Shown here: in pieces, positions 1-34,743 of the stretch
Numbering within the stretch: the stretch's first letter is position 1
How the letters are laid out: the number at the start of each line of letters is the position of its first letter
Source: a virus
Reading direction: 5' to 3' (one strand)
Virus record (IMG/VR): IMGVR_UViG_3300036832_000873
Span: 1-34,743 of that record
Length of the DNA: 34,743 nt
Position numbers and translations under genes: made by a program
The notes under the pieces: model-generated
The model's input: only the letters and a program-made list of their open reading frames with translations
What the model was told of the DNA's origin: nothing
The model's database searches: none

Positions 1-2
1 AG

Positions 3-164
3 CTCCCGGTGACGTTGCTGTACGAGGGCACCGACGACCAAGGCCGTCGCTGCTGGCTTGCGCTCATTCCGTGGGTCGATGGCATCGCGGACGCCGACCT
101 GTTCCACGACGGCGACCCGACCGGCCACGTCATCACCATCGAGTACGTGCCCCGGAACATGTAA
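3..164 (+). CDS. C-terminal end of an unrecognised small phage protein (5' truncated)
   Basis: An open frame enters from the left edge and ends at TAA 162-164, giving 53 residues that finish in EYVPRNM. The composition (YEGTDDQGRRCW, acidic middle) looks like real protein, whereas the overlapping frame through the same bases is an Arg/Pro-rich shadow. It sits just before the portal. On a circular map it would lie between large terminase and portal, where actinophages often carry a small head-associated gene. It may be the end of the gene that starts at 34708, but the two pieces do not join in frame without one extra base (modulo 3). Function unknown. Confidence 0.5.
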   Translation, partial: LPVTLLYEGTDDQGRRCWLALIPWVDGIADADLFHDGDPTGHVITIEYVPRNM

Positions 165-196
165 GCGCTGGGCGCATCGGCGTACGCTTCGGGCCG

Positions 197-1639
197 ATGA
201 CGTCGGTGATGCCGCCCGCGATCACCGAGCGCACGGCCGAGCAATGGCGCGACGTGTTGCTCGTCGAGCTGATGCAACGACAGACCCAGCTCTGGCTGCA
301 TTTCGCCTACTACGAGGGCGACCACCCGCTGCCTCGGGCGCCCAAGCAGGCGCTCGACGCATATCGACGGCTGCTCAAGCAGTCGCGCACGAACTGGATG
401 CAGCTCATTGTCGACGCCGTGGCCGAGCGCCTGTCGGTGGTCGGGTTCCGCTTCGGCGATCAGGGCGGCGACAGCGACGCGTGGATGATCTGGCAGGCGA
501 ACCACATGGACGCCGACGCCGAGCTGGCGCAGACCGACGCGCTGACGTGCGGCGTGAACTACGTGAGCGTGTGGCCCGATGATGCGAACCCGACCGGCGT
601 GAGCATTCAGGTAGAGCACCCGTCGCAGACGATCGTGGCGTACGACCCGAATCATCGACGCGATCGCATCGCGGCGGTCAAGGCGTGGGACGACCCGCAG
701 TGGCTGCATTGCTGGCTGACGACCGCGACCGAGAGCATCGAATGGGCTGCCGAACGTCGGGCGCGCCCGACCGCGAACGAGCAGCCGATGTCGTACTTCG
801 GCGGCGCGTCGTGGGAGCTCGTGAGCTACGACGCCAACCCACTCGGAGAGGTGCCCATTGTCGAGTTGCGGCCGTGGCCGCGCACGCAGCCGTTGACCAT
901 CGGCCGACTGCCGGGCCGTTCGGAGATGGATGGCGTAGTCGACGTCCAGGACCGGATCAACACGACGATCCTCAACCGGATGATCGCGACCGAGTACGCC
1001 GCCTTCCGCCAGAAGTGGGCGACCGGGCTCACGCTACCGACCGCGCGTGACCCGGTGACCGGCGAAGAGATCATCGACTCGCTCGGCAACCCGATGCATC
1101 AGTCGCCGTTCGAGATCGCGGTCGATCGGCTGCTCGTTGCCGAGGACGCAGACGTGAAGTTCGGCGAGTTCTCCGAGTCCGACCTCAAGGGCTACATCGA
1201 CAGCGTGGACGACGACGTGGCGCATCTCGCCGCCATCACCAAGACGCCGCCGCACTACCTGCTCGGCAAGATCGTCAACGCGTCGGGCGACGCGCTCAAG
1301 GCCGCGGAGACCGGCCTGGTGTCGAAGGTGCGTCGGCGTGCGTCGCACTTCGGCGAGGCGTGGGAAGAGGTCATGCGCCTGGCGTTCTCAGCCAAGGGCG
1401 ACCCGCGCGCGGTCGATTTCCAGGCCGAGACCATCTGGGCCGACTTCGAGACGCGCAGCGAGGGCGAGCTGGTCGACGCGCTGGTGAAGATGTCGAGCCT
1501 CGGGGTGCCGTACGAGGTGCTCTGGCAGAAGTGGGGCGCGTCGCCGCAAGAGGTCGAACGGTGGAAGGGCATGGCCGCGGAGCAGGCCGCGCTCCAGGCG
1601 TTGGCCGTGCCGGTGCCGAGTGCCCCCGCTGTCGCCTGA
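197..1639 (+). CDS. Portal protein (SPP1 gp6-like family)
   Basis: About 480 residues. It forms the dodecameric ring at the capsid vertex through which DNA enters and leaves and to which the terminase and connector proteins dock. The N-terminal signature LWLHFAYYEGDHPL, followed by a helix-rich region and SVVGFRFG, is characteristic of the Phage_prot_Gp6 portals of actinophages. A motif around NTTILNRMIATEYAAF is also typical. The open frame runs further upstream, but that part is Arg-rich and overlaps the preceding gene, so I chose ATG 197 (MTSV); ATG 209 is an alternative. No strong ribosome site is visible. The 3' end overlaps the next gene by 20 bases, as is usual for a portal-MuF pair. 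Confidence 0.93.
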   Translation: MTSVMPPAITERTAEQWRDVLLVELMQRQTQLWLHFAYYEGDHPLPRAPKQALDAYRRLLKQSRTNWMQLIVDAVAERLSVVGFRFGDQGGDSDAWMIWQANHMDADAELAQTDALTCGVNYVSVWPDDANPTGVSIQVEHPSQTIVAYDPNHRRDRIAAVKAWDDPQWLHCWLTTATESIEWAAERRARPTANEQPMSYFGGASWELVSYDANPLGEVPIVELRPWPRTQPLTIGRLPGRSEMDGVVDVQDRINTTILNRMIATEYAAFRQKWATGLTLPTARDPVTGEEIIDSLGNPMHQSPFEIAVDRLLVAEDADVKFGEFSESDLKGYIDSVDDDVAHLAAITKTPPHYLLGKIVNASGDALKAAETGLVSKVRRRASHFGEAWEEVMRLAFSAKGDPRAVDFQAETIWADFETRSEGELVDALVKMSSLGVPYEVLWQKWGASPQEVERWKGMAAEQAALQALAVPVPSAPAVA

Positions 1640-2363
1640 GGCGCTCACGCGGCTGGCGGTGAGCAATCAGCACCGCATGAGCGCGTACGCCAAGCGGGTC
1701 TCCGACACCTACGGTCGGACGTTCAAGGTGCTCGGCGGCGCGGACGGCGAGGCCGAGCAGGCGTGGACGCGGTTCGCCGCGCCGACGATGCGAGCGACGC
1801 AGCGCCACGTGATCCGCACGCAACAGTCGTACGTGAACCTCATGGCGCACGGGCTCGGTCTCGACGCCGGCACGCCGGTCGAACCGGACGAGCTGCTCGG
1901 CAGCCTCGCTGACCTCGCCGACCGTTACACCTCGCCGATCATCGACGTGCGCGCGCTTCTCACGCAGGGGATGCAGTTCCTCGATGCCGTCGACCAGGCA
2001 TCCCGACACGCCACCGAGCTGGCCCGCACCGACGTCGCCGACACCACCCGCGACTCGGGCACCGCGGCGATGGACAACACGGACGGCATCGTCGCCTATC
2101 GCCGCGTCCCGTCCGCCAACGCGTGCCCGTTCTGCCTCGTCGTCGCCGGGCAGACGTACCACACCGACGACCTGGCCCCGGCGCACAACAACTGCACCTG
2201 CGGGGTCGCGCCGATCACCGACGAGCACGACCCGACGCTCGCTCGGCAGCAGTCGTTGGCGAAGGACGTCTACGCGAACAAGTCGGCCGTCGAGGACGCG
2301 GTGAGCACGGCCGATTCGCTCGACACCGAACTACCGACCCAACCCGAAGGAGCCGCCACGTGA
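1620..2363 (+). CDS. MuF-like minor head protein
   Basis: A 247-residue protein read from GTG 1620 inside the portal 3' end. MuF/SPP1-gp7 proteins bind the portal and are carried into the head at low copy. The C-terminal third has the family's Cys/His module: CPFC in NACPFCLVVAG, then DDLAPAHNNCTCG. The preceding ELARTDVADTTRD is the usual 'ART' lead-in to this domain. The N-terminal half is helical, which fits portal binding. It is followed by the scaffold gene with a 4-base GTGA overlap, giving the standard portal-MuF-scaffold-capsid order. It ends soon after the Cys module, so it carries no toxin-type C-terminal extension, unlike some polymorphic MuF proteins. Confidence 0.9.
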   Translation: MPPLSPEALTRLAVSNQHRMSAYAKRVSDTYGRTFKVLGGADGEAEQAWTRFAAPTMRATQRHVIRTQQSYVNLMAHGLGLDAGTPVEPDELLGSLADLADRYTSPIIDVRALLTQGMQFLDAVDQASRHATELARTDVADTTRDSGTAAMDNTDGIVAYRRVPSANACPFCLVVAGQTYHTDDLAPAHNNCTCGVAPITDEHDPTLARQQSLAKDVYANKSAVEDAVSTADSLDTELPTQPEGAAT

Positions 2364-2929
2364 CCACGCCCGACCCGCCCGACCCGAAGCCCGACGACCC
2401 CAAGCCCGACGACCCCAAGCCCGACGACCCCAAGCCCGACGACGGCGCAACCGACGACGAGCGCACCCGCACGCTGATGACCGACCTGCAGGCCGAACGC
2501 AAGGCGCGCAAGAAGCTCGGCGACGATCTTGCCAAGCTCCAGCGCGAGCACATGGACGACGACGAACGCAAGGCTGCCGAGGCCAAGGCCGCAGGACGCG
2601 CCGAGGCGCTGGCCGAGGTGAACCAACGCCTGCTGCGCGCCGAGGTGCGCGCGCTCGCCGCCACCAAGCTGGCCGACCCCAGCGACGCGGTGCGGCTGCT
2701 CGATCTCGAGACCTTCGAAGCCGACGACTCCGGCGCATTCGACAATCGCGCCATCTCGGCGGCGATCGACCGGCTCGTGGAGGACAAGCCTTACCTGGCG
2801 AAAGCGGCACCCAACGGTGGCCCTCCGAAGGCGCCGCAGGGCACGCGAGGGACGCCGGGGTCGCCTGCCGGTGGCGGCGATGCCGCGTCGGACGGCGACG
2901 CATGGGTGCGAGGCCTGCTGAAGTCGTGA
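2360..2929 (+). CDS. Capsid scaffolding protein
   Basis: A 189-residue protein from GTG 2360, with an AAGGAG ribosome site at 2346-2351. The open frame extends upstream only as an Arg-rich shadow of the MuF gene. The protein has a Pro/Asp/Lys-rich N-terminus with four PDDPK repeats, then a long charged helix expected to form a coiled coil (DLQAERKARKKLGDDLAKLQ and onward). An Ala-rich helical region follows, and a disordered Gly/Pro/Ala segment leads to the C-terminal WVRGLLKS helix. This is the usual build of an assembly scaffold: a coiled-coil body with a short capsid-binding C-terminus. The position directly before the major capsid gene supports the call. No protease domain is visible in it or nearby. 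Confidence 0.85.
   Translation: MTTPDPPDPKPDDPKPDDPKPDDPKPDDGATDDERTRTLMTDLQAERKARKKLGDDLAKLQREHMDDDERKAAEAKAAGRAEALAEVNQRLLRAEVRALAATKLADPSDAVRLLDLETFEADDSGAFDNRAISAAIDRLVEDKPYLAKAAPNGGPPKAPQGTRGTPGSPAGGGDAASDGDAWVRGLLKS
2384..2443 (+). repeat. Tandem 15-bp repeat (4 units) in the scaffold gene
   Basis: Four 15-bp units (CCSAAGCCCGACGAC, S = G or C) run head to tail in frame and encode PKPDD four times. The last three are identical, which suggests recent slippage expansion. The repeat makes the N-terminal linker of the scaffold and could vary in length between related phages. Confidence 0.9.
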
Positions 2930-3063
2930 CAGACTGAGCGCCGATCGGCGAGCGTGATGCTCGTCGTGAGCGCGCTACCTCCGAGCGCTATCGGAGAGGT
3001 CGGCCGAGCCGACTCGGGTGAGACGCCCATCCCGTTGTGATCTTCCGGGAAGGAGGGCGTCTC
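2930..3063 (+). promoter_or_regulatory. Scaffold-capsid intergenic leader with three inverted repeats
   Basis: This 134-base gap precedes the most heavily expressed gene. It holds a perfect 12-bp palindrome (CGCCGATCGGCG, 2939-2950). It also holds a hairpin at 2977-3000 (CTCCGA/TCGGAG, loop GCGCTA, extendable with a 2-nt bulge). A 9-bp perfect inverted repeat follows: GAGACGCCC 3020-3028 and GGGCGTCTC 3055-3063. Its right arm ends exactly at the base before the capsid GTG and overlaps the AAGGAGGG ribosome site at 3050-3057. The last hairpin could control capsid translation; the first two could set transcript ends or mark a processing point. No U-tract follows any stem. Confidence 0.6.
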
Positions 3064-4083
3064 GTGCCCACGATCGATTCGACACTGATCCCCGTATCCA
3101 TCGCTCAACAGATCATCGCCATTGCCTCTCAGGCGTCGGTGTGCTTGCAGCTCGGCCAGCGCCAGCCCATGCCGAGCGGCATCGTCAACGTGCCCTTTCT
3201 CAAGACGCTCCCCGCATCGGGGTGGGTCAACGGTGTCGGCGGCCGCAAGCCGTCAACTTCGATCGAGTGGTCGTCCGACACGATCACGACCGAAGAGGTA
3301 GCGGCGGTCCTCGCGGTCCCGCAGGCGACGCTCGACGACTCGGGCATCCCGATCTGGCCGAACGTGCAGACGGCGATCGCCGACGCGGTGGCGTACTCGG
3401 TCGATTCGGCGATCCTGTTCGGCGACAACGCGCCGCCGAGCTTCATGGCGGGCGGCGTGTTCGGCGCAGGCACCGCCGTGGCGCCCGGGCCGGCTCGCGT
3501 CGTGCACACCGCGACGACCGACCCGCCCGACCTCGCGCAAGCGATCCTCGCCGCCGAGGCCGACGTCGAGGACAACGGGCTGATGTCGACCGGCTACGCC
3601 GCCGACATCGCCGTGAGCTCCCGGTTGCGCGGCTTGCGCGACACGGTCGGTCAGCCGATCTTCGTGCCGAACCTCGCGGCCGACCAGCCGCCCACGCTGT
3701 GGGGCGACCCGTTGCAGTTCTCCAAATCGGGCGCGTTCGATCACGCCAAGGCCGACGTCATCGCGGGCGCGTGGAACATGCTCATCATCGGCGTGCGCCA
3801 AGACCTCACGTTCGACATGTCGACCGAGGGCGTCATCACCGACTCGGCCGGGGCGGTGCTCGTCAACGCGTTCCAGGACGACCAAGTGCTGATGCGCGTG
3901 CACATGCGTCTCGGCTACGTGGTCGGCCAGCCCGTCTCTCGGCGCACCGGCTCGACCGTGTTCCCGTTCGGGTTCGCGGCCTACACCGGCACCGGCGTGC
4001 TCGCCGAAGGCGCTGAGCCCGAGCCCGAGACCGGCGCGAGCGGCGGCAACGGCGGCGCACGCACCAAGACAGCGGCGAAGTAA
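3064..4083 (+). CDS. Major capsid protein (HK97 fold)
   Basis: A 339-residue shell protein. GTG 3064 is chosen because a strong AAGGAGGG lies 6 bases upstream; the in-frame ATG at 3037 would use the leader as coding sequence and lacks a site. Features typical of actinophage HK97-fold capsids are IPVSIAQQIIAIASQAS near the N-terminus, GVGGRKPSTSIEWSSDTI (the E-loop and P-domain region), and an A-domain ending VLMRVHMRLGYVV. The C-terminus is a Gly/Ala-rich tail (EPETGASGGNGGA). The position after the scaffold and before the connector genes agrees. No maturation protease was found, so the N-terminus may not be cleaved. Confidence 0.92.
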   Translation: MPTIDSTLIPVSIAQQIIAIASQASVCLQLGQRQPMPSGIVNVPFLKTLPASGWVNGVGGRKPSTSIEWSSDTITTEEVAAVLAVPQATLDDSGIPIWPNVQTAIADAVAYSVDSAILFGDNAPPSFMAGGVFGAGTAVAPGPARVVHTATTDPPDLAQAILAAEADVEDNGLMSTGYAADIAVSSRLRGLRDTVGQPIFVPNLAADQPPTLWGDPLQFSKSGAFDHAKADVIAGAWNMLIIGVRQDLTFDMSTEGVITDSAGAVLVNAFQDDQVLMRVHMRLGYVVGQPVSRRTGSTVFPFGFAAYTGTGVLAEGAEPEPETGASGGNGGARTKTAAK

Positions 4084-4090
4084 CACCCAC

Positions 4091-4522
4091 ATGGCGACGT
4101 TGTGCACGACCGCGGACATCGAGGCGCTTGCTGGTTGGACGATCCCGCCCGATCAGCAAGCGAACGTCGACCGTCTCATCGAGATGGCGTCCGCGGTCGT
4201 TGCCAACGCGTGCATCCCGCTGCCCGATCCGACACCCGACGAGGTCGCGCTGGTCACGGCGCAGCTCGTCGTGCGTCAGCTCGCCAACCCGGTGCAGGCC
4301 GACACCGAACAGATTGGCCAGTACCGCGCCTCGTTCAAGTCGACCACGATTGCGCTCACCGCGACGGACTACGACACGCTCGCCTCATGGGCGTCGCCGC
4401 CAGTCGGTCGTCGCGCGTACAGCACGTGGACGCCGAGCCCGTTCGCGGTCGATGACGTGCTCGACCAGCCGTATTACGACTACCCGTACGTCGAGCCGTA
4501 CGAGCAAGAGGCGCGCACGTGA
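4091..4522 (+). CDS. Head-tail connector (adaptor, gp15/gp6-like)
   Basis: A 143-residue protein starting 7 bases after the capsid stop. Its first half is the helical adaptor fold seen in SPP1 gp15 and HK97 gp6: a short N-terminal helix (TTADIEALAGW), then IEMASAVVANACIPLPDPTPDEV and a second long helix (ALVTAQLVVRQLAN). The C-terminal third is rich in Tyr, Pro and acid residues. In this family the protein forms a ring under the portal. It is the first of four consecutive overlapping connector genes (adaptor, stopper, gp10-like, terminator), and that order is the strongest evidence. Confidence 0.78.
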   Translation: MATLCTTADIEALAGWTIPPDQQANVDRLIEMASAVVANACIPLPDPTPDEVALVTAQLVVRQLANPVQADTEQIGQYRASFKSTTIALTATDYDTLASWASPPVGRRAYSTWTPSPFAVDDVLDQPYYDYPYVEPYEQEART

Positions 4523-4857
4523 TCCCGTCGTCGCTGATCTCCGAGCCGGTGACGCTCGTGCAGCGCGTCGACCAGGGTGACAGCGACGATTACGGCGACG
4601 TCGTGCTCGCCGACAACCCGATCGACACGCACGCGTTCGTGGAGCCCTTCCGCGCGATGGAGGACACGGCGAACACGAACCAGCAGGCCAACACGGTGCG
4701 CATGTTCCTCGCGGCCGACGTCGACCCGACCGGCTACGACGCCGTGCGCCGCGAGGACGGATCGCTGTACGAGATCCAGGGCACGCCCGGCGCGGTGCGC
4801 CGAGCCTGGCCCCCGCGGCTCGACCACTACGAACTGCTCGCCCGGCAGGTCGTGTGA
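4519..4857 (+). CDS. Head-tail connector (stopper / head-closure-like)
   Basis: A 112-residue protein from GTG 4519, overlapping the previous stop by 4 bases. Short beta strands (EPVTLVQRV, TVRMFLAADVD, DGSLYEIQG) and the ending RLDHYELLARQVV match the small beta-barrel head-closure proteins of siphoviruses (SPP1 gp16-like), which plug the connector after packaging. The assignment depends mainly on length, beta-rich character and position between adaptor and gp10-like genes. Confidence 0.72.
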   Translation: MIPSSLISEPVTLVQRVDQGDSDDYGDVVLADNPIDTHAFVEPFRAMEDTANTNQQANTVRMFLAADVDPTGYDAVRREDGSLYEIQGTPGAVRRAWPPRLDHYELLARQVV

Positions 4858-5189
4858 TGCCGGTCTCCGTCAAAGCGAAGTTCGTCCCGGTGCCTGGCAT
4901 CGGCTACATCCTGACGGAGCAACGAGGCACGCAAGCGGCGCTCAACGCCGTCGCCCGCGCGGTGCGCGACCGGATGAAGGCGAACGTCACCGGGCCCGGC
5001 ACCAGCGCCTTCCGGCGCAGGGCGTTCGTGGAGCGCGGCGACGAGCCCGGCACGTGGCACGCCGGCACGCGCTACCGCATCGCTCACATCTTCGAGTTCG
5101 GTTCGGTCAACACGCGTCCGCACGGCTGGCTGCGCAACGCGGCGATGACCACGCCGAGCACGCGGTTCGTCGGCGACGGAGGCCCCTGA
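4857..5189 (+). CDS. HK97 gp10-like tail/connector protein
   Basis: A 110-residue protein from ATG 4857; the adjacent GTG 4854 would add one residue. It has the gp10-type pattern: a helix with LNAVARAVRDRMKANVTGPGT, then RIAHIFEFGSVNTRPHGWLRNA. The 'HxFEFGS...RPxxWLRxA' segment is the conserved core of this small family, which lies between the head-closure and tail-terminator genes and helps complete the neck. The stop overlaps the next ATG by one base. Confidence 0.78.
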   Translation: MPVSVKAKFVPVPGIGYILTEQRGTQAALNAVARAVRDRMKANVTGPGTSAFRRRAFVERGDEPGTWHAGTRYRIAHIFEFGSVNTRPHGWLRNAAMTTPSTRFVGDGGP

Positions 5190-5704
5190 TGGTCACCGTC
5201 ATCGACATCGAATCGGCGCTCATCTCATGGCTGCGCGATGACGCCGACGTGGCCGCGGTGTTCGCCGACCGCGTGTACGGCGTCCTGCCTGCCAAGCCGA
5301 CGTGGCCCGCGCTGCGCATCACGCGCATCGGCGGCGCGCCCCCGCACAACCGGCCGCTCACGCACGACCGCGCACTCATCCAGTTCGACGCCTTCGCCGC
5401 GTCGAACGACCCGCACGGCAAGGCCACCGTGTCGGCCGGGATCGAGGCCGTGTGCAACGCGATGGAGCGGGCCTACGGGCTCGACGTCGGCGGCGGCATC
5501 GTCATCGGCGCCGTGCAATGGCTGTCGAAGGCCTACGACCCGGACGCGTCGTACACGCCTGCTGCGCCTCGCTACCGCGCCGACGTGTTCGTCACGCATC
5601 GGCGACCGATCTTCGCAACAACCAGGGGAGACACCCAACACACCCACCCGCAACGGGAACGGGACCGGCACAACCGCGTGTCGGAGGAAGGAGCAAGGCA
5701 ATGA
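5189..5704 (+). CDS. Tail terminator / tail completion protein
   Basis: A 171-residue protein starting at ATG 5189. The first 130 residues follow the gp17/lambda gpU-like plan: an N-terminal helix (IESALISWLRDDADVAAVF), then beta strands in PTWPALRITRIGG, RALIQFDAFA, and a central helix in VSAGIEAVCNAMERAYG. In this family a hexameric ring caps the tail tube and joins it to the head. The last 30 residues (from TTRGDTQHTH) are polar and contain the ribosome site of the next gene, so they may be a non-conserved tail. It is followed immediately by the major tail protein, as expected. Confidence 0.72.
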   Translation: MVTVIDIESALISWLRDDADVAAVFADRVYGVLPAKPTWPALRITRIGGAPPHNRPLTHDRALIQFDAFAASNDPHGKATVSAGIEAVCNAMERAYGLDVGGGIVIGAVQWLSKAYDPDASYTPAAPRYRADVFVTHRRPIFATTRGDTQHTHPQRERDRHNRVSEEGARQ

Positions 5705-6306
5705 CCACCGCATGGGACCCCACACAGGTCCGACTCGGCACGACCGGCGATCTGTGGCGCGCGCCAGTTGGCACGCCCGCACCCGTCGACACCGCCGCCC
5801 TCACCACGCCGTGGGTGAACCTCGGCTACGCGAGCGACGACGGCGTGACCGCCCAGCCGCAGATCACCAAGACCGACATCATGGTCTGGCAATCGGCGTT
5901 CCCGGTGCGGGAACGCATCGTGCAAGGCGTCGACTTCAAGTTCAAGCTCGTCCAGGACAACCCGGAGTCGCTGCAACTCGCCTTCGGCGGCGGCGATTAC
6001 GAAGCGCTCACCGGCATCTATACGCCGCCCGCTCCTGGCGAGGTGTACGAGAACGCGTTCTGCTTCGACGTGATCGACGGCACCGTCAACTTCCGCTACT
6101 TCGCGGCGCGCGCCATCGTCACCGACGTGGCCGACATCGTGATGAAGGCCGACGAGGCCATCGGCTACGAGCTGACCGTCACGGTGCTCGCATCCGGTAG
6201 CACCGCGCCGTGGCAGCGGATCGACGGAGCGCCGATCACGCTGGCTGTCGATGAGGGGGCAACGTCAACCGCGCGTGGCGGCGAGCGTTCCGCCGACGCG
6301 GCATAG
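5701..6306 (+). CDS. Major tail (tube) protein
   Basis: A 201-residue protein from ATG 5701, 4-base overlap with the previous gene and an AAGGAG site at 5690-5695. It opens with WDPTQVRLGTTGDLWRAPVGT and continues PWVNLGYASDDGVT, the N-terminal strands typical of actinophage tail tube subunits. The middle (MVWQSAFPVRERIVQGVDFKFK) is also characteristic. The polypeptide should form stacked hexameric rings around the tape measure. The position before the frameshifting chaperone genes and the tape measure is diagnostic. The C-terminus is a short Ala/Gly/Ser stretch rather than an Ig-like domain. Confidence 0.88.
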   Translation: MTTAWDPTQVRLGTTGDLWRAPVGTPAPVDTAALTTPWVNLGYASDDGVTAQPQITKTDIMVWQSAFPVRERIVQGVDFKFKLVQDNPESLQLAFGGGDYEALTGIYTPPAPGEVYENAFCFDVIDGTVNFRYFAARAIVTDVADIVMKADEAIGYELTVTVLASGSTAPWQRIDGAPITLAVDEGATSTARGGERSADAA

Positions 6307-6308
6307 CC

Positions 6309-6713
6309 GTGGGCCGCGTCGATCTCGACGCGGTGCGCGCCGAAGCCGAGACCGAACCGCACTACGTCACGCTCGACGGCGTGGAGTACGCGTTACGGCC
6401 TGAGCTCCCGCCCGCCGTGATCGAGCTGCTCGTCCCGGAGGACTTCGACATCCAGCACCCGGAGAACATGAGCGACGTCCCGCGCTTCAGTCAGGTGGCG
6501 CGAGCGTTGCTGATGGACACCACCGTGGACGCGATGGCGTTCGCGCTCAAGATGTCGCAGGACCAATGGGAGGCCGTGTTCGATCTGTACGGGTTCAGCA
6601 TGGGGGAATCGTCCGCCTCGGCCGCGTCATCGTCGGAGACACCCGCGCCGTCGAGGCCGATCTCGCCCAGCACTACGGCATCGCCCTCACCGACGTCTAT
6701 CGCGGCAGGCTGA
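6309..6713 (+). CDS. Tail assembly chaperone, zero-frame product (lambda gpG-like)
   Basis: A 134-residue protein from GTG 6309. Residues 1-100 are the conserved chaperone domain: YVTLDGVEYALRPELPPAVIELL and a helical VDAMAFALKMSQDQWEAVFDLYG. After the slippery site at residues 98-100 the zero frame runs into a low-complexity Ser/Pro/Thr tail. That is usual for the unshifted product, because this stretch also encodes the shifted one. Chaperones of this type coat the tape measure while the tube polymerises and are not in the finished virion. Confidence 0.88.
   Translation: MGRVDLDAVRAEAETEPHYVTLDGVEYALRPELPPAVIELLVPEDFDIQHPENMSDVPRFSQVARALLMDTTVDAMAFALKMSQDQWEAVFDLYGFSMGESSASAASSSETPAPSRPISPSTTASPSPTSIAAG
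6602..6608 (+). promoter_or_regulatory. -1 ribosomal frameshift slippery site GGGGGAA
   Basis: In the zero frame the codons are ATG GGG GAA. A -1 slip re-pairs the Gly tRNA perfectly on GGG and continues as GGA ATC GTC. The conserved second chaperone domain is open only in that -1 frame and has no start of its own, so the shift is needed. A GC-rich stretch follows that could act as a downstream structure. The exact heptamer use is inferred. Confidence 0.85.
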
Positions 6714-7033
6714 CCGTGCGGCGCCTCGCCGTGCTCGTTGACCAACTGCCACCGGAAGCTCGCGTGCAGCAACACGCGATGGGCATGGACGCGCCCTGGT
6801 CGCTCGACTCCGAGGCGCTCGCCACCATCGCCGATCTGTTGTACGCGCTGCTGCGCGTGACGGTCGCCGCCAACTCCAAGCGCGGCGCGCGCGGGATGCC
6901 GTCGTTCTCGTTCCCGCGCCCGCACCGGATCGGCGACAAGCCGCCGCCGCCATCGCCGGGCTCGAGACCGAGCGACGGCAGCGTGCGCGGCTTCGGCGCA
7001 TTCGAGCACCGATGGGGGGACGGCAATGGCTGA
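6608..7033 (+). CDS. Tail assembly chaperone, -1 frame extension (gpGT-like)
   Basis: This is the second part of a fusion product of about 241 residues made by the -1 shift at 6602-6608. It reads IVRLGRVIVGDTRAVEADL, then QHYGIALTDVYRGRLTVRRL and AVLVDQLPPEA. The 'HYGIxLTDVYRGRLxxRRLAVLV' core is strongly conserved in actinophage gpT-like domains. In lambda the T part recruits tube subunits while the G part binds the tape measure. An apparent ATG at 6566 in this frame lies in shadow sequence and is not a credible start. The stop overlaps the tape-measure ATG (7026). Confidence 0.88.
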   Translation: MVRLGRVIVGDTRAVEADLAQHYGIALTDVYRGRLTVRRLAVLVDQLPPEARVQQHAMGMDAPWSLDSEALATIADLLYALLRVTVAANSKRGARGMPSFSFPRPHRIGDKPPPPSPGSRPSDGSVRGFGAFEHRWGDGNG

Positions 7034-9416
7034 CATCGGCGCGCTGTACGTCCGCATCCTCGCCGACGTCAAGACGTTCGGTAAGGACCTCAAGACCAAG
7101 ATGTCGAGCGCCGAGAGCGAGGCGGAGGGCTCGGGCAAGAAGGTCGGCGGCGGGTTCGGCAAGGGGCTCGCAACGGCGGCGACCGCGTTCGCCGGCCTGG
7201 CGGTCGTCGACTACATGAAGAACGCGGGCGAGGCCGCGTCCGAACTCGGCGTCGACGTCAGCCGCACCAAGGACGTCTTCGAAGGCGCGAGCCCTTCGGT
7301 GCTCACGTGGTCGAGGAACGCGGCGCAAGGGCTGGGCCTGTCGCAAGACCAGGCGCTCACGCTCGCCAACAAGCTCGGCACGATGTACGAGTCGATGGGC
7401 ATGTCGTCGAAGGGCGCCGCCAAGCTCTCCGAATCGGCGGTCAAGCTCGGCACCGACCTCGGCACCTTCTACAAGACGGACCCGTCGAGCGCGATCAACG
7501 CGATACGGATGGCGACGCTCGGCGCGTATCGCGGGATGCGCCAGTTCGGCGTGTCGATCGACAAGAACGCGGTGATCGCCAAGGCGCTCTCCATGCACCT
7601 CGGCACCACGACGGTGAGCCAGACCAAGCTCGCGGCGGCAACCAAGGCCGTCGACTCGGCTGAGCTGAAGGCGACAACGACCGGCAACGCCGCACGCATT
7701 GCGCAGCTCGCGTACAACGATGCAATCGTCAAGCACGGCCGCGGTTCCGAACAGGCGCAGAAGGCGCTACTCAAGCTCGGCACCGCGCAGGCGAAAGATC
7801 GACTCGCGGCGCGGGGCGTCGCGCTCGCGCACGCACACGTCAGCGCCGTGCTCAAGTCGGGCAAGACGACGCTCACGCAAGCCCAAAAGGCGGAGGCGAC
7901 CTACGCGCTCATCACGCAAAAGACAACCAAGGCCCAAGGTGCGTTCGCCAAGGAAGGCAACTCGCTCGACGTCCAGAACCGCAAGACCCGCGCCGAGTTC
8001 AAGAACATGCAGGCGCAGCTCGGCACCGCGCTGCTCCCGGTGATGACCAAGGTCGGCAACATCATCGCCACGCAGGTCGCACCCGCGCTCGCCAAGCTGG
8101 CCGGGTTCGTCGCCAAGAACCGCGCCACGATGGTCCCGCTGCTCGGCGCGCTGACCGCGTTCGTCATCGCCGTGAAGGCTGCGAAGGTCGTGCAGAGCTT
8201 CGGCAAGGACATCAGCGCCGTGGCGAAAGGTCTCAAGGAGATGCAGCTCGGTCAGAAGCTGGCGACGGCCTGGACGAAGCTTCAGACGGCAGCGCAATGG
8301 CTGCTGAACGCGGCGATGGACGCGAACCCGATCGTGCTCATCGTCATCGCCATCGCGGCGCTCATCGCCATCCTGGTGATCGCCTACCTCAAGGTCGGAT
8401 GGTTCCGAGCCGCGGTGCAGGTGGCGTTCGCGGCGATCGCGGTCGCGGCCAAGGTCGTGTGGAACGCCGTCGTCGTCGCGTTCCATTGGATCGTGAACGC
8501 CATCTCCGGTGCGCTCAACTGGCTCAAGATCAACTGGCCGCTCGTCGTCGGCATCCTGCTCGGCCCCATCGGGCTCGCCGTAGGCATCTTCATCCGATGG
8601 CGCACGCAGATCATGGCGATTGTCTCGACCGCGTTCCTCGCGATCCTGAACGTGATCCGTCGCGTGGCCGGTGCTATCGCGTCGTTCATCGCGACGTGGG
8701 TAGGCCGCATCGTCGGGTTCTTCCAGCAGCTCCCCGGCCGGTTGCTCGCGCTCGGTGCCGCCGCCATCAACGCGTTCCAGAACGGCGTCGTCAGCGCGTG
8801 GGGAGCGGTCGCCGGGTTCTTCTCGAGTATTGGCGGTCGCATCCTCGGTCTGATCGGCAACCTCGGCGCGCTGCTCTCGGGCGTCGGGCACGCCATCGTT
8901 CAAGGGCTGATCTCCGGCGTGCAGGCGGAGTGGAATGGCTTCAAGTTGTTCGCCCAGCTCGGCGCGAAGGTGGTGAGCGCGGTCGGCAATCTGAATCACC
9001 TGCTGTGGCAAGCGGGCATCGACATCATCACCGGGCTCATCGGCGGCATCACGTCGATGATCGGCAGCCTGACGAGCAAGCTCGGTTCGATCACGAAGCT
9101 CATCCCGATCCACAAGGGGCCGCGGCAACGTGACGCACGGCTCCTGCTTGGCGCGGGCACCGCGATCATGGGCGGGCTCATCGGCGGCATCGAGGCGCAG
9201 GTGCCGGCGCTCAAGGCCACGCTCGGCAACGTCTCCAATCAGATCGGCGTGGCGACCAGAACGGCAGGCAGGCTCGACGTGGCCGCGGCAGGCGTGGGCG
9301 CGCGACGCAACCCGACCGTGGAGAACATGTACGTGCAAGCGCTCGACGCCCGCCACCTCGCCGCCGCGGTCGCCGACAAGCTCGCGTACGCCGAGCTGCG
9401 AGGGCAGACGCTATGA
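7026..9416 (+). CDS. Tape measure protein
   Basis: A 796-residue protein that sets tail length and is ejected into the host ahead of DNA. The N-terminus (ADIGALYVRILADVKTFGKDL) is typical of actinophage tape measures. Residues 1-420 are helical and rich in Ala, Lys and Thr. Hydrophobic segments follow at about 437-454 (VLIVIAIAALIAILVIAY), 465-485 and 500-525 (VVGILLGPIGLAVGIFI), which could form membrane pores during DNA entry. The C-terminal part has the 'IPIHKGP...LLLGAGTAIMGGLIGGI' block seen near the ends of many tape measures. At 796 residues it predicts a fairly short tail (about 120 nm by the usual residue-to-length rule). I see no peptidase or transglycosylase domain in it. Confidence 0.92.
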   Translation: MADIGALYVRILADVKTFGKDLKTKMSSAESEAEGSGKKVGGGFGKGLATAATAFAGLAVVDYMKNAGEAASELGVDVSRTKDVFEGASPSVLTWSRNAAQGLGLSQDQALTLANKLGTMYESMGMSSKGAAKLSESAVKLGTDLGTFYKTDPSSAINAIRMATLGAYRGMRQFGVSIDKNAVIAKALSMHLGTTTVSQTKLAAATKAVDSAELKATTTGNAARIAQLAYNDAIVKHGRGSEQAQKALLKLGTAQAKDRLAARGVALAHAHVSAVLKSGKTTLTQAQKAEATYALITQKTTKAQGAFAKEGNSLDVQNRKTRAEFKNMQAQLGTALLPVMTKVGNIIATQVAPALAKLAGFVAKNRATMVPLLGALTAFVIAVKAAKVVQSFGKDISAVAKGLKEMQLGQKLATAWTKLQTAAQWLLNAAMDANPIVLIVIAIAALIAILVIAYLKVGWFRAAVQVAFAAIAVAAKVVWNAVVVAFHWIVNAISGALNWLKINWPLVVGILLGPIGLAVGIFIRWRTQIMAIVSTAFLAILNVIRRVAGAIASFIATWVGRIVGFFQQLPGRLLALGAAAINAFQNGVVSAWGAVAGFFSSIGGRILGLIGNLGALLSGVGHAIVQGLISGVQAEWNGFKLFAQLGAKVVSAVGNLNHLLWQAGIDIITGLIGGITSMIGSLTSKLGSITKLIPIHKGPRQRDARLLLGAGTAIMGGLIGGIEAQVPALKATLGNVSNQIGVATRTAGRLDVAAAGVGARRNPTVENMYVQALDARHLAAAVADKLAYAELRGQTL

Positions 9417-10330
9417 GCCTCGTCGTCCCCGACATCACCAACGGCGTGTGGCGCTTCACGTTGCCGGGCGGCATCGTCATCGGCGAAGCGCCGTACCTCA
9501 TCGACGAGCCAGGCCCGCAGGTGTTCGGCGCGCCCGACCTGCGCCGAGCGACGCGCCCGCGTCCGGGCGAACACGGCGCGATCTTCGTCGGCCCTGATCT
9601 GCTCGGCTCGGTGAAGGTCGTCATCCCCGTCGTGGTGCTCGGCACGAGCGAGCTGGACGCCATGACGCGATTGCAAGCCCTTGCCGGCGCATGTTCGCCA
9701 AGCAAGTCGGGCACCGCGGTGCTCACGATGGACGGCCCGCGCGGCACCTGGCAGATCAATGGCCGCTTCGATCCACTCGACGCGCCAAGTCTGTTGACCG
9801 TCGACGTCGCCGTCGTCAGCGCCATCGTCACCTTCGAAGCGTCCGACCCGCGGCTGCGTGACGCCACGATCAACCAGCTCGTCCTACAGGCAGGCGTGCT
9901 CGCACACGACACCGGCTACGGCTACCCGCACGGCTACACCATCGGCTACGACCCCGGCGCAGGCAACCCGCAGGCGCGCGGCACCGTCACCAACAACGGC
10001 GACATCGACGCGACCGCGCTCATCACCATCACCGCGTCGGGCGGCAATCTCGTCAACCCGGCGATCACGCTTCCCCATACGGGCGACGTGCTCGGGTTCG
10101 CCATCAATCTCGCAGTCGGCCAGTACCTCGTCACCGATACCGAGACCGGCGAGGTCACGCTCGGCAGTTCGCCCAACGATCCCAACGCCGTGAACCGAAC
10201 CAACGCGCTCAGCTACCCGGACAACGCCGACATGCTGCGCTTCGGACCGGGCAACACCGACGTCGCGCTCACCGCGCAATCCGGCCAGGGCACCGCCACG
10301 ATCCAGTGGCAGCACACCTACATCTTCTGA
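9413..10330 (+). CDS. Distal tail protein (Dit-like)
   Basis: A 305-residue protein directly after the tape measure with a 4-base overlap. The N-terminal half has the beta-rich pattern of siphovirus Dit hubs (LTMDGPRGTWQINGRFDPLD and the ending IVTFEASDPRLRD). 'F.A.DPR..' is the common closing motif of the Dit N-domain in actinophages. The C-terminal half contains a galectin-like stretch, GTVTNNGDIDATALITITASGG, typical of these proteins. A Gly/Tyr-rich linker (DTGYGYPHGYTIGYD) joins the two. It should form the hexameric hub between tube and tip. Confidence 0.8.
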   Translation: MSLVVPDITNGVWRFTLPGGIVIGEAPYLIDEPGPQVFGAPDLRRATRPRPGEHGAIFVGPDLLGSVKVVIPVVVLGTSELDAMTRLQALAGACSPSKSGTAVLTMDGPRGTWQINGRFDPLDAPSLLTVDVAVVSAIVTFEASDPRLRDATINQLVLQAGVLAHDTGYGYPHGYTIGYDPGAGNPQARGTVTNNGDIDATALITITASGGNLVNPAITLPHTGDVLGFAINLAVGQYLVTDTETGEVTLGSSPNDPNAVNRTNALSYPDNADMLRFGPGNTDVALTAQSGQGTATIQWQHTYIF

Positions 10331-10334
10331 CGTC

Positions 10335-11516
10335 ATGGGGCTGCGTTGGATCGCTCGAGATTGGAACACCGGGGCAATCACCGGCACGCTGCCGTTCTCC
10401 AAGTCGAGCTTCACCGAGACGCTGTGCGCCGCAGGTTCGTGGTCGGGCGAGATGGACCCCTACGACTCCGCCGCCGCGTTGCTCGTCCCGCATCGCACCT
10501 ACGTCTACGCGTTGCGCGACGACGGCACCATCGCCTTCGGCGGGATGCTCGGCGCGCTCGATTGGAACGCCTCCGGCGGCGAAGGCGTCGACACGCTCAC
10601 CGCGTCGGGATATTCGCTGTGGGGCTATTTCTGGCGGCGACTCATCACGCTCGGTTCCAACTTCAACAACGTCGAGCAGTTCTCGATCGTCCAACAGTTA
10701 TTGGACAACCATCAAGCGCTGTATCCGTTCCCCGGCTACTCGATCGGCGTGGCGACGGCATGGAACCCGGCCGGTGGCTCGGGCGTGCCACGCGTGCGTC
10801 AATACTTCGCCGCGGACGGCAAGATTCTCGGCGAGGCGATCGAGGAGCTGTGCGACTGTCTCAACGGCTTCGAGTTCCGCGTCGTGCCGTCGTGGACAAC
10901 ACCGCCCGGAACCGGCGCACGGCCGCAGATTCAACACACGATGGAGCTGTGGTACCCGCGGCTCGGCGTCGACCAGCCGTACATCTGGCGCGACGGCGTG
11001 GCGATCCGCGTCACCGATTACAGCCAAGACGACAACGCCTACGCCAGCTACTGCTTCGCCACCGGAGCGGTCTCGGGCAACGGCTCCTACGCCAACAGCG
11101 CGGCCGGGCAGGTCACGGTGCCAGGCGAGCCGATCTACGAGGTCGCGATCAATGCCACCGACGTCACCGACACCGCGACGTTGCAGGACAAGGCCGATCA
11201 GGCGATCCAGACTTCGACGCAGTACCTCATCCAAGTCGAGCTCGTCGACCAGGACACCTGGCCGTACGGCTCGTGGGCGGTCGGAGACACGGTGCGCCTC
11301 GTCTCGGATCGCGGGAGCTTGCAGCTTCACGGCGACATCTACTGGCGCATCACCGGCACGACCGTCGAGGTCGACGACATCGGCGCGATCACCACCAGCA
11401 TCGACTTCACCGACGCGTTGCGTCGATCGAAGCCCGTCACCCGCGCGGCTCGGGCGCTCGCCCGCAAGCGCGACGCGCAGGCGTCGGCGATCTCGACCTT
11501 GCAGCGACACCCGTAA
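10335..11516 (+). CDS. Tail-associated tip protein (Tal / gp37-like minor tail protein)
   Basis: A 393-residue protein. Its start MGLRWIARDWNTGAITGTLP, followed by FTETLCAAGSWSGEM, matches the minor tail proteins that follow Dit in actinophages and resemble the tail-hub (gp27-like) fold. GTIAFGGMLGALDW and DTLTASGYSLWGYFWRR are further hub-type blocks. The C-terminal third (LIQVELVDQDTWPYGSWAVGDTVRLV) is the second hub barrel. No lytic domain is fused to it. It likely closes the tail tube and carries the next protein. Confidence 0.78.
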   Translation: MGLRWIARDWNTGAITGTLPFSKSSFTETLCAAGSWSGEMDPYDSAAALLVPHRTYVYALRDDGTIAFGGMLGALDWNASGGEGVDTLTASGYSLWGYFWRRLITLGSNFNNVEQFSIVQQLLDNHQALYPFPGYSIGVATAWNPAGGSGVPRVRQYFAADGKILGEAIEELCDCLNGFEFRVVPSWTTPPGTGARPQIQHTMELWYPRLGVDQPYIWRDGVAIRVTDYSQDDNAYASYCFATGAVSGNGSYANSAAGQVTVPGEPIYEVAINATDVTDTATLQDKADQAIQTSTQYLIQVELVDQDTWPYGSWAVGDTVRLVSDRGSLQLHGDIYWRITGTTVEVDDIGAITTSIDFTDALRRSKPVTRAARALARKRDAQASAISTLQRHP

Positions 11517-11526
11517 GGAGCACGCC

Positions 11527-12456
11527 ATGACCCTGCAAGCCAACTGGTTCCAGACGAACGTATCGCCGCTGGTGAACGCGCGCGACGAGCGACGACGGTT
11601 CCGCGCGTTGACTCCGGTGGGCGGCGTCGTCCAGCCTGGCGATCTTGCCGTCACGCCGGTCGGCGCGGGCACCACGCTCGCCGTCAACGTGGCCGCGTGC
11701 GTGCAAGGCGGTGGTGTTGTGGTGCCTGGACAGGACACGCACCAGGGCTCGTACTTCGTCTACAACGACAGCGCCGTGCAACTGCCGATCGCGGCGGCGG
11801 ACCCAGCCAACCCGCGCATCGACACCGTGGTCGTGCACATCTACGACGACGAGTTCGTGCCCGGCGAGGGCTACAGCGTTGCGCTCGAAGTCATCCGCGG
11901 CATCCCGGCTGGAGCACCCGTCGCGCCGAACTTGCCGCGCGATTGTCTGGCGCTCGCCGACGTGCGGGTGAACGTCGCGCAGACCGGCGTCGTCGCGGGC
12001 AACATCACCGACCGCCGACGCTCGACCCTGTTGCAGCAGCCGCGCGGCATCATCGTGAGCGGTCCCAACGTCGTGGGTGAGCAGCCGAACGTGAATCTCA
12101 CGTTGAACACCGTCATCGCCGGACCGGCGTCGTGGCTGGCGGCGAACACGATCACGCTGCCGGTCGGCGCGGACGGGCTGTACCTCATCCAACTCTCGAT
12201 CATCTACCGCTCCGACGCGGTGGTTGGCGTGTCGGCCAACCTTCGCAACGCCGCAGGAGCGGACCTCATGGTCATCTCGATCTCGCACAGCGCGAGTACG
12301 TGGAACCCGCAGTATCACGCCAGCCAGATCAAGCCGTGCGTGGCGGGCGAACAGTTCCGAGTCCAGAGCACCGGCAACGCACCCGCCGCGCCGGGCTACA
12401 TGGGCGTCAGCCGACTCTCGCTCGTGCGTATCGGCGACTCGCTCGCCGCCGTCTGA
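11527..12456 (+). CDS. Tail tip / receptor-binding candidate
   Basis: A 309-residue protein from ATG 11527 with TAAGGAG at 11514-11520. The N-terminal 170 residues are a module found in many actinophage tail proteins: ALTPVGGVVQPGDLAVTP, a SYFVYNDSAVQLPIAAADP block, NPRIDTVVVHIYDDEF and GNITDRR. The C-terminal 125 residues look like a beta-sandwich of the C1q/TNF type (NTITLPVGADGLYLIQLSI and onward to GVSRLSLVRIGD). That makes it the best candidate for the host-recognition protein. It is the last structural gene before lysis; no long collagen-like fiber or chaperone is seen. Confidence 0.72.
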   Translation: MTLQANWFQTNVSPLVNARDERRRFRALTPVGGVVQPGDLAVTPVGAGTTLAVNVAACVQGGGVVVPGQDTHQGSYFVYNDSAVQLPIAAADPANPRIDTVVVHIYDDEFVPGEGYSVALEVIRGIPAGAPVAPNLPRDCLALADVRVNVAQTGVVAGNITDRRRSTLLQQPRGIIVSGPNVVGEQPNVNLTLNTVIAGPASWLAANTITLPVGADGLYLIQLSIIYRSDAVVGVSANLRNAAGADLMVISISHSASTWNPQYHASQIKPCVAGEQFRVQSTGNAPAAPGYMGVSRLSLVRIGDSLAAV

Positions 12457-12546
12457 CGGCCGCAAGCGGCATCCGTGTACGTGCAAGCCGTTCGCGCTTA
12501 CGCTCGCGCCCCGTACCCGTAAGCCGCCAGCACATGGAGGCACGCC
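12457..12546 (+). other. Short non-coding gap between tail and lysis genes
   Basis: This 90-base gap has no convincing gene. It contains CCCGTAAGCC (12515-12524), faintly like the 13-mer element found further right but too different to count. A GGAG site at 12537-12540 serves the next small ORF. Confidence 0.5.
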
Positions 12547-12675
12547 ATGACGCCGAACGAGCCGAACGAGCACGACAACGGCGGTGACGGCCCGCAGCCC
12601 GACCCGTCCGATGACCAGGAGCGCGAGTCGCAGCAGCCCGAAGAAGAGATGCACGACCACACGCGCGACGAGTAA
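12547..12675 (+). CDS. Small acidic protein (42 aa)
   Basis: A 42-residue ORF with ATG 12547, a GGAG site 6 bases upstream and a one-base overlap with the endolysin ATG. It is almost entirely polar and acidic (runs such as DDQERESQQPEEE, ending DHTRDE), with no hydrophobic core, so it is expected to be disordered. I do not recognise it. Coupling to the endolysin suggests either a translation leader or a small lysis-associated protein. Confidence 0.55.
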   Translation: MTPNEPNEHDNGGDGPQPDPSDDQERESQQPEEEMHDHTRDE

Positions 12676-13463
12676 TGCCTGATCCCGTCTCGCTCGCCAC
12701 GGTCCACCACGAGGGCGCCGGCGACCCCACCGACGTGGTCCGCGCCGACGACTACACGTACTGGATCGGCTCCGTCGCCTTCTCCCACATCCAGCCGGTG
12801 TGGGACTCCTACGGCACGTGGAACTTCAACGGCACGTCGCTCGACATCTGCCTGAGCGGCAATCGGATGGAGCACGCGGTCACTGACGACGACATCGAGA
12901 TCGTCCGCGCCGCGTGCGCCGACGCCCGCGCCCGCGGCTACGTCGTCGACAACCCGCAGGTGCGCGACCACCACGATTCGCCCGGCAGCAACACGGTCTG
13001 CTCGGGCGACTTCTCGCGCGCGGTGTGGGGCAAGCTCGTCGCCGCGTGCCAAGCGGACGGTGTCCCGGCGACACCACCGGCACCGAAGCGAGGCGCGATG
13101 GAACTGCAACGAACCAAGAGCGGCCGTGGCTACTACATCGTCGGAGCGGACGGTGGCGTGTTCTGCTACGGCGACGCCAAGTTCCACGGTTCGATGGGCG
13201 GACAGCATCTCAACTCGCCCGTCGTGGGCATGGCCGTGCGCCCGCAGGACGACGGCTATCTGCTCGCCGCTGCGGATGGCGGCGTGTTCGCGTTCGGCAA
13301 GGCACCGTTCCACGGTTCGATGGGCGGCAAGAAGCTCAACTCGCCCATCTGCGACATCGAGTTCGACGCCGAAGGCGACGGCTACTGGATGCTCGCCGAC
13401 GACGGTGGCGTGTTCACCTTCGGTCACACCGCGTTCTACGGCGCGGCTACCGGAAAGGTCTGA
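12675..13463 (+). CDS. Endolysin: N-acetylmuramoyl-L-alanine amidase with cell-wall repeats
   Basis: A 262-residue lysin. Residues 1-130 are a PGRP/amidase_2 domain that cleaves between muramic acid and the stem peptide. TVHHEGAG carries the first zinc histidine, WNFNGTSLDICLSGN is the core strand, and RDHHDSPGSNTVCSGDF gives the second histidine and the cysteine ligand. After a Pro/Ala linker, residues 145-262 hold about three repeats of the form 'GYxxxxxDGGVFxFGxxxFHGSMGG'. Repeats of this type are abundant in secreted proteins of Acidimicrobiia and some other actinobacteria, and probably bind the wall. No signal peptide is visible, so release should need a holin; two tiny membrane proteins follow. 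Confidence 0.9.
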   Translation: MPDPVSLATVHHEGAGDPTDVVRADDYTYWIGSVAFSHIQPVWDSYGTWNFNGTSLDICLSGNRMEHAVTDDDIEIVRAACADARARGYVVDNPQVRDHHDSPGSNTVCSGDFSRAVWGKLVAACQADGVPATPPAPKRGAMELQRTKSGRGYYIVGADGGVFCYGDAKFHGSMGGQHLNSPVVGMAVRPQDDGYLLAAADGGVFAFGKAPFHGSMGGKKLNSPICDIEFDAEGDGYWMLADDGGVFTFGHTAFYGAATGKV

Positions 13464-13466
13464 CGC

Positions 13467-13562
13467 ATGACACACCTCCAAGCCGGGTTCGTGACCGTCG
13501 AGGTCGGCGTCGTCGCGGGCGTGGCGATCGTGTGGCTGCTGTCGCACTTCGTGCGCCGGTAG
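13467..13562 (+). CDS. Tiny membrane protein (31 aa), possible holin component
   Basis: A 31-residue ORF, ATG 13467, 3 bases after the endolysin stop. It consists of one transmembrane segment (VGVVAGVAIVWLLSHFV) flanked by a polar N-terminus and a basic RR end. Position and single-span form suggest a holin or holin partner. A GGAAAGG upstream may serve as ribosome site. Too short for family recognition. Confidence 0.6.
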   Translation: MTHLQAGFVTVEVGVVAGVAIVWLLSHFVRR

Positions 13563-13565
13563 CAC

Positions 13566-13739
13566 GTGGGTTACGCCGTCGCGGTCGGGCTGTTCATCGT
13601 CGGCGCGTTCTTGTTCATCGCCAAGGCGTTGCACGACGCGTCCCACTGGCACGAGCTGCACGAGCAGCTTGACGAAGTCATTTACAACCTGGCCCGCGCC
13701 GAGCAGGGCGCGGGCCAGGCGGAGCAAGAGGGCGGGTGA
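13566..13739 (+). CDS. Small membrane protein (57 aa), holin candidate
   Basis: A 57-residue ORF from GTG 13566, 3 bases after the previous stop. The N-terminal 20 residues are a strong membrane segment (YAVAVGLFIVGAFLFIAKAL). A charged amphipathic helix (HELHEQLDEVIYNLARAEQ) and an acidic/Gly tail follow. One span plus a charged cytoplasmic helix is a common small-holin arrangement, and two adjacent small membrane proteins after a lysin is a known actinophage pattern. Which of the two makes the hole cannot be told from sequence. Confidence 0.62.
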   Translation: MGYAVAVGLFIVGAFLFIAKALHDASHWHELHEQLDEVIYNLARAEQGAGQAEQEGG

Positions 13740-13763
13740 TGCGGGTCGTTCTAGGAGGCCGCA

Positions 13764-14303
13764 ATGCCCAACAAGCTCACGGCGGCGATTGTCGCGCTCG
13801 CCATCGCAAGCGCAAGTCCGGCGCACGTCAACGCCGAACCGACTCGGGCTCGAGACCGAACTGCGCCGGCACGCATCGCTCGCCTTGACGCCTTCGGCGT
13901 GGCGGCGGTGGGGCTGCATCGGCTCGGCGCGTTCCTCATCGCACTCGACGCCTACGAGAAGCGCGTGTTCGTCCTCGCCGTCGCCGACTCGCAAGCGCGA
14001 GCGCAGGCGCGACCCGAAGCGCCAGCAACCCAAGCGCCAGCCCAGGCGTCGCCACCGTCGCCGTCGTCGGGCGCGTGCGGCGGCGATCTGCCGCCGTGCT
14101 GGATCATGCTGCGGGAGAGCGGCGGGAACATCCGCGCGCAGAACGCGACGTCGAGCGCGTCAGGCAAGTGGCAGATGCTCGATTCCACCTGGGGCGGCTT
14201 CATGGGCTACGCCCGCGCCGCCGACGCACCCGAATGGGTGCAGGACGCCAAGGCCCGCACGATGGCGCTGTGCAACTGGACACCGCCGAACTACTGCGCC
14301 TAG
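13764..14303 (+). CDS. Secreted Rpf/transglycosylase-like protein
   Basis: A 179-residue protein with a strong AGGAGG site (13753-13758). Residues 1-24 are a signal peptide: NKLTAAIVALAIASASPAHVNA with an A-x-A-type cleavage point. A variable middle and an Ala/Pro/Gln linker follow. The C-terminal 75 residues are lysozyme-like, as in resuscitation-promoting factors: CWIMLRESGGNIRAQN (Glu as catalytic acid), SSASGKWQMLDSTWGG, and a closing Cys pair. The enzyme would cleave glycan strands outside the membrane. With an amidase endolysin already present, it may be a second lysin reached by Sec export. Alternatively it could be a cell-wall factor expressed in lysogens. Its stop overlaps the stop of the opposite-strand gene. 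Confidence 0.78.
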   Translation: MPNKLTAAIVALAIASASPAHVNAEPTRARDRTAPARIARLDAFGVAAVGLHRLGAFLIALDAYEKRVFVLAVADSQARAQARPEAPATQAPAQASPPSPSSGACGGDLPPCWIMLRESGGNIRAQNATSSASGKWQMLDSTWGGFMGYARAADAPEWVQDAKARTMALCNWTPPNYCA

Positions 14304-14815
14304 GTGTACGTCCAACCCCAGGGGAGCGCGACGCCATCGGTACCGGCACCGGCCACGATGACGCTGCCGAGCCCGGCGATGCCGAGTCGAGAGTCGCCTT
14401 CGACCTGCGTGTCGTCGATGACCACGAAGTTCGCCACCGCGACATCGCGCAGCAAGATGTTCGTCGCAACGGTCAGCCCGGTGCCTCGGCAGACGACGTG
14501 CGTGCCACCGCCGTTCGGACCGTTGACGGGCGCGATCGACGTGAGCGTCATGCCGCCGCTGCCTGCGCTGCCCGGCACATCGACGGTGACCTCGGTGTCG
14601 AGGTCGCCGCTGAGGTCATGCACGTGGCAGACATACGAGCCGGGCACCGGGTAACGGTGCGAGGAATGCGCGGGCGCGATCTGATTCGTGACCGTCGATG
14701 CGCCAGCGTGCGCCGCGCTGTCGTCGTATGACCAGAACAGCGAATCCGGGACGTCGACGTCGAAGTGAACGAGCAGCCGGTCGACGTCATCGACCGTCGC
14801 GGTCAGAGTTGCCAT
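14300..14815 (-). CDS. PKD/IPT Ig-like domain protein
   Basis: A minus-strand protein of 171 residues. ATG 14815 is chosen because a GGGAGG site lies just upstream; ATG 14818 is possible. Residues 1-85 resemble a PKD-type Ig domain (FWSYDDSAAHAG, HRYPVPGSYVCHVHD, DTEVTVDVPG). Residues 90-171 resemble an IPT/TIG domain (SIAPVNGPNGGGTHVVCRGTG). Such modules decorate phage capsids and tails and bind carbohydrate or protein surfaces weakly. It is the last gene of a three-gene minus-strand operon inserted between lysis and the ParB module. Its stop shares the CTAG at 14300-14303 with the stop of the convergent Rpf-like gene. Confidence 0.78.
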   Translation of the reverse strand: MATLTATVDDVDRLLVHFDVDVPDSLFWSYDDSAAHAGASTVTNQIAPAHSSHRYPVPGSYVCHVHDLSGDLDTEVTVDVPGSAGSGGMTLTSIAPVNGPNGGGTHVVCRGTGLTVATNILLRDVAVANFVVIDDTQVEGDSRLGIAGLGSVIVAGAGTDGVALPWGWTYT

Positions 14816-14996
14816 CATTCGCCTCCCATTCGGGCCAACATTCCGAACAGCGTCGCGCAGCGCGTTCCTCGACGTGTGCACGTGGGCCGATCGTGGCGTG
14901 ATCCAGCTCGACACCGCACGCGGTGACCATGTGCACCGAGCCCGGCCGGTGCAGCGTGTGATCCACGCGGTCGAGCATCACCACCTCGACGCTCAT
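14787..14996 (-). CDS. Small Cys/His zinc-binding-type protein
   Basis: A minus-strand protein of 69 residues starting at ATG 14996, overlapping the upstream gene by an ATGA and the downstream gene by about 30 bases. The pattern VHMVTACGVELDH ... CSECWPEW (one Cys, then CxxC) suggests a small zinc ribbon. Short proteins of this shape are common in actinophages with no assigned job. Operon position suggests co-expression with the Ig-like protein. Confidence 0.65.
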   Translation of the reverse strand: MSVEVVMLDRVDHTLHRPGSVHMVTACGVELDHATIGPRAHVEERAARRCSECWPEWEANDGNSDRDGR

Positions 14997-15280
14997 CGTC
15001 TGCGCACGCCCGATCTCGAGACCGTGCCTGTGGACCGGCTCACGGTCGCGATCTTGCCACCCGTACGCGAGCGCGCCATGCGTGCCGCCTTCGGGTACGA
15101 CGCGCCGGTCTGCGGCTGCGCTGCCCGAGACAGCGCGTTGCGGTGCGTGCGCAACCGTTGCGCCTCGCTGATGCCCGCATTGCGCGCCTGGGTCGCGGTC
15201 GGCATCGGGTAGGCCCGCCGTGACGGGATCAGGAACGCCGAGTCGGGGAGTCGATTGCGTTGCTGTCGAGTGAGTGCCAT
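14993..15280 (-). CDS. Small basic phage protein with 'LPDSAF...RRAYPMP' motif
   Basis: A minus-strand protein of 95 residues starting at ATG 15280, with GGAGGTGG upstream. The N-terminal motif RLPDSAFLIPSRRAYPMP followed by an 'ARNA' helix is one I recognise from many phage head-region and actinobacterial proteins (often 'LPxSAFaxPxxRxYPi'). Its biochemical role is unknown to me. The rest is Arg/Ser/Ala-rich and probably nucleic-acid binding or disordered. It is the first gene of the minus-strand operon, divergent from the ParB-like gene. Confidence 0.7.
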   Translation of the reverse strand: MALTRQQRNRLPDSAFLIPSRRAYPMPTATQARNAGISEAQRLRTHRNALSRAAQPQTGASYPKAARMARSRTGGKIATVSRSTGTVSRSGVRRR

Positions 15281-15330
15281 CACGCCACCTCCACGTATCA
15301 CGATGCGCCCTGGTTGTACCGTCTCAGGCG
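15281..15330. promoter_or_regulatory. Divergent intergenic region (minus operon / ParB module)
   Basis: Fifty bases separate two divergent start codons, so both promoters must lie here or inside the opposite gene. On the plus strand TACCGT (15318-15323) is a possible -10 placed for a near-leaderless start at ATG 15331. On the minus strand GATACG precedes the GGAGG of the 15280 gene. Both are weak matches. Confidence 0.35.
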
Positions 15331-15921
15331 ATGGCCCGCACCTTGGAGTACGTCGCGCTGGACGACCTGCAACCGGCGCAGCACAACCCCAAGCGCCACG
15401 ACCTGCCGCTGCTCGACCAGTCGTTCCAGCGGTTCGGCTACGTGGAGCCCATCGTCATTGACGAACGCACCGGACGCATGGTCGTCGGCCACGGCCGCGT
15501 CGAGGGGCTGCGCCGAGCCCACGCCGACGGTCATAAGCCGCCCGAAGGCGTCGACGTCGCGGACGACGGCCGATGGCTCGTGCCGGTGCTGCGCGGCTGG
15601 GCGAGCGAGAACGACGACGAGGCGGACGGGTACCTGCTCGCATCGAACCGGCTGGTCGAGGTGGGCGGCTGGGATCTCGACATGCTCGCCGACCTGCTGC
15701 CGACGTGGGACGAGAACGAGGCGCTCGGAGGCACCGGCTGGTCGATGGACGCGCTGCACGAGGCGCTCGGGCACAAGCCGTCTCGGTTCGACGCCACGCC
15801 ACAGTTGGAGGTCGCGTACACGTATCGCGTCGTCATCGACTGCGAGGACGCCGAGCATCAGGCCACGTTGCTCGATGCGCTGCGCGGCCAGGGGTTGCGC
15901 GCCCGGGCGGTCGCCCAATGA
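15331..15921 (+). CDS. ParB/Srx-fold nuclease-domain protein
   Basis: A 196-residue protein from ATG 15331. The first 100 residues are a ParB N-terminal domain: YVALDDLQPAQHNPKRHD, a GYVEPIVID strand, and the box GHGRVEGLRRA (residues 53-63), then an EADGYLLASNRL helix. Stand-alone phage ParB-domain proteins act as nucleases, CTP-binding clamps or partners of DNA-modification enzymes. They often sit next to or fused with DNA methylases. No central helix-turn-helix for parS binding is evident and no ParA is present, so a partition role is unlikely. It leads the module containing the ABC/GNAT and ASCH genes. Confidence 0.8.
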   Translation: MARTLEYVALDDLQPAQHNPKRHDLPLLDQSFQRFGYVEPIVIDERTGRMVVGHGRVEGLRRAHADGHKPPEGVDVADDGRWLVPVLRGWASENDDEADGYLLASNRLVEVGGWDLDMLADLLPTWDENEALGGTGWSMDALHEALGHKPSRFDATPQLEVAYTYRVVIDCEDAEHQATLLDALRGQGLRARAVAQ

Positions 15922-15931
15922 AGGGGAGAAC

Positions 15932-16144
15932 ATGAATCACAACTTCAACGAAGAGTGCCCCGAGGGCCCCTGCGATGCCTGCGTGCAACGCGTCGCACGG
16001 CGCGGGCGATGGCTGATTCGGCAGTTGCTGCCGCTGACCTACCGAACGACCTATCGCACGATGGACGACAAGACGCACTTCGCCGTCTGGCGCATGTGGT
16101 TCGGCCGCGTGTTCGCCCACGAGGAGCACGTAATCATCCCGTGA
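15932..16144 (+). CDS. Small CPEGPCDAC protein
   Basis: A 70-residue protein with AGGGGAG upstream of ATG 15932, 10 bases after the ParB-like gene. Near the N-terminus CPEGPCDACVQ offers three cysteines in zinc-finger spacing. The rest is basic and aromatic (RRGRWLIRQLLPLTYRT, HFAVWRMWFGRVF). I do not recognise it. Coupling to the ABC/GNAT gene makes a partner or regulator role possible. Confidence 0.65.
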   Translation: MNHNFNEECPEGPCDACVQRVARRGRWLIRQLLPLTYRTTYRTMDDKTHFAVWRMWFGRVFAHEEHVIIP

Positions 16145-16389
16145 TGAATCACGAGCACGAGTTCGGCGCGGCGCGATTTCGTGAGGTCGCCATGTGCCGC
16201 GCCGACGACGATTGCACCGAGCTGCGCATCGGCACCAGGCGCGGAGGTCTGCGCACGCTGACCGCCGACGAGTACGTGAGTGTGCTCTGCCGCATGATGC
16301 AGGACGTTGCCGTCGCGCAGGCCATGACGATCATCCACGGGCCCGAACGCGGCATGGCCCGGGCGAGAGAAGTGCTGGGGTACGGGTGA
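16144..16389 (+). CDS. Small protein upstream of the ABC/GNAT fusion
   Basis: An 81-residue protein from ATG 16144, overlapping the previous TGA by one base and followed by the ABC/GNAT GTG with a 4-base overlap. It has a beta-like start (AARFREVAMCRADDDCTELRI), then a helix LTADEYVSVLCRMMQDVAVAQA. No family recognised. Tight coupling on both sides suggests it functions with its neighbours. Confidence 0.62.
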   Translation: MNHEHEFGAARFREVAMCRADDDCTELRIGTRRGGLRTLTADEYVSVLCRMMQDVAVAQAMTIIHGPERGMARAREVLGYG

Positions 16390-17528
16390 AGGTCGACGTC
16401 GCCGTCTCGTGCACGCCGTCAACGACGATTCGTGCCGAGCAGGTCAGCGCCGCCTACGACGTGCCCGCCTCCGAGCGCCACACGCTGCGTTGGACGACTG
16501 AGCTCCCGTTGGACGAGCGCGAGTGGAACGTCGGTCTCATCGTCGGTCCATCCGGTGCGGGCAAGACCACGATTCTGCGCGAGTGCTTCGGCGAGCCCGA
16601 ACCGCTGAGCTGGGGCCGCTCGTCGGTCATCGACGACTTTCCCGACGTCGATCTCGAGTCCATCGTGGCGGTGTGCGGCGCGGTTGGGTTCAACACGATT
16701 CCGGCATGGCTGCGCCCGTACGAGCACCTGTCGAACGGTGAGCGCTTCCGTGTCGAGCTGGCGCGCCGCCTCATCGAGCCGCGCGACGTCATCGTCATGG
16801 ACGAATTCACCTCTGTTGTCGATCGACAAGTCGCCAAGATCGGCGCGCACGCCGTCGCCAAGCACGTGCGCCGCGAGGGTCGACGCTTCATCGCGGCGAC
16901 GTGCCACCACGACGTCATCGACTGGCTGCAACCCGATTGGGTGCTGGAGCCGACCAAGGCCCGCGACGTCGACGCCGATACCGGCGACGCCTTCACTTGG
17001 AGGTCTCTTCATCGCCGACCCGACATCGCCTGCCGGATCGAGCGCGTCCCGTTCTCGTACTGGCGGCTGTTCGCTCCATTTCACTATCTGACCGCGCACC
17101 TGCACCCGAACGCTCGCGTCTACGTGCTGTTCGCCGAGGACGAGCCCGCCGCCTGCGCCGGCATCTTGCCGAGGCCGTCACGGTTCGCCGGGCGCAACTA
17201 CGGCATCAGTCGTCTCGTCACGCTGCCCGACTGGCAGGGGCTCGGCCTCGCCTTCGCGCTGATCGACCGCGTGGGTGCGGCGTACGCGGCGAAGGCGTGC
17301 ATGATGCGCGGCTACCCGGCGCACCCCGCGCTGATCCGGGCGATGGATCGCTCGCCGGTATGGGCGCTTGAGATCGCACCGAAGGTGGGCAGCGTCGTGC
17401 GCGGGCCGCACTCATCGCTGCCCGAGAACTGGCACCAGGGCGCTCGCCCCAACGCCACGTTCCGCTACGTGGGGCCGCGCATGTCAGTCGCCGACGCGCA
17501 TTGCCTCATCGACGGACAACCTGGCTAG
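16386..17528 (+). CDS. ABC-type ATPase fused to GNAT acetyltransferase (COG2401-like)
   Basis: A 380-residue two-domain protein from GTG 16386. Residues 1-205 are an ABC ATPase: Walker A GPSGAGKT (54-61), signature LSNGER (115-120), Walker B VIVMDE (135-140), and an H-loop-like TCHHD (172-176). There are no membrane parts, so it is not a transporter. Residues 210-375 are a GNAT-like domain with the acyl-CoA-binding core LPDWQGLGLA (280-289) and the flanking GRNYGISRLVTL. This matches the family described as an ABC ATPase fused to a predicted acetyltransferase. Its substrate is not established to my knowledge. Phage Mu Mom, which modifies adenine in DNA, has a GNAT fold. The next gene encodes an ASCH domain. 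Together these suggest nucleobase acylation, an inference. Confidence 0.85.
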   Translation: MKVDVAVSCTPSTTIRAEQVSAAYDVPASERHTLRWTTELPLDEREWNVGLIVGPSGAGKTTILRECFGEPEPLSWGRSSVIDDFPDVDLESIVAVCGAVGFNTIPAWLRPYEHLSNGERFRVELARRLIEPRDVIVMDEFTSVVDRQVAKIGAHAVAKHVRREGRRFIAATCHHDVIDWLQPDWVLEPTKARDVDADTGDAFTWRSLHRRPDIACRIERVPFSYWRLFAPFHYLTAHLHPNARVYVLFAEDEPAACAGILPRPSRFAGRNYGISRLVTLPDWQGLGLAFALIDRVGAAYAAKACMMRGYPAHPALIRAMDRSPVWALEIAPKVGSVVRGPHSSLPENWHQGARPNATFRYVGPRMSVADAHCLIDGQPG

Positions 17529-17541
17529 AAGATCCCTCCCT

Positions 17542-17901
17542 ATGCGTCGCACGCATGACAGCATGTTCGTCATGCCGGGGCTCTCCTTCCAGAAGCAATA
17601 CATCGACCCGATCCTCGCCGGGCTCAAGCGCGTGACGGTGCGACGCCCGCACAACCACCTGCCGCACGCGGGCGACGAGATCACGCTGCACAACGGCCCG
17701 CGCCCCGCCTTCGCACGTGGCCGCTGCGTCGACGTGCGCCCGTTCACGCTCGATGATTGCGAGCGGCTGTTCGCCTTGGACGGGCACGATTCGCCCGAGG
17801 CGATGCGCGACGCCGTCGCCGAGCTGTACGGCGACGACGCCGAGCTGGTCGTCGTCGTGTTCCGCGTGTCCCGACGTCAGGGGCGACGCGTCACGGCGTG
17901 A
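17542..17901 (+). CDS. ASCH-domain protein
   Basis: A protein of 119 residues from ATG 17542; ATG 17572 (MPGLSF, 109 residues) is equally possible because neither has a clear ribosome site. The start of the domain, LSFQKQYIDPILAGLKRVTVRRP, is the ASCH hallmark. The rest follows the beta-barrel plan: HAGDEITLHN, ARGRCVDVRPFTLDD, a helix EAMRDAVAELYG, and a final strand ELVVVVFRV. ASCH domains resemble PUA folds and bind RNA. One characterised member, E. coli YqfB, removes acetyl from N4-acetylcytidine using Lys and Thr in its 'KTIT' segment. Here the equivalent segment reads KRVT, keeping both. The gene follows the ABC/GNAT gene by 13 bases. Confidence 0.85.
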   Translation: MRRTHDSMFVMPGLSFQKQYIDPILAGLKRVTVRRPHNHLPHAGDEITLHNGPRPAFARGRCVDVRPFTLDDCERLFALDGHDSPEAMRDAVAELYGDDAELVVVVFRVSRRQGRRVTA

Positions 17902-17997
17902 CGTATCCCGCCCCCTGTGCGCCCCTCCCGCGTCGGGCGCGTCGACGTCGAACCCTCGGGCGCACATGCTGCGCAGGCCTTACAGGCACGCATCCCC

Positions 17998-18051
17998 TAC
18001 CCGTGCAGGTTCCATGTGACATTGGAAAGGTGCGACGAACCTGCACGGGTA
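17998..18051 (+). repeat. 15-bp perfect inverted repeat, 24-nt spacer
   Basis: TACCCGTGCAGGTTC (17998-18012) and its exact complement GAACCTGCACGGGTA (18037-18051). The 54-bp size and arm placement resemble a serine-integrase attP. It could equally be a large operator or an RNA stem. Two shorter stems follow without gap: GGTTGTC/GACAACC (18056-18073) and GGGTAGTC/GACTACCC (18074-18096). Confidence 0.85.
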
Positions 18052-18130
18052 GAATGGTTGTCGATTGACAACCGGGTAGTCGCTCAGTGACTACCCCACA
18101 GGGCACGCACCCACGACCATGCGGGAGCGA

Positions 18131-18167
18131 TGTGCGATGACGACGGCGCCACAGCTTGAGTCGCACA
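18131..18167 (+). repeat. Conserved-loop hairpin, copy 1
   Basis: Stem TGTGCGAT (18131-18138) pairs with GTCGCACA (18160-18167), 8 bp with one G-U closing pair. The loop 18139-18159 is 21 nt, beginning GACGACGGCGCC and ending CAGCTTGA. The loop is identical to copy 2 and differs at 2 positions from copy 3. Confidence 0.75.
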
Positions 18168-18187
18168 CGTCGACCGTTCGGGGGCCG

Positions 18188-18233
18188 CGAGCGACGCGAT
18201 GACGACGGCGCCACAGCTTGAGTCGCTCGCTCG
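18188..18233 (+). repeat. Conserved-loop hairpin, copy 2
   Basis: Stem 18188-18200 pairs with 18222-18233: 12 bp with one bulged C (18195) and one G-U closing pair. The 21-nt loop at 18201-18221 is identical to copy 1, but the outer stem sequence is different while still complementary. Confidence 0.75.
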
Positions 18234-18247
18234 ATCGGCAGCGAGCC

Positions 18248-18260
18248 CGCCGCAGCTTGA
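18248..18260 (+). repeat. Degenerate partial copy of the conserved loop
   Basis: CGCCGCAGCTTGA matches the 3' half of the 21-nt loop. Flanking pairing is weak (TCGG 18235-18238 with CCGA 18264-18267), so this looks like a decayed or half unit between copies 2 and 3. Confidence 0.4.
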
Positions 18261-18303
18261 CATCCGAGAACGGTTCTCCTGTTGCGACACGTGCTCAGCG
18301 TGT

Positions 18304-18346
18304 CGACCATCGGCGACGACGGCGCTTCAGCTTGAGTCGGTGGTCG
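18304..18346 (+). repeat. Conserved-loop hairpin, copy 3
   Basis: Stem CGACCATCGGC (18304-18314) pairs with GTCGGTGGTCG (18336-18346), 11 bp including two G-U pairs. The 21-nt loop at 18315-18335 has CA changed to TT in the middle relative to copies 1 and 2. The stem shares no outer sequence with the other copies. Confidence 0.75.
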
Positions 18347-18371
18347 CGCGCGCTGCGCATGATGCCAGCAC

Positions 18372-18384
18372 GACACACGTAAGC
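18372..18384 (+). promoter_or_regulatory. 13-mer element GACACACGTAAGC, copy 1
   Basis: It lies 33 bases before ATG 18405. It is preceded 2 nt upstream by a bulged inverted repeat (18352-18369: GCTG, GCAT / ATGC, CAGC) and followed by AACCAACCAAGGAGACAACC carrying the AAGGAG ribosome site. Confidence 0.8.
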
Positions 18385-18404
18385 AACCAACCAAGGAGAC
18401 AACC

Positions 18405-18611
18405 ATGACCACCGATCCTCGCATCGGCCGTCGCGTGCGCCTCGTCCATTGTGGCGACGAGCACACGCGATTGGAACCCGGCGCGCTCGGCACCGTGACG
18501 TTCATCGATTCGATGGGCACGGTGCACGTGCGATGGGACGACGGGCACCAGCTCGGTCTCGTCTACGAGGCGGGCGACCGCTTCGACTTCGTGCGTGAGG
18601 GCGAGCAATGA
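18405..18611 (+). CDS. DUF4314 protein
   Basis: A 68-residue protein from ATG 18405 with AAGGAG at 18393-18398. The sequence IGRRVRLVHCGDEHTRLEPG, then GTVTFIDSMGTVHVRWDDG and LGLVYEAGDRFDFV, is the complete DUF4314 pattern, a small SH3-like beta barrel. The family is found on phages, plasmids and conjugative elements, and its function is unknown. It heads a three-gene overlapping operon and is the first gene after the hairpin-rich region. Confidence 0.85.
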   Translation: MTTDPRIGRRVRLVHCGDEHTRLEPGALGTVTFIDSMGTVHVRWDDGHQLGLVYEAGDRFDFVREGEQ

Positions 18612-18754
18612 CCGCCGCCAAGCGTTGCGAGCTGTGCGGCGAACGATTCTCGGAACGCGACGAGCGCGCCGAGATGTTCGACCCGACCCGCGAGCAGCCA
18701 TCGCTCATCGTCCACGCCCAATGCGGCATCGCCGCCGGTATGGAGGTGGCGTGA
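18608..18754 (+). CDS. Small CxxC / HxxC protein (48 aa)
   Basis: A 48-residue protein, ATG 18608, overlapping the previous stop by 4 bases (ATGA). RCELCGERF near the start and VHAQCG near the end give a CxxC...HxxC arrangement, a probable single zinc site as in short treble-clef fingers. Both ends overlap neighbours, which supports it being translated. No family assigned. Confidence 0.68.
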   Translation: MTAAKRCELCGERFSERDERAEMFDPTREQPSLIVHAQCGIAAGMEVA

Positions 18755-18987
18755 TGACGTGCTCCATGCCTGAGGCACACGACGCCCACATGGAGCTGAA
18801 CGGCGAATGCCCGTGGTGCGGCGGCGCTCAAGCGTCGGACATCGGCACGCTCGTAGCGACGTCGTTGACCGACCGAGCACTCATCGACCGCATGGCGAAG
18901 GCGCTCACATCGCCTCGCTCGTTCACGCCCGCCGAGAAGCGAGCACTCGTCACCGAAGCCAAGCGTCGATTCAACATCGACACGTGA
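18754..18987 (+). CDS. Small CPWCGG protein (77 aa)
   Basis: A 77-residue protein, ATG 18754, sharing one base with the previous stop. HMELNGECPWCGGAQ provides a CxxC knuckle. The C-terminal half is helical (ALIDRMAKALTSPRSF, TPAEKRALVTEAKRRF). Third gene of the DUF4314 operon; function not recognised. It ends before a strong hairpin at 19001. Confidence 0.68.
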   Translation: MTCSMPEAHDAHMELNGECPWCGGAQASDIGTLVATSLTDRALIDRMAKALTSPRSFTPAEKRALVTEAKRRFNIDT

Positions 18988-19000
18988 GGGAGCGCGTGGT

Positions 19001-19022
19001 GCGCAGCGGTTCGCCGCTGCGC
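19001..19022 (+). terminator. Perfect 9-bp hairpin with TTCG tetraloop
   Basis: GCGCAGCGG, TTCG, CCGCTGCGC. The UUCG loop is exceptionally stable, but no U-tract follows, as is common in actinobacterial terminators. It ends the DUF4314 operon. A second inverted repeat, GACGTC-TCAC-GACGTC (19028-19043), stands between it and the next 13-mer. Confidence 0.7.
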
Positions 19023-19045
19023 ATCCCGACGTCTCACGACGTCAC

Positions 19046-19058
19046 GACACACGTAAGC
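19046..19058 (+). promoter_or_regulatory. 13-mer element GACACACGTAAGC, copy 2
   Basis: It lies 33 bases before ATG 19079 and 2 nt after the inverted repeat 19028-19043. The following leader AACCAACACAGGAGAGAACC is identical to that of copy 3 and includes the AGGAGAG ribosome site. Confidence 0.85.
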
Positions 19059-19078
19059 AACCAACACAGGAGAGAACC

Positions 19079-19507
19079 ATGTCAACCAAGCAAGCGCTCA
19101 AGACTGCGGCCAAGAAGGCGACGCCGGCCAAGAAGGCGGCGACGTCGACCAAGAAGGCGACGCCCGCCAAGAAGGCGACGCCGACCAAGGCAGCAGCGAA
19201 GCGCACGCAGAACGACGAGCCCCGCGCTCGTCTGTCCGACGACGAGGTGCGCACGGCGATCCGTGGTGCGGTCAAGGCCGACCCCACGATGTCGTCGAGC
19301 TGGACTCGCACGTTGCGACACCTGCGCGCCGAAGGGCTCGGCGGCAGCGGCTACGTCCGCTTCCGTGAGCTGTTCGAAGAGGTGACGACAACCGGCAAGG
19401 CGATCGCCAAGAAGGCAACGCCGACCAAGGCGACGCCGAAGAAGGCGACGCCCGCCAAGAAGGCGACGCCCGCCAAGGCGTCTCGTCGCACCGCCACGAA
19501 GCGCTGA
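19079..19507 (+). CDS. Histone-H1-like, Lys/Ala/Pro-repeat DNA-binding protein
   Basis: A 142-residue protein with two basic tails of KKATPAK/TPTK repeats (residues 8-42 and 107-142) flanking a compact domain. That domain covers residues 50-103 (ARLSDDEVRTAIRGAVKADP, SSSWTRTLRHLRAEGLGGSG, RFRELFEEV). The tails resemble the C-terminal tails of mycobacterial HU and eukaryotic H1, which neutralise DNA backbone charge. The middle domain looks like a small helical DNA-binding fold that I cannot name. Likely roles are compaction of phage DNA, silencing in the lysogen or help to the integrase. The DNA of both tails is itself a repeated AAGAAGGCGACGCC-type tract, so length variation is expected. Confidence 0.78.
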   Translation: MSTKQALKTAAKKATPAKKAATSTKKATPAKKATPTKAAAKRTQNDEPRARLSDDEVRTAIRGAVKADPTMSSSWTRTLRHLRAEGLGGSGYVRFRELFEEVTTTGKAIAKKATPTKATPKKATPAKKATPAKASRRTATKR

Positions 19508-19521
19508 GAAGCGCGGAGGGT

Positions 19522-19568
19522 CATGCACCGCCTGTCGGGTGGTGCATGTGCCCGCTCCGCTTCGGAGC
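19522..19568 (+). terminator. Two consecutive hairpins after the H1-like gene
   Basis: The first, CATGCACCGCC/GGTGGTGCATG (19522-19532 and 19538-19548), has an 11-bp stem with one G-U pair and loop TGTCG. The second, GCTCCG-CTT-CGGAGC (19554-19568), ends 3 nt before the next 13-mer. The first is the likely terminator; the second belongs to the repeated hairpin-plus-13-mer layout. Confidence 0.65.
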
Positions 19569-19571
19569 AAC

Positions 19572-19584
19572 GACACACGTAAGC
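19572..19584 (+). promoter_or_regulatory. 13-mer element GACACACGTAAGC, copy 3
   Basis: It lies 34 bases before ATG 19606. Its downstream leader matches copy 2 base for base through AGGAGAGAACCA, showing that the leader was duplicated as a unit. Confidence 0.85.
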
Positions 19585-19605
19585 AACCAACACAGGAGAG
19601 AACCA

Positions 19606-20034
19606 ATGAGCTACAACGATGCGACCGTCGAAGGCGCGCCCGCGCCGTCGTTCATCGTCGGAGCAGCTATGGAGGCCGAGCGCGTCCGTGGTCTGCTCAC
19701 CGACGTCGAGCGGTTGTCCGAGCGAGTGCTTCAAGCCGAACGGCTGGCGAGCACCCGTGCGACGTCGCTCAGCGACTTCCAGGAGTACGTCGCCAAGGTC
19801 ACCGCGAACTTCGAGCGTGGGTGCCGTGCTGGCAAGCGTGAGTTCCTCGAGGAACTCGGGCTCGAGATGCCGCCTCGTCGGTTCGACGTCACGGCGCACG
19901 TCGCGTTCACCGTCGAGCTGGACGAGGACGAGGTGTACGAGCACACGTTCCGCGAGCTGATCGAGGACGCGTGGCACGGCAACACCGACATCTCCGTCGA
20001 CTCCATCGAGTTCGAAGAGGACAACGACGCCTGA
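19606..20034 (+). CDS. Unrecognised 142-aa protein
   Basis: A 142-residue protein from ATG 19606; the frame extends back to 19546 only through the 13-mer leader. Residues 20-75 are a likely coiled coil (AMEAERVRGLLTDVERLSER, VLQAERLASTRATSLSDFQE). Residues 80-142 are a mixed, very acidic alpha/beta part: FDVTAHVAFTVELDEDEVYE, ending SIEFEEDNDA. The acidic C-terminus next to a highly basic H1-like gene under the same leader suggests a possible partner or DNA mimic, which is speculation. No known family recognised. Confidence 0.7.
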   Translation: MSYNDATVEGAPAPSFIVGAAMEAERVRGLLTDVERLSERVLQAERLASTRATSLSDFQEYVAKVTANFERGCRAGKREFLEELGLEMPPRRFDVTAHVAFTVELDEDEVYEHTFRELIEDAWHGNTDISVDSIEFEEDNDA

Positions 20035-20045
20035 GCAACCAGGGT

Positions 20046-20097
20046 CGCCACCCGGTCAACACGTGAGATCGGGTGGCGTGCCCGCGCTGCTCAGCGC
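20046..20097 (+). terminator. Two hairpins between the 142-aa gene and integrase
   Basis: CGCCACCCG (20046-20054) pairs with CGGGTGGCG (20070-20078), a 9-bp stem with a 15-nt loop. GCGCT-GCTC-AGCGC (20084-20097) ends 2 nt before the next 13-mer. The first may terminate the upstream transcript. Confidence 0.6.
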
Positions 20098-20099
20098 AT

Positions 20100-20112
20100 G
20101 ACACACGTAAGC
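20100..20112 (+). promoter_or_regulatory. 13-mer element GACACACGTAAGC, copy 4
   Basis: It lies 29 bases before the integrase ATG 20129. The leader is shortened (GAACAGGAGAGAACCA) but keeps the AGGAGAG site, so integrase appears to belong to the same regulatory set. Confidence 0.85.
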
Positions 20113-20128
20113 GAACAGGAGAGAACCA

Positions 20129-21832
20129 ATGGCAAGAAAGGACGCGACGAGCCCCCGCCCGAAGGCAGGGGCTCGTCCGACACACGTAAGCCGCCCGAAG
20201 GCGACCAACGCGAACGGCAATCTTAGCCGGACGATCGAGTCGCCCAACGAACGGCGTCGCCGCCTCAGGGCGACGAAGCGCCCGAACACATGGCTCGGCG
20301 TGCCGATCGGCGAGGTGCCGCTCACGCGGTACGCGCGCCTGTCGGAAGTGCTGGAACGCAACGACACGGACAACGTGGATATGCAAGACCGGCACACCGC
20401 CGTGCTCGGCGAACGTGAACGGCTCAACGTCGTCGGCGATTGTCTCAAGGACAACGACCGCTCGGCGTCGTGGTTCGGCGCTCAGCATTGCGAGCGCGAG
20501 AGCTACAACGAGCTGATCGCGGCGCTCGTCGGCGGCACAGTCGGCGGTGTCATCGTCACACGATGGGATCGCCTGTGCCGCAACGACAACGACCTCGCCG
20601 AACTCATCGACCTTGGCAATCGCCACGGCTCGCTGTGGGTGTTCTATTGGGACATCGGCCGCCCGGATGGTGGCAACGTCGAGCGCCTCAACCTCGGCAC
20701 GTCAACAGGTCAGGACACCGCACGTCGACTCACGCAAGCATCAGCTCGTGAATCGAAGCAGATGTCCGAACGCATGACGGGCCGCAAGAACGACAAGCGC
20801 CGCGAGCGCGGCGTCTCTGGCGTCGGTTGCAGCGCGTTCGGTTGGTTGGGCAAGCGACACAGCACAGCGAAGCGCCCGGTCCTCAAGAGCGACGGCATGA
20901 CGCCGCACCCTCGCGAGGCGAAGGAGATTCGCAACGCTGTGAAGCACTACCTGGACGACGGGTGGACGCTCACGATGGTCACCGAGGATTGGAACGCTCG
21001 ACGCGTGCCGACCCCTCGTGGTGCCAAGTCGTGGGACGTCAGCCGCGTGCGAGACATCCTCGCCAATGAGCGCCACGCCGGCCTCATCGACGTCGAGGTG
21101 GAGCCCGGCAAGTGGGAGCTGCACAAGGCGGCATGGCACGCCAACGCCATCATCAGCGAACACGACTACCGAAGGGTGAAAGCCAAGATGAACGCCAACA
21201 AGGGCAACGCGCCGGGACCGAAGCGGATGCTGACGTCGCTCGTACGTTGCACCGAGTGCACGTGCATCATGCGTGCGCACATGAGTGGCAAGAACGTCCA
21301 GTGGCGGTGCTTGCGCCAACCTGGCCGGGACGCCTGCGGCGGCATCGGGTGCGTGGTGCCCAACGCGTACGTGGAGCATTACGTCACCGAATGGCTGTTC
21401 GACATCTTGCACGGCAAGAAGATGAAGGGCGCACAACGTGCACGCCAGACGAAGGCACGCGACATCGACCTCACCCGTGAGGACGTGCAACGTCGCTACG
21501 ACAGCCAGATGCTGGGCGAACGCATGAGCGACGAGGCAATGGCAATCGCACGTCGTCAGTACGACGAGGCGATGGCGCAGCTCGAAGCGCAGGCGCACAA
21601 CGTCGACCGTGCGAGCGAACAGGCTCGCTACATCGCCGAAGGCGATCGCATCATCGCCGAGTGGAACGCCGGTCAATGGGACGACGCCGAGAAGCGGGCG
21701 CTCGCCCAGGCGTTCATCGAAGCGGTGTGGGTCAGCCCGAGGCAAGGCAAGGTCAACCGTGGCCCTGTGCTCGAACCCGAGGACGAGGCCGTCGCACGAT
21801 GCGAGATCATCCGGCGCAAGCCGATCGGATGA
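20129..21832 (+). CDS. int: Large serine recombinase (integrase)
   Basis: A 567-residue site-specific recombinase that would insert the phage genome into the host chromosome. The resolvase domain begins near residue 66: RYARLSE carries the nucleophilic Ser (about residue 72), followed by DNDRSAS, RESYNELI and VTRWDRLCRND. The long helix has ASARESKQMSERM. A recombinase domain follows (PREAKEIRNAVKHYLDDG, RVRDILANERHAGL). The zinc ribbon is at about 371-410 (VRCTECTC ... CLRQPGRDACGG), then a coiled-coil region. It has an unusual basic N-terminal extension of about 65 residues. Inside that extension is another hairpin plus a 13-mer copy. The ATG at 20129 is supported by the AGGAGAG site. Confidence 0.92.
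   Translation: MARKDATSPRPKAGARPTHVSRPKATNANGNLSRTIESPNERRRRLRATKRPNTWLGVPIGEVPLTRYARLSEVLERNDTDNVDMQDRHTAVLGERERLNVVGDCLKDNDRSASWFGAQHCERESYNELIAALVGGTVGGVIVTRWDRLCRNDNDLAELIDLGNRHGSLWVFYWDIGRPDGGNVERLNLGTSTGQDTARRLTQASARESKQMSERMTGRKNDKRRERGVSGVGCSAFGWLGKRHSTAKRPVLKSDGMTPHPREAKEIRNAVKHYLDDGWTLTMVTEDWNARRVPTPRGAKSWDVSRVRDILANERHAGLIDVEVEPGKWELHKAAWHANAIISEHDYRRVKAKMNANKGNAPGPKRMLTSLVRCTECTCIMRAHMSGKNVQWRCLRQPGRDACGGIGCVVPNAYVEHYVTEWLFDILHGKKMKGAQRARQTKARDIDLTREDVQRRYDSQMLGERMSDEAMAIARRQYDEAMAQLEAQAHNVDRASEQARYIAEGDRIIAEWNAGQWDDAEKRALAQAFIEAVWVSPRQGKVNRGPVLEPEDEAVARCEIIRRKPIG
20148..20191 (+). promoter_or_regulatory. Hairpin plus 13-mer inside the integrase 5' coding region (13-mer copy 5)
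   Basis: CGAGCCCC (20148-20155) and GGGGCTCG (20168-20175) form an 8-bp stem with a 12-nt loop. GACACACGTAAGC follows at 20179-20191, 3 nt later. No start codon with a ribosome site follows within 50 bases, so here the composite element cannot be serving as a leader for another gene. It might be a second binding site controlling integrase. Confidence 0.65.
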
Positions 21833-21860
21833 CCGCACGTTGTCCACAAGGAGAACCGTC

Positions 21861-21893
21861 TTGAACTCACAGGGCCGGGTGGTCGCACGATGA
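21861..21893 (+). CDS. Possible 10-aa leader peptide (TTG start)
   Basis: AAGGAG at 21848-21853 is followed 7 bases later by TTG 21861, which opens a ten-codon frame (LNSQGRVVAR) ending at TGA 21891-21893. It runs into a large inverted repeat (21871-21915) and ends 4 bases before the GTG of the next gene. It could be an attenuation leader or chance. Confidence 0.25.
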   Translation: MNSQGRVVAR

Positions 21894-21915
21894 ACACGTG
21901 CGAACGCCCGGCCCT
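21871..21915 (+). repeat. Nested perfect inverted repeat just after integrase; attP or terminator candidate
   Basis: AGGGCCGGG (21871-21879) pairs with CCCGGCCCT (21907-21915). Inside it, TCGCAC (21883-21888) pairs with GTGCGA (21898-21903). The whole is a 45-bp near-symmetric site 38 bases past the integrase stop. Serine-integrase attP sites are about this size and usually flank int. A terminator is the alternative; no U-tract follows. Confidence 0.6.
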
Positions 21916-22089
21916 CTCTCGGATGTCACGCTGCGCAAGGCGATCCGCCGCGCCCATGAGCGCAACGCCGCCGCGTTCGGCGGCGACGGCAAGCGGATCG
22001 ACGCCGGCACGGCCGCGCGCGTGCTCGAAGTGCTCGACGCCCACGACGCCCGCATCGCCCAGGAGCACCGCCAGCGCCGCACCGCCTGA
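21898..22089 (+). CDS. Unrecognised small protein (63 aa)
   Basis: A 63-residue protein from GTG 21898, inside the right arm of the inverted repeat. DVTLRKAIRRAHERNAAAFG and AARVLEVLDAHDARIAQEHR are two amphipathic helices, which look more protein-like than the other frames here. No clear ribosome site precedes the GTG. It could be a small helical DNA-binding protein or excisionase-like factor, given its place next to int, but there is no recognisable motif. Confidence 0.5.
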   Translation: MRTPGPLSDVTLRKAIRRAHERNAAAFGGDGKRIDAGTAARVLEVLDAHDARIAQEHRQRRTA

Positions 22090-22184
22090 ACGGTCGCTGT
22101 GGACGGGCCATGCGCTGAACGCATAGCCTGCGCGAACCGGAGAAAGCCCGCACTTGGGACACTTCGGGCGGGAGCACGGGGGAC
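22090..22184 (+). promoter_or_regulatory. Short intergenic region with small inverted repeats
   Basis: It contains ATGCG-CTGAA-CGCAT (22110-22124) and a looser GCCCG...CGGGC pair around 22147-22172. GGGGGA at 22178-22183 is close to ATG 22185. No clear promoter hexamers. Confidence 0.3.
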
Positions 22185-22508
22185 ATGATGGAGACGCTGA
22201 GCGATCGCGTGGCTGCGCTGGAGAAGGAGATGGCGGGGCTACGCGACGAGGCTTGTCGCTATCGCTCGGACATCGCGCTGCGGGACGAACTGTACGGCCG
22301 CACCGGCACGGCATTGCTGACGTTCATTCGCATCCTGCACGCAGAGCTGACCGTGTACCGCGACGCTGTGCTCGACGGCGACGGCCAGTTCCCCGCCATC
22401 ATCGCGGCATTCGAAGTGTTCGTGACGGCTGTGATCGCCGAACTCGACGCGATGATTACCTGCTACGAGCCGGTGTTCGCCGAGGCGTCCGACGTCATCG
22501 ACGGCTAG
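22185..22508 (+). CDS. Unrecognised helical protein (107 aa)
   Basis: A 107-residue protein from ATG 22185 (or 22188). The first 35 residues are a heptad-like coiled coil (LSDRVAALEKEMAGLRDEAC). The rest is helical and hydrophobic without clear membrane spans (TALLTFIRILHAELTVYRDA, IIAAFEVFVTAVIAELDAMI). It ends tail-to-tail with the repressor gene, overlapping it by 14 bases. Its place in the lysogeny region suggests a regulatory or superinfection role, unproven. Confidence 0.65.
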   Translation: MMETLSDRVAALEKEMAGLRDEACRYRSDIALRDELYGRTGTALLTFIRILHAELTVYRDAVLDGDGQFPAIIAAFEVFVTAVIAELDAMITCYEPVFAEASDVIDG

Positions 22509-22860
22509 TGCGGGTCACGGCGTCGTAGGCGGCGAGCAGCATCTTGCGGGCGTTCGCATCGAGCTGCGGGTCGTTCTCTAACGCGGCACGTGCCGACGTC
22601 GTGTCGGCGATCAGGCCCGCACGTCGTTCGATGTAACCGTCAGGCAAGCGCCACCAATGCTCAAGAGCGCGCAGCTCGGCGATTGACGCGCAGCGCTGGC
22701 CGAGTTCGATCGAGCTGACCGTCGCTTGGTGCACGCCGAGCCGGTCGGCGACTGCGGCCTGCGAGTAACCGTGTTCCTCGCGGGTGATACGCATGGCATT
22801 GCCAAGCATCTCGGCAATCGCCTCGTCGGTGAGTCGTCTGCTTCGCTTCACGGTCGCCAT
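22495..22860 (-). CDS. XRE-family helix-turn-helix regulator (candidate prophage repressor)
   Basis: A minus-strand protein of 121 residues. ATG 22860 is chosen because the upstream continuation is non-conserved; TACGAT on the minus strand (22870-22875) would make a -10 for a nearly leaderless message. Residues 20-60 are a classic XRE domain: AMRITREEHGYSQAAVADRL, then GVHQATVSSIELGQR. The C-terminal part (WWRLPDGYIERRAGL and a helical end) has no LexA/CI peptidase residues, so induction would not be by self-cleavage. It is divergent from another XRE gene, forming the expected repressor/Cro switch. Confidence 0.8.
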   Translation of the reverse strand: MATVKRSRRLTDEAIAEMLGNAMRITREEHGYSQAAVADRLGVHQATVSSIELGQRCASIAELRALEHWWRLPDGYIERRAGLIADTTSARAALENDPQLDANARKMLLAAYDAVTRTSRR

Positions 22861-23006
22861 CGCGAGCTGATCGTACCCGCCGTCTACGCCTCTAACGCAT
22901 ACCCGCAGGTCGCCGCGCTCGGCCGACATTCCCCGTAGACGGTCAAGCGCTAGCGGCATACCGTCATGCGCTCAGGGCGGGACTCCTTCAAGCAGGGGAG
23001 CAGCGG
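22861..23006. promoter_or_regulatory. Divergent repressor/Cro control region
   Basis: 146 bases between the two XRE genes. A separated inverted repeat, CCGTCTACG (22880-22888) and CGTAGACGG (22934-22942), could be two operator half-sites or two operators. A minus-strand TACGAT (22870-22875) may be the repressor -10. On the plus strand CAGGGGAG at 22993-23000 is the ribosome site for GTG 23007. No confident plus-strand promoter is visible. Confidence 0.5.
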
Positions 23007-23258
23007 GTGGACGCGACCGTTCGAGCGTTCCGTGAGACCATCGGCGAGCGCATCCGTGAGCGCCGAGTCGCACGTGGATGGAGCCAGGCCGATCTCGGCA
23101 ACGCGTGCCTGCCTGTGGTCGATCAGACGCAGATATCGCGCATCGAGCTGGGCAGCGGGGGCGCGAGCGACGAAGTGCGGCTCGCCATCGCCCGGGCGCT
23201 CAAGGCCCACCCGGCCGACCTCTTCGCCTGGCCCGACCGCCGCAAGCGCTCGGCATGA
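23007..23258 (+). CDS. XRE-family Cro-like regulator
   Basis: An 83-residue protein from GTG 23007 with a GGGGAG site. The helix-turn-helix spans RIRERRVARGWSQADLGNAC and QTQISRIELG. LAIARALKAHPADLFAW is the typical end of a single-domain XRE protein. It heads the rightward recombination/replication operon (each next gene overlaps the last), so it probably acts as Cro or an early activator. Confidence 0.82.
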   Translation: MDATVRAFRETIGERIRERRVARGWSQADLGNACLPVVDQTQISRIELGSGGASDEVRLAIARALKAHPADLFAWPDRRKRSA

Positions 23259-23572
23259 ACACGGCGATCCGCCGTGTCGTGCTCGGCCTGCTCGGCGACG
23301 TGCCGGGCGCGGTCACAGCCAGCCCGCAGGGCCACCCGATGCTGTCCGAGTGGGTGTACGACCGCACGACGGTCGAGTACGCCTCGCTCAGCTCGGGCGA
23401 GCAGGCCGTGCTCGCGTCGGCGATGAGCCTGCACTCGGGCGCGCTCTACGAACTGTTCACCCGCGCCGACGCCGAGCACGTCGAGGCGTTCATCGGCGCG
23501 CTCATCGAGGTGGTCCGCACCACCCGAGAGGGTGAGGACTTCATTCGCACGGTCAAGGGCGGCGACCTGTGA
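23255..23572 (+). CDS. Unrecognised early protein (105 aa)
   Basis: A 105-residue protein, ATG 23255, overlapping both neighbours by 4 bases. It is mostly helical: TAIRRVVLGLLGDVPGAV, LSSGEQAVLASAMSLHSGAL, EHVEAFIGALIEVVRTTREG. No motif recognised. Placement between Cro-like and exonuclease genes suggests an early function. Confidence 0.7.
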   Translation: MNTAIRRVVLGLLGDVPGAVTASPQGHPMLSEWVYDRTTVEYASLSSGEQAVLASAMSLHSGALYELFTRADAEHVEAFIGALIEVVRTTREGEDFIRTVKGGDL

Positions 23573-24558
23573 GCGTCGTGCTCGACGACGCCCGCACGGT
23601 CGCGTTGGCGCCCACCGAACCCGGCTCACCCGAGTGGCTGGCGCAACGTGCCGATGCCATCGGTGGCAGCGAGGCGGCGGCGTGCTGCGGGCTCGACCCG
23701 TACTCATCGCCGCTGGCGCTGTTCCTCACTAAGACCGGCGTCATCGCCGACGAGGACAACGAGGCGATGGCGTGGGGCCGGCGCATGGAGGAACCGATCG
23801 CGGCCGAGTGGTCCGAGCGCAGCGGGCTGTACCTGCTGCGACCGACGTGCGCCTTCGCTCACATCGAGCACCCGTGGATGCACGCCAACGTGGACCGCTT
23901 CGTGTTCGAAGCACCGGCCGCGAGCATCGTCGGCGAACCGCTCGGCATTCTCGAGGTGAAGTTCAGCCACGACGCCGAGCGCTGGAGCGGCGACACGCCG
24001 CCCGACCACCACGTCATCCAGGTGCAGCATTGCCTCGCCGTCACCGGCATGGAGCACGGCTGGCTCGTCGGCGCAATCTCGACCGGGCACCGCCTGCGCC
24101 TCGTCGTGCACGAGATCGAGCGCGACGAGCTGCTCATCGACCGAATGATCGAGTGCGAGGCCGAGATGATCCGGCGCATTGACGAGGGCGACCCGCCCGC
24201 GGCGAGCGCCGACGATGCCGACGTGCTCGCCGCCGCCTTCGCCACGCCGACGACCGGCGCGCACGTCGAGCTGCCACCCGCAGCGCGGTACGTGCTCGAT
24301 GACCTGGCAGCGGCGAAGGTTCGCGTGAAGCGCGCGCAGGCCGAGGTCGACCGCAACACGAACCAGCTCCGGGTGTGGCTCGGCGATGCCGAGGTCGGGA
24401 TGCTCGACGGCGACGAGCCGGTCACCTGGCGCGGACACGACGTCACTCGGCTCGACATCAAGCGGCTGCGCAAGGAGCGGCCGGACGTGTTCGTCGAGTT
24501 CGCCAACACGACCGTCGAGCGCCGCCTGCTGGCGAGCGCACGGAAGGAGCGAGCATGA
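23569..24558 (+). CDS. YqaJ-type exonuclease
   Basis: A 329-residue protein from GTG 23569. It is a PD-(D/E)XK nuclease of the YqaJ/lambda-exo group that resects double-strand ends to feed the annealase. Key segments are the entry motif IGGSEAAACCGLDPYSS (about residues 31-47), AWGRRMEEPIAAEW (conserved Glu), MHANVDRFVFE (Asp of the active site) and LGILEVKFS (ExK). A C-terminal helical extension (AKVRVKRAQAEVDRNTNQLR and the rest) is typical of phage versions. It forms an operon with the RecT gene one gene downstream. Confidence 0.9.
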   Translation: MSVVLDDARTVALAPTEPGSPEWLAQRADAIGGSEAAACCGLDPYSSPLALFLTKTGVIADEDNEAMAWGRRMEEPIAAEWSERSGLYLLRPTCAFAHIEHPWMHANVDRFVFEAPAASIVGEPLGILEVKFSHDAERWSGDTPPDHHVIQVQHCLAVTGMEHGWLVGAISTGHRLRLVVHEIERDELLIDRMIECEAEMIRRIDEGDPPAASADDADVLAAAFATPTTGAHVELPPAARYVLDDLAAAKVRVKRAQAEVDRNTNQLRVWLGDAEVGMLDGDEPVTWRGHDVTRLDIKRLRKERPDVFVEFANTTVERRLLASARKERA

Positions 24559-25157
24559 ACCTGTCCACCATCGAGGTCGACCCGGCCGAGGCCGAGGCCA
24601 AGCTCGCCGAATACGAGGGCGTGCTCGCCAAGGACCGCATGATCGAGGACGAGGCGATCGCGCAGGCGTACCGCGCCGTCAAGCGCGGCATGCCGATCCT
24701 GCGGCTCTCGCAAGCCATCGAGCGCGGCGGGTTCTTCCCGAACGGATGGCCGCGGCTCGCCATCGTCCGCGCCGACGCCACCGAGTGCTGGGTGAGCGAC
24801 CACAACGACTGGCGCAACGGCGGCTTCGACTACGTGTTCACCGACGCCGAACACCGCAGCAGCTACGGCGCACTCGTCGGCGAGCACACGGTGCGCGTGC
24901 ACGTGAACGACCGCCCGAAGCCCGAAGGCAGGCGGACGAGTCGAGCGCACACGCTGGTCCCGGTGATCCCGCCGCACGTGCGCCCAAAGCGCCCGAAGCT
25001 CGCTCGCCTGCACGTGCTGTGGGAGGTCGAAGAGTGGGCGAACGTGGCCCCGCGCGACCCGGCGCTGCTTCGCCATGTGCGCGGCGACCTGTGGGTGGTG
25101 CTCGCGATGTGGGAGCTCACCGAGCTGGAACGGCTCGTGCTCGGACAGTCGTCGTGA
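24555..25157 (+). CDS. Conserved unknown protein between exonuclease and RecT
   Basis: A 200-residue protein from ATG 24555, overlapping both neighbours by 4 bases. Its C-terminal part resembles a domain I have seen in many uncharacterised bacterial and phage proteins: LVPVIPPHVRP, LARLHVLWEVEEW, RDPALLRHVRGDLWVVLA and MWELTELERLVL. The N-terminal half has LSQAIERGGFFPNGWPRL and DYVFTDAEHRSSYG. It has no catalytic motif I can name. Its place inside an exonuclease-annealase pair implies a role in recombination or in loading RecT. Confidence 0.72.
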   Translation: MNLSTIEVDPAEAEAKLAEYEGVLAKDRMIEDEAIAQAYRAVKRGMPILRLSQAIERGGFFPNGWPRLAIVRADATECWVSDHNDWRNGGFDYVFTDAEHRSSYGALVGEHTVRVHVNDRPKPEGRRTSRAHTLVPVIPPHVRPKRPKLARLHVLWEVEEWANVAPRDPALLRHVRGDLWVVLAMWELTELERLVLGQSS

Positions 25158-26095
25158 GCGGCGGCGACGTCGAGGTACGAGACAAGATCACGCCACCGCG
25201 CTCGGCTCCGACCGTGTTCGGGCTCATGGAGGACTACCGCCCGCAGATCGCTCGTGTGTTGCCGACCGGCAGCGGCGGCGTCGATCGGTTCATGCGCATC
25301 CTGCGCACCGAGCTACAGCGCGACCCGAAGCTGCACGAAGCGGACGGTCACTCGTTCCTCGGCGCGGTGCTCACGATGGCGTCGCTCGGTCTCGAGCCCG
25401 GCCCGGCGCTCGGTCAAGCGTGGCTGTTGCCGTTCAAGGACAACCGGCGCCGGCGCACGGTCGCCACGCTCATCATCGGCTACCGGGGCTACACGCTGCT
25501 CGCCGTGCGCAGCGGGCTCGTCACCGCGGTCGACAGCGAGGTGGTGCACCAGCGCGATCGCTTCGTGTTCCATAAGGGTTCGCACCAGACGATCGATCAC
25601 GACTGGCCGCTCGACGGCGAACGCGGCGAGGTCATCGCGTCGTGGGCGATGGCGTGGATGCGCGAAGGCGGCGAGCGCTTCGAGGTGCTGCGCAAGGACG
25701 ACATCGAGCGCCGCCGCAAGCGGTCGCCTTCCGGGCGTCGTGACGATTCGCCGTGGGCGACCGATTACCCGCAGATGGCCCGCAAATCCGCGGTGCGTGC
25801 GCTGATGACGCAGCTCCCGCTGTCGGTCGAGATCGCCGCCGCGATGCGCGCCGACGAGACCGTGCGCACCGACTTGGAGATGCCGTTGGAGGCGTACGCC
25901 GCCAGCGAGGACGACGAGGCCGAGGCCGACGAGCCCGAGGCCGACGAGCCCGAGGCGCCCGAGCAGGCCGCGGCGAAGGAGCCCGCCGGAGAACCCGGCG
26001 AATCGGCGGCCGCGGCGTCGCCCCCGAAAGGAAAGGCGTCGGCATCCCCGCGGCCGTCGAACGAACCCGAGACACCGACCGAAGGAGGCACGTGA
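25154..26095 (+). CDS. recT: RecT-family single-strand annealing protein
   Basis: A 313-residue protein from GTG 25154. Residues 15-240 are a RecT domain: PQIARVLPTGSGGVDRFMRI, HSFLGAVLTMASLGLEPG, GQAWLLPFKDN, ATLIIGYRGYTLLAVRSG, and the closing YPQMARKSAVRALMTQLPLS. It coats 3' single strands made by the YqaJ exonuclease and anneals them to complements. The last 65 residues are an acidic, then Ala/Pro/Ser-rich tail with an EADEP repeat. It resembles the acidic tips that contact host SSB-type partners. This annealase and the exonuclease also explain how a linear genome could circularise or recombine. Confidence 0.92.
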   Translation: MSGGDVEVRDKITPPRSAPTVFGLMEDYRPQIARVLPTGSGGVDRFMRILRTELQRDPKLHEADGHSFLGAVLTMASLGLEPGPALGQAWLLPFKDNRRRRTVATLIIGYRGYTLLAVRSGLVTAVDSEVVHQRDRFVFHKGSHQTIDHDWPLDGERGEVIASWAMAWMREGGERFEVLRKDDIERRRKRSPSGRRDDSPWATDYPQMARKSAVRALMTQLPLSVEIAAAMRADETVRTDLEMPLEAYAASEDDEAEADEPEADEPEAPEQAAAKEPAGEPGESAAAASPPKGKASASPRPSNEPETPTEGGT

Positions 26096-26292
26096 TGGCG
26101 ACGCCCGGTTACACGAACGTGAACGTCCGCTTCAAGGAGACGACCGCCAAGCGGCTCAAGGCCGTCGCCGCCGAGCGGATGGTGAACCCGAGCATCATCG
26201 CCGACCGTGCCGTGGCCGCGTACCTCGACGCGATCCCATCGCTGCCCGAGGTCGAGTCGCGCGTCGCCGACGCCGCGCCTGTCGAGTCGTGA
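26095..26292 (+). CDS. Ribbon-helix-helix (Arc/CopG-like) DNA-binding protein
   Basis: A 65-residue protein from ATG 26095 (GTG 26092 possible). TNVNVRFKETTAKRLKAVAA is a beta strand plus first helix, and MVNPSIIADRAVAAYLDAI the second helix, the RHH pattern in a minimal single-domain form. Such dimers bind short operators. The position after RecT suggests autoregulation of the early operon. Confidence 0.75.
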   Translation: MATPGYTNVNVRFKETTAKRLKAVAAERMVNPSIIADRAVAAYLDAIPSLPEVESRVADAAPVES

Positions 26293-26561
26293 GGGAATCG
26301 CGCTGCACGAGCTGCAACGAGCCGATCCGCTGGGTCGTCATGCCGACCGGCTCGCTCATGCCGATCGACGTCGAACCCGTCGAGCACGGCACCGTCATCG
26401 TCACCACCGACGTCGTCGGCACGCTCACCGGCAATCAGTTCCCGAAGGCGATCGTGCTGCGCAAGGGCCAACCGGACCTGTTCAGCGCCGACCAGCCGCG
26501 CTACGTGTCGCACTTCGCCACCTGCCCGCACGCTGACAACCACCGCAAGGCGAAGCGGTGA
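26289..26561 (+). CDS. Small Cys-rich phage protein (zinc-ribbon type)
   Basis: A 90-residue protein from GTG 26289. RCTSCNEPIRWVVMPTGSLMPIDVEPVE is a widespread phage motif ('CxxC...I.W..MPTGS.MPID'). ATCPHADNHRK near the C-terminus gives another Cys and two His, so a zinc site is likely. Function unknown; found in many early regions near recombination genes. Confidence 0.75.
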   Translation: MRESRCTSCNEPIRWVVMPTGSLMPIDVEPVEHGTVIVTTDVVGTLTGNQFPKAIVLRKGQPDLFSADQPRYVSHFATCPHADNHRKAKR

Positions 26562-26824
26562 AGCGCGCCGTCGAGCCGGTCGGCACGCCATTGGACGAGG
26601 CCGCGGTCGGGACCACGTACATCATCGTCAGCGTCACGGTGCCGCACGACCTGCCGCCCGGGCCGATCGCGCTGGTTCTCAAGCGGATGGAGGACGACCC
26701 GCGCAACTACGGCGTGGTCGATTGGGAGCTCAGCATCGAACGCGCCGAGCAGTACCTCTCCGACCTGCTGGTGCGACACCGCGAGTGGGAAGCGATGCGC
26801 GACCGCGACCTGGCGAAGCGATGA
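26558..26824 (+). CDS. Unrecognised small protein (88 aa)
   Basis: An 88-residue protein from GTG 26558, overlapping both neighbours by 4 bases. It starts with a beta-rich part (TTYIIVSVTVPHDLPPGPIA) and ends in a charged helix (SIERAEQYLSDLLVRHREWE). No motif recognised. Confidence 0.65.
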   Translation: MKRAVEPVGTPLDEAAVGTTYIIVSVTVPHDLPPGPIALVLKRMEDDPRNYGVVDWELSIERAEQYLSDLLVRHREWEAMRDRDLAKR

Positions 26825-27135
26825 CCATGACCGCGACTCGGCCGGAGACCGAAGCCGGGTTCCTCGACGCCGTGATCCAGTTGGCCCACCTATGCGGCTG
26901 GTGGACCTACCACACCCACGACTCACGGCACTCGGCCAAGGGCTTCCCCGACCTCGTGCTCGTCCGGGCGCCCGATGCCATCTTCGCCGAGCTGAAATCG
27001 GAGCGCGGCCGGGTCACGGCCGAGCAGGCTGACGTGCTGGCGCGGTTGGCGCTGTGCGGTCTCGAGACCGCCGTGTGGCGACCGTCCGACTGGCCGACCA
27101 TCGAGCGCCGCCTCAAGGCCCGAGCCGAGCGATGA
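26821..27135 (+). CDS. VRR-NUC domain nuclease
   Basis: A 104-residue protein from ATG 26821. It is a minimal stand-alone VRR-NUC (PD-(D/E)XK) enzyme. FLDAVIQLAHLCGWWTYHTH, SAKGFPDLVLVR (catalytic Asp) and IFAELKSERGRVTAEQADVL (ExK followed by the Gln helix) make the complete core. Phage VRR-NUC proteins of this size act on branched DNA such as Holliday junctions. This fits the position at the end of the recombination block. Confidence 0.88.
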   Translation: MTMTATRPETEAGFLDAVIQLAHLCGWWTYHTHDSRHSAKGFPDLVLVRAPDAIFAELKSERGRVTAEQADVLARLALCGLETAVWRPSDWPTIERRLKARAER

Positions 27136-27344
27136 CCAGCCTCGTCCTGGCGTACCTGATCGCGATGCTCATGCTGCTCGCGGTCGGCTTGCTCACCTGG
27201 CGCACGTCAACCGCGCGCCGCCGTCGAGACGTTCACGCGCCGGGCGCTCCGTTCCACGACGCGCCGCCGCACGTGCACCGCGTCGAGCGCGTCGTGGGCG
27301 ATTGGCCGCGGCGTCGAGCGCCGTTCGATCAGGATTCGGAGTGA
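27132..27344 (+). CDS. Small single-span membrane protein (70 aa)
   Basis: A 70-residue protein from ATG 27132. It has an N-terminal hydrophobic segment (LVLAYLIAMLMLLAVGLLTW), then an Arg-rich, Pro-rich tail. The positive side after the span predicts N-out/C-in topology. An early membrane protein could serve in superinfection exclusion or anchor replication, but no evidence favours one. Confidence 0.65.
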   Translation: MTSLVLAYLIAMLMLLAVGLLTWRTSTARRRRDVHAPGAPFHDAPPHVHRVERVVGDWPRRRAPFDQDSE

Positions 27345-27347
27345 CGA

Positions 27348-28019
27348 ATGGCGTGGGTTCGGATCGACTGCACCCACCAACGGCACCCCAAGGTGGTGCA
27401 GGCCGGGCCGATGGCCGAGCTGCTTGACCTGCGGGCCATCGCCTACAGCGCGGAGATGGAGCTGGACGGACGCGTCCCAAGCGCGGCGCTGGGACAGATC
27501 GGGCGCGGTATCCCACGCGTGAAAGTCGCGGTGAACCGGCTCGTCAAAGCGGGCAGATGGCGCGAGGCGTCACGCCGTGACGGCGGCGATGGTTGGGTGA
27601 TCCACGACTTCCTGGAGAACCAGCCCAGCAAGGCTGAACGGGAAGCCGACCGCGCCGCGGCACGAACCCGTCAACGCGCATTCCGAGCCCGCAATAACGG
27701 CGTGACCGACACCGCGCGTCACGCCGTCAGTCACGCAGCACAAGACGACACGACACGGACGAAGAACAAATTGAGCGCAGAGCGCAGAAAAGCGCAGCCT
27801 GTGGATAAGGACGAACACGAGCGTCAGATGGCCGCAGCGCGCAGCACGCTCGCCGAGACCGTGCGCCCGCCGTCGCGGACCGCCGTTCGCACCGTGACCT
27901 GCCCAGCGTGCGGCGCAGAGCCCCACAAGGTGTGCATCGGAGCGCGACGCGAACGCGTGGCGAACCACATGGAACGAGTCGACCGATACCTGGAGACACA
28001 AGCCCGTGACGTGGGTTGA
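27348..28019 (+). CDS. Winged-helix replication initiation / replisome organiser-like protein
   Basis: A 223-residue protein from ATG 27348. The N-terminal 95 residues have the phage replisome-organiser plan: MAWVRIDCTHQRHPKVVQAG, a helix LLDLRAIAYSAEMELDG, RVPSAALGQIGRG, then KVAVNRLVKAGRWRE and WVIHDFLENQPSKAERE. The last block is the hallmark that ends these winged helices. A long basic linker leads to a Cys-rich C-terminal module, TCPACGAEPHKVCIGARRE plus RVANHMERVDRYL, possibly a zinc finger. As no helicase, primase or polymerase is visible, this is the only obvious replication protein and probably recruits host DnaB machinery. The origin may be in or next to this gene. Confidence 0.78.
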   Translation: MAWVRIDCTHQRHPKVVQAGPMAELLDLRAIAYSAEMELDGRVPSAALGQIGRGIPRVKVAVNRLVKAGRWREASRRDGGDGWVIHDFLENQPSKAEREADRAAARTRQRAFRARNNGVTDTARHAVSHAAQDDTTRTKNKLSAERRKAQPVDKDEHERQMAAARSTLAETVRPPSRTAVRTVTCPACGAEPHKVCIGARRERVANHMERVDRYLETQARDVG

Positions 28020-28080
28020 GCTGGCACCGAACGAGATCGACGCGTGCGAGGCATCCCCCGGATTGCGAGGCGAATCGTGA
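28006..28080 (+). pseudogene. Remnant N-terminus duplicated from the following gene (24 codons)
   Basis: GTG 28006 opens a 24-residue frame, VTWVELAPNEIDACEA..., ending at TGA 28078-28080 with a GTGA overlap onto the next start. It aligns with the N-terminus of the next protein (VTVIELRPHEVRHAMEVG). In relatives of that family the expected start is closer to '(T)WVELTPxEI', so this fragment looks like the older or duplicate N-terminus. It may have been cut off by a frameshift or stop, or be retained as a coupling leader. Confidence 0.5.
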
Positions 28081-28568
28081 CCGTGATCGAACTTCGACCG
28101 CACGAGGTACGCCACGCGATGGAGGTCGGCTACGAGCGCAACCTCGTCGCCCGCAGCCAGCGCCGCCGACCCCTCATCGCCGGATCGAACACGTTCCAAG
28201 GCGACATCACCGGCGCCCTCGGCGAACTGGTGGTGGCGAAGGCGCTCGGCGTGCATTGGGAGCCGAACGTCGGCGGCAACGACCACGGCAAGGGCGACGT
28301 CGGCGCGTTCGAAGTGCGCGCCACCGCCCGCACCCCAGCCCGGCTCACGATCCGAGACCGAGACGACGACGCCGCGTGCTTCGTGCTCGTGACCGGCGTA
28401 CCGCCGTGCCTGAGCATCGCCGGGTGGCTGTACGCGGGAGACGCCAAGCGGCCCGAGTACCTCGACCGCCGCTCATACCAAGACGAGCCCACGTGGCAGG
28501 TGCCGGCCGAACGGTTGCAGCCGTGGGACGAGCGACCGTGGATCGACAACCGAAAGGAGCCGTTCTGA
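28077..28568 (+). CDS. Phage nuclease-like protein (PD-(D/E)XK-type pattern)
   Basis: A 163-residue protein from GTG 28077. The pattern FQGDITGALGELVVAKALG, then GNDHGKGDVGAFEVRATAR, and FVLVTGVPPCLSIAGWLYAG with DAKRPEYL, belongs to a family widespread in phages and often left as hypothetical. GE in the first block and D...EVR in the second fit a PD-(D/E)XK core with Arg in place of the usual Lys. Catalysis is an inference. It overlaps a truncated copy of its own N-terminus upstream. Confidence 0.75.
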   Translation: MTVIELRPHEVRHAMEVGYERNLVARSQRRRPLIAGSNTFQGDITGALGELVVAKALGVHWEPNVGGNDHGKGDVGAFEVRATARTPARLTIRDRDDDAACFVLVTGVPPCLSIAGWLYAGDAKRPEYLDRRSYQDEPTWQVPAERLQPWDERPWIDNRKEPF

Positions 28569-28912
28569 TGGCGAAGGGCAAGCAGCGCTTCGAAGGCAAG
28601 ACCGTGGCCGAGGTCCGCAACCGAGTCGTCGGCATCGTCGGCGACGCCCGGCTCAACACGACGCTCGCGCCCGACACCGAGGTGGTGGTCGTCGTGTCCG
28701 GCGTGGTCGAACACGTCGAGCACGACAAGCGACGCAAGGGACTCATCCGCATCCAGCGGATCAGCGTCGGCGAGGGCTACGTGCTGACCGAAGGCGTCGA
28801 CGCCGACGACCTGCTGATGAAGCTGCGCGCCGACCGGCAGGCGCAGCTCGATGAACTGCTCGGCACACCGCCGCTCGACTTCAACGGCGACGACCCGAAG
28901 GACGACGAGTGA
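28568..28912 (+). CDS. Conserved unknown phage protein (114 aa)
   Basis: A 114-residue protein, ATG 28568 sharing one base with the previous stop and GAAAGGAG upstream. It has a beta-rich centre (TEVVVVVSGVVEHVEHDKRR, LIRIQRISVGEGYVL), then a helix with DADDLLMKLRADRQAQLDEL and an acidic tail. I have seen this arrangement in actinophage early regions without assigned role. A small single-strand-binding or regulatory protein is possible, but no OB signature is clear. Confidence 0.7.
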   Translation: MAKGKQRFEGKTVAEVRNRVVGIVGDARLNTTLAPDTEVVVVVSGVVEHVEHDKRRKGLIRIQRISVGEGYVLTEGVDADDLLMKLRADRQAQLDELLGTPPLDFNGDDPKDDE

Positions 28913-29076
28913 CGACCGCCAACGAGCACGGCGAGATCATCGTGCACGTGGCCCCGAACACCGCCGAGTTCGATGAGTGGGTGCACTCGCTGCGGGTGCT
29001 CGTCAGTCAGATCGGATTCGCCCTCGACGGCTACCTCGCAGCACGCCCCGCTCAGCCCGTCGACAACGACGCGTGA
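28909..29076 (+). CDS. Small unrecognised protein (55 aa)
   Basis: A 55-residue protein from GTG 28909, 4-base overlap with the previous gene. Sequence such as EIIVHVAPNTAEFDEWVHSL and VSQIGFALDGYLAARP looks like a short strand plus two helices. It is translationally coupled and ends the operon before the intergenic control site at 29.1 kb. Confidence 0.6.
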   Translation: MTTANEHGEIIVHVAPNTAEFDEWVHSLRVLVSQIGFALDGYLAARPAQPVDNDA

Positions 29077-29174
29077 CGCACACCAGCATCATCGTCCGAC
29101 GCGGCGTGACGGGTCATCGGAGGCTGCCGTAGCGTTATGCGTGACACACGTAAGCGCTTCGAAGGAGACACCGA
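29077..29174 (+). promoter_or_regulatory. Intergenic control region with 13-mer element (copy 6)
   Basis: The 13-mer GACACACGTAAGC stands at 29143-29155, 32 bases before ATG 29175, and a GAAGGAG ribosome site follows. Upstream TAGCGT (29130-29135) could be a -10. Unlike the other copies, no convincing hairpin ends just before this 13-mer. It lies 9 kb from the main group, so it marks a distant member of the same set. Confidence 0.65.
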
Positions 29175-30236
29175 ATGACCAACCATCACCTCGACGTGAG
29201 AACGCCACGAGACGTTCCCGAGCTGCGGAACCTGCTCGTCGACTGCTGGCTGCCGGGCGGCGTGTTCGCCGCCACGTCGGTCATCATGCCGAACACCACG
29301 CTCACCCAACACGAGGGCGCTCGGCCCGAGTACGCGTGGCACCTCGACAACCTGCCGCCCGCCACGCTGTATTGGGTCAGCGCACCAATGTGCGACCTCC
29401 TCAGCGCCGCCGAGCACACCGTGCCCGACGACACCGTGCTCGAGCGGGAGCTCGTGCCGCAACGCTCGGGGCTCGTCGTGTTCGAGAAGCCGCTCGTCGG
29501 CATCGACGCACAACGCGACTCGGCCGTGCGCGTCGACGCCATGTGCTGGGGCCCGGTGCGGCTCGCCAAGTTGCAGAACGTCATCGGCGGCGCAGTCGTG
29601 CCGATCACGCCGCTGCATCTGCTCGATGCGGTCGGCATGGTCAGCTACTCCCGGCACAACGCCGACGAGGGGCTCAGCTCGGACGCGCTGATGCACGCGC
29701 TCAACACGGGCGCGATCGACCAAGCGGTCGCCGAGGATCGGGGCGGCGGCGAGTTCTCGCTGCACGGCGACATCTGGGCGTGGCTCGGGCGCGGCGACTG
29801 GCTGTTCGACACGTCGATCAACCATCGCGAGACGCCGTACACCGACCAGGCATTCGCTTCGATCACCGAGGACCGTCGACGCCTTGCCGCGTTGTGGCTG
29901 TTGCTGTCGCAACCCGGCATGGTGAGCATGTCCGTGTCCAGCGGTTCTCGGGGGGAGCGACGTCGGGCGCAGCGTGGGGGGAGTGCCGCGCCCGACGTCG
30001 CCATCATCGACATCGCCCGTCGACACGCGTCCGCTACTGCCGCCGATGTCGGCCCGCCGACCGGACGCCACCATCACGTGCGCTACCCGGTAAGCGGGCA
30101 TTGGCGACAGCAGGCGTACGGCGAGGCCCGAGCGTACAGACGACCGACGTGGATCGCCGCACATTGGCGCGGGCCCGACGACGCGCCGATCAGCAACGTC
30201 GAGCACGTGCGCGTGTTCCGAGGGGGTGACCGATGA
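29175..30236 (+). CDS. Unrecognised 353-aa protein with conserved 'GHWRQQAYG' C-terminus
   Basis: A 353-residue protein from ATG 29175. The first 240 residues are mixed alpha/beta (VDCWLPGGVFAATSVIMPN, GLVVFEKPLVGIDAQ, RRRLAALWLLLSQPGMVSMS), followed by a low-complexity Arg/Gly/Ser linker. The C-terminus, VRYPVSGHWRQQAYG, RRPTWIAAHWRGPDDAPI, then EHVRVFR, is a block I associate with actinobacterial and actinophage proteins of unknown function. A role in replication or host takeover is possible. It is the only long gene in its region, and the only one here with the 13-mer leader. Confidence 0.75.
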   Translation: MTNHHLDVRTPRDVPELRNLLVDCWLPGGVFAATSVIMPNTTLTQHEGARPEYAWHLDNLPPATLYWVSAPMCDLLSAAEHTVPDDTVLERELVPQRSGLVVFEKPLVGIDAQRDSAVRVDAMCWGPVRLAKLQNVIGGAVVPITPLHLLDAVGMVSYSRHNADEGLSSDALMHALNTGAIDQAVAEDRGGGEFSLHGDIWAWLGRGDWLFDTSINHRETPYTDQAFASITEDRRRLAALWLLLSQPGMVSMSVSSGSRGERRRAQRGGSAAPDVAIIDIARRHASATAADVGPPTGRHHHVRYPVSGHWRQQAYGEARAYRRPTWIAAHWRGPDDAPISNVEHVRVFRGGDR

Positions 30237-30598
30237 CCGGCTACGACGGCGACGAGCTGGACGACCTCGCCGAAGGCGCACCCGGCCACGCTCCTGACGA
30301 CACGACACGAACGCCGGTCACCATCTGCTGGCATTGCGACCGGCCGCTCGACGCGGCCACGCCCGTCGACGGCGAGATCGGCGCACCCGAATCAGGCGCA
30401 GTGTCGCTGTGCATGTATTGCGGCACCGTCGCGATGTTCGGTCCCGATCTCGTGTTGCGTGCACCGACCGAGGCCGAGATCGACGCACTCGCCGAGGACG
30501 CCGAGTTCATGCGCACGTGGGCACGCTTCATGTGGGCGCGGCAATACGTGTTGCTCCGTTCCAACCTGATGCGCGACCGATCGGACCCCGACCGATGA
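30233..30598 (+). CDS. Two-CxxC zinc-ribbon protein (121 aa)
   Basis: A 121-residue protein, ATG 30233, 4-base overlap with the previous gene. ICWHCDRPLDAAT and SLCMYCGTVAMF form a pair of CxxC knuckles 32 residues apart, a zinc ribbon. A helical C-terminus with PTEAEIDALAEDAEFMRTWA follows. This combination is common in actinophages, function unknown. Confidence 0.72.
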   Translation: MTGYDGDELDDLAEGAPGHAPDDTTRTPVTICWHCDRPLDAATPVDGEIGAPESGAVSLCMYCGTVAMFGPDLVLRAPTEAEIDALAEDAEFMRTWARFMWARQYVLLRSNLMRDRSDPDR

Positions 30599-30981
30599 GC
30601 GACGAATACGTCAGCGACAGCGGCGGCAACAAGCTCGATGACCCGCGACTCATCGCTGCCGTCGACCTGATCGGCCGCACCGGGGCGAAGTCGTTCGCCA
30701 TCCGCTACAGCGACGACGAGCAGCCCGTCGTGTGGTCGGCCGTCGCCGATTACGGCGATGGTCGGGCCGAGGCGGCGGGCGCGCTGCACCCGCTCGTGGC
30801 TGTGTTGCGTCTCGCCGAGCTGCTGATCGACGGCGGCACGTGCACACATTGCGGCCGACCGACCGGCGTGCACACCGACCGAGTCCCTGAGTCGATGCCG
30901 CTCGATCAGTTCGTCTGCTGGTATCAGTTCGATCCCGAGCTGTCGACGTTCCGGCGCGGATGCGAAGGCGACAAGGCATGA
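30595..30981 (+). CDS. Conserved small phage protein with HCGRPTG motif (128 aa)
   Basis: A 128-residue protein, ATG 30595. An N-terminal helix DDPRLIAAVDLIGRTGAKSF and strand IRYSDDEQPVVWSAVADY precede a Cys-rich part: GGTCTHCGRPTGVHTD, FVCWYQFDPELSTFRRGCEG. This set recurs in actinophage early regions. Its activity is not established to my knowledge. Confidence 0.75.
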   Translation: MSDEYVSDSGGNKLDDPRLIAAVDLIGRTGAKSFAIRYSDDEQPVVWSAVADYGDGRAEAAGALHPLVAVLRLAELLIDGGTCTHCGRPTGVHTDRVPESMPLDQFVCWYQFDPELSTFRRGCEGDKA

Positions 30982-31289
30982 GCGCCGAGATCGTGTTGGA
31001 GCTGCACCATCGAGGCGAATGGGAGCCGGTCGGTGTCGTCGCCGAGGGGGAGGCACCCGGGTCGATCTCGTCACGCTCGGGCGCGGCCCGCGAGGTGTAC
31101 GTGTTCGGGTGGCTCGACGGCTCGCCCGGCGTGTGGCGTTCGACCGGCGGCGTCGACGTCGCCAACGACTTCATGCGCGCGATCGCCAGCGAAGGGTTCG
31201 CTCGCCTGTCGGAGCTGACCGAGCCGTACGAGCTGACCGTCATCACCCGCAGTGGCCGGTCCGACGTTCGGTTCCGGTTGACGCCATGA
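30978..31289 (+). CDS. Unrecognised small beta-rich protein (103 aa)
   Basis: A 103-residue protein from ATG 30978, overlapping the previous gene by 4 bases. Sequence such as EIVLELHHRGEWEPVGVVAE, REVYVFGWLDGSPGVW and YELTVITRSGRSDVRFRLTP suggests a beta sandwich or barrel. No motif identified. Confidence 0.68.
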   Translation: MSAEIVLELHHRGEWEPVGVVAEGEAPGSISSRSGAAREVYVFGWLDGSPGVWRSTGGVDVANDFMRAIASEGFARLSELTEPYELTVITRSGRSDVRFRLTP

Positions 31290-31567
31290 CCAGCGCCGAG
31301 GACGCCATTCGCTCGTACGTGCGGTCGTGGCAGGAGTGCGTCGACGCTGACGGCCGCACGCTGCTCGATGCGCTCATCCATCGCGACGAGGCGTTCCATC
31401 ACCTCGTCGGCGTGATCGGCCTGGCGTGTCCCATGTGCGAATGGGGTTCGTGCCCGTACCAGGCCGACGTCGAGATGTACGCCGAGGAACTGGCCGACGA
31501 TGAGCGCCACGCGATCGAAGAGGTCGGCGACCCCAACGGTCTGCTCAACGAACCGAGCGCCGACTGA
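31286..31567 (+). CDS. Unrecognised small protein (93 aa)
   Basis: A 93-residue protein from ATG 31286, 4-base overlap with the previous gene. It is helical and acidic, with CPMCEWGSCPYQADVEMY in the middle (CxxC plus another Cys). It is the last gene before a strong hairpin at 31575-31609, so it likely closes the early operon. Confidence 0.68.
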   Translation: MTSAEDAIRSYVRSWQECVDADGRTLLDALIHRDEAFHHLVGVIGLACPMCEWGSCPYQADVEMYAEELADDERHAIEEVGDPNGLLNEPSAD

Positions 31568-31574
31568 CCTGCGG

Positions 31575-31609
31575 TGATGGCGCGCCGTTGCCAGGGCGAC
31601 GCGCCATCA
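31575..31609 (+). terminator. 10-bp perfect inverted repeat (terminator candidate)
   Basis: TGATGGCGCG (31575-31584) pairs with CGCGCCATCA (31600-31609), loop 15 nt, 7 bases after the stop of the previous gene. It separates the early block from the HNH/terminase block. TCG follows rather than a U-tract. Confidence 0.6.
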
Positions 31610-31617
31610 TCGTGTGC

Positions 31618-31851
31618 GTGAGCAGGTACAGCGAGCGGGCGGCGTACCAACGGGCCTACCGCGCCACGCACCTCGAAGCGGCCGCACGCCAGCGCCTCGT
31701 GGCTGCGGCCCGGTCTCGCGCCCTGGCTCGCCTCGCCGACCGCCACCGCGCCGAGTTCACCGCGCTCGTGCACGAGGAACGACTGCGTGCCGGCGTGCCG
31801 CCCGGGCGGCGTGGTCGTCGGCCTCGAGACCGCCAGGCCGAGGCCGTGTGA
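31618..31851 (+). CDS. Small basic helical protein upstream of HNH (77 aa)
   Basis: A 77-residue protein from GTG 31618 (GTG 31612 possible). Sequence such as ERAAYQRAYRATHLEAAARQ, RLADRHRAEFTALVHEERL is a single basic helical unit, typical of short proteins found next to HNH and terminase genes in actinophages. The stop overlaps the HNH ATG by one base. Confidence 0.65.
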   Translation: MSRYSERAAYQRAYRATHLEAAARQRLVAAARSRALARLADRHRAEFTALVHEERLRAGVPPGRRGRRPRDRQAEAV

Positions 31852-32291
31852 TGCCTGCCGCTGCCGCTCGCCGTTGCGCCGTACCCGAGTGCCCGAACCT
31901 CGTCACCGATCGCGGTGCGCACCGTTGCGCCGAGCACACCGTCCAGCAATGGCGAGCGATCAATGCCGCCCGCACGATGCCTCGCCACCGTGGTGCTCGC
32001 TGGGTAGCGGTGCGTGCCGCCTTCCTGCGCCGCCATCCGCGCTGCGTCGACTGCGGCGCACCGGCCACCGTCGCCGACCACGCGCCGGTCTCACGCCGCG
32101 ACCTCATCGCCCAAGGCGTGCACGACCCCGACGACGAGCGCTACCTCCAGGCCCGCTGCGGCCCCTGTCACGGGCGCGCCACTGCATCGCGTGAAGGCAT
32201 CTTCGGCCGCTCGCCGACGACGCGTGCACGTGCAACCGGCCGCGCCGCGCGCCGTGCCGTCGTGCCGGGCGCGGGTGGACCCCCGGGGTAG
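31851..32291 (+). CDS. HNH endonuclease
   Basis: A 146-residue protein from ATG 31851. An N-terminal zinc-finger-like CAVPECPNLVTDRGAHRCAEH is followed by the HNH core: HPRCVDCGAPATVADHAPVS (CxxC and the catalytic His), then YLQARCGPCHGRATASREG (second CxxC and His). HNH proteins next to terminase genes are needed for cos cleavage in several siphoviruses such as HK97. Here the gene precedes the small terminase by about 190 bases. An Arg/Ala-rich C-terminal tail follows. Confidence 0.88.
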   Translation: MPAAAARRCAVPECPNLVTDRGAHRCAEHTVQQWRAINAARTMPRHRGARWVAVRAAFLRRHPRCVDCGAPATVADHAPVSRRDLIAQGVHDPDDERYLQARCGPCHGRATASREGIFGRSPTTRARATGRAARRAVVPGAGGPPG

Positions 32292-32481
32292 ACCCCCACC
32301 CGCGCAGGCGGGCGGGTCAATGGGCACGTCGACCCGGACACGCGTCCGATGTCGTTGCCTTTCCCCCCTGGCTGTAGGTGCACGCCAGCAAGGCCTGTGG
32401 CTACGTGTGCCGGGCGTACGACGTCGGGGCGTCGCATCATGCGTCTGGCGCTTGGGACCGTGTAGGGCGCATCCTGTTGGC
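32292..32481 (+). other. Non-coding region before the terminase genes; possible packaging site or late promoter
   Basis: 190 bases with no convincing gene. It holds CCCGC-GCAG-GCGGG (32299-32312), the near-palindrome CGGACACGCGTCCG (32335-32348) and a pyrimidine tract around 32358-32369. Phage cos sites and late promoters often lie between HNH and small terminase genes, so either is plausible; nothing proves it. The terminase frame is open upstream through part of this stretch, but with shadow-like Arg-rich sequence. Confidence 0.4.
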
Positions 32482-32958
32482 GTGGCACGAACGGGTCGAC
32501 GGCCGCGACCGACCGCGCTCAAGTTGTTGCACGGCGAGCGCCCGAGCCGGATCAACGACGACGAGTTGCACTTCGCGCCGGGTGCACCGGACAAGCCATC
32601 CGACCTGGACGAGCACGTTGCTCGCACCTGGGACGTGCTGACGGCGGTGCTCGAACCGACCGGCGTGCTCGGTGCGGGTGACCGCTTCGCTCTGTGGGCC
32701 TTGGCGCAACGCTGGACCGACTTCGAGCGGTGCTCGGCGCTGGTCAACACGGTCGGGCCGCTGGTGGTGGACGAGAAGCGCCAGCCGCGGCGCAACCCGG
32801 CCGCGCTGATGCAGCGAGAGGCGGGCCGCGACGTGTTGGCGTGGTGCCGCGAGTTCGGGCTGACCCCTGCGTCTCGATCGCAGATACGGGCTCGCCTGGC
32901 TTCGGGAGCTCCCGGCGGCGCACCGCTCGACGCGACCGCCTCTCGCTACTTGGGATGA
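32482..32958 (+). CDS. terS: Terminase small subunit (P27-like)
   Basis: A 158-residue protein from GTG 32482; in-frame codes further upstream are Arg-rich and lack start features. VARTGRRPRPTALKLLHGER is the P27-type beginning. LDEHVARTWDVLTAVLEPTG, ALWALAQRWTDFERC and EAGRDVLAWCREFGLTPASR, then the SRSQIRARL helix, follow the family plan of a DNA-recognition subunit. It ends with a 4-base overlap on the large subunit gene. Confidence 0.88.
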   Translation: MARTGRRPRPTALKLLHGERPSRINDDELHFAPGAPDKPSDLDEHVARTWDVLTAVLEPTGVLGAGDRFALWALAQRWTDFERCSALVNTVGPLVVDEKRQPRRNPAALMQREAGRDVLAWCREFGLTPASRSQIRARLASGAPGGAPLDATASRYLG

Positions 32959-34694
32959 GCAGCGCGCCCGTCACGCACGAGCGGCGTCGCCGTGCGTTCG
33001 CCTACTGCTGTCGGTCGGCGCCCCCGAAGCGGGACGGGCCGAAGCAGGCGTGCGCCGCGGCGCGGTGGTGGAACGCCGACGTCGACGGGCCGTGGCCGTG
33101 CGATCGGCGGGGTCGACATTTCTGTGCGCCGCGGGCGCAGCGGGCGGTCGGGTTCATCGAGGACTGCTGCGTGCACACCAAGAGCCGGTGGGCCCGCCAG
33201 CCGTTCAAGCTCACGCTGTGGCAGCGCGTCGAGATCATCGAACCGATCTTCGGGTGGGTCGAATGGTCGGACGAGTTCGAAGAGTGGGTGCGCGTCTACC
33301 GGGTCGTGTGGCTCTCGGCCGGGCGCAAGAACGGCAAGAGCGAGCTGCTCGCCGCCGTCGCGTTGTACCTGTTGCTGGCGGACGGCGAAGAGGCTGCTGA
33401 GATCATCGGCTGCGCCGGCACGCGTCACCAGGCGGGGAAGGTGTTCCAGGTCGCGGCCGTGATGGTGCAGCTCTCGCCGCGGTTGCGACCGGCGCTCGAC
33501 TCGGGCCGGTTGTCGATCACGCAGCATGACGGCGCGCGCATCTCCGACAACGCCACGAACAGCTACTACGAGGTGATCTCGGCCGACGCCGATCACGCGC
33601 TGGGCGAGAACGTGCACGGCGTCATGTTCGATGAGGTGCGCACGCAGCCGAACGACCGATTGTGGAACGCGCTGCGCACGAGCATGGGCACCCGCCCGCA
33701 AGCGCTCATGGTCGGCGCGACCACCGCGGGTGATGAGCCGATGAGCTTCGCCTCCCACGAAGAGGCGTACTGCCGTCGGGTCGCGGCCGACCCGACGCTC
33801 GATCGGCGTCGTTACGTGTGGATCATGTGCGCGGCCCCCGACGCCGAGTTGAACGACGAGGCGGCGTGGGAGGCAGCGAACCCGGCGCTCGCCGACTTCC
33901 TGAGCCGGGAGGCGTTGCGGGACGTGTGCGCCGAGGCGTTGCTGTCGCCGACCAAGGCGGTCGCGTTCCGGGTGCTGCACCTGAACACGTGGCAACGGTC
34001 GCAGTCGCGGTGGCTGCCTGCGGGCCGGTGGCGGCACACCGTCGTACTCGAGACCGCGCTGGTCGGTCATCGTTGCCACGGTGGGCTCGACCTGTCGGCC
34101 GTGTCGGACCTGACGTCGCTGTGTTGGTACTTCCCCGAGCAAGGCGACGAACACGCCGCGGCGCTGTGGCGGCACTACGTGCCCGAGGCGGCGCTCGACA
34201 CGCTGAACGCCATCACCGGAGGATCGTTCGGCGAGTGGGTCAAAGGCGGGTGGGTCACGGTGACCGAGGGCGAGGTCGTCGACTACGACCCGTTGCACGA
34301 TCAGATCGCCGAGGACTACCGGCGCTTCGCCGTCGCCGATCTCGGCATCGACCGTTGGAACTCGACCGGCACCGTGAACTGGTCGCAACGGCATCTGCCC
34401 AAGCTCACCGTGTCGTTGGTGAGTCAGACCTTCGGCGGGCAGTCCGCCGCGCTCAAGGAGATCGACCGGCAGCTTCGACGGCGTACGCTCGATGTCGGCG
34501 CGAACCCCGTGGCGGCGTGGTGCGCGTCGTGTGCCGAGGTGCGACAAGACGCGGCGGAGAACCTCAAGCTCGTCAAGCCAGATCGAGCGCGAGAAGCAGC
34601 ACGGATCGACGCGGTGGCGGCGCTCGCCAACGCGGTGGATGGCTTTCTACGGATGCCGGCCCCGAAGCCTCGGGGTCGGGTTGCGGGGTTCTGA
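32955..34694 (+). CDS. terL: Terminase large subunit
   Basis: A 579-residue DNA-packaging motor and nuclease. Residues 1-60 are a family-typical N-terminus with AYCCRSAPPKRDGPKQACAA. The ATPase has KLTLWQ (adenine motif), Walker A SAGRKNGKSE (121-130) and Walker B VMFDE (224-228). The nuclease has HGGLDLSAVSDLTSL (first acid), FAVADLGIDRWNS and the closing REAARIDAVAALANAVDGFL (last acid). Length and motif order match cos- or headful-type siphovirus TerL. It is followed by a GTG-started gene cut by the window edge. Confidence 0.95.
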   Translation: MSSAPVTHERRRRAFAYCCRSAPPKRDGPKQACAAARWWNADVDGPWPCDRRGRHFCAPRAQRAVGFIEDCCVHTKSRWARQPFKLTLWQRVEIIEPIFGWVEWSDEFEEWVRVYRVVWLSAGRKNGKSELLAAVALYLLLADGEEAAEIIGCAGTRHQAGKVFQVAAVMVQLSPRLRPALDSGRLSITQHDGARISDNATNSYYEVISADADHALGENVHGVMFDEVRTQPNDRLWNALRTSMGTRPQALMVGATTAGDEPMSFASHEEAYCRRVAADPTLDRRRYVWIMCAAPDAELNDEAAWEAANPALADFLSREALRDVCAEALLSPTKAVAFRVLHLNTWQRSQSRWLPAGRWRHTVVLETALVGHRCHGGLDLSAVSDLTSLCWYFPEQGDEHAAALWRHYVPEAALDTLNAITGGSFGEWVKGGWVTVTEGEVVDYDPLHDQIAEDYRRFAVADLGIDRWNSTGTVNWSQRHLPKLTVSLVSQTFGGQSAALKEIDRQLRRRTLDVGANPVAAWCASCAEVRQDAAENLKLVKPDRAREAARIDAVAALANAVDGFLRMPAPKPRGRVAGF

Positions 34695-34707
34695 TGGGAG
34701 CACGACC

Positions 34708-34743
34708 GTGAGCAATGACCCGACACCGCCCGAGCGCGCTCAT
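34708..34743 (+). CDS. Start of a gene cut by the window edge (3' truncated)
   Basis: GTG 34708 with GGGAG at 34696-34700 opens VSNDPTPPERAH, and the frame is still open at the last base. If the contig is circular, the continuation should be the frame ending at 164, but direct joining of base 34743 to base 1 meets TGA after three codons. One additional base (modulo 3) would restore the frame, so a small gap or error at the contig ends is likely. Confidence 0.45.
   Translation, partial: MSNDPTPPERAH

Follow-up and report, generated by a model that had tools for sequence, protein, structure and literature searches.

A candidate RNA switch built from putative kink-turn hairpins upstream of a DUF4314 gene in two related phages

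Kink-turns occur in ribosomes, snoRNAs and riboswitches and have also been described in a few orphan RNAs of bacteria. According to published rules for these motifs, a cytosine at position 3b goes along with good folding in metal ions, and folding is improved by 4b:4n = G:U and supported by -1b:-1n = C:G (PMC8191799). Phage HK022 has put, an RNA of about 70 nt folded into two stems, which binds RNA polymerase and thereby suppresses termination (PMC9378689), and in cluster K mycobacteriophages the start codons carry SAS, a 13-bp GGGATAGGAGCCC repeat, with the 17-bp inverted repeats of ESAS upstream (PMC3203893). Our search of the open literature returned no description of a phage leader composed of repeated kink-turn hairpins. 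The array that we present here looks, judging by its sequence, like an apparently new RNA switch.

The window, that is the whole stretch of DNA analyzed in this study, is the 34.7-kb record IMGVR_UViG_3300036832_000873, and all its coordinates are counted from position 1. It is a temperate, siphovirus-like phage with genes for portal, capsid, tail, terminase, a serine integrase, RecE/RecT-like proteins and a replication initiator. The RecT-like domain occupies the C-terminal half of a 569-aa frame (24386-26095) whose N-terminal ~280 residues are without assignment, while the protein encoded at 16194-17528 joins an ABC-type ATPase part to a GNAT acetyltransferase part (phrog_11143), has 79% identity to its counterpart in the relative introduced below and is widespread in viral contigs. 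The array is situated on the + strand, within 503 nt of non-coding sequence that separate an ASCH-domain gene (17560-17901, +) from a DUF4314 gene (18405-18611, +). A preliminary description of this DNA had claimed three hairpins here, and we find them where it placed them: W1 at 18131-18167 (core 18139-18159), W2 at 18188-18233 (core 18201-18221) and W3 at 18304-18346 (core 18315-18335). Their 31-nt repeat units are 100%, 100% and 81% identical, with 0 expected in shuffles, and follow each other at irregular distances of 62 and 114 nt. The stem lengths given earlier also hold, with a canonical (C) stem of 8 bp in W1, 12 bp in W2 and 11 bp in W3 and closing pairs U.G, U.G and C-G; note that the 12 bp of W2 contain one bulged C and that 5 bp are contiguous from the core. 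On the + strand, the region 17980-18400 folds 5.5 SD better than dinucleotide shuffles (z -5.5). The - strand of the array stretch also folds better than shuffles (z -4.3), as is expected with complementary stems. In ToxI-like systems, regularly spaced tandem repeats of RNA and a terminator stand ahead of a gene for a ToxN-type toxin. We rejected such a type III toxin-antitoxin identity for the present repeats, as their spacing is irregular, a terminator is lacking and the next gene is DUF4314.

A pattern search identified a second carrier, IMGVR_UViG_3300036846_000898 (L001/L132; G001), that is collinear with the window at protein identities of ~37-80% and holds four copies (L1-L4) at the same place, on the strand of its DUF4314 gene. 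This orientation of the array to DUF4314 is kept although the neighboring ASCH gene is inverted in the relative. The inverted gene is found at L132:3966-4268, and the order of its neighbors is unchanged. Only these 2 carriers were found. With specific patterns L001 was the sole further carrier among viral contigs, and a looser pattern produced many single matches that had no stems; three genome matches were rejected as carriers because they likewise lacked stems. Except for L001's own contig, no array was found with relatives of DUF4314, nor with 80 relatives of the ABC-ATPase/GNAT gene. A covariance model returned the seven known copies plus weak matches only from 50 whole viral records, and the five best of these weak matches resembled Asp-rich coding or unrelated sequence. 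In 395 genomes of the likely host class we obtained 12 matches, with a similar number for the reversed control, and the covariance model gave no match against 296 actinobacteria, an empty result that proves little. A blastn search of the array region against phage records was also without match. The element had been proposed as a candidate new structured RNA, and no Rfam family matches it: the window yields 0 matches in Rfam 15 at the gathering cut-off, and a permissive search of 17850-18450 gave chance-level matches only.

The core is constant in 7/7 copies and reads stem-GAC-GA-C-GGC-(4 or 6 nt)-GCU-U-GA-stem. The preliminary description had taken it for a simple constant loop of 21 nt; instead, it consists of an asymmetric internal loop with a 3-nt GAC bulge in every copy, a 3-bp inner stem and a variable apical loop of 4-6 nt. 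In all seven copies GA stands opposite GA, followed by C:U and then GGC/GCU, the G.A and A.G pairs being read from the sequence only. The GAC bulge adjoins the covarying C stem in 7/7 copies, and next to it come G.A, then A.G and then the NC stem, a succession that makes the internal loop a probable kink-turn; as the core never varies, this assignment is made by layout and not by covariation. Position 3b:3n is C:U and 4b:4n is G:U, while -1b:-1n is C:G in three copies and U.G in four, a pair that the cited rules do not cover. By this layout and the published rules the putative kink-turn may well fold in Mg2+ in the absence of protein. Note that the internal loop comes out differently in ViennaRNA, a program that has no model for kink-turns. 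A generic kink-turn descriptor gave 1.3 matches per 100 kb in 4.1 Mb of other sequence (both strands), with no cluster of three within 300 nt, against 3 and 4 clustered matches in the carriers. A degenerate fourth copy that had been proposed at 18248-18260 is matched neither by this descriptor nor by the covariance model, and shares only CAGCTTGA without the GACGACGG half. Loop-loop kissing through GGCGCC, as had been suggested, is not supported either: in the relative, L1-L3 have the tip CUCG and lack this palindrome, and W3 has GGCGCU in its place, so that kissing is not conserved; the copy adjoining the gene in the relative, L4, has the tip GCCCCA.

In the stems, the sequences differ among the seven copies and pairing is retained in all of them. 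When the arms were exchanged among copies in all 5040 ways, only 2 arrangements, one of them the real one, reached the observed pairing of 56 contiguous pairs, compared with a mean of 25. In alignment A6, standard pairs fill 85.7% of the cells versus 55.4% in shuffles, both sides have changed in 9 of 11 stem pairs, and the covariation score of 0.782, versus 0.256 in shuffles, was reached by 0/500 shuffles and by none of the slid-partner controls (at most 0.22), although most copies are paralogues within arrays, possibly duplicates, and these counts do not represent seven independent events. The earlier claim that the differing yet complementary stems reflect selection on RNA structure is in line with these values. 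In the one clearly orthologous pair, W3 and L4, 11/11 pairs are kept with one A-U/G-C double change and two switches between G.U and Watson-Crick pairs, and the consensus fold of the two contains a further double change lower in the stem. The preliminary description had named relatives that keep the sequence and lose the pairing as the finding that would speak against it; in the only relative found, the pairing is kept. It had further held that pairs near the core are stable in plus-sense RNA only, and indeed in 5/7 stems a G.U occupies the first or second position from the core. On the - strand these pairs would turn into A.C and would not close, which marks the + strand as the structured one, and a minus-strand function was rejected. 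The reading of the array as a plus-strand structured RNA whose pairing would be under selection is thus supported, and from the initial interpretation this part stands while the simple loop, the kissing and the fourth copy fall away.

The 3' part of the leader adds a second element. In both phages the leader offers no better partner for the Shine-Dalgarno (SD) region than a conserved CGGUUCUCCUGUUG. The anti-SD strand (18271-18293, +) comprises CGGTTCTCCTGTTG (18271-18284) and ACGTG (18289-18293) and is conserved in L132 at 4856. In a scan of the whole leader for partners of the ribosome binding site (RBS), 17 and 6 of 1000 shuffles were as good in the two phages, for a pairing that was noticed after the fact. 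In both phages the thermodynamic folds of the 3' domain show the anti-SD:SD helix and an ACGUG:CACGU helix enclosing the last kink-turn-like hairpin, W3 in the window, together with a small conserved hairpin GCTG...CAGC (18352-18369, +) that is located between W3 and the RBS strand. The RNAalifold consensus retains the SD pairing, and the anti-SD helix contains no double changes. When the leader of the window is folded at full length, another structure has the lowest energy, with SD pairs still present in its ensemble, so that two states are possible. At the leader head, sequence and folds indicate a 5' hairpin GGGTAGTC...GACTACCC (18074-18096, +), at the place of which the relative has an unrelated hairpin, GUGAGCG...CGCUCAC. 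Further upstream a promoter-like element, AAAGGT-N18-TAGAAT (18026-18055, +), predicts a leader start at ~18062. The pattern AAAGGT-N18-TAGNAT, picked after the fact, occurs once per phage and at the corresponding place upstream of the array, and a sigma-70 consensus scan gave no match.

From layout, published rules and folding we consider it reasonably probable that the array is a cis-acting 5' leader RNA whose kink-turn hairpins gate the SD sequence. An mRNA starting at ~18062 would carry the array within its 5' leader and encode DUF4314 (PF14192, 2.5e-18), an early gene and the proposed target, downstream. The strand at 18271-18293 would pair with the SD region at 18376-18403 and thereby close a multi-branch loop around the last kink-turn hairpin; this closed form would be the translation-off state. 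Binding or stabilization of the last hairpin would favor or disfavor the closed form, and the upstream copies may serve as extra binding sites or as a sponge. Speculatively, the DUF4314 protein could be the ligand of its own leader, as could some other protein of the phage or the transcription complex.

The position of the array, just downstream of the promoter-like element and ahead of a long block of genes on the same strand, would also suit a put-like antitermination element, in which the hairpins, as they emerge, would contact RNA polymerase or a phage protein attached to it and allow read-through of terminators in the long + strand operon. The put RNAs of HK022, too, are stem-loops with internal bulges that lie in leaders behind early promoters (PMC9378689), and the DUF4314 protein brings in a further resemblance. 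Its AlphaFold model (pLDDT 88.9) confidently predicts a small SH3/KOW-like barrel that is KOW5/SH3-like by VIA-align and resembles SPT5 KOW5 at Z ~7, with no match at E 0.001 or better in the fold search; note that this fold is common and proves nothing on the role of the protein, for which our literature search found no open paper. Nevertheless, put is a ~70-nt RNA with two stems and no array of a repeated core (PMC9378689), a search of 17850-18650 yielded no terminator-like site, and the conserved anti-SD strand would be left unexplained, so that we regard an antitermination element as unlikely.

The cis-acting leader that we favor ends in a sequence that is not confined to DUF4314. The ATG of this gene is preceded by a start leader, GACACACGTAAGC-AACCAACCA-AGGAG-ACAACC (18372-18404, +), and further + strand copies stand at 19046-19078 before the gene at 19079, at 19572-19605 before the ATG at 19606, and at 20100-20128 before the serine integrase at 20129. 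A fifth copy stands at 29143-29178, and the form repeated before the five genes is GACACACGTAAGC...AGGAGA..ACC(A)ATG. Copies of ACACACGTA...AGGAG thus number five in the window, and there are four in the relative (G001), each set before genes, with none in two more distant records (G002/G008) and none in reversed-pattern controls. Another exact GACACACGTAAGC at 20179-20191, inside the start of the annotated integrase frame, suggests a second or later integrase start, and G001:19307-19330 is possibly comparable to it.

The anti-SD strand pairs with these other starts, that of the integrase included, as well as with its own, with predicted trans energies of -23.6 kcal/mol for the copies at 19046-19078 and 19572-19605 and of -26.8 kcal/mol for the integrase. 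CsrB is a titration RNA in which repeated hairpins carry one constant element. The array is reminiscent of such RNAs, and the leader might be cut or terminated before the gene and then act in trans, as an antisense RNA that pairs with other start leaders or as a sponge that titrates a hairpin-binding protein. Pairing at least as good as with its own RBS is predicted for three other RBS leaders in the window and for two in the relative (-23.6 to -28.4 kcal/mol), and in L132 0/1451 windows were as good. This complementarity, however, follows from the one start leader that the genes share, and no terminator ends the leader before the DUF4314 gene, which makes a purely trans-acting RNA a rather improbable reading. 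Within the proposed cis-acting leader, the anti-SD strand might, speculatively, also act in trans on the start-leader genes, the integrase among them.

Upstream of the array a perfect 16-bp inverted repeat (17997-18052; arms 17997-18012 and 18037-18052, 100%) straddles the promoter-like element and is likely to be a repressor operator; in the relative (L132), different inverted repeats surround the same promoter-like element. Of the further stems that had been reported around the array, those within 17997-18052 coincide with the likely promoter or precede it and are possibly a DNA operator. With such an operator-like repeat nearby, with the repeats standing in non-coding DNA of a temperate phage and with G.T pairs being tolerable in single-stranded DNA, the array itself could be taken for a DNA element, be it replication iterons, repressor operators or single-strand DNA hairpins. 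We hold this to be very unlikely: the half-sites are conserved while their spacing shifts by 2 nt and the flanking stems covary, none of which is required of a double-strand site, and a tip of 6 nt in some copies and 4 nt in others, between halves that both stay conserved, speaks against an operator or other rigid binding site in double-stranded DNA. Moreover, the replication initiator gene (27348-28019) is 9 kb away, and the copies all point the same way with respect to the gene. Least probable of all is a small coding sequence, a 69-aa frame at 18199-18408 that runs into the DUF4314 start at ATGA, gives TTAPQLES where it crosses the repeats and matches one frame of the relative in tblastn (46% identity over 54 aa, E 1e-9), but has no conserved start codon or RBS, differs at its 3' end from the relative, where it is fused in frame, is thrown out of frame between the two halves by the 4-nt tips of L1-L3, and in the last hairpin has stem changes that keep pairing and fall on all three codon positions.

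If the array is a leader of kink-turns, the question arises of what reads it. The amidase-like endolysin (12675-13463) contains DGGVF.(F/Y)GDA repeats that match 19/296 Actinomycetota with up to ~60% identity over the full stretch, and since these repeats match proteins of a subset of Actinomycetota, an actinobacterial host is suggested; both phages probably infect actinobacteria. No L7Ae-type protein was found in the phage ORFs scanned. L7Ae-family hits over the cut-off came from 1/296 sampled Actinomycetota and from 2/198 genomes of the class with the best endolysin-repeat match, a tentative host assignment, and were marginal and inside frames of 243-277 aa. L7Ae-type proteins are nearly absent from the sampled Actinomycetota. 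As hits are few and marginal, the putative kink-turn would either be self-folding, as its sequence suggests, or be read by something else. One may imagine, as a combination that we think doubtful in its entirety, that a self-folding kink-turn array in a host group lacking L7Ae is the sensor of an RBS-closing leader and brings several early genes, the integrase among them, under joint control by way of the start leader that they share. If true, this would amount to RNA-level control of the choice between lysis and lysogeny. The array, if real, would be a compact test case for the reading of kink-turns in bacteria that lack L7Ae-family proteins, and also for whether a temperate phage coordinates early genes by a common start leader and an antisense strand within one leader.

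Among described systems, riboswitches and ribosomal protein leaders that sequester the SD sequence resemble the proposed leader in that a conserved anti-SD strand pairs with the RBS beside a structured, possible sensor; the present leader differs from them in having no Rfam match at gathering scores and a candidate ligand only. The start leader is comparable to SAS/ESAS of cluster K mycobacteriophages as a short conserved sequence before the start codons of several non-structural genes, with some copies preceded by an inverted-repeat structure (PMC3203893). We rejected its assignment to that family, as its sequence is ACACACGTAAGC...AGGAGA.AACC and not GGGATAGGAGCCC, and ESAS is a 17-bp inverted repeat (PMC3203893), unlike the kink-turn hairpin array. 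HK022 put is of other sequence and shape, whereas the array consists of 3-4 repeats of one core plus a putative SD-sequestering domain. OLE RNA would share with the array a kink-turn within a bacterial non-coding RNA, which in OLE is bound by YbxF/OapC and works as a protein-binding site (PMC9723947); OLE, however, has one kink-turn in an RNA of 600 nt, belongs to Bacillota and comes with a YbxF protein, while the array belongs to a phage leader for which no such protein was found. Kink-turns with L7Ae or YbxF as partners differ in the same respect, as no partner of that family was found in the phage ORFs scanned. The array also departs from known kink-turns by its C:U at 3b:3n and by being a set of separate hairpins, arrayed in a phage leader, whose kinking is predicted. 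With Kt-7, box C/D, Actinomyces-1 and RAGATH-18 its core nevertheless has in common the 3-nt bulge, the G.A/A.G pairs and the passage from a canonical stem to a short inner stem, and it shares 3b = C with the Actinomyces-1 kink-turn (C:C) and 4b:4n = G:U with those of drum, HOLDH and RAGATH-18 (PMC8191799).
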